Assembly: GCF_007744515.1 (NCBI RefSeq)
Contig: NZ_CP036268.1
Location: forward strand, 1,961,712 to 2,025,711
DNA: 64,000 nt
Origin: Stratiformator vulcanicus
GTDB taxonomy: Bacteria; Planctomycetota; Planctomycetia; Planctomycetales; Planctomycetaceae
Direction: 5' to 3'
The notes below the pieces were generated by a model. That model was not told the DNA's origin. It searched no databases and was given only the letters and a program-made list of their open reading frames with translations. The first letter of the stretch is position 1. The number at the start of each line of letters is the position of its first letter. Below, piece after piece: positions 1-64,000 of the stretch. The translations under genes were made by a program, and so were the position numbers.

Positions 1-838
1 TCAAATCGAGGATCCGGTTGCGGAGTTCGGCCATCGCCTTGGCGCGATTCTTGTGCTGGCTCTTCTCGTCCTGAATTTTGACGGCGAGCCCCGTCGGCAG
101 GTGCGTGATGCGAACGGCTGACTCCGTTTTATTGACCTTCTGCCCGCCCGGTCCGCCGGCTCGCATGGTGTCGACCTGCAAGTCATCCGGCTTCAATTCC
201 ACTTCGACCTCGCTCGCTTCCGGCATCACGGCGACGGTTGCCGCGCTGGTGTGAACGCGTCCCTGTGTTTCGGTTTCTGGCACGCGCTGGACGCGATGCC
301 CGCCGCTTTCGAACTGCAACTGGTGAAACGCACCTTCGCCGGCGATGTTGACGACGACTTCTTTGAAACCGCCCATATCACTGGACGTCACTTCCGAAAT
401 CTCGAACTTCCAACCCTTCGTCTCGCAATATCGCTGATACATCTCAAACAGGTCGCGAGCAAATAAGGCCGCTTCTTCTCCGCCGGTTCCGGCCCGAATT
501 TCCATCATGAGCCCGCCGCGCGTGATCGAGTCGCCAGCCGTCGCGAGATCTTCGAGCTCTTCGGCCATCGCTTCGCGTTGCTGCTGAAGCTCCTTCAGTT
601 CCGCCTCGGCGTACTCTTTCGTCTCCGGATCACTCTCTTCGTCGAGCATCTCTTTGGCAGCGCCGAGATTTTCCTCTAATTCGTGAAACTCGCGGACTTT
701 TTCGGCGACGGTCTTCAAACCTCCGTACTCTTTTTGGATCGCGATCATGCGATCAACGTCGGAGGTCACTTCAGGATCCTGAAGCTGAAGCTCCAACTCC
801 TCGAATCGCTGTAGTTTGGTCTCAAGACTCGGAAACAT
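1..838 (-). CDS. prfA: Peptide chain release factor 1 (3' end cut by window edge)
   Basis: Class I release factor that reads UAA/UAG in the ribosomal A site and triggers peptidyl-tRNA hydrolysis. The reverse strand reads continuously from the ATG at 838 to the window edge (279 codons). The peptidyl-transferase motif [16 protein letters not shown] is visible with GGQ at residues 231-233, near its position in E. coli RF1. The codon-recognition segment is [16 protein letters not shown], so the RF1 tripeptide P-x-T is P-E-T; RF2 would have SPF. The N-terminal coiled-coil region is Glu-rich. The C-terminal quarter lies outside the window. It follows rpmE on the same strand, a common arrangement. 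The call as RF1 rather than RF2 is firm. Confidence 0.95.
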
Positions 839-873
839 TGTGGCACGTTCGCGGAGTAGGAGAGTCACACTTG

Positions 874-976
874 CCTGAAGCGCAAGCGAGGGAGTCGCGT
901 AGTCATCACGAGCGGGATGCGCTTGCTATTTCGGGAGCCGAAGAGCGGAATCCCGTGCTGGCGCTGCGGGCTTGTG
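874..976. repeat. Inverted pair of dispersed intergenic element
   Basis: Two diverged copies of the dispersed element face each other between rpmE and prfA: GAAGCGCAAGCGAGGGAGT near 877-895 and CCCGTGCTGGCGCTGCGGGC near 952-971. They can form a long imperfect hairpin. Other copies lie at 5151-5299, 42521, 49565, 57232 and 63581. Confidence 0.7.
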
Positions 977-1020
977 TGGCGAGAAATACTTTGGCTTCAC
1001 AATGGGTATTTTCGAAGGGC

Positions 1021-1055
1021 GCATAAAACAGGACGGGCCGCCACGCGACCCGTCC
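1021..1055 (-). terminator. Probable intrinsic terminator of rpmE
   Basis: Read on the reverse strand, the stem GGACGGG/CCCGTCC (1049-1055 with 1031-1037) has an 11-nt loop and is followed by the U-rich stretch TGTTTTATGC. It lies 18 bases downstream of the rpmE stop codon and would partly separate rpmE from prfA. Confidence 0.6.
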
Positions 1056-1072
1056 CGACTTTGAGAACCCAG

Positions 1073-1363
1073 CTATTCGCTTTCGGCTTCCGCCTCGGCT
1101 TTGCCCTTTTTGCCGCGCTTCGACCAGTTGTACTTCTTCTGAAACTTCTCGACGCGACCGGCGGCATCGACGAACTTCATTTTGCCGGTGAAGTAGGGAT
1201 GCGACGCAGAACTGATGTCGACTTTAACGAGCGGGTAGGTGTTGCCGTCTTCCCACTCGACGGTCTCCTTCGACCGCATCGTCGACCGCGTCATGAACTT
1301 GAATCCGCTCGACGTGTCCTGAAACACGACCGGATGATAATCGGGATGAATACCTTCACGCAT
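1073..1363 (-). CDS. rpmE: Large ribosomal subunit protein bL31, type B (zinc-free)
   Basis: Ribosomal protein L31 of 96 residues. It starts [20 protein letters not shown] and carries [11 protein letters not shown], which match the type B (C-minus) form; the CxxC zinc ligands of type A are absent, so the protein needs no zinc. The family ends after about 85 residues. Here there is a short charged tail rich in Lys, then Ala-Glu. It lies upstream of prfA on the same strand with a 234-bp gap holding a terminator and a repeat pair. Confidence 0.93.
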
Positions 1364-1552
1364 GACCGTTCCGCCTTAAAAGCGCGTGCAATTTGACTGC
1401 GTTGAGTCTGACCGATCGTCAGCAGTCTTCAAACAGGCCGCCAACCGTCCCATCGCGATTGATGCAACGAGGGGATCGATGCGGTAGAGAATCGCGGCGC
1501 TGGGCCGCAAGTCGAGCAGTCTAATGATCATCCCGCGCGGCGGCAACCATTC

Positions 1553-3427
1553 TCAGCGAGACCTTCGCAATTTCAACTCGGCGACCGGCCGAACCGAAGT
1601 GGGGCTCACTCCAAGCAGCTTCGAGCCGAACCGTTGCAGATCGAGCGGACCATCAGTCGGCATTGTGAAGCGCCGCAGTTCGACGCTGTTCCCCGGTGAA
1701 ACCGTGGCGACACCGGTTCGGCAAGGCCACAAAAAATGATCTCCGATCGCAATCCCGCGGCCAATGGGCATCAATTCTGGACGGGCGCGGAGGCCATCAC
1801 CGACTGGTTCGAGAATCGGGTCGACCGTGGGATTCCCGTCGGCGATGGCAAATGACGTGATGCGATGTGACGTTCGATCAACAAACGTCACATCGAGCGG
1901 GTGCCCGCATTCGGAGGACGAAAGCGGTACCAGCGACACGTCCGGCGAAAGCAGTTGTGCCCACAATATCCGACCGATCGACGGTTCGACGCAGATGATC
2001 GTCGACGGATCGGCTAGCACAAACAACAAGCCTGCACGATCGATGACCTGCACAGCTCCAAGTGCAGGGGCCCGTCCATTGGGCGCGGGCATGCCAAGAG
2101 ACAATCGCCATCGCTCTTGGCCGGTCGACGTACTCAGCCCGACGGCGGTCAATTCGTCCCGACCCCCTCGCAAAACAATCACAAGCATGTCGGCTGAAAC
2201 GGCCCCGCCGGCGATTCGCCCGTCAGCGGGTGTCAAAATCTTCCGCCATCGCAAATCGCCCTCACGATCGAGATCGAGACACACGAGCTGTTCCGCATTG
2301 GATTCGGAGTCGAGGAAGGGATCAACCGACGGGTCCTGCTCCGCCGAAACGCCGACGCAGCAAAATAAACGATTGCCGTCGATTGCGATCATTGAAGCCT
2401 GTATCGCGTTCGGCTCCGATCCTTGATTTTCGACCTCCGTCTTCGAACGCCGCAGTGTGCCGATCGCTGGTGGATAAAGCGGCAGCTTGGTCAAACCCGG
2501 ACCAATCTCCCTCGGCACAAATTTCCAAATCGAACTGCCGTCCGCGGCTGTCAAAAATTCATCGGCGGCGGCGATTGCGAGACGCTGGCCCTGTGCAAGC
2601 TGGTTCATCTCGATTAGCTGTTCCGATGGTCCGAGCAGCACCGGCAGGGAATCGCGCTTGAGTTGGATCGATTTCCTGACCGGCATGCTCAAAATTCGCG
2701 ACATCACGTCGCTCACCGCTCCGGTGACTCCTCCAACTTCGACGTATTCTTCGTCGAACTCCGAACCAATCCTTGCCCGCTCCGCTGAAGCAAGTGCCGG
2801 GAAGCCGGCCAGGTGCAAGGCCGCGATGTAACGGACATAAGCCGCGATCATCCGGCGATCGCTCGGCTTACTGCCGTCACCATCGGCTTGATGAATACCG
2901 GTTGAATACCAGCGAATCGCTTCACTCGGTCGGCCGCGTCCCCAAGCATCTTGTGCCAGCGAACGGCTCGCCGCGTTCGACTTCGACGCGGAAGGCGAAT
3001 ACGCCTGCCGAGTCAGTCGCGCTCGTTCGAACGGAGCCAGTGGAGAGTCTCGAACCGCGGCGCCTTCGACGTTCTTCGACTCAGCCGGAGGTTCCAGCCC
3101 GCTCAAACGGCGGATGACCGGCCCGGCGAGGCGAAAGTGACCTCGAGAAACCCGAACAAGTTTGAGATCGACCGACTCGTCGAAAGCCGCAAGCCGTTTT
3201 CTCGCGGCGGCGGGATCGGTCGCGATCACCTCGCGAAGGACCGATAACTCGCGCGACAAACCGCGATCGTAGGGAATTCGCCAACCGGAATCGGAGTCCG
3301 CAGCGATTGCCGATCCGGTGAGAATGCCAAGCAACAAGACCGCGAAAGCAGTCCTCGCGAACGGCGACAAACCGACTCTCCTCGCCGTCGTTCGATTCGT
3401 CTCAACGCCGATGAGTTGATTCGTCAC
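1553..3427 (-). CDS. Secreted PQQ-like beta-propeller protein
   Basis: Predicted exported protein of about 624 residues, function unknown. The chosen GTG start puts a signal sequence at the N-terminus (hydrophobic stretch FAVLLLGILTGSAIAA). An ATG 35 codons upstream would add a polar extension and overlap more of the divergent promoter region. The C-terminal half has repeats of the PQQ-type propeller kind, such as LVCLDLDREGDLRWRK, LSTSTGQERWRLSLG and ICVEPSIGRILWAQL. No residues for a bound quinone or metal can be named, so a structural or binding role is as likely as an enzyme. The N-terminal half (residues 60-250) is helical, perhaps TPR-like. It is transcribed away from the aldehyde dehydrogenase gene. 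Confidence 0.75.
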   Translation of the reverse strand: MTNQLIGVETNRTTARRVGLSPFARTAFAVLLLGILTGSAIAADSDSGWRIPYDRGLSRELSVLREVIATDPAAARKRLAAFDESVDLKLVRVSRGHFRLAGPVIRRLSGLEPPAESKNVEGAAVRDSPLAPFERARLTRQAYSPSASKSNAASRSLAQDAWGRGRPSEAIRWYSTGIHQADGDGSKPSDRRMIAAYVRYIAALHLAGFPALASAERARIGSEFDEEYVEVGGVTGAVSDVMSRILSMPVRKSIQLKRDSLPVLLGPSEQLIEMNQLAQGQRLAIAAADEFLTAADGSSIWKFVPREIGPGLTKLPLYPPAIGTLRRSKTEVENQGSEPNAIQASMIAIDGNRLFCCVGVSAEQDPSVDPFLDSESNAEQLVCLDLDREGDLRWRKILTPADGRIAGGAVSADMLVIVLRGGRDELTAVGLSTSTGQERWRLSLGMPAPNGRAPALGAVQVIDRAGLLFVLADPSTIICVEPSIGRILWAQLLSPDVSLVPLSSSECGHPLDVTFVDRTSHRITSFAIADGNPTVDPILEPVGDGLRARPELMPIGRGIAIGDHFLWPCRTGVATVSPGNSVELRRFTMPTDGPLDLQRFGSKLLGVSPTSVRPVAELKLRRSR

Positions 3428-3562
3428 AGAGAGCTCGCTTTCCAATGTTCCAATCGCTCTCGTCTCCTCGCATCGGTGGGCGCAGCCGCGATTGCGATCA
3501 TTATGGGTGGACTTACAATGCGGCTCAATCACCTCAGAGTATTGCGAATCGAAGGAATCGCT

Positions 3563-5137
3563 GTGGCAGCGAAAATTTTAGTCGACGGCGAGTGGCGTGA
3601 CTCGTCGGGCACCGAGAAATTTCAGGCGGTCAATCCGGCCACCGGAGAGCCCATTTCGGAAGACTTCCCGATCAGTCCTTGGTCCGAAGTCGAGCAGGTT
3701 CTCAGCGCCGCCGCAGACGCCTTTCGACAGTTGCGATCGACTTCGCCGCAGCAGCGGGCGGCCTTTCTGGAAGATTTTGCCGACCGGATCGATGCCGATG
3801 CGAGCACGCTCGTCGAAATCGCTCACGCGGAAACCGGTCTACCCACTTCTCCTCGCCTAGCCGATGTCGAATTGCCGCGGACGTCCAATCAGCTCCGGCT
3901 CGCTGCCGCCGCGGCTCGCAGTGGGTCATGGGCGATGCCCACAATCGATACCGGGACGAACATTCGTTCGGTCTTGGAACCGATCGGCCCGGTCGTCACG
4001 TTCGCTCCCAACAATTTTCCGTTCGCCATCAATGCGGCCGCGGGGGGTGATTTGGCGGCGGCCATTGCGGTCGGCTGCCCGCTGATTGCGAAAGCGCACC
4101 CGTCGCATCCGGGCACATCTCGTCGCTTTGCCGAGCTGGCTTTCGCGGCTCTCTCCGAAACGGACCTGCCGCCGGCCACGATTCAGTTGCTGTATCACAT
4201 GGCTCCCGAAGACGGCTTGAAGCTGGTCTCGCATCCGAAAATCGGAGCTGCCTCGTTTACGGGTTCGCGGCCGGGCGGATTGAAGCTGAAGGAAGCGGCC
4301 GACAAGGTCGGTAAGCCGATCTATCTGGAGCTGTCGAGCATCAATCCCGTATTCATCCTACCGGGGGCCCTCGATGAGCGTCTCGACACGATCGCGGGAG
4401 AATTCGCCACCAGTTGCCTGATGGCGGCCGGCCAATTCTGCACAAATCCCGGCGTCGTCGTTCTCCGCGAGGGTGAACTTGCCGAGGCGTTCCTCGCCAA
4501 TGTGCGAGAACGATTTGAGGCCGCCCCGGCAGGCACAATGCTCAATCAAGGCGTTCGTGACCATTGTGCTGCGGCCATCGATCAACTTGTCGCAGCCGGT
4601 GCATCGCAAGTCGTCGCGTCAGGCGACACCGACGGGTCCCGCTTCTGCTACCCGAACACGCTGCTGCGGATTTCCGGCGATCAATTTCTGGCCGACCCGG
4701 AAACATTTCAGACCGAAGCGTTCGGCAATACCTCGCTATTCGTGTTTGCTTCGAGTGATGAACAACTCGAGCAGATCGCCGACCGGTTCGAAGGCAACCT
4801 CACCGGCTGCCTCTACACCCACGGCTGCGGCGATGATGACGCACTTTACGACCGGATTGCTCCCGTTTTGAAGGAACACGTCGGTCGGCTGATCAATGAC
4901 AAGATGCCGACCGGCGTTGCGGTATCGCCTGCTATGAACCACGGCGGCCCGTTCCCGGCGTCGGGGCACCCCGGTTTCACGGCAATTGGGATTCCCGCGT
5001 CGCTGCGCCGCTTTGGCAAACTGACGAGTTATGACAACGTCCGCCCCGGACGACTGCCCGATCTGCTAAAGAACGAAAATCCGCTCGCCGCCTGGCGCTT
5101 CGTCGACGGCGAATGGACGAAGGCGTCGATCGAATAA
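3563..5137 (+). CDS. NADP-type aldehyde dehydrogenase, alpha-ketoglutaric semialdehyde DH-like
   Basis: Cytosolic NAD(P)-dependent aldehyde dehydrogenase of 524 residues. The start is GTG 3563, preceded by GAAGGA at 3551-3556 with 6-bp spacing; longer in-frame starts would add a non-homologous leader. Family landmarks are VVTFAPNNFPFAINAAAGGD (cofactor fold), GAASFTGSRPGG, the catalytic Glu in PIYLELSSINPVF and the catalytic Cys in MAAGQFCTNPGVVV. The SSINPVF and GQFCTNPG pair is typical of the 2,5-dioxovalerate (alpha-ketoglutarate semialdehyde) branch, which ends pentose, glucarate or hydroxyproline breakdown. No pathway neighbours are present to confirm the substrate. Confidence 0.9.
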   Translation: MAAKILVDGEWRDSSGTEKFQAVNPATGEPISEDFPISPWSEVEQVLSAAADAFRQLRSTSPQQRAAFLEDFADRIDADASTLVEIAHAETGLPTSPRLADVELPRTSNQLRLAAAAARSGSWAMPTIDTGTNIRSVLEPIGPVVTFAPNNFPFAINAAAGGDLAAAIAVGCPLIAKAHPSHPGTSRRFAELAFAALSETDLPPATIQLLYHMAPEDGLKLVSHPKIGAASFTGSRPGGLKLKEAADKVGKPIYLELSSINPVFILPGALDERLDTIAGEFATSCLMAAGQFCTNPGVVVLREGELAEAFLANVRERFEAAPAGTMLNQGVRDHCAAAIDQLVAAGASQVVASGDTDGSRFCYPNTLLRISGDQFLADPETFQTEAFGNTSLFVFASSDEQLEQIADRFEGNLTGCLYTHGCGDDDALYDRIAPVLKEHVGRLINDKMPTGVAVSPAMNHGGPFPASGHPGFTAIGIPASLRRFGKLTSYDNVRPGRLPDLLKNENPLAAWRFVDGEWTKASIE

Positions 5138-5150
5138 AGGTGCTCGTCAC

Positions 5151-5298
5151 ACAAGCCCGCAGCGCGAGCGAGGGATTCCGCGGGGAAACATCCCGTTTAA
5201 TCTTCAAACAGGGCGACCCTTGTGATGACCCGCGGGCGAGATCGCCTGATACGCTCGTTATCGCGTGAGCAAATCCCTTGCTGGCGCTGCGGGCTTGT

Positions 5299-5299
<1 letters not shown>
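5151..5299. repeat. Inverted pair of dispersed element forming a long hairpin
   Basis: The left arm starts ACAAGCCCGCAGCGCGAGCG (5151) and the right arm ends GGCGCTGCGGGCTTGT (to about 5298); about 24 of 27 arm bases can pair. It lies between the convergent aldehyde dehydrogenase and aguB genes and reaches the aguB stop codon, so it may act as a bidirectional terminator as well as a repeat. Confidence 0.8.
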
Positions 5300-6210
<911 letters not shown>

Positions 6211-6249
6211 CTCACAGGCCTGACGCAAAGGACATCACGGAACGCGAAA

Positions 6250-6477
6250 ATGAATCTTGACTCGATTCGCACAGTCTTGACTGCCCAGCCGTTTCGCCCT
6301 TTCGAGGTCGTCACTTCAAGCGGGGATCGCCACGGAGTCAGACACCCCGAGACCGTTGCCATCGCGCCCGGCGCGATGGTCGTCGTAAAGGACGGCGGGC
6401 GATTTCACGTGCTCTCGCCGATGCACATTACGGAATTGAACTACGTCGACCCGAGCGTCGCCGAAGACGCAACGTAA
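6250..6477 (+). CDS. Small conserved planctomycete protein
   Basis: 75-residue protein starting MNLDSIRTVLTAQPFRPFEV. It has the pattern FRPFEV-x-S-G-x-x-x-x-V-x-HPE followed by hydrophobic strands, which resembles a short beta-rich family seen often in planctomycete genomes. Function unknown. There is no signal peptide or membrane segment. It lies head-to-head with aguB. Its TAA (6475-6477) directly abuts the stop of the convergent gene at 6478, with no base between them. Confidence 0.6.
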   Translation: MNLDSIRTVLTAQPFRPFEVVTSSGDRHGVRHPETVAIAPGAMVVVKDGGRFHVLSPMHITELNYVDPSVAEDAT

Positions 6478-6666
6478 CTACTTTGCTTTCGCCGCTTCCA
6501 GCTTCGACTCGATCGCCGCGACCTGCCGGGTGTATCGGTTGGCTTTGTACTGGAAGTGCTTGCGCCTCGGCGTGCTGTTGGTTCGGTCTTTCAGATCGGT
6601 GTATTTCGCTGCGAGAGCTTTTTTGACACCCAACAGATTTTCGAGCTTGCGGATTTTGAGCGACAT
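6478..6666 (-). CDS. Small basic helical protein, unknown function
   Basis: 62 residues from ATG 6666, very rich in Lys and Arg and predicted helical throughout (LKIRKLENLLGVKKALAAKY and RQVAAIESKLEAAKAK). It may bind nucleic acid or the ribosome, but nothing proves this. A TTG 24 codons upstream is possible but less likely. It lies downstream of the ABC ATPase gene on the same strand. Confidence 0.5.
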   Translation of the reverse strand: MSLKIRKLENLLGVKKALAAKYTDLKDRTNSTPRRKHFQYKANRYTRQVAAIESKLEAAKAK

Positions 6667-6751
6667 GATTCGGTTTGCACGTAGAGTTCGGCCGGTCTTT
6701 GGAATCGCGTAGTTTGCCGGATTGGGCGTCAGAGTCAAGAGAAGCGTGCAC

Positions 6752-7681
6752 CTACTGCTGCATCCCCTTCGTCAATTCCATGAACGCCGTCTCCAAGTTC
6801 ACCTCTTCTTCCCGGAACAGGAACACGCGGAATTGGCTTTCGAACAGGGCTTGGGCGAGGTCGTCATAGTGTTCGACGTCCTTGTTGAGCGTGACGCGGA
6901 TGGTTCCGTCCTCTTCGACGTCGACACGGCCGACGTTCTCGTGACCTTCGATGAGCCGCGCCGCATCTTCGGTGCGTTCTTTGACCCGAATTTCGAGCGT
7001 CGTCGATTCGCGGGCTTGCCGCATGACATCGCGAACGTAGCCGTCAGCGACGAGCACGCCTTTTTCGATCATGCCGACGCGGGTGCAGACGTCGGCCAGC
7101 TCCGGCAAAATGTGACTGCTGACCACGACCGTCTTGTTGAGCTCGCCCAGCTTTCTGAGCAGCCGGCGAATTTCGATGCGGGCCCGTGGATCGAGGCCGC
7201 TGGCCGGTTCATCGAGCAGCAGCACCTGCGGGTCATGCAGCAGCGTCCGCGCGAGGCCAACCCGCTGCGTCTGGCCGCGGGAAAGTTGGCTGACCATCGC
7301 GTCCCGCTTGAAAGACATGTCGACGAGTTCGAGCTTTTCCTCGCAGATTTTCCGTCGGCCGGGACCGTTGATGCGATAGGCGCTGCAGAAAAATTCCAGA
7401 TACTCCATCACCGTCATGTCGTCATACACGCCGAAGAAGTCGGGCATGTAACCGACCATCCGCCGGATCTCTTCCGGATCGGTGTAGATACTTTTTCCGC
7501 AGACGTAGGCCTCGCCGTAGTCGGGGGGCAGCAGCGTGGCGATCATCCGCATCGTGGTCGTCTTGCCTGAGCCGTTGGGCCCGATGAAGCCGAAGACGTC
7601 TCCTTCCTTGAGATTCAAATTGATCTCGTTGACGGCGACGAGGTCGCCGTAACGTTTCGTCAGTTTGCGGGTTTCAATCAC
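6752..7681 (-). CDS. ABC transporter ATP-binding protein
   Basis: Nucleotide-binding subunit of 309 residues with a GTG start (GTG ATT GAA ACC). Motifs in order are Walker A GPNGSGKTT, signature LSRGQTQRVGLART, Walker B VLLLDEPASGLD and the switch His in VVVSSHILPE. The C-terminal 80 residues form an extra domain, as in ABC-2 type exporters of the CcmA/NatA group. The large membrane protein encoded just upstream, 105 bp away on the same strand, is its likely partner. No classical permease gene is in the window, so substrate and direction are unknown. Confidence 0.9.
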   Translation of the reverse strand: MIETRKLTKRYGDLVAVNEINLNLKEGDVFGFIGPNGSGKTTTMRMIATLLPPDYGEAYVCGKSIYTDPEEIRRMVGYMPDFFGVYDDMTVMEYLEFFCSAYRINGPGRRKICEEKLELVDMSFKRDAMVSQLSRGQTQRVGLARTLLHDPQVLLLDEPASGLDPRARIEIRRLLRKLGELNKTVVVSSHILPELADVCTRVGMIEKGVLVADGYVRDVMRQARESTTLEIRVKERTEDAARLIEGHENVGRVDVEEDGTIRVTLNKDVEHYDDLAQALFESQFRVFLFREEEVNLETAFMELTKGMQQ

Positions 7682-7786
7682 GGTGCCACTCGTAGTCGCG
7701 CGGGGAATGCAAATGTCATCATTAATTAGCGGTATCTGTCCATCAGAACCGAGAAAGTCGCTTCGTCTCGACCGATCTATTTCATT

Positions 7787-10057
7787 TCAGTTTTCAATGA
7801 CCGGCGGGAGCGATGTCCGCTCCGAGTAGCCGCGTCGGACCGGCAGAAGAACGGCGAGATAGGAATCGCTGTGTTGATCGATCTCAGCGTTGGAAGTGAC
7901 GTCACCTTCAGACCCCTCGCTGCCGTCCTCGGCGCTCGTCAATTGCACGGTCGTCCGGACGACCGGCTTTGGCAACTTCGCGACGAGCACCGCGTGTTCT
8001 CGATCAAGACGGCCTGAGAGATCGAACGAGTTGACAGCGAAGTTCTTCAACCCGGTGTAGCCTTCTCCGCCGGCCGCCTGATACAGAGCCATCGTGATCG
8101 CGATTCGATCAAGATCGCCGCTGTTCGGGTCATACGCCGTGCGGGCATAGCTGACCTCGTCTCCGAACTTTCCTCCGCGAGAGGTCGTCACCGACTTCTT
8201 CGCACGAGTCAGAAATCGACCCAGATCGTAACGCGTCGTCTTGTCGCCCCCGATGTCCCAGTCGGTCGCCGCCTCAAGTTGGACGTTCCCCTCACCGTCG
8301 GCCGTCGGGCGGAAGACCCTATTTCCGTAGGCAATCAGCACCTCCGACAATGGCCCATCGAACGTGTGCGACAGCGTTCCGGCCAAACGGCCGACGCCGA
8401 CAGACTCAAGCTCGGATTGGATCGGAGAGCGTGCCAACGTCGCCGACCATTCCGCTCGAAACTTCCGGGTTCCCCACATCGGCACCGGCCAACGTTCGAT
8501 GGTCCGTTGCTTCGCCGTGCCCCCGAACTGATAACCCGGGGTCAGCAATCCACCGCCGCCGGCACGATTGGCCCCGCCGAAAGAATCTTCCGGCGCAGCG
8601 AACCAACCGACATCGACCGGCAGTACCGAATTACCGGACTCGCCCCATGGACGCACGGCCTCGATCGTCACGCCGCAGCGCATGGTTCTCGGACTGTAAT
8701 AGCAGGTCATTGATTCGCCCTGGATGGTGTTCGACTCCGAATCGAGAGCGATCAATTCAACGCTTCGCAGTGCCGGCTCTTTCCGATTCGTAGCTTCGGC
8801 AGTGCCGCCGGCGAACGCGGCCGTCGCGATCGCCAAGACCGGAAACGTGATCCACGTGAGATAGGGTCGGTGAAAGAGCCGATGGATGAGCAAGTAGTCG
8901 AGAGGGCCGATAATCGCGAGATATGCCAGTACGATCAGCAGCAGGACGTTGCGGGAAATTTTGCGAACGCCTTCGATCGCCCCCAGTCCAAGGTCCAACT
9001 GCGTGATCAGTTCCGAGATTCCGCGAACCCGGATCGCCGTCACGTTTCCCGCCGCTTGTACGACTTGTGGATCGCCAATGGCGACAAGCCGACCGATGAG
9101 GGCATCTCGCCCTTTCCAGGTCGATAGCGGCGGCTTGTTGTGATCGACCGCGAGCAGCGTGATGCGGCCGAAACCGAGCGGCGCCGTCATCACGAGCGGG
9201 CCATCAATCGAGTCGACCACGATCGTGCCGGACTCGCGATCGAACCCGGCAGCACCCTCGATCCGACCGAAGAACCGAATCCGTTGCCGCGAATCCGCAA
9301 ATGATTCCAGCGGCGACAGATTCCGCACCCGCAGCGTCTGCTCAACCTGAATCGGAATCGCTTCTGCGAATTCCGACCGGCGAAATTCTTCGGCCGCGGA
9401 GATGCTCATTATCAGGTGACCGCCTTGCTCGATATACGTCAGCAACGCGTCACGCTGAGGAGTCGTCAATGGCCCGGCCGCGGAATCGACCACAAGATTC
9501 GAGGACATCAAGACGGCATCGACTGCGGAATAGGCCAATGCGACTTTCGGAAGGTCGGCGGAGGCGACGTCGGCGGCCACGACCGTCGATTGTGCGACCA
9601 GTTCGGCGTCCAATGTCTCAACCGGTTTGGAATCGACCGATACGACCAGCAAGTCGCTCGCGAGGAGATTCGCCCCGCTACCGTCTTCCGGACGAATGGT
9701 GCGTTCTTCAATGACGACGCCGTTGGAATCAAGCAGTTCGATTGTCACCGGGCTGCCGGACCGACCCGCCTGGACCGTGGTTCGGAAGTCTCCGGACGAA
9801 GAGTCACCGCGAGCGAATTCACGTCGCACCTTTGCCCCGTCGGCGTCGAGAACCGTGACCCGGACTGCGGCTGCTTCGTCAGGGATGTCCGCGACGCGCA
9901 ACGGCATCCATTGGCCGACTTTGAACTTGCCCGCGAATCCGACTTCGACTTCGACTTCAGCACCGTTGCCAAGCGAAGAGCACGCGACCGCCAATAGCAG
10001 TCCGGTGAGAGTTGAAATCCGCACACGGGGCGTGTGGTCGGCGAGGCGAATCGACAT
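7787..10057 (-). CDS. Large membrane protein with GATase-like periplasmic domain
   Basis: About 756 residues. The N-terminus has a signal-type hydrophobic segment (STLTGLLLAVACSSL), followed by a beta-rich region and a Rossmann/GATase-like region (residues 140-330, including YIEQGGHLIMSISAAEE). Two adjacent membrane segments follow (NVLLLIVLAYLAIIGPLDYLL and WITFPVLAIATAAFAGG), then a long extracytoplasmic C-terminal part. ATG 10057 was chosen over a TTG 15 codons upstream. Proteins of this layout in planctomycetes often stand beside ABC-2 exporter genes, as here. No catalytic residue can be named, so the role (partner or regulator of the exporter) is inference. Confidence 0.75.
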   Translation of the reverse strand: MSIRLADHTPRVRISTLTGLLLAVACSSLGNGAEVEVEVGFAGKFKVGQWMPLRVADIPDEAAAVRVTVLDADGAKVRREFARGDSSSGDFRTTVQAGRSGSPVTIELLDSNGVVIEERTIRPEDGSGANLLASDLLVVSVDSKPVETLDAELVAQSTVVAADVASADLPKVALAYSAVDAVLMSSNLVVDSAAGPLTTPQRDALLTYIEQGGHLIMSISAAEEFRRSEFAEAIPIQVEQTLRVRNLSPLESFADSRQRIRFFGRIEGAAGFDRESGTIVVDSIDGPLVMTAPLGFGRITLLAVDHNKPPLSTWKGRDALIGRLVAIGDPQVVQAAGNVTAIRVRGISELITQLDLGLGAIEGVRKISRNVLLLIVLAYLAIIGPLDYLLIHRLFHRPYLTWITFPVLAIATAAFAGGTAEATNRKEPALRSVELIALDSESNTIQGESMTCYYSPRTMRCGVTIEAVRPWGESGNSVLPVDVGWFAAPEDSFGGANRAGGGGLLTPGYQFGGTAKQRTIERWPVPMWGTRKFRAEWSATLARSPIQSELESVGVGRLAGTLSHTFDGPLSEVLIAYGNRVFRPTADGEGNVQLEAATDWDIGGDKTTRYDLGRFLTRAKKSVTTSRGGKFGDEVSYARTAYDPNSGDLDRIAITMALYQAAGGEGYTGLKNFAVNSFDLSGRLDREHAVLVAKLPKPVVRTTVQLTSAEDGSEGSEGDVTSNAEIDQHSDSYLAVLLPVRRGYSERTSLPPVIEN

Positions 10058-10241
10058 GCGAGCGGGACTAAGAGTAACAGGCGACGAATTGAAATGGGTC
10101 AAAAAGGGCCACGTGCCTTATCGGGCATTGGCAGGCACTTCGGCCTAAACTCCGATTTGTTTGCATCGGATGTCGGAGCATAGATCGGTTTGGATTTGGT
10201 TCAGTTTGGCAGTACCGACATCGGGATCATAGTCGCGACCG

Positions 10242-10976
10242 CTACGCGCTCCCAGCAACCGCGGCAATGCGTTGCCCGAAACCCTGCAATCCGCCTCCCG
10301 AAATCGTATGCCCGCCGTCGAATGGCTCGAAGTCGACCTCGTGACCGCTCCGTTTGAGCATTTCGCGGAGGGCCTCTGCCGAAGCGAAAGGCAAGACCGT
10401 ATCGTCGCGACCGTGTGATTGCAGAACGTCCAACTTCGGGCATGACTCGGCGGCACGGATCCAGTCATCTTCTGCAATCAGGGCTCCGGAAAAAATGATG
10501 AGCGACGCCGGAGCCGCATCGCAGTGGAGCACGTAGTCCGTCGCGAGCATCGCCCCTTGCGAAAACCCGCCGATGACAAAACGTTCGGCCGGGCAGCCGC
10601 TGTCTTGCCTGATGGCGTCCATCAACTCGCCGAACCGCGGACGCAGCGTTTCCAAGCCGTCCGGCAACGTGCGATGCAACTCGTCGAGATTTCGGGTCGC
10701 GGTGGCGTTCAGCAGTCGCTCCATGTCAATTTGCCACCACGCCCGGCCGCCGGGCAGACCGAACTGGTCCAGCCCGAGAGGGCCGACTGGAAAATAAAAT
10801 CGGACCTTTCGGTCATCCGGAATAAATCGGCCAACCTCCCGAGCTAATGGAACGAGGTCGTCGCCGGGTGCCCCGAATCCGTGGCACAGTACGACGACGG
10901 CGTCGGGTGGACGATCGGGCGGCCCGCCCAAGTCGACGACCCAGCAGCGGAACCCAGCAAGATTTTCGTTACTCAT
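10242..10976 (-). CDS. Alpha/beta-hydrolase, phospholipase/carboxylesterase family
   Basis: Serine esterase of 244 residues. The oxyanion region is VVVLCHGFGAPGDDL, the nucleophile elbow GGFSQGAMLA, the acid SHGRDDTVLP and the catalytic His DGGHTISGGG. Length and motif spacing match the acyl-protein thioesterase-like carboxylesterases. There is no signal peptide, so it is probably cytosolic. It starts at ATG 10976. It stands alone; the natural substrate is unknown. Confidence 0.9.
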   Translation of the reverse strand: MSNENLAGFRCWVVDLGGPPDRPPDAVVVLCHGFGAPGDDLVPLAREVGRFIPDDRKVRFYFPVGPLGLDQFGLPGGRAWWQIDMERLLNATATRNLDELHRTLPDGLETLRPRFGELMDAIRQDSGCPAERFVIGGFSQGAMLATDYVLHCDAAPASLIIFSGALIAEDDWIRAAESCPKLDVLQSHGRDDTVLPFASAEALREMLKRSGHEVDFEPFDGGHTISGGGLQGFGQRIAAVAGSA

Positions 10977-11364
10977 TTTGGGAATGCAGGCTAACCGAGG
11001 TGAAGTAGATAGTGGGAGGCGTTCGGCACGAATAGATTTTCGACACGAGGACAGCCTTATCGTGCCACGTCAGATTGTGGGGAGAAAGCCTGCAGCCTCA
11101 ATCAAACAAGACGCACATTCCGATTCCGCAGCGCAGTCATTTTGTGAAAATGACAACTGGATGTACTCATTATGAGTACGCAACTTTGTGGGCGATCGGC
11201 ATGCACCTGATTTGGCGAGTCGGCGTAAGCTGTTTATGGTAAATGCGTTACGGTATTATGTACCCAGATGATGCGTTCTCGGCACGCTCCGTGCCTTTCT
11301 TGGATACCGAAGTATCGGCGAAGTCGCCGGTTGCACAATCGGCTCTCAAGAAGGAATCGACATC
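10977..11364. other. Intergenic region with short palindromes
   Basis: No convincing gene. It holds a palindrome with 8-bp arms, GTACTCAT-T-ATGAGTAC, at 11163-11179 and an AT-richer stretch downstream that could hold the promoter of the secreted protein at 11365. AAGAAGGAATCG just before that start serves as its Shine-Dalgarno. Confidence 0.5.
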
Positions 11365-12084
11365 ATGAAAGCTTCAATCGCACTCACCGTTCTGTTCGGG
11401 GTCTCCTCATTTGCGACAACGTCGCTGGCGGATGATCGCGGAGGACTGATCGCTCTTTCGCAAATCAAATCTCACGCGGCGGCAATGTGTCAGGTAGCCG
11501 CCCCTTACCAAGGGGCACCAGTCTGGCAGGCGATCCATCGTCATGCGGTTGAAATAGCTCAACTCGCCGGTCAGGCGGAGCAGGCCATCCTACGCCGCGA
11601 CGCTTTGACGGTTCGGGCCATCGGCGAACGTCTTGAAGACCTCGGAGAATGCATTGAAGACGATGCAGAGGACCTCGACGATTGGCGTTGCCCGCGGACG
11701 TTACCGACAATTTACGATGCCCACGTCGAACATGCTGAGAGGATCGCGGAATGCATTGAAGACAACACTGACAAGTTCCGTCGATATTCTCGACGCGTGC
11801 AATTTGCTCCGGCCTGCCCGATCTCGCAGCAGCCGACGCATTTCGCGCCTCCGCAGCAATTTCAACAGTTCGTGCCGCAGGCACAGCCTCGGCAGCCGCA
11901 ATTGCAGTTTCCGCAGCAATTTGATCGTCGGAATCGATTTCAGTGGAATCAGGGACAAGGCTTCGGAGTTCCGCAGCCGACGTTCGCCCCGATTTCTCAG
12001 CGTCAAAGAGAACTTCAGGGTGACCGTCAGCGGAATCGACGGTTCATGGTTCAACTTGGCAATGGAGTTCGATTCTCATTTTAA
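11365..12084 (+). CDS. Secreted Gln-rich protein with paired helical repeats
   Basis: 239 residues with a clear signal peptide (ALTVLFGVSSFATTSLA). The middle has two related helical units, GERLEDLGECIEDDAEDL and AERIAECIEDNTDKFRR, each with a Cys in ECIED. Residues 150-200 are low-complexity and rich in Gln, Pro and Phe (PPQQFQQFVPQ). The C-terminus ends VQLGNGVRFSF, like a beta-strand ending in Phe. Function unknown; an envelope or cell-surface place is likely. It has its own Shine-Dalgarno and a strong terminator downstream, so it is monocistronic. Confidence 0.75.
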   Translation: MKASIALTVLFGVSSFATTSLADDRGGLIALSQIKSHAAAMCQVAAPYQGAPVWQAIHRHAVEIAQLAGQAEQAILRRDALTVRAIGERLEDLGECIEDDAEDLDDWRCPRTLPTIYDAHVEHAERIAECIEDNTDKFRRYSRRVQFAPACPISQQPTHFAPPQQFQQFVPQAQPRQPQLQFPQQFDRRNRFQWNQGQGFGVPQPTFAPISQRQRELQGDRQRNRRFMVQLGNGVRFSF

Positions 12085-12141
12085 GAGAGCTCTCGCTGAA
12101 GCTTGATCGAAGAGCTGAAGCTTGATCGAACAAGAGTAAGG

Positions 12142-12173
12142 AAGGGGGGTCGATTTTCGGCCCCCCTTTTTTC
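12142..12173 (+). terminator. Strong intrinsic terminator
   Basis: The stem GGGGGGTCG/CGGCCCCCC (12144-12152 with 12158-12166) has a 5-base loop and a run of six T. Just before it, an 18-base unit containing GCTGAAGCTTGATCGAA is tandemly duplicated (about 12096-12131). Confidence 0.9.
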
Positions 12174-12338
12174 GTCTAGGCCGTCGGCACCTCGGCCCCT
12201 GGTCGGGCTCCGGCGACGGCACGCTAGCTTTGCTGCCGACCGGTGGCGAACCTTGCCGTGGGTTGACGTCTCGAACCGGAAGTTTGACGGCGTTTCAGAG
12301 ACTGCCCTATACTCCCACAGGCAACTGCCGCCTGCTGC

Positions 12339-12409
12339 TCCCCCGTAGTGTAACGGTAGCACAACAGATTCTGGTTCTGTTTGTCGAGGTTCGAATCCTC
12401 GCGGGGGAT
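12339..12409 (+). tRNA. tRNA-Gln (anticodon CTG)
   Basis: The cloverleaf can be drawn by eye. The acceptor is TCCCCCG (12339-12345) with CGGGGGA (12402-12408); the D arm is around GTGTAACGGTAGCAC. The anticodon stem is ACAGA/TCTGT with loop TTCTGGT, giving CTG; the T arm is CGAGG-TTCGAAT-CCTCG. CCA is not encoded. It reads the CAG codon, the minor partner to a TTG isoacceptor that must lie elsewhere. Confidence 0.93.
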
Positions 12410-12653
12410 TCTCATCAGCGTTTTCGCCTGATGATTTTCCATCTGATCAATACGTCAGCCGACCTTCGCTGCTCTCGCCCGACAAATCGGCGAAGAAATT
12501 TTTCGGCCGACGCTCTTTGGAATCGGAAATCGCTGATATAATCGTCAGTGAGTTCAAAAAGCCATCAGTCTCTGATCGCGGGCAGGAAAGTCTCCGAGAG
12601 AGTCAAGTCTGTCGGCTCGATCAGAATCTAAGATTCTCCCACAGGGCCACACG

Positions 12654-15600
12654 ATGAGTTCTGCCCGATCTGACGCGAATCGGTCACAGTCGTTGAAGCA
12701 AGCGGCTTTATCGAAGTTGGAAGAGTTCGATCGGGCGGGTTACGACCGCGATCGGACTGCCAAGGCGATTCGGTCCAAAATTGACGAATACCGCGGCAGC
12801 GGCCTTTCCGATGCGGAGGTCATTGCGAAACTCGCGGCGCTTCGCCCGCCGAAGAAGAAGCAGGCTGAGCAGCGCGAACGCAGCGACGGTGCTGCGTCTC
12901 CAAGACCAGCGCCACCGAGCACTGCGCGGAGCAAAGCCGGGAAACGCAAGACAAAGTCGGGAAGCACTTCGAAGTCCAAGTTCGTATTGCTCGGCGGTGG
13001 TGTCCTAGTACTTGGCTTGCTTGCCACTGGTGGCGTCATTGCAGCGACCTTATCCTCCGGCGACGCGGCCCCCTCCGTTGCCAACAATAACGAGGACGTG
13101 CCCACCGATTCCGCAGGCAGCGCGGTTGCAACGTTGGAGAGCGAGGGAGTCGGACCCGTTGAACCGGTTAGCAGTGAGGTCAGTGATAGCTCGACCGCCG
13201 GTTCATCACGGCCAGTCGCCGGGTTGACGAACTCGCCGGCCGATGGGTCCTCAACAATTCTGGCTTCGAACTCGCCGAGCGGCGTAAATTTGGCTGACGC
13301 CGGGTTAGCATCGAACCCGAACGATGTGGCCAAAGCGCGGCAAATTCTTTCGAAATTCTGTGTCGACTGTCACGGACCTGACGCGCAGGAAGGCGATTTG
13401 CGAATCGACAACCTTTCAGTTCGCTTCGATCAGAGGGAAGCGGCTGCGGCTTGGATCGAGATTCGGGACCGCATGAATTTGGGTGAGATGCCTCCCGAAG
13501 GGAGCGACAAGCCCGAAGTTCACGAAGTCGAGTTTCTGTCGGGTTGGATCGCTGAAGAATTGCGGCGAGCCGAGAGGGCGGCCCTGTCCCGCGGAGGTAA
13601 GGTTGTGCTCCGCCGAATGAGCCGGCAGGAATACACCAATACGATCCGCGATCTGCTCCATATGAAGTTCACGCCGGGCAACAGTCCGATGGACTTTCTT
13701 CCGCCGGACGGCACCGCCGAAGGCTTCGACAAACTGAGCCTCGCCCTGATGGTCGACCCGTCATTATTGGCGACCTATTACGAGGTCGCCGGCCGCGTCG
13801 CAGATAACGCAATCGTCGAAGGGCCGCCCGACTTCCCGACCGAAACACTTCGGATGGAATTCGAAGAAATCGCCGAGAATCGGGCGATCAATTATCTGTG
13901 CCGACGACCGAGTTTCGATTGTCGCGAAGTCGACATCATTGTCATGGAAGGCTCGACCCGATCCTTCGCGCGGTTGAAGTACCCCGACACCAACAAATCG
14001 ATCGCGACGGATGGGTTTTATCGTGTGACGGTTCGGGCTGCGGCGGATCCCGGAGCGAGTAGTGAGCCGGTCGTGATGCGCGTCTCACAGGGACACCCGG
14101 ATGACTCCAAGCAGGAGATCATGGAACTGCGTGTGACCAACCCGCCGACCGATTATCAGGACTACACCGTCGTCCTGCCGCGGGACACGCTCGGTGGCGA
14201 GTGGAATGTTTCGATTAAGAACGGGACCGGATTCACAAGTTACAGCCCGATTAATCAGCAAATCCAGGAGGCGACCGAGGCCGAGTCGAGCGACCGACTT
14301 TCCAAGAAGAAAGATTTCAACGCGGTCCTTCGAGCCGACTCACGAATGATTCTCGAAGGAGCAGTGACCTTCCGCGGGCGGCCCGCATTCGGGCCGGAGA
14401 AAATTCCGGAATTAAGAAAGCTTTACCTCGACTACATCGAGATCGAAGGCCCGCTCTACGACCAGTGGCCGCCGAAAAGCCACGAGGAATTATTCTTTAA
14501 GGGCGAGAGCGCGACCGAAGACATCGCCTATGTGCGAGAAATGTTCACGCGATTTCTCCCGCGAGCTTGGCGTCGCCCGGTTGCTGCCGAAGAGATTAAT
14601 CCGATCGTCGTGATCGTTGAGCAAGAATTGAAGAACGGTCTGGCCTTTACCGAGGCGGTCGAGGTCGGTATTGCGGCTGTGCTGACTTCGCCGAATTTCA
14701 TTTATATCGCTGAGCCGAATTCGAATCCGAGTCAGCGAGATCTGAACAACTTCGAAATCGCCAACCGGCTGTCCTACTTCTTGTGGAGCAGTATGCCGGA
14801 CGACGAACTGTTCGACCTCGCCGAAAACGGTCGGCTCTCCGATCGCGATGTCCTGACCGCACAGATCGATCGGATGCTCGCCGACCCGAAGATCGAAGGC
14901 CTCGTCGAAGGGTTTGCGGCTCAGTGGCTCCGCACGGACACCTTCCGCAACTTTACGCCAGATAAATACAAATATAAGAGCTACAACCCCAAGCTGGGTG
15001 AAGCGATGGTCGAAGAGCCGCTCGCCTTCTTTCGCGAGATTTTGGCGAACGACCTCAGTACGCTCAATTTCATCGATTCCGACTTCACAATGGCGAATGA
15101 ACGACTCGCGAAGCACTACGGGATTGAGGGGGTTAGTGGTGAAAAGTTCCGAAAGGTTTCACTGTCCGCCGATTCAATGCGTGGCGGTCTGCTCGCGATG
15201 GCGGGTGTTGCCATGGCCGGTGCCGATGGCGACCGGACCAAGCCGGTCTCACGCGGCGTCTACGTGCGCGAGGTGCTTTTTAACGACCCGCCCGATCCGC
15301 CACCGCCGAACGCCGGGGAAATTGAGCCGAACATTAAGGGCAAAAACCTGACGGTCCGCGAACGGCTCTTGCAGCACCAGGAAATTGAAAGCTGTGCGGC
15401 CTGTCACCGCACGCTCGACCCTTATGGATTGGCGCTGGAGAACTTTAACGTCATCGGTGACTGGCGCGACAATCAAGACGGTGAAGGCTTTCGCGGAAAC
15501 AATGCGCCGCCGATCGTGGTTGAGAGCAAGCTGCCCAACGGCGAACACTTTTCCAGTTTCGAACAGTTCCGAGATCTGCTGCTTAAACAGGACGATCGTT

Positions 15601-15770
15601 TCCGACGTGGCCTGACCGAGAAGATGCTGATCTACGCACTCGGTCGGCCGGTCGAACCGACCGACAACGGCACGATCGAAAATATCGTCGCTCAGATGCG
15701 TTCGGAGAACTCGACGTTCCGGTCCTTAATTAAAGGGATCGTAACGAGCGAGCAGTTCTTGAAAAAATGA
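12654..15770 (+). CDS. DUF1592-type planctomycete cytochrome-like protein
   Basis: 1038 residues. The cytosolic N-terminal tail (1-110) is Lys-rich, then one membrane anchor (FVLLGGGVLVLGLLATGGVI, about 111-130) and a long periplasmic part. A c-type heme motif CVDCH lies near residue 237. The DUF1587/1595/1592/1588/1585 series follows: RMSRQEYTNTIRDLL, NRLSYFLWSSMPDDELF, SRGVYVREVLFNDPPDP with a second CxxCH (CAACHRTLDPYG, about 915), and LIYALGRPVEPTD at the end. The family is very common in planctomycetes and its reaction is not known; a redox role in the envelope is likely. The next gene encodes DUF1552, its usual partner. Confidence 0.92.
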   Translation: MSSARSDANRSQSLKQAALSKLEEFDRAGYDRDRTAKAIRSKIDEYRGSGLSDAEVIAKLAALRPPKKKQAEQRERSDGAASPRPAPPSTARSKAGKRKTKSGSTSKSKFVLLGGGVLVLGLLATGGVIAATLSSGDAAPSVANNNEDVPTDSAGSAVATLESEGVGPVEPVSSEVSDSSTAGSSRPVAGLTNSPADGSSTILASNSPSGVNLADAGLASNPNDVAKARQILSKFCVDCHGPDAQEGDLRIDNLSVRFDQREAAAAWIEIRDRMNLGEMPPEGSDKPEVHEVEFLSGWIAEELRRAERAALSRGGKVVLRRMSRQEYTNTIRDLLHMKFTPGNSPMDFLPPDGTAEGFDKLSLALMVDPSLLATYYEVAGRVADNAIVEGPPDFPTETLRMEFEEIAENRAINYLCRRPSFDCREVDIIVMEGSTRSFARLKYPDTNKSIATDGFYRVTVRAAADPGASSEPVVMRVSQGHPDDSKQEIMELRVTNPPTDYQDYTVVLPRDTLGGEWNVSIKNGTGFTSYSPINQQIQEATEAESSDRLSKKKDFNAVLRADSRMILEGAVTFRGRPAFGPEKIPELRKLYLDYIEIEGPLYDQWPPKSHEELFFKGESATEDIAYVREMFTRFLPRAWRRPVAAEEINPIVVIVEQELKNGLAFTEAVEVGIAAVLTSPNFIYIAEPNSNPSQRDLNNFEIANRLSYFLWSSMPDDELFDLAENGRLSDRDVLTAQIDRMLADPKIEGLVEGFAAQWLRTDTFRNFTPDKYKYKSYNPKLGEAMVEEPLAFFREILANDLSTLNFIDSDFTMANERLAKHYGIEGVSGEKFRKVSLSADSMRGGLLAMAGVAMAGADGDRTKPVSRGVYVREVLFNDPPDPPPPNAGEIEPNIKGKNLTVRERLLQHQEIESCAACHRTLDPYGLALENFNVIGDWRDNQDGEGFRGNNAPPIVVESKLPNGEHFSSFEQFRDLLLKQDDRFRRGLTEKMLIYALGRPVEPTDNGTIENIVAQMRSENSTFRSLIKGIVTSEQFLKK

Positions 15771-15864
15771 CTTGATATCAGCCCGATGCGCAAGCGAGAG
15801 GTTTTCCCACCGCATGTTGCCGTCGTGACGAAGCGTTCCATCCCAAAGATTGGAAGAAAAACCC

Positions 15865-17199
15865 ATGCGTAGCATTAAAAGATTCCGCCTCGACCGCCGC
15901 ACGTTTCTACGCGGAACCGGCGTGGCCGTCGGTCTGCCCTATCTCGAAGCGATGATGCCTTCGACCGCGCTGAGCAGCCCGAATCCCGAAATTACGCCGC
16001 GGATGGCGATGTTTTATTTCGGCACCGGAATGAACATGCGGCAGTTCTATCCGGAAGGCACCGGCTATGACGCCAAGATGTCGCGAATTCTTAAGCCGCT
16101 CGAGAAGCAGCGCGGTGACTTCACCGTCTTCTCAAACACGTGGTTGGAACACGGTGGCGGCCATGACGGGGCCTATCCGTTCGCCACGGGCATTCCCCGA
16201 GGGGAAAAGCAGATCCTTTCGCCCGACCAAATCGTCGCGCAGGTCCACGGCCAATATACACGCTTCCCGTCGCTTCAGATGTCGGTCAAGAAGGGGACCG
16301 GTTTCGGCAGCCAAGCCCTCGCGACCCTCTCCTGGAATGAGCAGGGGGTGCCGCTCGCGGCTGAGAATGATCCCAAATCCTTGTTCGACAAACTCTTTCG
16401 GCCCGATAGCGAAGAGGACAAGGCGAACCGCTCCAACGAGTTCCGCCAGCGCGGCAGCGTGCTCGATATGATCATGGACGATAGTAAACGGCTGGAAGGC
16501 AAACTCGGCAAGGCGGACCAGGAGCAACTCGACCAGTATTTGAACTCGATTCGCGAAATGGAGAAGACGCTGGCACGCGACATCGACTGGGCCGACCGTC
16601 CTAAACCGCAGCCGAAACTCTCCGACTACGGCGATTACTCGAAATCGATGGACGGCGACAAAGCGGATGTCGAGGGGAACGGGAAGTTCCTTTATGACAC
16701 CTACGGCAAGCTGATGTACGACCTGATCGCGCTGGCGTTCCAAACCGACTCGACCCGGGCGATCACCTACGTGGTTCGTACCGAGTTGGCGGGTGGCGTC
16801 TATCCGGAGTTCGGCGTCTCGAAGGGCTACCATTCGCTGACGCACCACGGCAACGATCCCCAGAATCTCGAGGAACTCGCCAAGGTCGACACAATTTATA
16901 TGCAGCACTGGTCGCACTTCCTTGACCGGCTTCGCGGTATTAAGGACGGCGATGGCACACTGCTTGATCACACCATGCTCGGTTTCTCCAGCGGCATGGG
17001 CATCGGGCACAGTAAAGAGATCCTGCCGACCGTCCTGTCGGGCGGATCAGGTCTCGGCATCCAGCACCAGACTCATCTGGAATTAAAGGACAAGACGCCG
17101 CTGTCATCGCTGTGGCGAACGATGGTCGACCGCATGGGCGTGCCCGTCGAAGGCGACTTCCAGGACAGCAACGGCGTCATCAAAGAAGTCTTAAGCTGA
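15865..17199 (+). CDS. DUF1552 protein with Tat signal
   Basis: 444 residues. The ATG at 15865 is preceded by GGAAGAAAA; a TTG five codons upstream is less likely. The N-terminus FRLDRRTFLRGTGVAVGLPY is a twin-arginine signal, so the protein is probably exported folded. The body (for example FYFGTGMNMRQFYPEG and LGFSSGMGIGHS) has the pattern of the DUF1552 family, thought to be related to DUF1501/sulfatase-like folds. Gene order with DUF1592 is widely conserved in planctomycetes, which suggests a joint extracytoplasmic function. Substrate unknown. Confidence 0.9.
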   Translation: MRSIKRFRLDRRTFLRGTGVAVGLPYLEAMMPSTALSSPNPEITPRMAMFYFGTGMNMRQFYPEGTGYDAKMSRILKPLEKQRGDFTVFSNTWLEHGGGHDGAYPFATGIPRGEKQILSPDQIVAQVHGQYTRFPSLQMSVKKGTGFGSQALATLSWNEQGVPLAAENDPKSLFDKLFRPDSEEDKANRSNEFRQRGSVLDMIMDDSKRLEGKLGKADQEQLDQYLNSIREMEKTLARDIDWADRPKPQPKLSDYGDYSKSMDGDKADVEGNGKFLYDTYGKLMYDLIALAFQTDSTRAITYVVRTELAGGVYPEFGVSKGYHSLTHHGNDPQNLEELAKVDTIYMQHWSHFLDRLRGIKDGDGTLLDHTMLGFSSGMGIGHSKEILPTVLSGGSGLGIQHQTHLELKDKTPLSSLWRTMVDRMGVPVEGDFQDSNGVIKEVLS

Positions 17200-17240
17200 T
17201 GCAGCCCGATCAGTCGGCAACATGATATTGAGCGGAGTCC

Positions 17241-18296
17241 ATGGTGAAGCATTCAACCCTGTTCTGCGGCATCGCGATTTTCACAGTCGTGCTCGTCTGC
17301 CGTCCGGCCGCAGCTCAAGTTCGTCCCGGTAGCGTGTCGGAGAACACGGTGGGCATGGAAATGGTCGCCATCCCGCCGGGTGAGTTCGGGATGGGAGAGA
17401 GCGATCAGTCCGGGTTGGAACGGGATCACCCCTGGAGCGTGACGATCCCCGGCAACACGACCAACAACGAACGCCCGCAGCATCGAGTCCGTATCTCTAA
17501 GCCCTTCGACGTCGCCAAGCATGAGGTAACGGTCGGGCAGTTCAAGCAATTCGTCGACGCCACCGGCCATGTGACCGACGCCGAAAAAAATGACGGAGCG
17601 CTCGGCTTTGATCCGACGGGCGAAAAGCACACGGAACGCTTACGAGTCGATAAGAAATTTTCGTGGAAAAACCCCGGCTTCGAGCAGGACGACCAGCACC
17701 CGGTCGTCTGTGTCAGTTGGCACGACGCGAACGCCTACTGCAAATGGCTCAGTGAGAAGGAAGGCAAAACCTATCGCCTGCCGACCGAGGCCGAATGGGA
17801 GTATTGTGCGAGAGCCGGTACCAAAACGTGGTACTCCTGGGGCAACGATCCCGACCTTGCTTACGAGCATGGCAACGTCGGCGATGCGACGCTGGAGAAA
17901 GCTCATCCTCAAACCGTTTCCTATCAGCGAACGGCCAGCCTGCAGGGAGACGGCGACGGGCACCTTTACACTGCCCCCGTCGGCAGCATGAAGCCCAACC
18001 CGGCGGGGCTGCTCGATATGCACGGCAACGTTTGGGAATGGTGCAGCGACAAGTTTCAACTCGCCTACTACCAAGAACTTGTGAAGCCTCTTTCTCGCAA
18101 AGAGAAGACCACGCACGTGTTCGAAGATCCGACGGGGCCAAAGACAACGCCGCAGCACGAGCACGGGGATTGGCGTTCGATACGGGGTGGTTCGTGGTAC
18201 ACGGCGCCCTACATGACCCGCTCGGCTGCGCGGGGATTCGCGAACGCGCCCGACGCGTTTTGCTACGTCGGCTTCCGCGTGATTAAAGAACGGTAG
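17241..18296 (+). CDS. Secreted FGE-fold (SUMF1-like) protein lacking the active Cys pair
   Basis: 351 residues with signal peptide (LFCGIAIFTVVLVCRPAAAQ). The formylglycine-generating-enzyme fold is clear: VAIPPGEFGMG, KHEVTVGQFKQFV, YRLPTEAEWEYCARAG, LLDMHGNVWEWCSD, IRGGSWY and CYVGFRVIKE. True FGEs have two active-site Cys shortly after RGGSF; here the segment is RGGSWYTAPYMTRSAARG with none. It is therefore unlikely to modify sulfatases and may be a binding or scaffold protein, or a different enzyme on this fold. It is the third gene of the DUF1592-DUF1552 operon, 41 bp after DUF1552. Confidence 0.88.
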   Translation: MVKHSTLFCGIAIFTVVLVCRPAAAQVRPGSVSENTVGMEMVAIPPGEFGMGESDQSGLERDHPWSVTIPGNTTNNERPQHRVRISKPFDVAKHEVTVGQFKQFVDATGHVTDAEKNDGALGFDPTGEKHTERLRVDKKFSWKNPGFEQDDQHPVVCVSWHDANAYCKWLSEKEGKTYRLPTEAEWEYCARAGTKTWYSWGNDPDLAYEHGNVGDATLEKAHPQTVSYQRTASLQGDGDGHLYTAPVGSMKPNPAGLLDMHGNVWEWCSDKFQLAYYQELVKPLSRKEKTTHVFEDPTGPKTTPQHEHGDWRSIRGGSWYTAPYMTRSAARGFANAPDAFCYVGFRVIKER

Positions 18297-18348
18297 GCGA
18301 TTCGGTGCGGCTTGGAGATTTCGTCCAGCCGGTCATCGGGCAGCGGTG

Positions 18349-19023
18349 TCAGGCAGCGGCGAGCTGGACCGCGCGCCGAGGCTCGCTGATGGCGAATTCG
18401 CAGGCCATCGGCTTCGTCGCCTTGAGCCACAAATTCAGTCCGAACTCAAAGCTTCCGCGTTCGATTTCGTAGCAGCCAAGAGGCGTTTCGGAGATCACCT
18501 GATTGATCTGTCGATGAGAATAGGTCTGCTCGTGCTCGTCGATTTCTTCTTCGGAGACGAGCTTCAACCAAGCCAGCATATCGAGGATCGGCTGAGTGAA
18601 GCCCGCGGGCGTGGTCATCACGAACATACCGCCGGGCCTCAGAACCCGATCAACCTCATTAAGTAGTGCAACGAGTTTTTCGACCGGGATATGCTCGAAG
18701 ACGGCCAGCATCGTCACGACGTTGAAGTTGCCGTCTTCGAAGCTGAGGTGGGTCTCGCTTTCGCTCTCTGTGCGATGGAGTTCGATCCCTGAAATGGTTT
18801 CGTCCGGAACGCCGTCGGTAAAACGGTCGACGCCGACTTTTCGCTCAAATTCGGTCCGTGTCAGAAAATACGGAAACGTCCCGCAGCCGATGTCGAGAAT
18901 CGCCCCTTGGCGATGCTCATTATCGATCAGCGCATTCGCCTTGTCGGCCCGGAGCCGAGCCAATAGCGGCTCCAATAGACCGTGGCCGCGCGTTGTTTGA
19001 GATGGCATCGTGATGACAGACAT
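18349..19023 (-). CDS. Class I SAM-dependent methyltransferase
   Basis: 224 residues. Motif I is ILDIGCGTFPYFL, motif II region VGVDRF, motif IV FNVVTMLAVFEHIP, and the post-motif VLRPGGMFVMTTPAGFTQP is typical of the Methyltransf_11/UbiE-like group. There is no membrane segment. The acceptor is unknown; such enzymes often modify small metabolites, lipids or sugars. It is monocistronic and convergent with the export operon. Confidence 0.85.
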   Translation of the reverse strand: MSVITMPSQTTRGHGLLEPLLARLRADKANALIDNEHRQGAILDIGCGTFPYFLTRTEFERKVGVDRFTDGVPDETISGIELHRTESESETHLSFEDGNFNVVTMLAVFEHIPVEKLVALLNEVDRVLRPGGMFVMTTPAGFTQPILDMLAWLKLVSEEEIDEHEQTYSHRQINQVISETPLGCYEIERGSFEFGLNLWLKATKPMACEFAISEPRRAVQLAAA

Positions 19024-19107
19024 GGCAGCGTGAACCGGCGCGAAGATTCGGAAAGCGGCGGAAAGCTAGTTCACTCTGCAATGGCTCACAAGTCGAGATA
19101 TCGCCCG

Positions 19108-19222
19108 ACAAGCCGCGCACGAAGTAAGCGGATCAACGAAGCGGATATCAAACCGCGCTCGATCCGCTTACTGCGTACGCGGCTTGTGTAAGATCATCCG
19201 CTTACTTCGTGCGCGGCTTGTT
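19108..19222. repeat. Three copies of a GC-rich element, one inverted
   Basis: Copy 1 starts ACAAGCCGCGCACGAAGTAA (19108). Copies 2 and 3 are in inverted orientation and end CTGCGTACGCGGCTTGT (about 19187) and CTTCGTGCGCGGCTTGT (about 19221). Arms can pair to form alternative hairpins between the divergent methyltransferase and the 3' end of polX. The sequence differs from the CGCAGCGCAAGC element, so this is a second family. Confidence 0.75.
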
Positions 19223-19228
19223 TGCCGT

Positions 19229-20938
19229 TCAGCTTTTTCTCAGCAGCTTCTGGAACTGCTTGAGCGTCCGAGTGTTGGCGACGTCAGATTTCGTCAGCCA
19301 GCTGCGGCGGGCCTGGTCGACACCGAGTTGCATGTTGGCCAGACCACGCGTGCTGTGGGCGTCGGTGTTGATCACGAGCGGGATGCCGTGCTCGCAGGCG
19401 GCTTTGGCGCGAACGTCGTCAAGGTCGAGCCGTTCGGGGCCGGCATTAATCTCCAGTAGAACGCCGTGCTCCTTCGCGGCGGCGAAGAACTCGCCGAAGT
19501 CGATCTCGGCTTCGGGTCGCTTTTCAAGAATGCGACCGGTCGGGTGGCCGATCGCGTGGACGTGAGGATTTTCGATGGCCGCGAGCAACCGCTTCATGAT
19601 TTGCTTGCTCGGTTGCTTGAGGCCGTAGTGCAGGACTGCGATCACCCAGTCGCCTTCGCTGAGTACCTCATCGTCAAGATCGAGCGTCGCGTCTTCGAGA
19701 ATATCGCACTCGATGCCTTTGAGAACCTCGATTCCATCAAGGTCGGCATTGATCTCGTCGATTTCTTTCCAATGCTTGCGCAGCCGTTTCGCGTCCAGCC
19801 CGTTGGCCATGCTTACCCGTTTGGAGTGATCGGTGATTGCGATGTAGTCGAGACCGCGCTGCTTGGCGGCTTCGGCCATCTCGCGGATCGAGTTTTTGCC
19901 GTCGGAAGCGGTCGTGTGCATGTGCAGGTCGCCGCGGATGTCGGACAGCTCGATCAAATCGGGCAGTTCACCCGCTTCGGCGGCCTCGAACTCACCGCGG
20001 TCTTCGCGAAGTTCGGGCGGAATCCACCGCAGGTCGACCGCCTCGAAGACTTCTTCCTCGGTCGCGCCGGCGATCCGCTCATCTCCACGAAAGACGCCGT
20101 ACTCATTGATCTTGAGGTCGCGTTCCTGGCCCCGGCGGCGGACGCGCACATTGTGAGCCTTCGATCCGGTAAAGTAGTGCATCGCCGCGCCGTACGATTG
20201 CTCGGGAACCACTCGGAGGTCGAGTTCGAGATCGTTTTCCAACCGGACCCGCATCTTCGTATCGCCGCGGGAGAGGGTTTCGACAACGATCTCGTGATCC
20301 GCCAGCGTGTCCATTGCCACCTTCGATTCCTTGGCGGTGACAAGGACGTCGAGATCGCCCACGGTTTCTCGGCGCCGGCGATAGCTGCCCGCAGGCGAGA
20401 CCTGATCGATCCCGTCGGCTGCGCGAAGTGTTTCGAGGATCGGCTCCAACATGTTTCGGGCATCGACCCGCAAGAAGCGACGGTCCGAGACGCGGTCAAT
20501 GTTTGCCAGAATCTTCTCAGCGGTTTTTTTGCCGAAGCCCTTGAGCGAGGCCACGTCGCCCGACTCGGCTGCCGCTTGCAACTGATCGAGGTCGGTGACG
20601 CCGAGTTCCTTCCAGAGCGTCGCCGCTTTCTTCGGACCGAGGCCATCGATCCGCAGGACGTCCAACACGCCGGGGGGAACTCGCTGCTTGAGTTCCTGAA
20701 GCTGCTTGAGCTCTCCTTCATTGACCAGAGCCGTCAGTTTCTCAGCCAGGTCTTTGCCGATGTTGGGGAGCTCCTCGAGGTCTTCACCTCGCTCGACCAT
20801 GTCGCTGAGCGATTGCGTCAACGACTCGATCGTGCGGGCGGCGTTGCGGTAGGCCCGCACTCGGAACGAGTTCGCGCCTTCCAGTTCGAGCAGGTCGGCA
20901 ACGTCGTTGAGTTTCTCGGCAATCGTCGGATTCTGCAC
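19229..20938 (-). CDS. polX: DNA polymerase/3'-5' exonuclease PolX
   Basis: Family X repair polymerase fused to a PHP nuclease, acting in gap filling and base excision repair. GTG 20938 was chosen because AGAAGG lies 6 bp upstream and the resulting protein (569 residues) matches the B. subtilis length. Order: N-terminal 8-kDa domain with helix-hairpin-helix motifs (LPNIGKDLAEKL, IDGLGPKKAATL, LKGFGKKTAEKIL); palm domain with the metal Asp pair in GDLDVLVT; and the PHP domain with RGDLHMHTTASDG, HAIGHPTGRIL and LVINTDAHSTRG. All metal-binding motifs look intact. Confidence 0.95.
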   Translation of the reverse strand: MQNPTIAEKLNDVADLLELEGANSFRVRAYRNAARTIESLTQSLSDMVERGEDLEELPNIGKDLAEKLTALVNEGELKQLQELKQRVPPGVLDVLRIDGLGPKKAATLWKELGVTDLDQLQAAAESGDVASLKGFGKKTAEKILANIDRVSDRRFLRVDARNMLEPILETLRAADGIDQVSPAGSYRRRRETVGDLDVLVTAKESKVAMDTLADHEIVVETLSRGDTKMRVRLENDLELDLRVVPEQSYGAAMHYFTGSKAHNVRVRRRGQERDLKINEYGVFRGDERIAGATEEEVFEAVDLRWIPPELREDRGEFEAAEAGELPDLIELSDIRGDLHMHTTASDGKNSIREMAEAAKQRGLDYIAITDHSKRVSMANGLDAKRLRKHWKEIDEINADLDGIEVLKGIECDILEDATLDLDDEVLSEGDWVIAVLHYGLKQPSKQIMKRLLAAIENPHVHAIGHPTGRILEKRPEAEIDFGEFFAAAKEHGVLLEINAGPERLDLDDVRAKAACEHGIPLVINTDAHSTRGLANMQLGVDQARRSWLTKSDVANTRTLKQFQKLLRKS

Positions 20939-21053
20939 CGCGGACCTTCTGCTTCGATAAGGGCTGACTCGCGCCGGAACAATCTCCGGCATCAGCCACA
21001 TCATAAGCAGTTCGCCGCGAGAAAACGCAGCGTGACACCCCTGCCGGACCGGT

Positions 21054-22022
21054 CTACTTCGCTTCGGCGTACCCGATCAGGGTGATGTCGCTGTCTGCAC
21101 CGAATCCGTCCTGCCACGGCCGCACGGCTGCGAGTCGGGGAGCCCGAAATCGCGAAGCCTGTTCGCGGCGGATCAGGAACGCAGAAGGTCCAAGCTCCGG
21201 CCCGCGACGAAGGGGCTGTTCCCAGATGTTGGCGTTTTCGATGTCTAGTTCTGCGGGCAACTCATCAACCGGGTCATTCAAGTCGATCTCGGGCGTATCG
21301 ATCCGAGGGTCGAGACTGTCGGGATCAGGAGCCCGCTCCTTCTGCGGAATCGGCTTGAAGGCATCGAACGTATCAAGCCCGTCATCGGCTCCGCGATCAA
21401 AGCGGTCAAAGCCATCTTCGCGGGGCCGCCCCAAGTCGTCATCGAGTGGATTGGGACGCGTTTCACTATCAAATGTCCGATTCGGGGGCGGATCGCGGGG
21501 CGGTAGAGATTGGGGTTCCGGCTCCGGTTCCGGCTTTAAATCGTCCGGCCCGTAGTTCACGCCGCAATTGCCGTTGGGACAGTTACCTGACGCGCAGCCG
21601 TTGCAGCATGCGTTGCAACCGCATGATCCCGGACAGCAGGACGACACGGCCGCGGGGTAGAACGATGTGCTCGGATAGTAGGAGGTGGAGCCGTAACCGG
21701 CATACGAAGTCGTCGGACCGTAATACGAGGCCGTCGTGCCGTAGTAGGGCGATGCTCCGAACAGAGTCGGCCCGTAGTAAGACGTCGTCGTCCCGAAATA
21801 GGAACCGACGTCGAACAGCGAAGGCCCGTAGTAGGAGGTCGAACCGAAGCCGCCACCGTAGCCATAACCGCCGCCGTAAACGGTCGGGCCGAACAAGGTG
21901 GTCGTTGTCGGGCGGACAAACGTCGGATATGCGGAGCCGCAGCACTGCGCGTTCGCTCCGGTCGCCGCGCCGAGCGTCAGCACCGCACTTACCATCCCTA
22001 AAATACCGGCCATCCGGGTCAT
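21054..22022 (-). CDS. Secreted Tyr/Gly-rich and Cys-rich modular protein
   Basis: 322 residues with a signal peptide (VLTLGAATGANA). Residues 45-125 hold degenerate repeats of SYYGPTLFG and PYYGTTA. A Cys cluster follows (SCCPGSCGCNACCNGC, about 128-143), then a Pro/Asp-rich acidic region (about 155-265) and a C-terminal segment with less bias. Low-complexity Tyr-Gly stretches and paired Cys suggest a structural envelope or matrix protein that can be cross-linked, but function is unknown. Codon use is like the neighbours. It is divergent from the small zinc-ribbon gene. Confidence 0.7.
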   Translation of the reverse strand: MTRMAGILGMVSAVLTLGAATGANAQCCGSAYPTFVRPTTTTLFGPTVYGGGYGYGGGFGSTSYYGPSLFDVGSYFGTTTSYYGPTLFGASPYYGTTASYYGPTTSYAGYGSTSYYPSTSFYPAAVSSCCPGSCGCNACCNGCASGNCPNGNCGVNYGPDDLKPEPEPEPQSLPPRDPPPNRTFDSETRPNPLDDDLGRPREDGFDRFDRGADDGLDTFDAFKPIPQKERAPDPDSLDPRIDTPEIDLNDPVDELPAELDIENANIWEQPLRRGPELGPSAFLIRREQASRFRAPRLAAVRPWQDGFGADSDITLIGYAEAK

Positions 22023-22368
22023 GATCGTTCTCTCCGCGTTCGATCGTTCATCAACTCGATTTGTTGTACCGGTGGGTCGAGAGGACTGTCAAACATGGAG
22101 TTTCCGGATCAATCGATTCCATGGGAACAGCGCCGCCCCCGGCAATTCGACTGTTGTATCCGCCCTAGACTTCCAAGTCACCTCATTTTGACAAATCAGT
22201 TGCGATACGGAGGAATTTTCCGAATAAAAACTCGCAAAATCGGATCGACCATCTTGCACGTGGGTGGTTCGCCGAAATACAACGTGCGGGTCTCGCATGA
22301 TGCGAGGAGAGGCGACCGACCTGTTCAGGTCGCGTCACACAATTTGACAACGCACTGGAGGCTCAAGG
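22023..22368. other. Divergent intergenic region
   Basis: No gene seen. It must hold the promoters of the Tyr/Gly-rich protein (leftward) and the zinc-ribbon gene (rightward). AT-rich patches lie near 22190-22250. I see no clear operator. Confidence 0.4.
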
Positions 22369-22686
22369 ATGAGCAACTTGCGTGTATTCGCCGGCCCCGA
22401 CGTGGCCGAAGACGAGTGGACCGACACGTGCTCCCTTTATGAGGAGCCGGATGTCATCCCTTTCGAGGCGATCCTGAATCGCTTGAAGCCCGATGCAAAC
22501 CTCACCCCGGTGGCCCGGGCGAAAGCGTTGCATCGCAATCGGCAGTGCCCCTGTTGCGACCACCCGGTCGTCGACCCGGTGTTTCTGTCCGATGGCGTAC
22601 GCGACGGCACGGGCGATTTTATCCCCGGCACCGCCACCCTCGTCGGCTTCCACTGCCGCGAGTGCAACTGGGAATGGCCCGCTTAA
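22369..22686 (+). CDS. Small protein with a CxxC-type zinc ribbon
   Basis: 105 residues starting MSNLRVFAGPD, with a good Shine-Dalgarno (GGAGGCTCAAGG) just before the ATG. The motif QCPCCDHPV near residue 60 and FHCRECNWEW near the C-terminus give four Cys for a zinc ribbon. It has no signal peptide. Function unknown; a nucleic-acid or protein-binding role is possible. Confidence 0.65.
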   Translation: MSNLRVFAGPDVAEDEWTDTCSLYEEPDVIPFEAILNRLKPDANLTPVARAKALHRNRQCPCCDHPVVDPVFLSDGVRDGTGDFIPGTATLVGFHCRECNWEWPA

Positions 22687-22764
22687 GCTGAGCGATCGGA
22701 GATCGGAAATAGGGGATGAGGTCGAGACTCATCCCCGATCACCTCTCTTACATCACCGGGCAAA

Positions 22765-23712
22765 CTACGAAGCTTCGCGGAATCGCAGGCTTGGCTTCTC
22801 GATTGTCACGACGGTATTTGCCGGGACCGAACGCGTCAGCGTGACGCCGGCGCCGATGACTGAGCCGCTGCCGATGACGACATCGCCCCCGAGAATCGAA
22901 GCGCTGGAGTAAATAATCACTCCCTCTTCGACGGTCGGGTGTCGTTTTTCGCCGCGGACGAGTTCGCCGTCCGGGCCTTTGGGGAACGATTTCGCTCCGA
23001 GTGTCACGCCCTGATAAATCTTCACGTTGTCGGCGATCTCGCAGGTCTCGCCGATCACGACGCCGGTGCCGTGATCGATGAAGAAGGACCGGCCGATCTG
23101 AGCGCCGGGGTGGATATCAATCCCCGTCTGCCGGTGGGCCCATTCAGTCAACATGCGAGGGACGATCGGGATTTCGAGCCGGTATAGCTCGTGGGCGAGA
23201 CGCTGGATTGTGATCGCTTCAAACCCGGGATAGCAGAAGACGATTTCATCGGTACTGGCGGCAGCGGGGTCGCCGTCGTAGGCGGCGCGGGCATCGGCCA
23301 TTAACGTTTCGCGCAGTTGCGGCAGGGTCTCCAAAAAGGCGATCGCGCGTTCCTGGCCGATCCGCTCGAAGTCGGTTGTCGTCTCGACCGTGCCTCTCTT
23401 CTCACAATCCGTTCTCGTCGACTGGTCGTGTGCGTGGCGAAGGGCCCGGCACAATTGCTCGGTCATGCGGTCGTGCAATGAATCGACGAGATCACCGACA
23501 TAGTAGCCGACGTTCGCCCAGTGCAGGTTTTGTCTCCCGCGGTAACCGGGAAAGAGCACTTCCTTGAGATCCCGGACGATGCCGAAGACTTCCTTGGAAC
23601 TGGGGAGCGGGCAGTGCGCGAGGTGATGGATCAGATCGAGGTCGTGATAGGAAGCCACGATCCGATCGGTCAATTCGGGCAACTGCTCTTTTCGGCGGAA
23701 GTCACTGGCCAT
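22765..23712 (-). CDS. cysE: Serine O-acetyltransferase
   Basis: Acetylates L-serine with acetyl-CoA, the first step of cysteine synthesis. It has 315 residues from ATG 23712, with GGAGA just upstream; an in-frame extension to 23850 lacks support. The long N-terminal helical part (1-190) is of the EpsC type. The left-handed beta-helix with hexapeptide repeats includes [40 protein letters not shown] and [17 protein letters not shown]. The catalytic Asp-His pair is in FFIDHGTG. No cysK gene is adjacent. Confidence 0.92.
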
Positions 23713-24094
23713 CAAAGTTCTCCGAAGTGAAATCCTGCGCCGCGTTGCACACGAATCAAAAGGTTGTAAGCCGATCGCCGCTCGAGCCGCAATCGATCGA
23801 GACATTCTTCGAGCGGTCCGCCCGCCGGTCCGCTCGTCAACGGACTGCAATCAGCCCGGCTTGGTTCGGACTTGGCGCGCAAGGCACTCGCTGCATCCGA
23901 CACACCCATGGTAGGCGCTGCTGGAAAAATCGTCATTTCCGCGCCAGTTGCTCCAGCCCGATTCCAAAGCGTCGGTCGGATGTCCGAACCAAGCTCGATT
24001 CGACGCCGGTCGGCCTTTGCGTAAATGAAAGAAAGCGGCCACGCCGATAAATCGAGAGGATCAGCCCGCGTCTTTTCGCTTTCGACGGATCGCT
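23713..24094. other. Divergent intergenic region
   Basis: No gene with good support. A 74-codon leftward reading frame (23712-23936) ends in TGATG overlapping the cysE start, but its composition is not persuasive. Promoters for cysE and for the HD-GYP-like gene should lie here. Confidence 0.4.
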
Positions 24095-25120
24095 ATGCCC
24101 ACTTCGCGCGCGAAGGAAGAGCCCGCAAGGCACGTCGGTGATGTCGCCGAGCCGGCCCATTCCCCAAGCGAAGGCCGACGATCCGACGTTTGGCGACGAC
24201 AGTCGATGCTGGTTGAACAATTCGAGGAATTCAGCAGCTTGCTCGACGCAGCGCTGCACCCGCTGCTGCAATTGACGCCGTCGGCCCCGCAGAAATTGCG
24301 CAATCTGGCCCGACGAATCCTCGTAGCCGTGCATGACGCGGATCGGCCGGAAAGCCTGTTCCCGACCGTTCCCTTCTCGGCTGATCATCTCGACAAACGC
24401 CGACAAACGTTGCTGCGTTCGGTCGCCGGGGCGATGCTGATCGGTTGGTTCGAAACGCATTTTCAACGACTCGACAGCGAGGTCGAAGATTCGGTCGTCG
24501 CCTTGTTGCTTAGAGACGTTGCTCTACTGACCCCTCTGGCCGCCAAGCGACCGACGACACACCACGCCCGACTCAGCCGCGCGATCGTCTCGAAGGTCGA
24601 ACATTTGCCGGTTGCGCAAAGTCAGGCGATCGGTCGACATCACGAACGGCTCGATGGCACGGGCGAACCTTTGGGCCTCGCTCGCTGGCAATTGAGCCGT
24701 TCTGATCGCGCATTCATGCTCATCGATCGACTTGTCGAACTCTGGGATGAAGCAGGCTCAGCGGTCGGTGATGACATCGCGGCGGCTGACGCGATCGGGC
24801 CATTGCGGCGTGCGAATGCGATCTTGTACGGCGAATCCCGGCGAGGCGAATTCGACCTGACGCTCGCGCTGAATCTAACGCGCAGTCTTGGCTTTCAAGT
24901 GCCTTCGGGCGTCGGAATTGTCGATCGCGATCCGATCTGGTTCGGGCTCTCGTCCGCCGGGGCCAAACGATTTCGGCTCGATGCCGCTCACGAGCAGGTC
25001 GGCCGACCGCACTTCGATTCCGAACGCTCACGCGGGGAAAGTTCGCAGGACCGATTGCCACATTCGGTCCATGCGCGCCGTCCCCGAAGACACCGGGCGA
25101 AAGGGGCGGAAAGCTCTTGA
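24095..25120 (+). CDS. Degenerate HD-GYP-like protein
   Basis: 341 residues. Residues 130-230 follow the HD-GYP layout: [13 protein letters not shown] at the place of LHDIGKIGIPD, then [20 protein letters not shown] at the place of HHERxDGxGYP. The His of the HD pair is replaced by Arg, and GYP is GEP, so cyclic-di-GMP hydrolysis is doubtful; it may be a sensor or binding protein. The C-terminal 40 residues are Arg/His-rich. The stop codon overlaps the TTG start of the CPBP gene (TTGA, 25117-25120), so the two are translationally coupled. Confidence 0.7.
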
Positions 25121-25950
25121 GTACCGCCGTCGTCAATACCGCCGAAAAATCGCCGGCCCGCGACAGCGCGGAGCTTGCCGGCGAGGGGACCGAATACTGG
25201 GAGCAGACCCGGCGACCGTTTCCGTGCCTGCTATTTCTGGCACCGTTGCTCGTTCTCTACGAATTCGGCGTACTCTGGCTCGGCGGGAACGATGCCGCCA
25301 TGCTGCGGAACGCGGCCGATTCGTGGGTTCGAGGGATGCTCTACGATGTCGGCCTGCGGCACATGTTCGCGTTGCCCGTCATCGTCGCGGGGCTGCTATT
25401 GCTTTGGAATTTCTACGGATATTTTGACTGGCGCTGTCGAGCCGACACCTTACTGGGAATGGCCGCCGAGAGCGTGCTGTTCGCGTTTGTGTTGGTTATC
25501 TTAGGCCAAGTAATTGAAGTGTTGTTTCGAGGCGCGGGGATGGCCACGATCTCCGTGGCGGCCGGTCCCGCGGCGGCTGGTCATTCGGAAGTCAGTGCGA
25601 CGATCTTGCCGAGGGCACTCGCCTTTGTGGGGGCCGGGATCTACGAGGAAGTACTCTTCCGCCTGCTGCTCTTGCCGGCATTTTATCTTGGTTTTCGAGC
25701 GATGCAGGCGGGGGTGCTCGGCTCGACGATCCTTGCCGTCCTCGCAAGCAGCCTCGCGTTTTCGCTGGCCCATTACGTCGGCCCCGCTGGTGAGTCGATC
25801 GTGCCTTTCACTTTCCTGTTTCGCACGTTGGCGGGAATCTTCTTCGCCACGCTGTTTTTTGCGCGAGGGTTCGGCATCACGGTCGGGGCGCACGCCGTTT
25901 ACGATCTCATCGTCGGGGTGTTGCTCGCCGGTTCGCGCGGTGAATTTTGA
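25117..25950 (+). CDS. CPBP-family intramembrane glutamic protease
   Basis: 277 residues, TTG start overlapping the upstream stop, with GGCGGAAAG before it. Several membrane helices are present (for example [16 protein letters not shown] and [20 protein letters not shown]). The CPBP/Abi motifs are visible in order: EExxxR in [12 protein letters not shown], FxxxH in AFSLAHYVG and a final HxxxD in [11 protein letters not shown]. Family members are intramembrane proteases (Rce1-like) and include bacteriocin-immunity proteins. Here it is coupled to a degenerate HD-GYP-like protein, a pairing I do not recognise. Confidence 0.85.
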
Positions 25951-26083
25951 CGGGCCTCGCGTCTGACGAACCCCAAGTCTGGCGCGACAGTGACGGTCCA
26001 CTCGACCTCTGCCGCATTGCATCAGGCGCTGCGCTCGGCTGAAATTGATCAATCAGATCAATCCAGCCCATGCGAGAACATCG

Positions 26084-28408
26084 ATGACGCTCCGACTCGC
26101 GGCGACTTCGCTGCTTTGCACTTTCGTTTCATTGGCCGCTTCGGCCGAGGTCCCGCTCGCCGATGGAGCCGCCCTCGAGCAAATCGCCGACGGCTTCAAA
26201 TTTACCGAAGGGCCCGCCGCCGATGCCCAGGGAAATGTCTACTTCACCGACCAACCGAACAACCACATTCACCGGTGGGACGCAAAGACCGGTGAAGTGT
26301 CGTTGTGGATGAAATCCTCGGGGCGATCGAACGGCCTCTTCGTCGGCCCCGACGGTATGTTGTGGGCGTGTGCTGACGAGAAAAACGAGCTTTGGAAAAT
26401 CGATCCGGAGACCAAACAGCGGACGATCGTCGTCGGTCGAACCGACGGTAAACTGCTCAACGGCCCGAATGACCTCTGGGTCTCGCCGACGGGGGTGGCC
26501 TTCTTCACCGACCCGTACTTCCGCCGTCCTTACTGGGACCGCGGAAAGCAGGAGCAGAAGTCGCGGGACCTCTACCGGGTTGATCGGGACGGGAACGTGT
26601 CGAGAGTCGATAATGATCTGAAGCAGCCGAACGGCATCGTCGGTACCGCTGACGGCAAAACGCTCTACGTGGCCGATCCCGGTCGCCGGGTGGTGTTCGC
26701 CTACGATGTGAGCGACGACGGAACGCTCTCGAATCGCCGCCAATTCTGCAAAGCGGGATCGGACGGCATGACGCTCGACTCCGCCGGCAATCTCTATGTG
26801 ACCGGCAAGCCAGGTGTCACGGTCATTGGTCCCGACGGAGAGTCGCTGGGAGTCATCGCCGTTCCGCAGGGATGGACGGCGAACGTCTGTTTTGGGGGCA
26901 CCGAAGGCAAGACGCTCTTTATCACCGCAAGTAAAGCCGTCTACACCATTAAGATGAAAGTCGCCGGAGCGGGACGCGCAACGGCAGAGACTGTTTCGTC
27001 AAACACGCCCAAGGCGAGCAGTGACAATACAGCGAGCAGCGATAAAATTAAGGTGGAGGGCGAAACGTATCCTCCGATCCTCCCCGCCAACGATCCGGAC
27101 CGATTCGGCAGAAATATTCAGCGGACGATGTCGCTGCTTGCCGAAAGCACCCCCGAGCACCGCAATACGGTTCGCATTCTTTACTACGGTCAGTCGATCA
27201 CCGCGCAGGACTGGACCGATCTCGTCACTGCGGAATTAAAGAGTCGTTTTCCTCACGCGAATATCGTCGCCGAAGATCGGTCGATCGGGGGCTTTTCCTC
27301 TCAATACTTAATTCGCACGGCGGAGCACGATGTCGAATCGTTCCGCCCCGACCTCATTATCTTTCACGTCTACGGATCTCATGTCGAATATGAGAACCTC
27401 ATCAAACTCTACCGATCCCGAACCGCCGCTGAAGTCTTAATCCAGAACGACCATGCTAATACGTGGCCCAGGAAATTTAAGAACGGCAAGGACGGCCCGC
27501 TCGATTGGCCGCACATGATGAATGAAATCTTCCTGCCGAAATACGCGAAGCAGTATCAATGCGGCTTTGTGGACGTGCGTGGAGGATGGGTCAGCTATAT
27601 GGAAGAGTACGGCCTCGAACCACCCGCACTGCTTAAAGATGGCGTGCACTTGAACAAGCACGGGGAGTGGTTAATGGCCCAACTCGTTTCGAGATATCTG
27701 GTCCATCGACCTGAACTTGAACAGGGCGACCAAGGCTCTGTGACAACATTTATTCTCGGCGAAGACGTTGAGGTTGAAGGCTCAAAAGTCATGTTAACCT
27801 TCAGCGGAGATCGGGTCGACTTAATTCCCGTGGAGCCGAACCCCGGCTTGGCGAAACAGCTGCGGGTCTTAGTTGATGGTAAATCGCCCTCACAGTTTCA
27901 AGAGCTTTATGCCTTTACACGTCCGAGCAGCACGCACGACCGGATTTGGCCCGCCGTCATGCGGGTCGAGCACGACGCTCCGCTCGTCGTCGAAGACTGG
28001 CAATTGGAAGTCTTCGATGTCAAATCGAATGACGATTTTCGATTTCGAGTGAGTGGTTCGGTCACCGGCAACGATGGCGAAGGCCACAGCCGGAAAAAAT
28101 TTACGTCGAACTCGGGCCGGGTCGTGATCGAGCCGCAAGATTGGGTGTTCGCCCGGTCCGCCAAGTTAAGCAAGAAAAACCTGAGCGATGGCTGGGTCGT
28201 GCGGTGGAAGGCGATCCCGCAATTTGTTGACACATACACCCCTCCGTCTCCACAAAACTTCGATCCGACACTCGACAACGCAACCACTATCGCCGACGGG
28301 CTGCCTAACGGAGAACATACGTTGGAACTCATCGCAGAAGGCGGCGAGCAACCGATCCGAGCAATCCGAATCTACGACCCACCACTGAAAGCCGGGGCCG
28401 GAAATTAA
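26084..28408 (+). CDS. SMP-30/gluconolactonase fused to SGNH-hydrolase domain, secreted
   Basis: 774 residues from ATG 26084, with signal peptide MTLRLAATSLLCTFVSLAAS. Residues 25-300 are a SMP-30/gluconolactonase propeller (FTEGPAADAQGNVYFTD, LLNGPNDLWVSPTG, QPNGIVGTADGKTLYVADP), with metal-ligand Glu and Asn candidates in FTEGP and PND. After a Ser/Thr linker, residues about 350-560 form an SGNH/GDSL-type domain: block I is YYGQSIT (Gly-Gln-Ser) and block V DGVHLNKHGEW. Residues 560-774 are beta-rich, possibly carbohydrate-binding. A dual lactonase and esterase role on sugar polymers is inference. The gene stands alone. Confidence 0.85.
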   Translation: MTLRLAATSLLCTFVSLAASAEVPLADGAALEQIADGFKFTEGPAADAQGNVYFTDQPNNHIHRWDAKTGEVSLWMKSSGRSNGLFVGPDGMLWACADEKNELWKIDPETKQRTIVVGRTDGKLLNGPNDLWVSPTGVAFFTDPYFRRPYWDRGKQEQKSRDLYRVDRDGNVSRVDNDLKQPNGIVGTADGKTLYVADPGRRVVFAYDVSDDGTLSNRRQFCKAGSDGMTLDSAGNLYVTGKPGVTVIGPDGESLGVIAVPQGWTANVCFGGTEGKTLFITASKAVYTIKMKVAGAGRATAETVSSNTPKASSDNTASSDKIKVEGETYPPILPANDPDRFGRNIQRTMSLLAESTPEHRNTVRILYYGQSITAQDWTDLVTAELKSRFPHANIVAEDRSIGGFSSQYLIRTAEHDVESFRPDLIIFHVYGSHVEYENLIKLYRSRTAAEVLIQNDHANTWPRKFKNGKDGPLDWPHMMNEIFLPKYAKQYQCGFVDVRGGWVSYMEEYGLEPPALLKDGVHLNKHGEWLMAQLVSRYLVHRPELEQGDQGSVTTFILGEDVEVEGSKVMLTFSGDRVDLIPVEPNPGLAKQLRVLVDGKSPSQFQELYAFTRPSSTHDRIWPAVMRVEHDAPLVVEDWQLEVFDVKSNDDFRFRVSGSVTGNDGEGHSRKKFTSNSGRVVIEPQDWVFARSAKLSKKNLSDGWVVRWKAIPQFVDTYTPPSPQNFDPTLDNATTIADGLPNGEHTLELIAEGGEQPIRAIRIYDPPLKAGAGN

Positions 28409-28490
28409 TCGTGGATGATGCTCAACGCCGTCGAAACAATCTTTTGATTCTGCGGCAGCGTGAGGGCGCCGACCTTTTGGAAGCGGCCAC

Positions 28491-28675
28491 CCACCGTCCC
28501 TTCTCCTCTCGGGAGAAGGTGGCCGAAGGCCGGTTGAGGGGTCCACGGGGGCGGTCGCAGGGCGGCACTGGTGGATGCTCTGTAAGCATTCTTAAGTATC
28601 GCAACCGCGGCGCATATTTAAACCACCGCCCCATTCCCCTCACCCCAACCCTCTCCCCAGAGGAGAGGGGGCACA
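28491..28675. repeat. Composite palindromic repeat, one unit
   Basis: A single copy of the composite unit also found at 29925-30852. It starts with a CCTTCTCC/GGGAGAAGG hairpin next to GTGGCCGAAGGCCGG (near 28500-28545) and ends with the hairpin CCCTCTCCCCAGAGGAGAGG (near 28650). The middle holds GTATCGCAACCGCGGCG. It fills most of the 355-bp gap between two convergent genes. Confidence 0.75.
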
Positions 28676-28763
28676 TTCGTGCCTTTGACCCCCTGCGGCC
28701 GCCGTATAAATTATTAAGGTCTTCAACGGTTCGCACCAAATTCGCACCGAAGAACGATCATTG

Positions 28764-29594
28764 TCATTCAAACACAATCTTATAAACCTTTCGGCTCTTC
28801 TCGATCATGCTCGGCCGGTGCCGTACGAGAATGCGCTCCTCCTCGCTTCCGCCGACCGTATTCCCGTCTTCGATCACCGGGCCGCTTAGAATCAAGTAGT
28901 GCGCGAGGTTCGAGACGAATTCGAACAGCTCACCCAGATCCATCGAGCAGCGGTCGACTTCAAGCTCCATTAACCCGAACTGACGCATGCCGAGTGTGTA
29001 AACGCCAATCTCATTCTCCGACGCCGGGCCGAATTGAAATCGCAGCCACGCGGGAACCGGCAACTGTTCTTCGCTCATGTCCTCGCAGAAGCTCTCGAAG
29101 ACTTCTCGCGAGTTGCAGACGCTCGCGTTCCCCCAGTAGACGCCCATTCCGTCGTACAGCCGCAGCGCGACCAATGCGAGGCGCGAGACTGTGAGGGCCG
29201 ACCCGATGGCCGACTCGCTGCTCCCGCCGACATTCGTCACGATGATATGTGATTGGTGTTGGGCGACTTTCTCTTTTCCGTCGGGCCATAGGAAATTGCC
29301 CGCCGCGTTCTCCTCCGCCTCTCCCTCCGGAATGGGCGCGGGCATGTGTGCCAGGAACCCGACGGTTTCCTTTCCGTGCATCACGCTGATGACTTTGGGC
29401 TCGCTCGTGTCGGCCGAATAGCCCGGCCCGAAGACCTCGGCGACAATCTGGTCCGCTTCGGAAAGGTCTCCGGGCTGAGCGTGTTCGCACAAAACAAAGC
29501 AGTGCCGCGTCGGATCTTCCGAGTTCTCCGCCGCATTGCCGGACGGTTTGGCATCTGCTGATTTGGAACGTCGAAACGGATTTGAGAATGGCAT
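28764..29594 (-). CDS. DUF4261 domain protein
   Basis: 276 residues from ATG 29594. The N-terminal 30 residues are polar and probably disordered. The body shows the DUF4261 pattern: AHYLILSGPVIEDGNTVGG and the ending ILVRHRPSMIEKSRKVYKIV. The family is of unknown function and is found in scattered bacteria, sometimes next to immunity or toxin loci. There is no signal peptide. It is bounded on both sides by palindromic repeats. Confidence 0.7.
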   Translation of the reverse strand: MPFSNPFRRSKSADAKPSGNAAENSEDPTRHCFVLCEHAQPGDLSEADQIVAEVFGPGYSADTSEPKVISVMHGKETVGFLAHMPAPIPEGEAEENAAGNFLWPDGKEKVAQHQSHIIVTNVGGSSESAIGSALTVSRLALVALRLYDGMGVYWGNASVCNSREVFESFCEDMSEEQLPVPAWLRFQFGPASENEIGVYTLGMRQFGLMELEVDRCSMDLGELFEFVSNLAHYLILSGPVIEDGNTVGGSEEERILVRHRPSMIEKSRKVYKIVFE

Positions 29595-29924
29595 GAATTC
29601 AAACTCGCAAAGCTGGAAGGGGCTTCCGAAAGTAATGTGCTAACGACCATATGGACGGCTGGGATTCTAAAGAACCAAAGCTGCCGTGCAAGTTTCGCCG
29701 CAACGCCGAAGGCCGCAAGCCCGTGCTGAGCCGCTTTGCATTCGCCAAAGTGCGGCAAAGGAAAATTCGACCGAGAGACCAGCCGAGAACCGCCCCAACT
29801 GCTGACCGAAGGCCCGAATTCCTCCCCCACTGCGCAACCGACCTGCAAAGGATAGAGGACCGGTCGACCCCCTCTTCTCACCCCATCGCCGGCGACTCAA
29901 CTTGAGCTCGCTTTGAGCGATGGA

Positions 29925-30852
29925 TGATGCCGCGGGCACGTTCGTGCCTTGGGCCTGCGGCAGCATGAGTCGTGAGAACTGGGAAGACGGCCTCACCCCT
30001 CCCTTCTCCACTTGGGAGAAGGTGGCCGAAGGCCGGTTGAGGGCACGTGCGTGCCTCTGCGCCTGCGGCAGCTTTTGAAGTCGAGGCGGTGACCCTGGAA
30101 TGGTGCCTTCTCCCTTGGGAGAAGGTGGCCGACAGGCCGGATGAGGGGGTACGGGGGCGTTCGCACGACGGCACCGCTTGCTGCTCTGAAGGATGAAATC
30201 AAAGTATCGCAACCGCGGCGGTCACTTCAAACCGCCGCCCCATTCCCCTCACCCCAACCCTCTCCCCAGAGGGCACGTTCGTGCCGTTGGGCCTGCGGCA
30301 GCATTGGCTGTTCGGTGTGTCGGGGTGCGTCTTGACCCCGCAGTAGGGTGCTCGTTTCGGTATGGCAGGATTCGCAATCGTGAAAGCCATTGACGATTCC
30401 GGTAGCCAGCGATGCAAGAAGCGAGCGGACTCAACCCTGCGGGGGCGACACGCCCCCGGCACCCGGCGGCAGCTTGAGCCGTGAGAACTGGGAAGACGGC
30501 CTCACCCCTCCCTTCTCCACTTGGGAGAAGGTGGCCGAAGGCCGGTTGAGGGGCCCACGGGGGCGGTCGCAGGACGGCACCGGTGGATGCTCTGAAAGTT
30601 TAAATCAGAGCATCGCAACCGCGGCGGTCACTTCAAACCTCCGCCGCGTTCCCCTCTCCCCAGAGGAGAGGGGGCACGTTCGTGCCGTTGGGCCTGCGGC
30701 AGCATCAGCCGTTTTAGGGGGCCGGAGTGCGTCTCGCGCCCGCAGTGGGGTGCTCGCTTCGCGTTGGCAGGATTCGCAATCGCGACGGCCTTTGACGATT
30801 CCGGTAGCCAAGCGGTGCAAGAGGCGAGCGGATTCAACCCTGCGGGGGCAGT
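29925..30852. repeat. Repeat island: two large units of composite palindromes
   Basis: In the 1257-bp gap 29595-30851 I see no gene, but two related units. The segment starting GTGAGAACTGGGAAGACGGC is the same over 72 bases at 29972-30043 and 30481-30552. Each unit then has a hairpin with GGGAGAAGG, the GCATCGCAACCGCGGCGGTC type core, an element ending GGGCACGTTCGTGCCGTTGG, and a tail with GGCAGGATTCGCAATCG (about 30362 and 30768) running to TCAACCCTGCGGGGGC. The unit ends at the stop codon of the nuclease gene. It looks like duplicated, mobile or recombination-made non-coding DNA. Confidence 0.8.
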
Positions 30853-31763
30853 CACAGCACGAATATTCGGACGGAGACTGATCCACCCGGACTTGTCCGC
30901 TTTCCTTCGAGGTCCTTTGTGATGCCGTTGGGATTCTCAATGAAGTGTCCGGGGTCGTAAACTACACACCATAGAGAGTCACACGAAGGGTGGGCCCGGT
31001 AGTGTTCCATGTCAATTATCAGTTCTTGGCCGATTCTCGATGCGTGCGATTTATCTCTAACCCTTTTCACTTCAATGACCATCTTGTACCGAGGCAAAAG
31101 GAAGTCCATACGAGTGCTCACGCCCGCGTAGCTCGGCGTATATTCCTCAGGACGAATGTCCGCTATCCAAGAACGAAGGTGCGAATGAAGGAGATCCTGA
31201 ATGTCGTATTCCGAAGTGAAAGTCAGCGATGTCAGTCCTTTCCGTCGATGAGTGAGTGGGTACATAGCTCGATTTGCACCGCGTACAATGACTTCAATTA
31301 ATTCTTCTACCTGCTGTGGACGACGCGTTTGTTCGCCGTTGGTATCGGCGACTGTCTCGGACGGCGACGATGAAATTGGCAAAACCCGACCGCCATTAAA
31401 GTAACGAAGACCTGCAGCTTCCAAAGTAGTTTCAAGACGCTGCCGCTCTTCTTGATAAGCTTTAAGCGGATTACTTTCATCACCGAATTGTTGACCAAGT
31501 AATTTAAAAGTCGCCCCCGAATTGGGCAGCGGCGGCACATCCATAAACTCTTCAATCAAGCTTCCGAGAACGCACAAGCTATCAACGGAGGGGTCTTTAC
31601 CGGCCCGATACAGCCACTCCTTCCATTTGGTGGCGTGAGGCAAGTCCGGCGGGGGGCCGGGGACGCCAGCAGATGCGAATTTAGCATCCAGCACCGGATG
31701 CGACCCATGAAGCACGCTCGCGACAACGGCACATACCGATCGTGGAATCTTGATGTTTTGCAT
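30852..31763 (-). CDS. DpnII/MboI-like PD-(D/E)XK nuclease, probable defence protein
   Basis: 303 residues. The C-terminal domain (about 184-303) has the layout of the DpnII/MboI-type restriction-endonuclease family: SEYDIQDLLHSHL, RPEEYTPSYAG, the catalytic Asp220 in RMDFLL and E231-x-K233 in MVIEVKRV, then QELIIDMEHYRAHP. The N-terminal 130 residues (PRSVCAVVASVLHG and AAGLRYFNGGRVLP) recall accessory domains of AbiJ-type abortive-infection proteins; this resemblance is weaker. No methylase or partner is nearby. Local base composition is more AT-rich than the flanks, which suggests transfer. The Shine-Dalgarno TAGGAG contains the aroC stop, 12 bp upstream. Confidence 0.75.
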   Translation of the reverse strand: MQNIKIPRSVCAVVASVLHGSHPVLDAKFASAGVPGPPPDLPHATKWKEWLYRAGKDPSVDSLCVLGSLIEEFMDVPPLPNSGATFKLLGQQFGDESNPLKAYQEERQRLETTLEAAGLRYFNGGRVLPISSSPSETVADTNGEQTRRPQQVEELIEVIVRGANRAMYPLTHRRKGLTSLTFTSEYDIQDLLHSHLRSWIADIRPEEYTPSYAGVSTRMDFLLPRYKMVIEVKRVRDKSHASRIGQELIIDMEHYRAHPSCDSLWCVVYDPGHFIENPNGITKDLEGKRTSPGGSVSVRIFVL

Positions 31764-31775
31764 TGGCCATTTCTC

Positions 31776-33020
31776 CTACGGCGCCCACCCACACTGAGCC
31801 CGCCACCTTAACCAATGATCCGCGATTACAATCGCCACCATCGCTTCGCCCATGGGGACGAATCTGGGTAGCAGGCAGGGGTCGTGGCGGCCTTTGGTTT
31901 GGATGGTGGTGGGGGTGCCGGTGTTGTCGACCGTGGGCTGCTTTTTGGACAGCGAGCTGGTCGGTTTGATCGCCGCCCGCAGCACGATCGGCATGCCGGA
32001 GGTGATCCCGCCGAGCATGCCGCCGTGGCGGTTGGATTGGGTGGCGATGGAGGGAGAGGGCTGTCGGGCTTGGCCTTTGTCACTCACCTCTGGCCCGTTG
32101 TCGCTCGCCGATGACTTGGCTCCGGGCGCTGACGCTTCCGGCTCGCTTGGTGCTCTGGCCTCTGGCCTCTCGACTCTAGCCCCTTCGCTCGCCCGCTCAA
32201 ACACATCATTATTCTCGCTGCCGCGCATTGTGGCGCAGGCGAAGCCGATGCCGTATTCGACGCCGAGGACGGCGGGGAGGCTGAACAGGGCTTTCGCGAG
32301 GTCGGCTTTGATCTTGTCGAACACCGGCTCGCCGAGGCCGGGGGGGATGCCGGTCGCGACGATCTCGCTGACGCCGCCGATGCTGTCCTGATCTTTGCGA
32401 ACCTTGTCGATCAGCGCGATCATGCGATCGGCCGCGGCAAGGTCGGGGCAGCGTACGATGTTCGGCTCGCCGTCCGGACGTTTTTCGACTTGTTCGAGGG
32501 TGACGTCTTCGGGTCGAGGGATGTCAGCCACAATGTCGCCGACTTGCTTCACGTAGCCCACGACCTGCCCGCCGAAGGCTTCGGCGATGAGCTTCTTGGC
32601 AATCACCCCCGCGGCGACTCGGGCAGTGGTTTCTCTGGCGGAGCTGCGGCCGCCTCCGCGGTAGTCGCGGAAGCCGTATTTCGCGTCGAAGGTGTAATCC
32701 GCGTGGCCGGGGCGGTATTTGTCTTTGATGTCGGAGTAGTCCTTCGAGCGCTGGTCCTGATTGCGGATCAGAATCGCGATCGAGGTTCCTGTGGTCCGGC
32801 CTTCGAACACGCCCGAGAGGATTTCCGGCTCGTCCGGCTCCTTGCGCTGCGTGACGATCTTCGACTGTCCGGGACGCCGGCGGTCGAGATCGACCTGCAG
32901 ATCTTCCACGGTGATCGGTATTCCGGGCGGCACGCCGTCGACAATCACGACGTTCCCCGGCCCGTGGCTCTCGCCGGCGGTGGTGATGCGAAAGAGCTGT
33001 CCGAATGAATTTCCTGCCAT
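31776..33020 (-). CDS. aroC: Chorismate synthase with low-complexity insertion
   Basis: Converts EPSP to chorismate with reduced FMN, the last shikimate step. 414 residues from ATG 33020 ([20 protein letters not shown]); an upstream in-frame start is less likely. Conserved stretches include [45 protein letters not shown] and the ending [20 protein letters not shown]. Between RGSENND and NRHGGMLGG, where the family has about 15-20 residues, there are about 57, rich in Ala, Ser, Pro and Glu ([18 protein letters not shown]). This surface loop probably tolerates the extra sequence. Confidence 0.95.
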
Positions 33021-33224
33021 CACACTTCGTGTGTTTGTGCCGTGGTGAGTCGACGCGCGTCGCGAGTTCATCGCGGCGGGAGGGATCCGGTTGCAGTGTA
33101 AGGGTTGCGCTCGGCTTGTGGGAGCGAGCGTACGGCGAAGCTGTGGTTGAGGGTTGAGGGATCTTTCGTCAGGGAGGATGATCAGGACTTTGGCGCGTAA
33201 CCTCTGAACCCTGAACCCTCCGCC

Positions 33225-33572
33225 ATGCGATTATTCGAAGGCACGCAGTTCGATCGGCCGCCGCGGTGCGAGCGGTGTGATGAGTTGGAGGAGGCGTGCA
33301 CCTGTCCGCCGCCGCCGAAGGAGCCGCTGGCCCCCCAATCGCGCACGGCACGCATCGCCGTCGAAAAGCGAAAGCGCGGCAAGGTGGTGACGGTCGTGCG
33401 CGGGCTGCTGGAGCGAGAAGATGAATTGCCGGAGCTGCTGTCGAAACTGAAAGCCGCCTGCGGAGCGGGTGGGACCCTCGATGGAACGACGTTGGAGATT
33501 CAGGGCAGTCAGGTGGAGAAAGTGCGGGCAACGATGGCGGGATTGGGATATCGAGTGGCGGTCAAAGGTTAA
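33225..33572 (+). CDS. SUI1/eIF1-family protein (YciH-like)
   Basis: 115 residues. The N-terminal 30 residues hold a [17 protein letters not shown] zinc-knuckle-like segment. The rest is the SUI1 fold: [20 protein letters not shown], then [20 protein letters not shown] and [18 protein letters not shown]. Bacterial members affect start-site fidelity of translation in tests with E. coli YciH; its role here is not known. It has no Shine-Dalgarno. It lies divergent from aroC. Confidence 0.88.
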
Positions 33573-33645
33573 TGATGAAAGGTCGTTTAGCCGCGCCCGA
33601 CAGGAAGCGCGGCGTTGCCGCGGGTTTAGAGTTGAGGGATGAGAG

Positions 33646-33993
33646 GTGAAGTTGCCCGGGCTATTTGCGAGTCTGTTCCGCACATCCTGTCTCAGGATTT
33701 TGTATGTTGTCTGGGCATTCGGTTGTGTAACTCTTTACGGAATATTTTTTGATGTCATGGCGTCATCGCAGCGTCCGCTCGGCGTCGCATACGACATCAA
33801 TTACTGGGTGATTGAGCAACTGGGCCGGCTTTATCCCTATCTCGTGCTTGGCGGCATTTATGCGTTAAGCACAGTGCATTTTGTGGATCGGCCGAAGAGT
33901 GTCGTACGGGTGGATTTTTTCGGATTACCGCTCCTCGTACTTTGGGTTCGGGCTTTGTTCGAATTACTGGTCGTCCCGGTTTTCAGTCATTAA
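33646..33993 (+). CDS. Small multi-pass membrane protein
   Basis: 115 residues from GTG 33646, with GGGATGAGAG upstream. Three likely membrane segments are seen (LRILYVVWAFGCVTLYGIFF, LYPYLVLGGIYALST and FFGLPLLVLWVRALFELLVV). No family recognised. The 19-bp gap to the ThuA-like gene suggests one transcript. Base composition is slightly more AT-rich than in the neighbours. The gene is likely but not certain. Confidence 0.5.
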   Translation: MKLPGLFASLFRTSCLRILYVVWAFGCVTLYGIFFDVMASSQRPLGVAYDINYWVIEQLGRLYPYLVLGGIYALSTVHFVDRPKSVVRVDFFGLPLLVLWVRALFELLVVPVFSH

Positions 33994-34012
33994 TAATAGG
34001 CTTGGAGCGAAA

Positions 34013-34930
34013 ATGAAGTTTCAAAGACGACAGGTCTTAAAAGCGGCCGGAGGGGCTGCCGTCGCGTATGGCACTCCCTTGTTTTCGCTTGGGGACGATC
34101 CGAGTCGCGACCGCCGCGCCCTCGTGATCGTCGGCCCGAGCAATCACCCGCCGGGGACGCATGAGGTGAAGGCCGGAGGCCGATTGATGGCTGATTGTGT
34201 GAATCGGTTGGGGCTCGACGGATTATCAGCCGAGGTGTCGGTCGGGTGGCCGGAGGATCGGTCTTCAATAGAGAACGCCGCGACGCTGGTCTTTATTGGC
34301 GACAAATTCCCGGCGGAGGCGGTGAAGAATCGCCAGCAGGCGATGGCCGACGTCGTCGGTGCGATGAGCCGCGACTGCGGAATTGTCTGTATCCACTACG
34401 CGACCGGGTTGGAGGAACAGCACGTCGCTCCCTATCACGCGAAAGGCGAGCAGCACCCCCTCTTAACTTGGATGGGCGGTTACTTCGCGACGCGGTGCAA
34501 GCATCACAAGTCGATCGCCCGCTTAATGAAGGCAACCATTGAACCGACGGCGGTGGAACATCCCATCTTAAGGGGTTGGCAGGAATTTAAATTCGATGAT
34601 GAGCCGTATATTAATAACTACCTTGGCCCCGATGGCCTCGCTGAAAATGTGACGCCACTGGCGACATCGATGCTTCCGCCGAATGATCCGACGGAGCAGA
34701 TCACGGCTTGGAGCGTCGAACGCAAAGACGGCGGTCGCGGCGTCGGGATCGTGATGCCCCACTACTATAGGAACTGGCTCGTCGACGACCTGCGAACGTT
34801 TGTCACAAACGCGATCGTGTGGAGCGCCGGATTCAATGTTCCCGAAGAAGGTTGCCGGACACCGAAACCGGAGTTGGCGAAGTACGAACCGGATGCAATC
34901 GAACCGCGACGGAAGGCGGGTGGGTATTGA
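34013..34930 (+). CDS. ThuA-like domain protein with Tat signal
   Basis: 305 residues. The N-terminus MKFQRRQVLKAAGGAAVAYG is a probable Tat signal. The body follows the ThuA/trehalose-utilisation glutamine-amidotransferase-like fold: LVIVGPSNHPPGTHEVKAGG, GIVCIHYATGLEE and FKFDDEPYINNY. Planctomycetes carry many such exported ThuA-like proteins in sugar clusters; no enzyme activity is settled. The TGA stop overlaps the TTG start of the DUF1569 gene (34927), so the two are coupled. Confidence 0.85.
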   Translation: MKFQRRQVLKAAGGAAVAYGTPLFSLGDDPSRDRRALVIVGPSNHPPGTHEVKAGGRLMADCVNRLGLDGLSAEVSVGWPEDRSSIENAATLVFIGDKFPAEAVKNRQQAMADVVGAMSRDCGIVCIHYATGLEEQHVAPYHAKGEQHPLLTWMGGYFATRCKHHKSIARLMKATIEPTAVEHPILRGWQEFKFDDEPYINNYLGPDGLAENVTPLATSMLPPNDPTEQITAWSVERKDGGRGVGIVMPHYYRNWLVDDLRTFVTNAIVWSAGFNVPEEGCRTPKPELAKYEPDAIEPRRKAGGY

Positions 34931-35508
34931 AAGACTCATCAGACGAGGGAAGCGGCGGGGGCCAAGACTCCGTTTCGCTCAGAGAACTCTCCTTCGCGGA
35001 CCTGTCCGCAGCAGCCGACGAAGCGCGACAACTGCTCGAAACGGGTTATGTGCGCCGAGGGAAATGGTCGCTGGGCGAAATGTGTCGGCACTTACGACTC
35101 GTCCAAGATTGCGCGATTGATGGCTACCCGGGTTGGATGTCCCTATTCGCGCCGCTGCGTCCGATCGTGCGGCGGATGCTATTAAAAAGAGTTCTCACGG
35201 GAGACTCACCGATCGGGCTGCGGACGGCTCCGCCATTTGTACCGAAGAGTGATCTCGATGACGCCATTGAGGTCGGGAAATTCTCGGAAAGCATCTCGCG
35301 ACTCCTCTCCTACGAAGGAGAATTCCGTGCGCACCCCGGGTTCGGTCGGCTCGATCACGATCGGATGCTCGAACTCTTCGCCGCCCACGCGGCTCATCAT
35401 TTACGATTTCTTGAGCCGGAAAAGCCGGGCAGCGAATTGCAGATTAATGCGAAGCCGGCGACGGATTCCTGGCAGGCGTCGAAACGGGATATTGGTGAGT
35501 CTTCTTAA
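34927..35508 (+). CDS. DUF1569 (DinB-like) protein
   Basis: 193 residues from TTG 34927, which overlaps the ThuA stop as TTGA; GGCGGGTGGG lies upstream. An in-frame start at 34819 would lie inside the ThuA gene. Helical bundle with the motif RGKWSLGEMCRHLRLVQD and a His-rich segment FAAHAAHHLRF near the C-terminus, which may bind a metal as in DinB-like proteins. Function unknown. Confidence 0.75.
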   Translation: MKDSSDEGSGGGQDSVSLRELSFADLSAAADEARQLLETGYVRRGKWSLGEMCRHLRLVQDCAIDGYPGWMSLFAPLRPIVRRMLLKRVLTGDSPIGLRTAPPFVPKSDLDDAIEVGKFSESISRLLSYEGEFRAHPGFGRLDHDRMLELFAAHAAHHLRFLEPEKPGSELQINAKPATDSWQASKRDIGESS

Positions 35509-35549
35509 GAAGTTTCGGTCGTACGCAGGGCAATGCAGCGCCCGTGCCG

Positions 35550-35584
35550 ACTCGTGATTCGAGTATGACTCGCTACGAGTCGTG
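35550..35584. repeat. Pair of short hairpins between convergent genes
   Basis: ACTCG-TGATT-CGAGT (35550-35564) and GACTCG-CTA-CGAGTC (35567-35581) lie next to each other in the convergent gap 35509-35667. They may slow or end transcription from both sides, but there is no T-run. Confidence 0.5.
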
Positions 35585-35667
35585 CATCAGTTGGTCACGC
35601 AAATTTTCACGTTGGTTGCTCGTTACGCGAGTAGGGCGGAGCGGAGCCAGATCTCAAGCTATGGGAT

Positions 35668-36873
35668 TCAATCTTCTGATTCTCCGGGCGGAGACAGTTC
35701 ATAGCTGAAGGCGCCGAGCAACGTGCCGCGCGGTACTTTATGGCAGGCCTGACACTGCTCGATCGCTCTTAACGAGCCGAGCATGCGGACGCGGTTCGAA
35801 GGTTCGCCTTCGGTTTGGGAGGGCTCAGCGTCGGTTACGTTCTCGATCACGAGGTCCTGTTCGGTCCAGAGGCGTTCCAGAGCTCCGCTTTCAAATGCGT
35901 TGAGCGGCCGGGTCTCGACATCGCGAAGATTATCCATCCGCGGCAGGCTGTCCGACACGTAAACCACCGGCTCATCGTGCAGCAGCAGACTGACGAGTTC
36001 GAGGCGATGCAGCGTCCACGGCTCGGTTGGTCTCTCGTCCGACTCTGCTGCGGGGACTTTCGACATCGCGTGGGGTTTGAAGCCGATTGTGTGATTAATG
36101 TCTTCGGCGTAGCCCATGCGCTCCGGGTCGAGGAAGTCAGCGGTGCCGGAATCGTGAAGTTCGATTAAGCCGGGTCGAGTCGGCTGCTGGAACTTGGGCT
36201 CGGCTGATTCTGGATGTTCCGGCTCCGGCGATGCCTTAACCTGAGTGATGATCGGGAGAGCGATGGACGCGGCCTGCGGTCCCTCCAGGAATTCAGTGTT
36301 CGGCCCGAAACTGCCCGGCCCCATTCGCAGGTATCCGAAGCCCGGTGCAACGATAAACCAGTCGCGCCATCTTTCGTGAAGTCGATGCAGCACGTCCCCT
36401 CGCCCGACGTAGATGGATTTCTCCTTCCAATGATTCTCTTGCCTTTCGAGGCGAGCGGAGATCAGCTCAGGCAGCCGGTCTGAAACAGTTTCCGGAGACT
36501 CGATTGGAACAAAGTTCGGGAGACGGTTTGACAACGATGTCAACGGAAATTGCTGACGCAACTCATCCAGTCTCATCAGTTCGGGAATCGCGACCGTCGT
36601 CCAGGCGACATACGGCAACAGGCAGGCAGCCATAAGCGCAGCCAGCGACGGCCCACGCGTCCATTTTCTCCTGCGTGCGACAGCGAGCGCGACCGTCGTC
36701 CCGATCATCTGCAGCACGATCGCACCGATGCACGTCAGCAGTGCGATCGGAATTCCAATTACTCCAACCCGCCGAGCTAGCTGGGGACCGACTTCGCCAC
36801 GCTGCCATATCGAGGCGGCCAGCGAAGCCGCGACAGCCAAAGAGATCGTTAGCGATATCAGGTACATGCCCAT
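35668..36873 (-). CDS. Membrane protein with C-terminal CxxCH motif
   Basis: 401 residues. Three hydrophobic segments at the N-terminus (LISLTISLAVAASLAASIW, GVIGIPIALLTCIGAIVLQM and LAALMAACLLPYVAWTTV) are followed by a long domain. Near the end there is a c-type heme motif CQACHKVPRGTLLGAFSYEL. If the motif holds heme, the C-terminal domain is periplasmic. It resembles planctomycete proteins with a single C-terminal cytochrome motif. Function unknown; it may start at either ATG 36873 or ATG 36867. Confidence 0.7.
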   Translation of the reverse strand: MGMYLISLTISLAVAASLAASIWQRGEVGPQLARRVGVIGIPIALLTCIGAIVLQMIGTTVALAVARRRKWTRGPSLAALMAACLLPYVAWTTVAIPELMRLDELRQQFPLTSLSNRLPNFVPIESPETVSDRLPELISARLERQENHWKEKSIYVGRGDVLHRLHERWRDWFIVAPGFGYLRMGPGSFGPNTEFLEGPQAASIALPIITQVKASPEPEHPESAEPKFQQPTRPGLIELHDSGTADFLDPERMGYAEDINHTIGFKPHAMSKVPAAESDERPTEPWTLHRLELVSLLLHDEPVVYVSDSLPRMDNLRDVETRPLNAFESGALERLWTEQDLVIENVTDAEPSQTEGEPSNRVRMLGSLRAIEQCQACHKVPRGTLLGAFSYELSPPGESED

Positions 36874-36952
36874 CGAGAGTGTGGGGCGATCGCACCGAAC
36901 CCAATTGAACCCACAGGTTCAAAGTCGAGGGCGATCACGCTTCCTTCAAAAG

Positions 36953-36990
36953 TCATACTAAGCCTGACGCATGCGTCAGGCTTAGTATGA
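36953..36990. promoter_or_regulatory. Perfect 38-bp palindrome in divergent region
   Basis: TCATACTAAGCCTGACGCA (36953-36971) is followed directly by its exact reverse complement (36972-36990), with no spacer. It lies between the divergent starts of the membrane cytochrome-like gene (36873) and the aminotransferase (37098). It might be a dimeric operator, or a copy of a palindromic repeat; neither is shown. It is not placed to end either gene. Confidence 0.6.
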
Positions 36991-37097
36991 CAAGTGCAAA
37001 CTCGCGTCGCATCCCCCCGAACCTCTCGCCCGCTTGACGCCTCCGGGGGTTCGGGGAGAATCGTGTTCCACGCGTCCCTTTTGCCTCAGAGATCGCT

Positions 37098-38321
37098 ATG
37101 TCCGCTGCCGCGCCCGCCACGAAGTCTGTGCTTTCCGATGCCGTTCAACGCATTAAGCCCTCCGCGACGATCGCGGCGGGGACGAAAGCCAAGGAGCTGA
37201 AAGCCGCCGGGCATGACGTGCTCTCCTTCACGCTGGGGGAGCCTGACTTCACGACGCCTCAGCACATCTGCGATGCGGCCAAAGCCGCGATGGACGCGGG
37301 GGATACGCATTACACGGCGGCCGCGGGAACGCTGCAGGTCAAGCAGGCAGTGTGCGACCTCTACGCCCGCTTTTACGGCCTCGAATACGACCCGCCGCAG
37401 TGTGTGGTTTCGAACGGGGCGAAGCACTCGATTCACAACGTCCTGACCGCATTGTGCGGACCGGGGGATGAGGTGATCATCCCGACGCCCTACTGGGTGA
37501 GCTATTCCGATTTGGTCGGACTGACCGGGGCGAAGCCGGTGTTCGTTGAGACGACGGTCGAATCGGGATGGGTCATGTCGCCGGAGCAGTTCGAGTCGGC
37601 CATCACGCCGAGTACGAAGTTGCTGATGCTCAACAGCCCCACCAATCCGACGGGGGCCACCTATCCGCCCGAAACGCTGGAGCAAATCGCAAGGATTGCC
37701 GTCGAGCGGGACATCTTCGTCCTGTCCGATGAGATCTACGAACGGCTGATCTACGCCGGCTCCGAGTTTCGCTCCTTTGCATCATTCGGCAAAGACGTGC
37801 AGGAGAAGACCATTATTGTCAGCGGGGTCAGCAAGGCGTACGCCATGACCGGCTGGCGCATCGGATGGGCGCTCGCTCCGCTGGAGATCGCCGCAGGCAT
37901 GGCGAAACTGCAGAGCCAGGAGACCTCATGCCCCTCATCGATCAGTCAGGCGGCGGCGGTCGCGGCGGTCTCCGGACCTCAAGTGTGTGTCGAAGAAATG
38001 CGGCTGGAGTTCGCCGAGCGTCGGGAGTATGTCCTGCAGCGACTGAAGGAACTGCCCGACCTCGCCTATGCCGAACCGGGCGGGGCGTTCTACGCGTTCT
38101 TCGACGTCTCCGCCCACTTCGGCAAGCCGCTCGGCTCCAAGGGCGTCAAGGTCGACAACGCGACCGACTTCTGCACCGCCCTGCTCGAAGACCAGTTCGT
38201 CGCGCTCGTCACCGGTGACGCCTTCGGAGCCCCCGGCTACGTCCGGCTGTCCTTCGCAACCGACCTCAAGACGATCGAGCAGGGGTTCGATCGGATTACG
38301 AAGTTTCTTGGCGGGGCATAG
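37098..38321 (+). CDS. PLP-dependent aminotransferase, class I (aspartate type)
   Basis: 407 residues. Fold-type I aminotransferase that transfers an amino group between aspartate-like donors and 2-oxoacids. Landmarks are LSFTLGEPDFTTPQHI, THYTAAAGTLQVKQAV, PTPYWVSYSDLV, LNSPTNPTGA, the Asp/Tyr pair in VLSDEIYERLIY, and the PLP Lys in SGVSKAYAMTGWRIGW. The final Arg is in GYVRLSFATD. The Thermus-type aspartate aminotransferase subgroup fits best; prephenate as a substrate cannot be excluded. Confidence 0.9.
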   Translation: MSAAAPATKSVLSDAVQRIKPSATIAAGTKAKELKAAGHDVLSFTLGEPDFTTPQHICDAAKAAMDAGDTHYTAAAGTLQVKQAVCDLYARFYGLEYDPPQCVVSNGAKHSIHNVLTALCGPGDEVIIPTPYWVSYSDLVGLTGAKPVFVETTVESGWVMSPEQFESAITPSTKLLMLNSPTNPTGATYPPETLEQIARIAVERDIFVLSDEIYERLIYAGSEFRSFASFGKDVQEKTIIVSGVSKAYAMTGWRIGWALAPLEIAAGMAKLQSQETSCPSSISQAAAVAAVSGPQVCVEEMRLEFAERREYVLQRLKELPDLAYAEPGGAFYAFFDVSAHFGKPLGSKGVKVDNATDFCTALLEDQFVALVTGDAFGAPGYVRLSFATDLKTIEQGFDRITKFLGGA

Positions 38322-38457
38322 GCGACCGGCTCCGTCGATCGTGTGGGAGACGCGTTCGCGCTGAAATTTCTTCGCATGTACGGCCAGACATGGGTACCGT
38401 GAAGGGCATGTGATCGCCACGGCGGTCATCCCTTTCGCGCTCTTACGGAGTTCTCCC

Positions 38458-39510
38458 ATGCGCTCGCTGTCGGCCAGTACGCTCGTTTTGATGTCCGCCC
38501 TCTGTTCGCTTTCTCCGGTGTTTGCGGAGGAGGGGTCCAATCACGAGACAGAGCAGATTCTGAAGAATCTGCGTGCCCGCTCTGCGGAATTCAGGAAGGT
38601 TGATATTTCGTGGGTCTCACTCACAACGACAAATTTCGATTTCACAATTGATGGATCGATTGTTGAGGACCTAGACCCGGCCGACCGCACGAAGCGGGAG
38701 TTCTGTCGACTGCGATTGCTCGACGAACACTGCGTCCTACTCGATCTTCGTAAGTGGACGTGGTACGAAAAACTTGAACGTTTCAAACTCGACAGAGTTC
38801 AACTTTTCGAGACCGTGGGCTATCGCGTGACTCACCAATCCGGGTCATCGAGTGAGCCGCCGAGTTTAAACCGAGGTACTCGCGACAAATTTATGTATGA
38901 AGGCAGAATGTCGCCTCTCGGATTGAGTTATTGGCATCCGAGTTCAGGACGGAATTTAAAGCAGTTCGAAGAGATCATTCGAGCGGGCGGGGAAGAGGAT
39001 ACCATTGATGGAATTACATGCCTGAAGTTCACGGGTAAGAACGAGGCCGGCGCCGCCGTCGAACTGTACCTGAGCCGAGAAAAACAACGTCTCGGATTGC
39101 CCTTGCGCATGCGTAAATCGTCCCGCGATGGCGCAACTACTAGAGACGTTCGCCTGATCTACGGTCGAGTGGAGCCGACTGCTGAGGCTACACGGCTGAT
39201 CGGCTGGAAATTGGAGCGGTACTACGGTTCCGGAAAATTTTACGACGGAACCGAAGCGATCGTGACCGATTGGCGCACGCTGGAGGCTGATCGCTGTGAC
39301 GATCTTGAACCAAAGCCCGCAGTGGGGACCATGGTTTGGGACTATCGCAGCCGCGACGATGAGAAGGTTTACGTCGTCGGTGAGGACGGAGCAAAGCAGG
39401 TGGTGCCTAAAGGGCAGTACTCGAAAGTCATGGAAGAGCTTCGCGAAAAGTGGCGCTCCGGCGAATTACCCGGCAAAGAAGACGTCCCTTCACCGCGAAT
39501 TGACGGATAG
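38458..39510 (+). CDS. Secreted protein, first of a tandem paralogous pair
   Basis: 350 residues from ATG 38458, with signal peptide (STLVLMSALCSLSPVFA). It shares with the next gene the sequence VDISWVS after an amphipathic helix, a SYWHP motif in the middle, a central TIDGITCLKFTGK-like strand and the C-terminal pattern GTMVWDY...DGAKQVVPKGQY. No family is recognised; the shape recalls LolA-like or lipoprotein-sorting beta barrels. No lipobox is seen. Likely periplasmic. Confidence 0.7.
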   Translation: MRSLSASTLVLMSALCSLSPVFAEEGSNHETEQILKNLRARSAEFRKVDISWVSLTTTNFDFTIDGSIVEDLDPADRTKREFCRLRLLDEHCVLLDLRKWTWYEKLERFKLDRVQLFETVGYRVTHQSGSSSEPPSLNRGTRDKFMYEGRMSPLGLSYWHPSSGRNLKQFEEIIRAGGEEDTIDGITCLKFTGKNEAGAAVELYLSREKQRLGLPLRMRKSSRDGATTRDVRLIYGRVEPTAEATRLIGWKLERYYGSGKFYDGTEAIVTDWRTLEADRCDDLEPKPAVGTMVWDYRSRDDEKVYVVGEDGAKQVVPKGQYSKVMEELREKWRSGELPGKEDVPSPRIDG

Positions 39511-39520
39511 GAGTCGGGTC

Positions 39521-40543
39521 GTGCGAAGTTATTTCATTTTGGTGTGCGTCGGGTGTTTGCTCGCGGCGCATTCTGCCGACGCCGGTCATCCGGTCCGAGT
39601 CGATGCTGACGTGGTCATCAAGAAGATGCAGCAGCGGGCGGAGCAGTTCGAAGGCGTCGACATCTCGTGGGTCACCAAGACGACGGGAGGCGCGTACGCG
39701 CTGGCAACGGGGGAGGTGAAACTTTTGCCAACGTTCGAACGCGTTCGCCGAGAAACCAGTCGGCTGAGATTCAAAGACTCGGATTGCTATCGCTTCGACC
39801 ACACTCGTCGATTTTGGTCAGAGGATCGTGAGGTCTTCGTTACGTCAGAAGCGATCAACGTGCTGGCGGACGAACGTCGGTACTTTTTTGCCGGGAACGA
39901 TTTGCGGCATCCGTCACTTATGATCTCGCCCGACAATATGAAACCGGGCGACGGACTTTCGAACATTTACTTCACAGTGTCGGCAGTGAGTTACTGGCAC
40001 CCGGTGACAGGGCTTCCGTTTGACGCGATGCACGCGGCAATACGGAAGGGAGGAGAATCGGCCGAGGTTCGCGAGGTCGAGTGTGTCCTGTTCGAATTCG
40101 ATGGCGATCACGGGGCAAAGCATCGTCTGTGGATCGCTTTCGACGATCGGCTCGAGGCACTTCCGATTCGGCTTGTGGTTCAATTCAAAATGGCGACAGC
40201 TCAATTTGATTGGGAATACGGCCAGACAAACGACGACCCGGCGGTGGAACTCATTGGCTGGTCTCACAAGATGACAGGCTTGAATGGCAAGACAAGTACG
40301 TTCGAAGAAAGCATTGTGACCGATTGGAAACGGCTCGATAGCGATGTCACTTGCGCGTCACTGAAGCCGGAGCTTCCTGCAGGGACGATGGTCCACGACT
40401 ACCGCGGGCCCGATAACAGTGAGCAGTACATCTTGCGCGAAGATGGGTCGAAGCGTGTCATTCGGCCGGGCGAATATGACGGCACGAATTACGAAGAACT
40501 GTTGAAGACCCCCGGGCCGAATGAAGCGGCCGACGAGAAATAG
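39521..40543 (+). CDS. Secreted protein, second of a tandem paralogous pair
   Basis: 340 residues from GTG 39521, with AGGAG nine bases upstream. Signal peptide SYFILVCVGCLLAAHSADAG. Matches to the upstream gene: EGVDISWVTKTTGG, AVSYWHPVTGLPF, and the C-terminal GTMVHDYRGPDN...EDGSKRVIRPGEY. Overall identity looks moderate, so the duplication is not recent. The genes are 10 bp apart and probably cotranscribed. Function unknown. Confidence 0.7.
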   Translation: MRSYFILVCVGCLLAAHSADAGHPVRVDADVVIKKMQQRAEQFEGVDISWVTKTTGGAYALATGEVKLLPTFERVRRETSRLRFKDSDCYRFDHTRRFWSEDREVFVTSEAINVLADERRYFFAGNDLRHPSLMISPDNMKPGDGLSNIYFTVSAVSYWHPVTGLPFDAMHAAIRKGGESAEVREVECVLFEFDGDHGAKHRLWIAFDDRLEALPIRLVVQFKMATAQFDWEYGQTNDDPAVELIGWSHKMTGLNGKTSTFEESIVTDWKRLDSDVTCASLKPELPAGTMVHDYRGPDNSEQYILREDGSKRVIRPGEYDGTNYEELLKTPGPNEAADEK

Positions 40544-40691
40544 CGGCTGCGTGGGGGAAGATGGGCAAGGCGGGAAGGTGATTCCCTTTAGGCGAGTTGA
40601 ACCCGCCTCGAACCGGGAACTTCACCGGCGCCGGGGGCGTCTGTGAACCGATAGATCGATCGGAGAACCATTCCATTTCTGACACGCTGCC

Positions 40692-40895
40692 ATGCCCAGT
40701 CCTCCTGATTCCCGCAGATTATCATCACCATCCTATGTCAGCGTGCTGATGCGTTGCTGTCGGGTCTATACGAATATTCGCCGAACCGCGGCTGGTGATG
40801 CCTTTGCGGGGAATTGTCCCCGGTGTGCTCGACCGGTGCGGATTCAGATCGTTGCCGAAGGCGGGAGCACGTCGCGGTTCTTCGAGGCGGGCTGA
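40692..40895 (+). CDS. Small Cys-containing planctomycete protein
   Basis: 67 residues. The pattern SYVSVLMRCCRVYTNI, then GNCPRCARPVRIQIV and GGSTSRFFEAG resembles a short conserved planctomycete protein with a probable zinc site (CC...CPRC). No Shine-Dalgarno. Function unknown. Confidence 0.65.
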   Translation: MPSPPDSRRLSSPSYVSVLMRCCRVYTNIRRTAAGDAFAGNCPRCARPVRIQIVAEGGSTSRFFEAG

Positions 40896-40946
40896 ACGCG
40901 GAATCGCCTTGTGGCGTTTTCGATAATTATCATACATTCGGCCGTC

Positions 40947-40961
40947 TTCAGGCGGCCTGAA
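40947..40961. promoter_or_regulatory. Short palindrome upstream of the 40970 gene
   Basis: TTCAGGC-G-GCCTGAA, 7-bp arms, ends 8 bases before the ATG at 40970. It could be an operator or a 5' UTR hairpin. There is no independent support. Confidence 0.35.
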
Positions 40962-40969
40962 CCGGACTT

Positions 40970-41557
40970 ATGGAATACCGGATCAAGCCGCCGGGGACGA
41001 CCTGCTCAGCGACCGGAGAGCCGCTGGAGCCGGGATCGCTGTGTCGATCGGCCCTTATCGAGGTCGATGGTAAGCAGTCTCGGTTCGACTACGCTCCGAA
41101 CGCCTGGCCGGGTCCGCCTGATGGAACACTCGGGCATTGGTTGTGTCGGATTCCCGAAGCGAAGGGGAACGTCGTTACGACCGATCCCGACGAATTGATG
41201 CAGCGGTTCGAACAACTGGATGATGACGGAGGACACGACGTTCAGCAGCAACTTCGCTACGCGTTGGCCCTCATGCTAATCCGGGCGAAGCGGCTCGTGC
41301 TGGACGAAACGACGATCGAAGACGACCGGGTGATTTTGCACTTGGCCGGTGTGCGTGGCGAAGGGACGTTTCTGGTGCCCGACCTGCAACTGCCGACCAA
41401 TCAGATCGCCGAACTGCAGAAACAACTGACCGGCCTGTCGCAGGCACCCTTGCCTGCCGAGCCGGAAGAGTCGGAGTCGGAAATCACTGACTCAGCCGAA
41501 GCTGCGTGCGTGCGGCGGCGGCAAGTGAAGACGGCGACGTATGAAGCGTCGCGCTGA
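40970..41557 (+). CDS. Conserved hypothetical protein (planctomycete type)
   Basis: 195 residues, no signal peptide. The N-terminus GTTCSATGEPLEPGSLCRSA has two Cys spaced like a zinc or treble-clef start. The middle region LRYALALMLIRAKRLVLDET is helical, and the C-terminus is acidic then basic. The family is not recognised with certainty. It lies 26 bp upstream of a lipoprotein gene on the same strand; the two may be one operon. Confidence 0.65.
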   Translation: MEYRIKPPGTTCSATGEPLEPGSLCRSALIEVDGKQSRFDYAPNAWPGPPDGTLGHWLCRIPEAKGNVVTTDPDELMQRFEQLDDDGGHDVQQQLRYALALMLIRAKRLVLDETTIEDDRVILHLAGVRGEGTFLVPDLQLPTNQIAELQKQLTGLSQAPLPAEPEESESEITDSAEAACVRRRQVKTATYEASR

Positions 41558-41583
41558 GGCGAGTGATCGCCTGCGGAGAACGG

Positions 41584-42456
41584 ATGAGCCGCACCAAGCA
41601 CCGCCGAATTAGTGTGACCGTCGCGGTCGCTCTTCTGTGTGCGCTGTCGTGCGGGTGCTCCTCGGTTCAGAAATGGAACCCCTACGCGGGCAAGCCGGTC
41701 GACGTGCTCGGGCCGGGGGCAACCAAAGAGGAAGTCGTCGCGCTGGTGAATCGGTCCGCCTCTCGGATGACCGGTTGGCGTTCGACAGACGTGAAGGTCA
41801 AAGCCAAGGGCGTGCCTATCAGCCTGTCCGCGAATATGGCGGTTGAGAGTCCCCGCGGCTTTCGCATGGTCGCCGAGTCGATTCGTGGTTACGAAGCCGA
41901 CTTCGGTTCGAACGACGAGCGGCTGTGGTTCTGGATTCGCTCGGCCCCTTACAAGCACGTTTTCACGTGCAAGCATGAAGAGATGAACGGCATTCAGGAT
42001 CGGATGCCGGTGCCGTTTCGAGCGGATTGGATGATGGAAGTACTCGGAGTCGTGCCTCTTGATCCCGAGGGCGTCCAGTTGGAAACCGACCCCGGCGATC
42101 CCAAACTGCTGCAACTGCTCTCGCATGTCGAACTCAATGACGGTCGCACCGCCGTGCGAATGGTGACGGTCGACAGTCGGACCGGCCGTGTGGTCGCCCA
42201 TCAATTGTGGCGCCCCGAGGGTGATCTTATCGCGCAGGCGTTCTTGAACGATTATCGGCCGGATGATGAGACCGGTTTGGAATTGCCGCGACATATCCGC
42301 ATTGAGTGGCCCGAAGCGGACACCGACATGACGCTGAAGATCGGCGAGATCGAGGTCAATCCGACGAGCGTTCCTGAGTCGACGTGGTCGCTTCCAAAGA
42401 TGGCCGATTACCCCGAGTTTGATCTCGCTGCGGGTCAGATGCCGGTCGTGCGGTAA
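41584..42456 (+). CDS. Probable lipoprotein, LolA/LolB-like fold
   Basis: 290 residues from ATG 41584, preceded by GGAGAA. The N-terminus VAVALLCALSCGCSSV gives a signal peptide with an imperfect lipobox before Cys, so lipid attachment is probable, not certain. The body is beta-rich (DVKVKAKGVPISLSANMAVE, FRMVAESIRGYEADFGSN), as in LolA-like or DUF4292 lipoprotein carriers. No function can be assigned. Confidence 0.75.
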   Translation: MSRTKHRRISVTVAVALLCALSCGCSSVQKWNPYAGKPVDVLGPGATKEEVVALVNRSASRMTGWRSTDVKVKAKGVPISLSANMAVESPRGFRMVAESIRGYEADFGSNDERLWFWIRSAPYKHVFTCKHEEMNGIQDRMPVPFRADWMMEVLGVVPLDPEGVQLETDPGDPKLLQLLSHVELNDGRTAVRMVTVDSRTGRVVAHQLWRPEGDLIAQAFLNDYRPDDETGLELPRHIRIEWPEADTDMTLKIGEIEVNPTSVPESTWSLPKMADYPEFDLAAGQMPVVR

Positions 42457-42462
42457 CTCCAT

Positions 42463-42475
42463 CCCCGCGGGGTTT
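42463..42475 (+). terminator. Weak candidate terminator
   Basis: The palindrome CCCCGCGGGG (42463-42472) is followed by TTTCG after the lipoprotein stop at 42456. The loop would be very tight, so evidence is weak. Confidence 0.3.
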
Positions 42476-42520
42476 CGTTATTTGTTGGTGGTGAGAGGCT
42501 TCTAGGTGAGCGTGTTCTAA

Positions 42521-42549
42521 GGTCCCTTGCTTGCGCTGCGGGCTTGTGG
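42521..42549. repeat. Single copy of the dispersed element
   Basis: GGTCCCTTGCTTGCGCTGCG and the following GGCTTGTGG match the element at 5151-5299 and 63581-63639. It lies next to the kinase stop codon, between convergent genes. Confidence 0.8.
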
Positions 42550-42554
42550 GCGTT

Positions 42555-43556
42555 TTAGGGTTCGATTTTTCGAGCGACGTTTCGCAGGGCCTCGACATAT
42601 TCCAGCATCGTCTGGAACCGCTCGTCCGCGTTCTTTGAAAGGGCTTTTAAGGCGATTTCTGATGCTTCCGGGGGAATGTCGTATTGGGGCGACTTCTCGT
42701 GCGGAGGCGTCGGCGGCTCGTGGATGATGCGGTCAAAGGTTTCGCGAATATTGCGGCCGCGGAACGGCTCGTGAATCGCGAGCGCTTCGTAGAGCACAAT
42801 TCCCGCCCCGAAGATGTCAGACCGTTCGTCGAGGTAGCGGTGTCCGAGGACTTGCTCGGGCGACATATATAGGGGCGTTCCGACGAGCTGCCCCGCCTGA
42901 GTTAATGTTCTGAGTTGTTGCGTGACTTCGATCGATTCATCCCAGGGAACTGCATCGGGGTCTTTCGGGTCCCGCTGGAAGTCATCGTAGTGACCCCAGA
43001 CCTTGGCGATGCCCCAATCGAGCAGGATGACCTGCCCGTACTCGCCGACCCAGATGTTCTCCGGCTTGACATCGCGATGTACGACCCCGAGGGCGTGGGC
43101 GTAGGCGAGGGCGAGACACGCATCGGCCACGACCTCGATACGACGGCCGACCGGATATTCCTCGATCGTCTGCTCATCGCCCTGCGCAATTTTCTTCAGG
43201 ATTTCGTGGAAGTTCTCCCCGTAAATCCGCTTCATGGTGAAGAAGGTATGGCCTTCGTCGTCCCGACCGAGGTCATAGACCGGAACCGTATTCGGGTGCT
43301 GCAGTTGAGCCGTGACGCGCGCTTCGCGCAGGAACCGTCGCTGCTCCTGCTCATCTTCGGCGAACTTGGGGAGCAGCCGTTTCATCACCACCGTGCGACC
43401 GATGATGCGGTCATAGCATTCGGTGAGCAGGGCTTTGCCGCCTCGGGCCATCTCCTGAAAATCGGTGTACTTTTCGAACTCGCCCACGTTACCCGGGGGC
43501 AAGTTGGGATCGGTTCCGGAGAGAATGATTCCTGAACGGGGAGCAGTGCGGCTCAT
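42555..43556 (-). CDS. Hanks-type Ser/Thr protein kinase
   Basis: 333 residues. Landmarks: catalytic Lys in VVMKRLLP, the loop [14 protein letters not shown], the metal-binding motif DWG in [12 protein letters not shown] (DFG in most kinases), the activation-loop end [13 protein letters not shown] and [15 protein letters not shown]. All needed residues appear present, so it should be active. There is no membrane segment or C-terminal sensor domain, so it is probably cytosolic. Planctomycete genomes have many such kinases. Targets unknown; the glnII gene is divergent. Confidence 0.93.
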
Positions 43557-43926
43557 GAATCCCTCGCGTCGGGCGACATCGTCGATGGACCGGTTCGGTG
43601 CGGCCGGTCGTATGGAGGATCGAGCATACCGCTAACCGTCCATTGAGGCACGACTGGGTCGCAAACTGCTCGACTGACGCGTCGCTGACAGTCACATTTT
43701 GATGGAGGAATTTCCTCGGTATTTCCCTGACGCTCCGCTCCGGTACGGCCTTTGCGACCTCGGGATTTTGATGAGTATTCCACCTCCCGCCGTTGTAATT
43801 ATTGCAAAAAGCGACGACGATATGAGAGCGAGTTGCACGGTAAGGTGGCAGTGATTGCTCAAGGTGCGGGCACGACCCGCGGTTCTAAGCCCCGCGTTCG
43901 ATTTTCGGAAAGTGAGACGACGGTAG
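43557..43926. other. Divergent regulatory region of kinase and glnII
   Basis: No gene seen in 370 bp. An AT-rich patch lies near 43790-43810. TGGCA (43846-43850) and TTGCT (43855-43859) recall a sigma-54 promoter, but the spacing is two bases too short. A GC-rich inverted stretch (GCGGGCACGACCCGC, about 43867-43881) lies 45 bases before the glnII start. Confidence 0.45.
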
Positions 43927-44952
43927 ATGAGCAGCAAGACGAAACTTGAGTACATCTGGCTCGACGGTTATCAGCCGACCCAGAGCCTCCGTGGCAAGAC
44001 GAAGATCGTGACCGACTTCGGCGGAACGCTCGAAGACTGCGATATGTGGTCCTTCGATGGTTCTTCAACTCAGCAAGCCGAGGGTGGCAGTTCTGACTGT
44101 CTGCTCCATCCGGTCTGCCTGCGTCCCGATCCGGGCCGTGTGAACGCTTGGATTGTAATGTGCGAGGTTCTCAACGCCGACGGGACACCGCATCCGTCGA
44201 ACGGTCGAGCCTTGATTCACGATGATGACAATGACTTCTGGTTCGGTTTCGAGCAGGAGTACTTCCTGTTCGACGTCGACACCAACAAGCCGCTCGGATT
44301 TCCTGAAAAAGGCTACCCGGCGCCGCAGGGACCGTATTATTGCTCGGTCGGTGCGACGAACGCCTACGGTCGCGATATCGTCGAAGAGCACCTCGACATT
44401 TGCCTGGAAGCAGGCCTGAACGTCGAAGGCATCAATGGCGAAGTGGCTGCCGGTCAGTGGGAATTCCAGTGCTTCTCCAAAGGGGCTGCGGAAGCCGGCG
44501 ACGAAATGTGGATTGCCCGTTATCTTCTCGAGCGAATCGGCGAGAAGTACGGCGTCGCCATTAACTGGCACTGTAAGCCGATCAAGGGCGACTGGAACGG
44601 CTCCGGCATGCACGCCAACTTCTCGAACACGGTTCTGCGTGAAGCCGGGAAGAAAGAAGCCTACGACCACATCTGCAAGGCATTCGAACCGCGGATCAAA
44701 GAACACGTCGATGTGTACGGCGCCGACAACGATCAGCGTCTGACCGGTCTGCACGAAACGCAGTCGATCGACAAGTTCAGCTACGGCGTCTCGGACCGTG
44801 GTGCGTCGATCCGCATTCCCGTCTTCACCGTCAAGCACGGTTGGAAAGGTTGGCTCGAAGACCGCCGCCCGGCATCGAACGGCGACCCGTACAAGATCGC
44901 CGCCGTGATTATTGAGACGGTCAAGAAGGCCTGCGAATCGCTGCCTGCTTGA
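43927..44952 (+). CDS. glnII: Glutamine synthetase, type II (eukaryote-like)
   Basis: 341 residues, the GSII length, against about 470 for type I. Makes glutamine from glutamate, ammonia and ATP. Motifs: YIWLDGYQPTQSLRGKTKI, MWSFDGSSTQQAEGGSSDC (beta-grasp), FGFEQEYFLF (metal Glu), VEGINGEVAAGQWEFQ, NGSGMHANFSN and the ATP-binding ASIRIPVFT. GSII is usual in eukaryotes, rhizobia and actinomycetes and is also known from planctomycetes. No adenylylation Tyr motif is expected. Strong terminator downstream. Confidence 0.95.
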   Translation: MSSKTKLEYIWLDGYQPTQSLRGKTKIVTDFGGTLEDCDMWSFDGSSTQQAEGGSSDCLLHPVCLRPDPGRVNAWIVMCEVLNADGTPHPSNGRALIHDDDNDFWFGFEQEYFLFDVDTNKPLGFPEKGYPAPQGPYYCSVGATNAYGRDIVEEHLDICLEAGLNVEGINGEVAAGQWEFQCFSKGAAEAGDEMWIARYLLERIGEKYGVAINWHCKPIKGDWNGSGMHANFSNTVLREAGKKEAYDHICKAFEPRIKEHVDVYGADNDQRLTGLHETQSIDKFSYGVSDRGASIRIPVFTVKHGWKGWLEDRRPASNGDPYKIAAVIIETVKKACESLPA

Positions 44953-44984
44953 TTGTCTGCATGACAGAAGATCGATCTCTTCGC

Positions 44985-45018
44985 AAAAACGTCGGTCCCG
45001 TTCGGGCCGGCGTTTTTT
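44985..45018 (+). terminator. Strong intrinsic terminator of glnII
   Basis: AAAAACGTCGGTCC pairs with GGGCCGGCGTTTTT around a CGTTC loop region, followed by a run of T. It starts 33 bases after the glnII stop. Confidence 0.88.
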
Positions 45019-45204
45019 GCTGCGCTCAACCGAGTTCGGGGCCTCCAATAACGGCAGCGAAATTCAGCCGTGACATGTTTTCCATTTTCAATAGGAGTCA
45101 TCCGTGAGGCGCGTTACGCTTGAGTTCGTCGGTTGGACGTTACCGTCCTTTCGTCTCGAAGATTCACACAACCGGCTGAACGCTTGAGCGGAGAAGAGGA
45201 ATCC

Positions 45205-45693
45205 ATGAGTGTCGATCCGAAGGTCACTCCGTGTTTGTGGTTCGACAACGAAGGTGAGGAGGTGGCGGAGTTTTACACGTCCGTCTTCCCCAATTCTTCA
45301 ATCGATTACGTCAACCGTTCAACCATCGAATGGCCCGGGGGTAAAGTCGGCGATGCACTCCTGATTGAATTTTCGCTGGCCGGTCAGCCCTATCAAGCCC
45401 TCAACGGCGGTCCACAGGAACCGTTTAATGACCGGATCTCACTTTCGGTTTCCTGTAAAGATCAAGAAGAAGTCGATTACTTTTGGGATGCCCTGACTTC
45501 TGACGGCGGCGAACCGGTGATGTGCGGCTGGCTGAAAGACAAATTCGGTGTCCGCTGGCAGATCGTACCGGAACCGTTGGAACGCATGTTGAGAGATCAA
45601 GATTCGGAAAAGGTCCGGCGAGCGATGGAAGCGATGCTGCAGATGGTGAAACTTGATTTAGCAGAATTGGAGCAAGCGTTTGAAGGCACTTAA
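45205..45693 (+). CDS. VOC-family PhnB-like protein
   Basis: 162 residues from ATG 45205, with AGAGGA upstream. Vicinal-oxygen-chelate fold of the 3-demethylubiquinone methyltransferase-like (PhnB) group: VTPCLWFDNEGEEVAEFYTS, VFPNSS, FNDRISLSVSCKDQEEVDYF and CGWLKDKFGVRWQIVPE. Members are often annotated as methyltransferases without evidence. Cytosolic; substrate unknown. Confidence 0.85.
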   Translation: MSVDPKVTPCLWFDNEGEEVAEFYTSVFPNSSIDYVNRSTIEWPGGKVGDALLIEFSLAGQPYQALNGGPQEPFNDRISLSVSCKDQEEVDYFWDALTSDGGEPVMCGWLKDKFGVRWQIVPEPLERMLRDQDSEKVRRAMEAMLQMVKLDLAELEQAFEGT

Positions 45694-45770
45694 GGTTCAC
45701 GAATTCGCGGTAACGTCGAGTCGCCTGTACTTGGGTTATTTCACGAAATCTTAGTTTTTAAGCAACCTCT

Positions 45771-47267
45771 ATGTCGCAGATGATAAATTTTGTGATCTTT
45801 CTAGTCTGCGCCACGGTCTCGGCGGCGGCCGATGATACCACTTCAGAGCAAACCAGCGAGTCGACTTCCCTCAGAGAAGAAATCCGACAGGCCGGAGAAG
45901 GATCGGCTGAGGAGCGGATGCGAGCGTTCGGTCGCATTCGACTTCGTTGGACAGGGACCGTCTTGGCGCGGGGCGGATTCTCAGATTTGCCGGTCCCACG
46001 CGAGGTCGTGAAGCAGCCGGAGAAGATGACCGATGACCAACTGGAATTAATAGCAAAAGCGTTAATCGAAGGCCTGCAGGACGACAGCAAGGATCTCCGC
46101 AATGCCGCGGCGTTGTGCCTGAGCCGAGCACCGCGAAGGACTGAGGGCATTGATCGGGGGATAGATATTGGACTTCGGTCGGAGCATCACGAAGTGTACT
46201 GGAATGTTTGCCAAGTACGCCCGGAGCTTCTGCCCGACCCGAAGCCTTACGTGGCGATGCTGATTGGCCGATTAACGGATGAGAGTATTGATGAATCAGT
46301 CAAACTGGGCTTATGGGTGGAATTCGACACGTTGCTGACCGGCTGGCGAGAACGGTTCAAGCCGCATGTAGAAACGGTCATCCGTAGTCTCGATGACATT
46401 CCTGAAAAATGCCGGCCGCTCGTTCTTAGTAGTCTGAATAAAGCCGGCTTTAATCCAGAGGCGGCCGAACAACTTTATAAGAAGGCTCGCGGATTTGAGC
46501 CGGAACTTAAGACATCGGCATTCTTGTCTTTGTTCAGTCATCCCGATTTCGCGACCGATCTGCTCTCGTCCTCACCTGAGATTCAAGGTCTCGTCAGCGA
46601 ACGTGCCAACGCATGGTACGTGATTTTCCTTGAAACGGATTCAAGATACAACGCCGTTAAGAATGAGTTATTGAAGCTGCCCAACTTCCCGCCACTGGCG
46701 GCCGCATTCATCGGGGCTGAGAAATACCGCCCACAAATCGAGGCGAAACTCGAAACGGCGAACTCTTATCGCAAGCACTTCCTGAATGCGTGCCTGCGAG
46801 CGTGCGGCGGCGAAATCGATCGTCACATCACAATTAATTCTGAGTCCGACGGTAGGTTTAAACCTGATTCCGCGTGGCCCGGCTCTGACAAGCGGCGGCA
46901 GCCCGAACGGATGGGGGCACACGGCGATGGGGTGACTTACATCCTGATTACCGGGGAAGTGCGCGGGTCGGGTAAAAGACACCCGAAGTCAGTTCGATTC
47001 GTTCGTCGTAATGACTCGATGCTGATGGGTCAGGCCATCGAAGCGGACATACCGCGCAAGTACGATCCGCAAACGGGGCGTTTTCTGCTGCAGACTCATA
47101 TCTTCGCGGCGTACTCGTTCCGACCGGGACCGGAGCCGGGGCCGTATCAGACGGGGAGTGCATTGATTCGCGTCGAAGCGCCCGGCTACAAACCCTTGGA
47201 CGTGCGGTTCTTCGATGAGATGCCACACGTCGTGATCGAATTGGAACGGCAGCCCGATTCAGAATAA
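45771..47267 (+). CDS. Secreted protein with HEAT-like repeats
   Basis: 498 residues. Signal peptide FVIFLVCATVSAAA. Residues 85-330 are helical with HEAT-like units (LIAKALIEGLQDDSKDLRNA; VETVIRSLDDIPEKCRPLVL). The C-terminal 150 residues are beta-rich (SVRFVRRNDSMLMGQAIEAD; ALIRVEAPGYKPLDVRFFDE), perhaps a carboxypeptidase-regulatory-like or Ig-like domain. Not recognised. It likely acts in the periplasm or envelope. Confidence 0.65.
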   Translation: MSQMINFVIFLVCATVSAAADDTTSEQTSESTSLREEIRQAGEGSAEERMRAFGRIRLRWTGTVLARGGFSDLPVPREVVKQPEKMTDDQLELIAKALIEGLQDDSKDLRNAAALCLSRAPRRTEGIDRGIDIGLRSEHHEVYWNVCQVRPELLPDPKPYVAMLIGRLTDESIDESVKLGLWVEFDTLLTGWRERFKPHVETVIRSLDDIPEKCRPLVLSSLNKAGFNPEAAEQLYKKARGFEPELKTSAFLSLFSHPDFATDLLSSSPEIQGLVSERANAWYVIFLETDSRYNAVKNELLKLPNFPPLAAAFIGAEKYRPQIEAKLETANSYRKHFLNACLRACGGEIDRHITINSESDGRFKPDSAWPGSDKRRQPERMGAHGDGVTYILITGEVRGSGKRHPKSVRFVRRNDSMLMGQAIEADIPRKYDPQTGRFLLQTHIFAAYSFRPGPEPGPYQTGSALIRVEAPGYKPLDVRFFDEMPHVVIELERQPDSE

Positions 47268-47323
47268 CTGGCGAATCGACTGTAGTTCCGCCCAGCCCAA
47301 GTCGCCGTACTGAAATTATTGAT

Positions 47324-49528
47324 ATGAAACGCGTCCGAACCGGTGGCGGGTGGCCCGCCGTCTTATATTCGCTCTCGAAGGCCCGGCAGGTCGGGGGGCC
47401 GTGGAAGCTGTGGAAGGCGCTGCGAAGCCGGAATGCCTGTAAGACCTGCGCGGTCGGGATGGGCGGGCAGAAGGGGGGCATGGTCAATGAGCGTGGGACC
47501 TTTCCCGAGGTCTGCAAGAAGGGCATGCAGGCCATGGTCGCCGACATGCAGCCGGGAATCGAGACATCGTTCTGGGCGGAACGCTCGATCCCGCAACTGC
47601 GGGCGATGTCGCCGCGCGATTTGGAGCATAGCGGTCGGCTGACGCAACCGGTCCGCGTTCGCAAAGGCGAATCGCACTACACGCCCATCTCTTGGGATGA
47701 GGCGTACGAGTCGATCGTGCGAAAGCTGAAGTCGCTCCCCGCCGACGAGACGTTCTGGTACTTCAGCGGGCGAAGTTCGAACGAGGCGGGCTTCCTGCTG
47801 CAACTGTTCGCGCGGATGTACGGCACAAACAACGTCAACAATTGCAGCTTCTATTGCCATCAGGCGAGCGGCGTCGGATTGACCAACACCTTCGGCTCCG
47901 GCACGGCGACCTTGGTGCTGGATGACGTCGAGCATGCCGACCTCGTGTTCGTGATCGGCGGGAATCCGGCGAGTAATCACCCGCGGCTGATGAGCACGCT
48001 CAAACACGTTCGGCGGCGCGGCGGCGAAGTGATTGTGATCAATCCGGTCGTTGAGACCGGCCTCACGAACTTCAGCGTGCCGAGCGATCCGTGGTCGCTG
48101 CTGTTCGGGACGAAGATCGCCACGCTCTATGTGCAGCCGCATATCGGCGGAGACCTCGCGCTGCTCACGGCGATCGGCAAACGGGTCGTTGAACGCGGCG
48201 CCCACTTCGAGGACTTCCTCACAAACTACACCGACGGTTGGCCCGAGCTGAAGCAGCGGCTCGCCGAGGCGGATATCAACGAACTGTCGCAATTGGCCGG
48301 TGTGTCGATCGAGCAGATTGACGAGATCACCGACCGCTATTGCAAGGCGAAGAACGCCGTTTTCAGTTGGACGATGGGCATCACGCATCAAGCGCACGGG
48401 GTCGAAAACGTCGAGGCGATCGGCAATCTCGCCCTACTCCGCGGCATGGTCGGGCGAACGCACGCCGGGCTGCTGCCGATCCGCGGGCACTCCAACGTGC
48501 AGGGCATCGGCTCGGTGGGAGTCACGCCGAAATTGAAGGACGCGATCTTCGAACGGCTGCAGTCGAACTACAATGTCGACCTGCCGACCTCGCCGGGGCT
48601 CGATACTCTCGCCTGCATGGAGGCGGCTCACGACCACAAGTTGAAGCTGGGTTTTTGCCTCGGCGGAAATCTGTATGGTTCCAATCCCGACTCGCCGTAC
48701 GCAGCGGAGGCGCTTTCGCGACTGGAGTCGATCGTCTACCTCAGCACGACGCTCAACACAGGACACGCCCACGGCTTGGCCGATGAGACGATCATCCTGC
48801 CGGTACTCGCGCGGGACGAAGAGCCGCAGCCCACGACGCAAGAGTCGATGTTCAATTACGTCCGTCTCAGCGACGGTGGCCCGGCCCGACATGAGGGGCC
48901 CAGGAGCGAAGTCGAGGTAATCTCACATATCGCCCGGCGAGTACTCGACTCATCCGGCCCGGTCGATTGGGCGGCGATGGAGAACACGAGCCGCATCCGA
49001 GAGATGATCGCGAAAGTGGTTCCGGGTTTCGACAAGATTGAGCAGATCGATCGTTCGAAAGAAGAGTTCCAGATCGCCGGGCGGACGTTTCACGAACCGC
49101 AGTTCCCGACGGCATCCGGCAGAGCTCAACTGCATGTGCACGAGATCCCTGACACTCGGCCGGCGGAGGGAAGGCTCACCATGATGACCGTCCGCAGCGA
49201 GGGGCAATTCAATACGGTCGTCTACGAAAACACCGACCTCTACCGCGGCATCGATCGGCGGGACGTCGTGCTGATTCATCCGGACGACTTCGAACCGCTG
49301 GGGCTGACGCCGAATGAGCGGGTGAAGGTGAAGAGTTCGAACGGCGAGCTCTTCCCGATCGAGGCCCGGCCGTTTGACAGCATCCGCCCGGGGGCATGTC
49401 TGATGTATTACCCGGAAGCGAACGTGCTGGTGCCCCGGCGGAGTGACCCTCGTTCGAAGACGCCGGCCTTCAAGGCGATTGAAGTGACGTTGGAGCCGAT
49501 CTCAGCGGGAGCGGCAGTTGTTGGTTAG
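47324..49528 (+). CDS. FdhF/YdeP-type molybdopterin oxidoreductase
   Basis: 734 residues, catalytic-subunit-like. N-terminal Cys in CKTCAVGMGG (C39, C42) and EVCKKG (C64) point to a 4Fe-4S site, though a clear fourth ligand is not seen. Next come molybdopterin-family stretches: PISWDEAYESIVRKL, FYFSG-like WYFSGRSSNEAG, NNCSFYCHQASGVGL (likely Mo-ligand region), VFVIGGNPASNHP, and the C-terminal RSEGQFNTVVYENTDLYRG and LIHPDDFEPLGL. No Tat signal, so cytosolic. There are no electron-transfer partner genes or fdhD beside it. Substrate unknown; formate is possible but not shown. Confidence 0.88.
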   Translation: MKRVRTGGGWPAVLYSLSKARQVGGPWKLWKALRSRNACKTCAVGMGGQKGGMVNERGTFPEVCKKGMQAMVADMQPGIETSFWAERSIPQLRAMSPRDLEHSGRLTQPVRVRKGESHYTPISWDEAYESIVRKLKSLPADETFWYFSGRSSNEAGFLLQLFARMYGTNNVNNCSFYCHQASGVGLTNTFGSGTATLVLDDVEHADLVFVIGGNPASNHPRLMSTLKHVRRRGGEVIVINPVVETGLTNFSVPSDPWSLLFGTKIATLYVQPHIGGDLALLTAIGKRVVERGAHFEDFLTNYTDGWPELKQRLAEADINELSQLAGVSIEQIDEITDRYCKAKNAVFSWTMGITHQAHGVENVEAIGNLALLRGMVGRTHAGLLPIRGHSNVQGIGSVGVTPKLKDAIFERLQSNYNVDLPTSPGLDTLACMEAAHDHKLKLGFCLGGNLYGSNPDSPYAAEALSRLESIVYLSTTLNTGHAHGLADETIILPVLARDEEPQPTTQESMFNYVRLSDGGPARHEGPRSEVEVISHIARRVLDSSGPVDWAAMENTSRIREMIAKVVPGFDKIEQIDRSKEEFQIAGRTFHEPQFPTASGRAQLHVHEIPDTRPAEGRLTMMTVRSEGQFNTVVYENTDLYRGIDRRDVVLIHPDDFEPLGLTPNERVKVKSSNGELFPIEARPFDSIRPGACLMYYPEANVLVPRRSDPRSKTPAFKAIEVTLEPISAGAAVVG

Positions 49529-49564
49529 GCGGGCTGTCTTGAGGACGTCGTGATTTGCTCGTTT

Positions 49565-49592
49565 CGTCCCTTGCTGCGGTGCGGACTTGTTT
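49565..49592. repeat. Diverged copy of the dispersed element
   Basis: CGTCCCTTGCTGCGGTGCGG plus ACTTGTTTG resembles the element, with some changes. It lies between the molybdoenzyme and SulP genes. Confidence 0.6.
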
Positions 49593-49706
49593 GTCGGCGG
49601 GATCGACCTGTGGACGAATTTCTCGTGGCGCGTGGCGATCTGTGGCTCTCTCTGACACGATGGCGGATCGTCAACACGATGAGACCGCTACTGCAGAGGG
49701 GCACCT

Positions 49707-52090
49707 ATGGAGTCGAACTGGGCGAAGAATATCGGTCGCGATCTCGCCGCGAGTGTCGTGGTCTTCCTGGTAGCGCTGCCATTGTGTCTGGGTATCGCAT
49801 TGGCCTCTCGCGCGCCGGGGATGGAAGAGGGCCTCAACGTCCCTTTGTTTTCCGGCCTACTCGCGGGCATCGTGGGCGGCATTGTCGTCGGTTCGCTCAG
49901 CGGCTCGCACACCAGCGTCTCCGGCCCGGCGGCCGGCTTGACGGCGGTTGTGGCGATGCAGATCGAGGCGCTCGGGTCCTATCAGGCGTTCGTGGCCGCG
50001 GTCGCTGTGGCGGGATTCATTCAGATATTACTCGGCGTACTTCGGGCGGGTTTCATCTCCGCATTTTTCCCGTCGAGCGTAATTAAGGGGCTGCTTGCGG
50101 CGATCGGGGTCATCCTGATCTTGAAGCAAATCCCGCACGTGCTAGGGCGCGACTCTGATCCCGAGGGCGACATGTCGTTTTCGCAGCCCGATCACCACAA
50201 TACTTTTACGGAATTGTGGGCCGTCGTGACGGATGTGACAAGCGGGCACGTGGTCTTGGGGGCGGCAATCATCGGTGTCGCTTCGCTCGTATTCCTCGTG
50301 CTGAGCGATCGATTCGCCTTCTTTAAAAAAGTACCCGTCCTCGCGCCCGTGACGGTAGTCGCTTTCGGATTTATTATGCGGTGGCTGTTTAACACATCCG
50401 GCGGCCCGCTACTGGCAGTTCAAGGCGAGCACCTCGTCAATGTTCCCGTCGCTCAGGGGCTTCAAAACTTCGACCAATTCATCGTGTGGCCGGATTGGTC
50501 CCACTATTTAAACCCGCAGTTTTATATTGCCGCCGTGACCGTCGCGATTGTCGCGTCCTTGGAGACGCTGCTTAACTTGGAAGCGGTCGACAAACTCGAC
50601 CCGAAACAGCGGAACTCGCCGCCCGACCGGGAACTGTTTGCGCAAGGCTGCGGGAACGTTGTCTCCGGCATGTTCGGCGGTCTCCCGATCACGTCGGTCA
50701 TTGTCCGCAGTTCAGTCAATGTGCGGTCCGGCGCCGTGACCAAGCTTTCGGCGATCGCACACGGATTTATTCTGGTCGGGTTCTGCTTTTTCGGGCCGCA
50801 GGTACTCAATTCCATTCCGCTATCGTGTCTGGCCGCGATTCTTCTCCACACCGGTTTTAAGCTCGCCAATCCGGAGCTATTTAAGCAGATGTGGCGGGAG
50901 GGTTGGAATCAGTTCCTCCCGTTCATCATTACTGTGACCGCGATCGTGCTGACCGACCTGCTGATCGGGATCATTATTGGTCTCGTCTTTGCGATCGGTT
51001 TCATCTTGAAGAGCAATCTCCGCCGACCGCTGCACCTGATTCGAGAGAATCATGTCAGCGGCGAAGTGCTGCGAATCGAACTCGCCAATCAGGTCAGCTT
51101 TCTCAATCGGGCGGCGTTGTTGCGGGTGCTCGAGAACGTGCCGGCAGGCAGCCGGGTGCTGCTCGACGCTCGTTCGACTGACTACATTGACCCGGACGTT
51201 CTCGACTTAATAAGTGACTTTAAGAAGGAGACGGCCCCGGCGAAGAACATCTCGGTCAGCCGGATCGGCTTTAAGGATCGCTATGTTGACGGGGACGAGA
51301 TTGAGTTCATTGATTTCTCGACGCGGGAGCTGCAGGAGAATATGCGGCCTGAGCACGTGTTGCAGGTGCTCAAGGACGGCAACGAGCGATTCCGCACCGG
51401 CCACAGTTTGACAAGAAACTACACGAAGGCGATTCATGAAACTGCTGAGGGGCAATTTCCGCTCGCTTGCGTCGTGAGCTGCATCGATTCGCGGAATCCG
51501 ACCGAAATCATTTTTGACCTCGGCGTCGGCGACGTCTTCACCGTGCGGATCGCCGGCAATGTCGTCAAAGAGAAGGTGATGGCGAGCATTGAATACGCCT
51601 GCGCCGTCGCGGGGGCGAAGCTCGTCGTGATTCTCGGGCACACCCGTTGCGGCGCCGTCACGGCGGCCGTCAACCTCGCCGAGCAGAACGCAGACCCCGC
51701 CGAGGCAACCGGCTGCGAGCACCTCGCGGCGGTCGTCAACGAAATTCAGAAGTCGATCGAACCGGCGCGACAATTAAATGAAACCCGTCAGGCGCTAAAG
51801 CAAACCCGTTGGGCACCGAAATCGTCATCTGTCGAACCGGAGGATGACTTCCCTGATATCGTCGCCCGGGCGAATGTCGATCGCATGATGCATGTCTTAC
51901 TGGAGCAAAGTCACACGATGGCCAAGCTGTGCGACGAAGGCAAAATCGGCGTGGTCGGCGGAATGTACGATGTCCGAACCGGGGGTGTTGAGTTCTTCGA
52001 GAGCGCCCCCAGCAGCCTGCTCGAGCAATCTCCTCCCGAAGTGCAGCCGCCGGAGCGGGAGCAAACCGTGGTGCAGTCGAACGGGCAGTG

Positions 52091-52091
<1 letters not shown>
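49707..52091 (+). CDS. SulP anion transporter fused to STAS and beta-carbonic anhydrase
   Basis: 794 residues. Residues 1-440 are a SulP-type transporter (LAASVVVFLVALPLCLGIAL; GSLSGSHTSVSGPAAGLTAV; ITSVIVRSSVNVRSGAVTK). About 455-560 form a STAS-like domain (SRVLLDARSTDYIDPDVLDL). About 575-770 are beta-carbonic anhydrase, with Zn ligands C592 (CIDSR, with D594 and R596), H645 and C648 (GHTRCGA). Fusions of SulP with carbonic anhydrase are known and are thought to move bicarbonate while converting it to CO2. All active-site residues seem intact. The stop overlaps the next gene's ATG by one base. Confidence 0.95.
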
Positions 52092-53284
<1,193 letters not shown>

Positions 53285-53340
53285 ACTAGCGAGCCGTCTT
53301 GTTATCAGAGGGGTTCGGCTAAGGAAGGCCGGGTGGACTC

Positions 53341-54561
53341 ATGAAAAACGAACGATCGAAACGTCCCGAGTATCTGAAAGCCGGACTGGAACGGCTCGTG
53401 GACCGTATGTCGGTCACGCCCGACGTCTTTGATCCTGGGCTTGAAAGCATCATCTCTGCCGAGACCCGGATCTCTGAAGTCGAAGAGCTGTATCTGTACC
53501 ACGGGTATCCGATTGCCGATTTGGCCCGTGAGTCTTCGTTTCTGGAGACCGCCTACCTGTTGATCGCGGGGGAGCTGCCGAGCCTCGACTTCCTGGCTGA
53601 CTTTCAGACGTGGCTGTTCGGTGACGTTGCCGCTGGACCGATCGTCGATGCCCTGCTGCACTCGGCGAATTCGAGCACGCGTTCGGATTCGTTTCTCGGC
53701 AACCTCATTGCGTCAGCGGGTGCGGTCCTCGAATTCGACAGTCAGGTCGCCGACGATGCGTTCATGGGAGAGTTCGCCCGTCTGATGGCGCTGAGCACGC
53801 TTGGCCTCTCGACGATTTACACGCCCCAGGCATCGGTCGACTTCAGCGAATCTGGCAGCGATGCCGTCGGTGATGGCCTCGACAGTGATTTCAGTTTTGC
53901 GGGCAATTTGTTGCTGCGTTTGACTTCCAAGCGACCGACCGACGAGCAGGAGCGGGCATTTGATGCTGCGCTGAGCGTGCTCGCCGATCAGGGAATCGAT
54001 GCCTCGACGTTCGCCGCCCGCGCGGTCATCAGCGGCGGTGGAGATTTTTGCGGGGCGTTGGCGGCGGCCGCCGCGACCTGCAGCGGATCGGTTCATGCGG
54101 GACCGCGATTTGATATCGTCGCGCCGTTGTTTGAGCTCAGCTCGGTCGACGAGGTCAGCACTTTCCTCGACGGTCGCGCTTCAGATTTTCGACCGATCGA
54201 CGGTTTCGACAGCCGCTCGATGTCGACCGACGATTCGCGGCTCGAACTGCTCCGCGAAATGTGCGACGTGATGGCTTCGGAAACCGGGCGACGCGACTTC
54301 GAGCGGATCGCCCGCTGTTTCGAAGAAGCGGTTCGTGGTCAGTTCGGACTTCAGCCGACGATCTATTGGCACCTGTCGCGGTTGTTCGAGTATTTGGGCA
54401 TTCCGCAAAACGCCTATCGCGCTGTGACGATCGTCGCCCGATTGCCCGGTTGGGCGGCCCACGCATGCGAGCAACGCACGCACAATCAACTGATCCGTCC
54501 GCGCGGTCGCTATGTCGGACCGGAGCGGCGAAAACTGCCCGACTTCAGCACACGCGGCTGA
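53341..54561 (+). CDS. Citrate-synthase-fold protein lacking two catalytic residues
   Basis: 406 residues, AAGGAAGG upstream. The citrate-synthase pattern is clear: HGYPIADLARESSFLETAYL, GSVHAGPRFD (H252, at the place of E. coli GltA H264), and the ending VARLPGWAAHACEQ and RPRGRYVGPER. However, the segment GFGHRVYK of the family is GFDSRSMS, so the second catalytic His is Ser291; and NVDFYSG is QPTIYWH, so the catalytic Asp is Thr340. Normal citrate synthesis is unlikely. It may bind an acyl-CoA or regulate. It is followed by frr, 97 bp away. Confidence 0.85.
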   Translation: MKNERSKRPEYLKAGLERLVDRMSVTPDVFDPGLESIISAETRISEVEELYLYHGYPIADLARESSFLETAYLLIAGELPSLDFLADFQTWLFGDVAAGPIVDALLHSANSSTRSDSFLGNLIASAGAVLEFDSQVADDAFMGEFARLMALSTLGLSTIYTPQASVDFSESGSDAVGDGLDSDFSFAGNLLLRLTSKRPTDEQERAFDAALSVLADQGIDASTFAARAVISGGGDFCGALAAAAATCSGSVHAGPRFDIVAPLFELSSVDEVSTFLDGRASDFRPIDGFDSRSMSTDDSRLELLREMCDVMASETGRRDFERIARCFEEAVRGQFGLQPTIYWHLSRLFEYLGIPQNAYRAVTIVARLPGWAAHACEQRTHNQLIRPRGRYVGPERRKLPDFSTRG

Positions 54562-54658
54562 ACTCAATGATCGGTCGCCGCGTCGGGGTGAGAGTAATGG
54601 GACGGAATCGGGGCTCGAGCACAACAGAAATTCATAACGAACTGGAAAAGGAGACTTG

Positions 54659-55219
54659 ATGGACGCCGACGAAATTTTGCTCGACGCCGAAGAACGGATG
54701 AGCAAGGCCGCGGACCTTTATCACGATCAACTTCAGGGAATGCGGACGGGACGGGCCACGCCTGCCTTGGTTGAGAGCGTCCGGGTCGAAATGTACGGCT
54801 CCATGATGCCGCTCAAGCAGTGCGCCACGATCAGCGTTCCCGAGCCGCAGCAGATCGTCGTGCGTCCTTACGACGCAACACAGATCGGCGCGATCTCCAA
54901 AGCGATCCAGGCCAGCGATGTCGGCCTCGCCCCCAACTCCGACGGCCGGCTGATCCGCCTGAACGTGCCGCCGCTGTCGACCGAACGCCGCAAGCAAATC
55001 GTCTCCCGTGTGAAAGAACTGGCCGAAGAGGCGCGAGTGTCGATTCGCAACATTCGGCGCGATGCCAATAAGCACGCCGATACCGCTGAGAAGGAAAAGA
55101 CGTTCGGCGAAGACGATCGCGATTCCGTGAAAGACCAAGTCCAGGAATTCACCAAGAAGTACGAAGGCAAAGTCAACGACCTCGCTTCTCACAAAGAGAC
55201 CGAAGTCATGAACGAGTAG
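54659..55219 (+). CDS. frr: Ribosome recycling factor
   Basis: 186 residues from ATG 54659, with AAAAGGAGAC upstream. Splits the post-termination ribosome with EF-G. Motifs are MSKAADLYHDQLQGMRTGRA, YGSMMPLKQCATISVPEPQQ, LIRLNVPPLSTERRKQIV and RRDANKHADTAEKEKT. Full length. The common pyrH neighbour is absent. Confidence 0.95.
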   Translation: MDADEILLDAEERMSKAADLYHDQLQGMRTGRATPALVESVRVEMYGSMMPLKQCATISVPEPQQIVVRPYDATQIGAISKAIQASDVGLAPNSDGRLIRLNVPPLSTERRKQIVSRVKELAEEARVSIRNIRRDANKHADTAEKEKTFGEDDRDSVKDQVQEFTKKYEGKVNDLASHKETEVMNE

Positions 55220-55586
55220 CGTTTAGGGAAGCAGTCATGCACTGACGAGTCCGAGAGGACGCGTTCCGGGGGCGGCGAAAGCGCCGTCCCCGCCCGCCCC
55301 ACGTTAAAATCTAATTTCGAGTGGCACGGACAACGTCCGTGCGGCTCAGCCGCCAGAGCAATCAGCTACCGACTCCATACGACATTCGATGCCAATTTTT
55401 CGGGGAAATCTTCGCCCAAGTACTCTTGTCGCTGCGCGACCCGGACGTTGTCCGGGCCACTCCCGAATGATATTTGCCGACTCCATTGGTTGCTGCACTT
55501 CACAGAATTAAGCGGGGCGATAGCCTCAAGCACACTGCGATGTGCTGATAACATCTCGTTCCACAGAATGAATTTTTGATCGGCTC
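55220..55586. repeat. Intergenic region with three hairpins
   Basis: No gene seen. GGGGCGGCG-AAA-GCGCCGTCCCC (55268-55290) is a strong hairpin just after frr. CACGGAC-AAC-GTCCGTG (55325-55341) and CCCGGAC-GTT-GTCCGGG (55440-55456) are related hairpins that also pair with each other as a larger inverted repeat. These may form a terminator and repeat pair. The promoter for the sensor kinase should lie at 55490-55580. Confidence 0.6.
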
Positions 55587-57227
55587 ATGTCATACCGTAC
55601 CGTCAAGCGGTTGCTCGGTGAGACGAGCCTCGAACGGAAGTGCCGTTTCCTGTTCGGGACGGGGCTGCTCCTATTGATTGCGGGCAGCTTTTCGTTCTAC
55701 GCCTGGTTGAATGTGCGGGTCGTGTATGAGCAGAACCGCAACGTCGCGCGGGCGCTCATCAAACCGATTTTGTGGCACAAGCACCGTGGTGACCCCGACC
55801 CGGAATTCAGCTTTACCGGTTCTTCCACCGACGCCCCGGTCATCGACAGTTGGCAGGTCTACAATGCCGCGGCGAACGCGCCTGCGGCCGATCGACCCGG
55901 CGACCCGATCAGTTCCCGCGCGTTGCTTTCGCTTCGAGCCGGCGCTGATGAGTTCGTCTCCACTTCGGACGAACAGTATCGCTACTTCGCCCCGTTGATT
56001 GCCGGAGACGATTGCTTTCGCAGTTGCCACATCGGCGAGTCGACTTACGAGAACTATCACGCCGCAACGCCGCGGGGCGGGCTGATCGGGATGGTCAAGA
56101 TTTCGCTGCCGCTCGCCGAAACCAAGCGGGCTCTCGTGCAGAACAACGCTTTTCTTGTCACGACGGCAATCGTGACCGCTTTTCTGGCGATGCTCTCGGC
56201 TTACGCGATCGTGCGGTACGTGATTGTGAAACCGGTGCTGCACCTAAAAGACGTTGCCGATGAGATCGCCCGAGGCACGATCGACCTGCGGGCCGATATT
56301 CGGACGGGCGATGAGTTCGAAGAACTCTCTCACGCGTTCAACCGCATGCTCCGGCACCTGATCACGATGCAGGACGAGTTGCGAGATTTGAACGTCGACC
56401 TCGACGGAAAGGTCGACGAACTCGCGCGGGTCAACCTGCGACTGTACGAGACGAATCGTCTCAAAGATGAATTCCTCGCGACGATGAGCCACGAACTGCG
56501 GACGCCGCTCAACAGCATCTTGGGCTTCAGTGACGTGCTCTCCGGTGCAGAGAATCTGAACGATAAGCAGAAGCGATTCGTCGGCAACATTCGCAAGTCG
56601 GGCGGCGATTTGATGGTGCTGATCAACGACATCCTCGACCTCGCCAAAATCGAAAGCGGAAAACTGACCGTCGAAGAGACAGAATTCTCGCTCAGCGAGG
56701 TCGTTGAAACGCAGGTCGACCAGCTCTTGCCGCTTGCCGACCGCAAGAACATTCAAGTTAAGATCGACGTCTCCCCGGACATCCCCGCACTGTGGCAGGA
56801 CGCGGGCAAGCTCCAACAAATCTTGAACAACCTGCTTTCGAACGCGATCAAATTCACGCCGGAAGGAGGGCAGGTTCGCGTCTACGGACGACTTGCCGAT
56901 CGTGAGAAGCACTTCGATCTGATCGTCGAAGACACCGGCATCGGCATTCCGCTCGAAGATCAAAGCGTGATCTTTGAGAAGTTTCGACAGGGACGCTCCG
57001 GTCCGGGTCAGTCGGACGCCATGACCCGTGAACACGGCGGCACGGGGCTGGGGCTTTCCATTGTGCGCGAGCTTTCGAAATTGCTCGGCGGAGATATTTC
57101 TCTCGAAAGCGAATTCGGCAAAGGCAGCACATTTACGATCCGGCTGCCGATTCGGATGCCCGATCGGTCGAACATGCCGAGTCGCCCCAACGCCAATCGC
57201 GGCGTCGCCGTCGGCCCCGTCTCCTAA
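55587..57227 (+). CDS. Sensor histidine kinase with CX3CH motif in its sensor domain
   Basis: 546 residues. Two membrane segments (LFGTGLLLLIAGSFSFYAWL; FLVTTAIVTAFLAMLSAYAI) frame a periplasmic domain of about 140 residues that holds DDCFRSCHIGE: C143-x3-C147-H148, a possible non-standard c-type heme site, as in Tll0287/DUF3365-like sensors. A HAMP domain follows (VKPVLHLKDVADEIARG), then HisKA with H302 (MSHELRTPLNSILGFSD) and HATPase (NNLLSNAIKFTPEGG, DTGIGIPLED, GGTGLGLSIVREL). All catalytic boxes are intact. No response regulator gene is adjacent. Redox or gas sensing is inference. Confidence 0.9.
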   Translation: MSYRTVKRLLGETSLERKCRFLFGTGLLLLIAGSFSFYAWLNVRVVYEQNRNVARALIKPILWHKHRGDPDPEFSFTGSSTDAPVIDSWQVYNAAANAPAADRPGDPISSRALLSLRAGADEFVSTSDEQYRYFAPLIAGDDCFRSCHIGESTYENYHAATPRGGLIGMVKISLPLAETKRALVQNNAFLVTTAIVTAFLAMLSAYAIVRYVIVKPVLHLKDVADEIARGTIDLRADIRTGDEFEELSHAFNRMLRHLITMQDELRDLNVDLDGKVDELARVNLRLYETNRLKDEFLATMSHELRTPLNSILGFSDVLSGAENLNDKQKRFVGNIRKSGGDLMVLINDILDLAKIESGKLTVEETEFSLSEVVETQVDQLLPLADRKNIQVKIDVSPDIPALWQDAGKLQQILNNLLSNAIKFTPEGGQVRVYGRLADREKHFDLIVEDTGIGIPLEDQSVIFEKFRQGRSGPGQSDAMTREHGGTGLGLSIVRELSKLLGGDISLESEFGKGSTFTIRLPIRMPDRSNMPSRPNANRGVAVGPVS

Positions 57228-57231
57228 CGCA

Positions 57232-57260
57232 CACGAGCCCGCAGCGCGGGGCAAGGGACG
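57232..57260. repeat. Copy of the dispersed element
   Basis: CACGAGCCCGCAGCGCGGGG and then CAAGGGACG match the element. It starts 5 bases after the kinase stop. A CACCGACAC-type tandem stretch follows (CACCGACACCACCGACACCG, about 57266-57285). Confidence 0.7.
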
Positions 57261-57316
57261 ACACCACCGACACCACCGACACCGCCGATCATCACCGACT
57301 CTAGCTTCGATGAAAT

Positions 57317-58678
57317 TCAAGCAGCCGCAGCCGGTGGCGAAATAATGGCTTCGTCTCGATTCGGCGATGAGCTGTCGCTCTCAAAACGTGCAAAGATTTG
57401 CTCGCTTCGTTTCCGGTCAGACAGCAAGAGCACACCCGTCGAAACCATGCAGGCGATCGTGACAATAGTCGCACTGCCGGCCGCCTGCGCCCAACTGGAG
57501 TACGTCTCGCCGACGAGGTCCTGCGAGGCGAGCGGGCCACCAAGCATGACCGCCGACATGCCGGCGAGGGCGACCCACGTTCGACGGATGAAAAAATAAT
57601 GGACAGTGAAGAACGCGATCGGCAGGCAGAGCGCACAAAAGTGCTGGGTGCTGCTCATCGGCGATAGCAGCAGCATTCCACACAGCACGACTCCGGCGGC
57701 ACCCATCCAATAGAACGACCGCAGCGGTCCCGCGTCGAGCAGCGGACTGCGTCGACAGGTCAGCACGATGAAACCGAAGACGGCGACTTCGATCAGCAAG
57801 ACGATCAGTTTCGCCGTTCGGCCGCCGAGGTCTGCGATTGCGACGTTCTTCAATTCGCCTCCCGTCTCGACCGGCGTCATCAGGCGATACATTGTTCCCG
57901 GAATACTTTGATTGAGTGCATTCCAAGCCGTCCAGGCTCCGTCCCCCTCGGCGGCTTCACCGACACTCGTCTTTGAGACGAATCGGGAGTACCACGACTG
58001 AGCCCAGGTCGCATCGTCGGGCGATGCCACGAACAGGTCGGGCAGCAGCGTTAATACGAGCACGGCGGTGCCGAATGTCATGGAGGCCACAACGCGGCGC
58101 TGCATCACAAGGACCGGGAGCAGCAGCATCGGCGTCGCCTTCAGGGCCGCTGCCATGCCTCCGAGCAGTCCGCCCCATTTGTCGTTCGATCGGGACATCG
58201 CAAGCGCCGCGCCTCCGACGGCGACCACAACCATCAAATCGTGAGCCTGATATTTGATCGGCGAGATGATGTATTTGAGGCAGAGGATCGTGACCACGGT
58301 CGCCGCGATCAGGTACCGTCGGTCTCTCAACGGGGGGCCGTCGGCAGCGATCACCGGCCAGACCATGACCGTCGCCAACGCAATCAACCCTGCTGCCAGC
58401 GAGAAATTCTCCAACCAATTGAGCGCACGCCAGCCGTACTCAGGGAAGACCGCGAGGGGCACCGTCGTGAGGATCATCGCCGGCGGATACGTGTAAGCCG
58501 GAGGTTCATTAGGCAGGTAGAACTGCTCCCCCGCGAGATAGCGATCGGTCGCCTTCATGTAGATGGGGATCATTCCACCCGATGCGAACAGCGGAAGAAC
58601 CGCCGACGCCACGATCGCGCAGAGAATGATACCCACGCCGATTGCGCGGACCTGCCAATTTTGAAGCGGGGCAAACAT
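57317..58678 (-). CDS. GT87-like (DUF2029) multi-pass membrane glycosyltransferase
   Basis: 453 residues from ATG 58678, with AGGAGG upstream; a longer in-frame reading to 58933 overlaps the divergent M16 start and lacks support. About ten hydrophobic segments are seen (for example IGVGIILCAIVASAVLPLFA and LIALATVMVWPVIA). The periplasmic loop with YLAGEQFYLPNEPPAYTYPP matches the polyprenyl-phosphate-mannose-type GT87 family. It probably uses a lipid-linked sugar donor. The C-terminus is a polar tail ending PPAAAA. Confidence 0.82.
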   Translation of the reverse strand: MFAPLQNWQVRAIGVGIILCAIVASAVLPLFASGGMIPIYMKATDRYLAGEQFYLPNEPPAYTYPPAMILTTVPLAVFPEYGWRALNWLENFSLAAGLIALATVMVWPVIAADGPPLRDRRYLIAATVVTILCLKYIISPIKYQAHDLMVVVAVGGAALAMSRSNDKWGGLLGGMAAALKATPMLLLPVLVMQRRVVASMTFGTAVLVLTLLPDLFVASPDDATWAQSWYSRFVSKTSVGEAAEGDGAWTAWNALNQSIPGTMYRLMTPVETGGELKNVAIADLGGRTAKLIVLLIEVAVFGFIVLTCRRSPLLDAGPLRSFYWMGAAGVVLCGMLLLSPMSSTQHFCALCLPIAFFTVHYFFIRRTWVALAGMSAVMLGGPLASQDLVGETYSSWAQAAGSATIVTIACMVSTGVLLLSDRKRSEQIFARFESDSSSPNRDEAIISPPAAAA

Positions 58679-58927
58679 CGCACGGCCTCCTGCCGTAAGA
58701 GTAGTCAGCGTCGGTATCGGGCCGAGATTCGGCCGATTCGGACGCAGCCGGGTTATAGGTCGTTCGGACGTTTCGCCGCAATCGGCAATCGGTTGCAGAA
58801 GAACCGCGGACTCTTTGAGCCTCTGCTGGTTTGTCCGGCGCCGGCTCGCCGATACGATAGTCCCGCAAACACACTGAACAAATTCGGCGGTCCGCCGAAT
58901 CTCGCATCCGCACGGAAGGAGACCTCG

Positions 58928-61669
58928 ATGCACGGCAGGCCGTTGCTCATCGCATTCGCATCACTGATCGCCGCGCTGCTCCCCTCAATCAGCTTCGCCA
59001 AGGACGGTTCCGAAGTGACTCAGATTCGCTCCATCGAAGGCATCACCGAATACCGTCTCGAAAACGGAATGCAGGTGCTGCTGTTTCCGGATGAATCGAA
59101 GCCGACCGTCACCGTCAATCTCACGATGTTCGTCGGCTCGCGGCACGAAGGTTACGGCGAATCGGGCATGGCGCACCTGTTGGAGCACATGCTCTTCAAA
59201 GGCACGCCCGATCACCCGCAGGTTCCCAAAGTGCTGCAGGAACGCGGGGCCAGCTTCAACGGCACCACGTGGGTCGACCGCACCAACTACTACGAGACAC
59301 TTCCGGCCAGTGAGCAGAATCTCGAATTCGCGCTGCGGCTCGAAGCCGACCGTATGGTCAACAGCTTCGTCCGCGCCGAAGACCTTGCCTCCGAGATGAC
59401 GGTCGTTCGCAATGAGTTCGAACGGGGCGAAAACAGCCCGCAGCGGATTCTCGCCCAACGCGTCGTCTCGGCTGCCTACGAATGGCACAACTACGGCAAG
59501 TCGACAATCGGTAACCGGGCCGACATCGAACGGGTGCCGATCGAAAATTTGCAGGCCTTCTACAAAAAATATTACCGTCCCGATAACGCGATGCTCGTGA
59601 TCGCGGGCAACTTCGATCCCGACTTCGCGATCGAGAAGATCAAAGAGTACTTCGCCCCCCTCGACAATCCCGACACTCCGCTGCCGCAGACCTACACGGA
59701 GGAGCCAGCACAGGACGGGGAGCGAACCGTTTTGCTGCGGCGCACCGGAGAGGTCGCTCTCGCCGCAGTCGCCTATCACATTCCGGCCGGCGGCAATCCG
59801 TCGTATCCGGCGATCGACGTTCTCGAAAGCATTCTTACGGCCGCTCCGAGTGGTCGGCTCTATAAAAAACTCGTCGAACCCGGACGAGCGGCTGACCTCT
59901 CCGGCGTGGCCTTCGCGTGGCACGATCCGGGCGTGATGCGGATCATGGCGGAGATCGCTGACGCGCAAGATGCCAGAGATGTGCTGCAGACAATGCTCGA
60001 CGTGTTGGAGATCGATCTCGTCGAGAATCCGGTCACCGAAGCGGAAGTCGACCGGGCGAAGGCGCGGCTACTCAAGCAACGCGAACTGACCGCCAACAAC
60101 AGCACGCGGATCGCCGTCGAACTGAGTGAATGGGCGGCGATGGGCGACTGGCGGCTTTATTTTCTGTACCGCGACCGCCTTGAGAAGGTCACGCCCGCCG
60201 ATGTGACCAAGGTCGCCCAGAAGTACCTCATCCCCAGCAATCGCACGGCCGGGCTGTTCCTTCCGACCGACGAGCCGGTTCGAACGCAGATCCCGCATGT
60301 GGAGGACCTGGCCGAATCGATCGGCGAGTACAAAGGCCGTGAGGTCGTCAAAGCGGGTGAGAAGTTCGACGTCTCACCGGCCAATATCGAAAGCCGGACC
60401 GAGCGGGTCGAACTGGCGGGCGGAGCGAAGGCCGTTCTGCTCCAGAAGCAGAATCGCGGCGAGACCGTTGTGTTCCGGCTGCACCTCAATTACGGCAACG
60501 AGCAGTCCCTGCAGAACAAAGCCATGCCGGCGGAGTTGTTGCCCCTCCTGATGACCCGCGGGGCCGACGGGATGACCCGGCAGGAAATTCAGGATGAACT
60601 CGACCGCTTGCAGGCTCAGTTGTCGGCCAGCGGTACGGCGGGCGGCGCGACCTTCACCCTGCAGGCGAAGAAGGATACGTTGCCGGATGCGCTAAAGCTC
60701 TTGGGAAGAGTTTTGAAGTCGGCCACGCTTCCGGATGAAGAGATCAGCGTTGCGAAGCAGGCTCAGATCTCGTCGTTCCAATCTCAACTGAACGATCCGC
60801 AATCTCTGGCGACGACAAAAGTTAGCCGGAATTTGAGTTCGTGGCCGAAGGGCGATCCGCGCTACATGCCGACGCTCGAAGAGCAGATCGAAATGTACGA
60901 AGACGTTTCGCGCGATGGACTGGTTGGTCTCTACGAATCGCAACTCGGCGGGGCCGATGCGGAGGTCGCCGTTGTGGGAACCTTTGATCGCGATGCGACA
61001 GTCGAAGCTGTCGAGGAGATGCTGTCGGGTTGGAAGTCGGACGTCCCGTATCATCGGCTCACCGACCATGTGCCTGAAAATATCGCCGGCGGCTACGATG
61101 TGATTCCGACCCCCGATAAGAAGAACGCCGTCTATTTTTCCGCCACGGCGTTTCCAATGACCGACACCGATCCCGATTACCCCGCGATCGTCTTAGGGAA
61201 TTACATTCTCGGAGGAGGCTCACTTTCATCCCGGCTGGCTGATCGCGTGCGGCAGAAAGAAGGACTTTCCTACGGTGTCGGCTCCGGCTTCAGCGCTCGG
61301 GCCGAAGACCCCCGCGCGGTGTTCTACATGTACGCGATCACCAATCCGGAAAACGTACCCAAGTTGCGATCCGTCATTGATGAAGAGTTGGCGGCATTGC
61401 TCGAGAAAGGTGTGACGGAAGACGAGGTCGAACGGGCCCAATCGGGTTATCTCGAACGCCAATCGGTGTCGCGGGCAAACGACGGCAATCTGGCTCGCAT
61501 CTTGGGCAATACCCTCGAATATGAGCGAACGATGGACTACTACACGAAGCTCGAAGAATCGCTGCGGGGCTTGACGCCGCAACAGGTCCAAGCAGCGCTG
61601 AAAAAGCATCTCGATCCCTCCAAGTTGATGCTCGTGGTCGCCGGCGATCTCGAAGACAACGACGAATAA
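58928..61669 (+). CDS. M16 family zinc metalloprotease, secreted
   Basis: 913 residues from ATG 58928, with GGAAGGAG upstream. Signal peptide LIAFASLIAALLPSISFA. The M16 zinc motif HLLEH is at 83-87, and VVRNEFERGENSP supplies the downstream Glu. Two homologous halves fit the two-domain pitrilysin type: the second starts near residue 480 (VFRLHLNYGNEQSLQNKAMP) and has lost the HxxEH. YILGGGSLSSRLADRVRQKE is the typical late M16 motif. A periplasmic peptidase. The terminator lies 29 bases downstream. Confidence 0.92.
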   Translation: MHGRPLLIAFASLIAALLPSISFAKDGSEVTQIRSIEGITEYRLENGMQVLLFPDESKPTVTVNLTMFVGSRHEGYGESGMAHLLEHMLFKGTPDHPQVPKVLQERGASFNGTTWVDRTNYYETLPASEQNLEFALRLEADRMVNSFVRAEDLASEMTVVRNEFERGENSPQRILAQRVVSAAYEWHNYGKSTIGNRADIERVPIENLQAFYKKYYRPDNAMLVIAGNFDPDFAIEKIKEYFAPLDNPDTPLPQTYTEEPAQDGERTVLLRRTGEVALAAVAYHIPAGGNPSYPAIDVLESILTAAPSGRLYKKLVEPGRAADLSGVAFAWHDPGVMRIMAEIADAQDARDVLQTMLDVLEIDLVENPVTEAEVDRAKARLLKQRELTANNSTRIAVELSEWAAMGDWRLYFLYRDRLEKVTPADVTKVAQKYLIPSNRTAGLFLPTDEPVRTQIPHVEDLAESIGEYKGREVVKAGEKFDVSPANIESRTERVELAGGAKAVLLQKQNRGETVVFRLHLNYGNEQSLQNKAMPAELLPLLMTRGADGMTRQEIQDELDRLQAQLSASGTAGGATFTLQAKKDTLPDALKLLGRVLKSATLPDEEISVAKQAQISSFQSQLNDPQSLATTKVSRNLSSWPKGDPRYMPTLEEQIEMYEDVSRDGLVGLYESQLGGADAEVAVVGTFDRDATVEAVEEMLSGWKSDVPYHRLTDHVPENIAGGYDVIPTPDKKNAVYFSATAFPMTDTDPDYPAIVLGNYILGGGSLSSRLADRVRQKEGLSYGVGSGFSARAEDPRAVFYMYAITNPENVPKLRSVIDEELAALLEKGVTEDEVERAQSGYLERQSVSRANDGNLARILGNTLEYERTMDYYTKLEESLRGLTPQQVQAALKKHLDPSKLMLVVAGDLEDNDE

Positions 61670-61697
61670 GAGCAACGCGTTCGAATCTCACTCCAAG

Positions 61698-61727
61698 CCC
61701 ACGGGCACCGCCCCGTGGGTCTTCTTT
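61698..61727 (+). terminator. Intrinsic terminator of the M16 protease gene
   Basis: CCCACGGG (61698-61705) pairs with CCCGTGGG (61712-61719), with a short loop, followed by TCTTCTTT. Confidence 0.75.
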
Positions 61728-61823
61728 GCGCTGCAGGAATTCGCGCCGCTTGATGCTCGCTGGACGGACCGGTAGGTTGGCGGAGTTGATTTCAGACGTG
61801 CGCCCGCCTTAATCAGATCCACC

Positions 61824-63578
61824 ATGTCCGACAGCACCGCTTCCGGCAATCCCGACTCAGACACGCCCGACTTGCCGCAAATGTCGGCTTCGGTGGCCGA
61901 CGGTCCGGAGGCGCCGGCAGACGACCTCGCGCTGGAGCGAAATTATCTCGCCGAGTTGGAAGGCAAATCGTGGCCGGTGAAGTTGGGCGGCTACATCAAG
62001 CTCTCCGGCCCCGGCTGGCTGCAAAGCGCCCTGACCCTCGGCGGCGGCTCGCTGGCGACGGGCATGTATCTGGGAGTTCTTGGCGGCTACGGCATGCTGT
62101 GGCTGCAACCGCTCGCGATGATCCTCGGGATCATCATGCTCAGCGCAATCGGATACGTGACGCTCACGACCGGTCAGCGGCCGTTCGGCCTCATCAACCG
62201 GCACGTCAATCCGGTGCTGGGGTGGAGCTGGTTGATCGCCTCGCTGATGGCGAACATGGTCTGGGCGCTCCCGCAATACGCACTGGCCAATGGCGTGATG
62301 AAGCAGAACCTGCTGCCGTCGCTGCTCGGAAATGAGAGCACGCTTGGCAGTACAGAAGTAATGGGCCTCAATGCGGCGACCGTGGTGATCGTCGCTTTTA
62401 TTCTGCTGATCGTTGTGGCGATCACGTGGAGTTACGGGAGCGGCCACTGGGGCGTGCGTGTCTACGAGTGGATGCTCAAAATCACAGTCGGGCTGATCGT
62501 GGCCTGTTTTATCGGCGTCGTGGTAAGGATCAGCCTCGTCGGCGACGGGCTGCCGTGGGGCGAAATCTTCGCCGGATTTGTCCCGAACTTGGGGACCATG
62601 TTCCGACCTGCCGCCGGATTCGGCCCGATTCTTGAGGGGCTGCGGAATGTCGATGCGGAGGCCGCAACCTATTGGGCCGCCCAAATCGAACAGCAGCAGC
62701 GTGATGTGCTGATGGGTGCTTTTGCGACCGCCGTCGGCATCAATATGACCTTCCTGCTGCCCTACTCGATGCTCGGTCGCGGCTGGCGGAAAGAACACCG
62801 CGGCCTCGCGATCTTCGACTTGAGTACGGGGATGTTCATCCCGTTTCTGCTCGCGACGAGTTGCGTCGTGATCGCTTCGGCCAGTCAGTTCCACCTCAAA
62901 GCCGATACCGGGGCTTCGGCCTCGCCGGAAGTCGTCAACGGATTAATTGAAGGGCGGATCAAAGCCACGGGTGGCGAGATCGCCGACGCATCCACCGAAG
63001 AGCGAAAGCTCGCCTCGATGCTCGTGAAGCGCGATGTGGGCGGGCTGTCTGAGGCATTGACCCCGCTGCTGGGACGAGGCACGGCCGACATCGTATTCGG
63101 GTTCGGCGTGCTCGCGATGGCGCTTTCGACGATCACCTTGCTGATGCTGGTCTCCGGCTTCGTGATTTGCGAACTAATGAACGTACCAGCGTCGGGATGG
63201 CCCATGCGAATCGGCTCACTCGCGGCCTGCACTGGAGTGCTGGGGCCATTCATCTGGGGCGAGGCCCAAGCGTGGCTGGCCGTTCCGACATCCGTCTTCG
63301 GGCTGGTTCTTCTGCCGATCGCGTACGTGACGTTCCTCGCCCTGATGAACAGCAAAGCCGTGCTCGGCGATCAGCGTCCGACGGGCGGAAAGCGCGTGTT
63401 GGTCAACACGTTGATGCTCCTGTCGACCGTCGCGGCTTTGTTCGGCAGTGGCTGGGCCGTCGTCGGAAAGCTCGGACTGCCCGCATCGATTGGTCTTTTG
63501 GTCGTGGTCGTGATCTTGCTGATCGCCGGCGAGGTCTTTCGCCGGACACGTTCATTGACCACCGACGGCGACGCCTGA
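61824..63578 (+). CDS. Divergent Nramp-like metal transporter
   Basis: 584 residues. The polar N-terminal 50 residues are followed by about 11 membrane helices. The first has SGPGWLQSALTLGGGSLA at the place where Nramp proteins have the metal motif DPGN, so that motif is not kept. The TM6 segment GINMTFLLPYSMLGRGWRKE also lacks the usual MPH. A long extracytoplasmic loop (residues 355-415) is rich in charged residues. It belongs to the Nramp-related group on general pattern; its cargo could be another ion or a metal bound differently. The gene stands alone. Confidence 0.75.
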   Translation: MSDSTASGNPDSDTPDLPQMSASVADGPEAPADDLALERNYLAELEGKSWPVKLGGYIKLSGPGWLQSALTLGGGSLATGMYLGVLGGYGMLWLQPLAMILGIIMLSAIGYVTLTTGQRPFGLINRHVNPVLGWSWLIASLMANMVWALPQYALANGVMKQNLLPSLLGNESTLGSTEVMGLNAATVVIVAFILLIVVAITWSYGSGHWGVRVYEWMLKITVGLIVACFIGVVVRISLVGDGLPWGEIFAGFVPNLGTMFRPAAGFGPILEGLRNVDAEAATYWAAQIEQQQRDVLMGAFATAVGINMTFLLPYSMLGRGWRKEHRGLAIFDLSTGMFIPFLLATSCVVIASASQFHLKADTGASASPEVVNGLIEGRIKATGGEIADASTEERKLASMLVKRDVGGLSEALTPLLGRGTADIVFGFGVLAMALSTITLLMLVSGFVICELMNVPASGWPMRIGSLAACTGVLGPFIWGEAQAWLAVPTSVFGLVLLPIAYVTFLALMNSKAVLGDQRPTGGKRVLVNTLMLLSTVAALFGSGWAVVGKLGLPASIGLLVVVVILLIAGEVFRRTRSLTTDGDA

Positions 63579-63580
63579 GC

Positions 63581-63639
63581 GAGCCCGCAGCGCAAGCGGT
63601 GAATGCTCAAACAAGCCCGCAGCGCAAGCAAGGGACTCC
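63581..63639. repeat. Two direct copies of the dispersed element
   Basis: The two copies are in the same direction, 30 bases apart. The second (ACAAGCCCGCAGCGCAAGCA, then AGGGACTCC) is the most complete seen in the window. The first begins just after the transporter's stop. Confidence 0.85.
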
Positions 63640-63850
63640 ATCACCGAACTCCCAACACTCACAAACTCTGCGCAAAAGCCCGCACAGCCGCCACCTCGAC
63701 CTCGAGTCGATCCGCGAACGATTCTCATCCACGACGAAAAATATTCGTCCGATCGAACGAATTGACCGGCGAAACATGCCCGTCTAATTGCTCCATTCTG
63801 TCTCGCGATTGGGCCAATCTTCTCCTCGCCCGCGATTGCCGCTGGACAAC

Positions 63851-64000
63851 GTGAAAACGCTGTTCGCCATGACGAGCCGGTCGCCTGAGTTCTCGGCTGC
63901 GACTCCGGATTTTCTTCCCGATGCGATGCCGCATCACGCTGCAAATTGCTTCGCGGCATGGGCTTACGACATGCTCGTCGTTGCTTTAATGCAACAATCC
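63851..64000 (+). CDS. Possible start of a gene (cut by window edge)
   Basis: GTG at 63851 opens 50 codons without a stop to the window end, reading KTLFAMTSRSPEFSAATPDF then ending WAYDMLVVALMQQS. There is no Shine-Dalgarno and no family match can be made. It is listed only because the frame is open and its C-terminal part is protein-like; an internal ATG at 63869 is another start. Confidence 0.2.
   Translation, partial: MKTLFAMTSRSPEFSAATPDFLPDAMPHHAANCFAAWAYDMLVVALMQQS

Follow-up and report, generated by a model that had tools for sequence, protein, structure and literature searches.

The si-type citrate synthase (EC 2.3.3.16/2.3.3.1; PF00285), in the type II form of bacteria, provides one comparison for a citrate-synthase-like gene found in the window, by which we mean the whole 64,000-nucleotide stretch of DNA analysed. 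The window protein has the same full-length fold, is 28-37% identical to intact homologues and shares with the known enzyme the oxaloacetate arginines and the GW.AH..EQ and RPR motifs. It differs in having S291, Y342 and Q217 in its active site and in the absence of the HRVYK loop. The citrate synthases of the sister planctomycete family f2 belong, according to the tree, to the same paralogue as the window protein, here called P2, and P339, W343 and R347 are common to both; in f2, however, the set of catalytic residues is complete and P2 is the only citrate synthase in all four genomes checked. Citryl-CoA lyase is alike in the large domain of the citrate synthase fold, but the window encodes a full-length citrate synthase that scores far below the cut-offs for the lyase, and this assignment was rejected (PRK06224 models of NCBIfam, best score 68.3 bits versus 212; curated cut-offs 193-409).

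Pseudoenzymes in general, that is, paralogues that have lost catalysis and serve as regulators or scaffolds, are a known kind and offer a further likeness, since there too the fold is kept, residues are lost, purifying selection acts and an active paralogue is present. A maintained dead citrate synthase seems to be unreported in the open-licence literature that was searched, in which no account of such a family was found.

The window protein and its active site

The reading frame is uninterrupted (Table 1), and Pfam profile PF00285 (Citrate_synt) covers it over its full length (profile positions 1-357 of 357, 189 bits, E 2e-55). The top PDB match of the protein extends over residues 29-395 (E 5e-36), and the GC content of the gene at the three codon positions (0.64/0.48/0.70) is similar to that of adjoining genes. 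The score with TIGR01800 (2-methylcitrate synthase/citrate synthase II) was 182.7 bits, below the curated cut-off of 421.3. A structure predicted from an alignment with one relative had a pLDDT of 36, too poor for use.

The gene has a glycosyltransferase (group 1) gene upstream (52088-53284) and frr downstream (54659-55219), an arrangement absent from all relatives examined. No neighbourhood common to the window gene and its relatives was found near the gene, and none was shared among 20 P2-type loci, hence gene order gives no pointer to a partner. Two candidates were rejected: a neighbour cluster at 14 loci is the antisense frame of the citrate synthase gene itself and not a real neighbour, and an 836-aa protein (L068) is not a fusion, as the citrate synthase frame there simply continues without a stop on the antisense strand of a phosphomannomutase-like gene. 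Elsewhere in the window, a single open reading frame on the + strand (49707-52091) combines a SulP sulfate/bicarbonate-type permease (PF00916) with a beta carbonic anhydrase domain (PF00484).

Table 1. Coordinates of the citrate-synthase-like gene and of its active-site positions within the window.
Feature	Position	Strand	Basis
Citrate-synthase-like CDS, P2 paralogue, catalytic residues eroded, 406 aa	53341..54561	+	Open frame (ATG at 53341, stop at 54561), PF00285, codon-position GC
Q217 (CAG), oxaloacetate-binding His position	53989..53991	+	Alignment with AEH of solved/intact enzymes
H252 (CAT), first catalytic His, kept; HAGP versus HGGA	54094..54096	+	Alignment
S291 (AGC), second catalytic His position; GFDSR versus GFGHR	54211..54213	+	Alignment
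R300, oxaloacetate-binding Arg, kept	54238..54240	+	Identical in 169/169 homologues, including eroded ones
T340, Asn position two residues ahead of Asp	54358-54360	+	Alignment
Y342 (TAT), catalytic Asp position; PTIYW versus PNLDW	54364..54366	+	Alignment
R367, second oxaloacetate-binding Arg, kept	54439..54441	+	Identical in 168/169 homologues
R386, RPR motif, kept here, gone in many eroded relatives	54496..54498	+	Alignment

Residue positions were set by alignment to solved citrate synthases and ~170 homologues. The His-His-Asp triad is incomplete in the window protein, in which H252 is present and Ser and Tyr occupy the other two positions. With the oxaloacetate-binding His of the AEHxxNAST motif, replaced by Gln, three of the four His/Asp positions of the active site are altered. 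A first-pass annotation of this DNA had already recognized that H252 is retained and that Ser291 replaces the His of GFGHR, and the alignment agrees on both. It had also proposed that the catalytic Asp became Thr340: the Asp is indeed absent, but the position was misassigned, since QPTIYWH of the window protein corresponds to YPNVDFYS, or to PNLDWPSAR in the nearest family. The change at Q217 is a further loss that the annotation did not contain. An intact His or Asp placed elsewhere in the protein was looked for by alignment and none was found.

The oxaloacetate-binding arginines R300, R367 and R386 are all present, as are the segments WAAHACEQ and RPRGRYVGP, whose retention had been noted correctly. 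We take R300 and R367 to be the equivalents of pig R329 and R401, the oxaloacetate-carboxylate arginines. The equivalent of R386 in known citrate synthases is an Arg contributed to the site of the partner subunit. The loop next to the active site reads SRSMS versus HRVYK. The CoA-binding role suggested in the first-pass annotation is not borne out, as this loop is lost, the oxaloacetate arginines are kept instead and no positive evidence for CoA binding emerged. The window protein is predicted to be poor at citrate synthesis, and efficient synthesis is very unlikely because of the biochemistry of the known enzyme.

Distribution and erosion of the P2 paralogue

The first-pass reading called for a second, intact citrate synthase in the same genome, and one is present. 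The gene G000:C1:2283890-2284939 (L001), the sole other PF00285 gene on the single 5.23-Mb contig, scores 428 bits versus 189 for the window gene and encodes every catalytic residue. The genome also has two aconitase-family genes, as expected with a working cycle. The motif around the second catalytic His of L001 and its closest orthologues is GFGHA rather than GFGHR, and no catalytic residue is lost.

A tree was built from 94 homologues of 59 relatives, with the active-site columns excluded for the clade test described below. The window protein groups with L004 (99-100% bootstrap) within the P2 paralogues of its own family, on a very long branch of 1.85-1.96 changes per site. Judged by its general character, this would be a planctomycete family, probably Pirellulaceae. 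In the first sample of the family, 27 of 37 genera have a P2 gene, and at least one triad residue is lost in 13 of those 27. Another citrate synthase with all catalytic residues intact was found in every eroded-P2 genome checked (14/14: the window's genome, twelve of the first sample and one of g58). One member of the family, G012, has a P2 protein with all residues as its only citrate synthase. The citrate synthase obtained from a Phycisphaerae MAG (n=1) is intact.

The replacements vary among lineages. Written in the order oxaloacetate His/His/His/Asp, the pattern is Q/H/S/Y in the window protein, Y/H/S or A or N/E in g58, F/P/P/L in g33, where no catalytic His remains, L/W/A/E in g18, D/L/R/E and D/F/P/D in g15, and H/S/H/V in g25. 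The H252 position is replaced in most eroded lineages (by P, W, L, F, S, A, Q or R). Forcing the strongly eroded proteins into one clade was rejected by the AU test (p-AU 4e-4, for a grouping picked after the tree was seen). An earlier one-clade test (p-AU 1e-78) was discarded because its grouping split g58 by the erosion trait itself. Unordered parsimony requires that the state of the triad changed five times or more; if losses are irreversible, about seven or more can be read from the tree, and their exact number is unsure because the branches are long. Comparison of these proteins indicates that the catalytic residues of P2 have been lost several separate times and in ways that differ by lineage. 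A clade with the same changes, as envisaged in the first-pass annotation, is not supported: relatives with comparable losses exist, but neither the same changes nor one origin unites them.

Three other P2 proteins have one triad change each, His to Asp in L009 (G034), Asp to Glu in L167 (G120) and Asp to Ile in L088 (G001), and these are apparently early erosion stages. The P2 copies of g34 (L020, L135-L138, L140, L142, L143, L145-L147, L149-L152) have all catalytic residues, and GFWHR and HGGP replace GFGHR and HGGA throughout the genus, for which an altered substrate rather than lost activity is possible.

Selection on the eroded proteins and the residues they retain

Pairwise dN/dS values between species were calculated by the Nei-Gojobori method. 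The eroded P2 genes of g58 had a median dN/dS of 0.054 (55 pairs, range 0.015-0.089) and those of g33 had values of 0.019-0.042 (3 pairs); the median for the intact citrate synthase of g58 was 0.037 (10 pairs). The catalytic-His column of the eroded g58 proteins (A/G/H/N/S) ranks in the top five of the alignment for variability, and the same column is invariant in the intact citrate synthase of g58. Because this column is variable in g58 while dN/dS is low, catalysis has been freed from selection and the protein has not. Frames are open in nearly all eroded relatives, and among the relatives' matches listed a few have an internal stop, e.g. G126, which is eroded. The window gene still has an open frame after ~1.9 amino-acid changes per site, and from this and its eroded relatives we infer that it is itself under purifying selection. 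The first-pass view that the protein is under selection and not a pseudogene is thus upheld, directly for the close eroded relatives (dN/dS ~0.04-0.05) and indirectly for the window gene.

Erosion has spared particular parts of the protein. Intact enzymes have 36 near-invariant positions, 13 of which are conserved in every one of the 13 eroded representatives (G55, L61, L73, P80, R227, G288, R300, E328, R367, G370, W371, A373 and E377). Retention averages 71% across the 36 positions and is 8-23% at the catalytic positions. None of the 13 eroded representatives has lost any of the P2-specific residues A86, A324, P339, W343 and R347. These retained residues suggest that the fold matters and that, possibly, the dicarboxylate site matters too. 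The conservation of R300 and R367 carries little statistical weight because 13 of the 36 near-invariant positions are kept anyway, and the kept arginines could be structural rather than ligand-binding.

Explanations for the eroded P2 proteins

The features of a pseudoenzyme are found here in the citrate synthase fold, with catalytic residues lost, purifying selection acting (on the relatives, and by extension on the window gene) and an active paralogue present. The reading that we prefer, to which we give roughly an even chance, is that a displaced housekeeping citrate synthase has turned into a pseudoenzyme several times over and has a non-catalytic role, tentatively as a regulatory or partner subunit. 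P2 is the sole citrate synthase of the sister-family genomes checked, and in the window's family the presence of another, intact enzyme makes its catalysis dispensable. Catalytic His and Asp residues of P2 were then lost on several separate occasions, including in the lineage of the window. Strong purifying selection, seen in the close eroded relatives and presumed for the window, persists, which argues for a function without need for citrate synthase chemistry. Such a function may use the kept fold and, more tentatively, the dicarboxylate-binding arginines; its most likely form would be a dimer that serves as a regulator or partner subunit and senses a ligand like oxaloacetate or citrate. A bolder form of this proposal, which we consider somewhat unlikely, is that the ancestral P2 enzyme, before its repeated and independent conversion to a dicarboxylate-sensing regulator, already served a further role outside catalysis, which selection has preserved in every eroded lineage.

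Alternatively, the eroded protein could be a non-catalytic partner in mixed dimers with the intact citrate synthase, tuning or stabilizing it. Citrate synthase is an obligate dimer, an intact citrate synthase always accompanies eroded P2, and the residues of the fold are kept, all of which would fit. However, the window protein and L001 are just ~30% identical, their genes are unlinked, and the Arg that reaches the partner's site is gone in many eroded relatives, and we regard mixed dimers as unlikely.

An enzyme that catalyzes a different reaction in the old pocket, through H252 and the kept arginines, is doubtful, and we rate it as quite unlikely. H252, R300 and R367 are present in the window protein, one or two catalytic residues remain in several eroded lines, and the relatives are under purifying selection. 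Against this, H252 is lost in most eroded lineages and position 291 differs even among g58 species. A new reaction had been raised in the first-pass annotation; shared new chemistry is unlikely because no residue is common to the eroded proteins at any of the four positions, and lineage-specific new chemistry is possible.

A weak but still active citrate or 2-methylcitrate synthase is highly improbable. Single substitutions in known citrate synthases leave a small residual activity, and one catalytic His and the binding arginines persist in the window protein, but here three of the four His/Asp positions differ at the same time, and the g33 proteins, which lack every catalytic residue, are equally constrained. 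Least probable of all is that the gene is a pseudogene in decay, left over from a second, redundant citrate synthase. The existence of a redundant enzyme, the length of the window branch and the internal stops in a few relatives' matches would allow this, but the 406 codons left open along that branch, the normal codon-position composition and the low dN/dS and nearly always open frames of the eroded relatives contradict it.

If eroded P2 proteins are pseudoenzymes, as we favour, genomes of this family that are annotated with two 'gltA' genes may have a single working citrate synthase. Citrate synthase belongs to core metabolism. With several independent losses, the intact, half-eroded and fully eroded copies of one gene within one family amount to a natural experiment, in which one can ask what part of an enzyme persists without its chemistry and whether a second role was hidden in a housekeeping enzyme.
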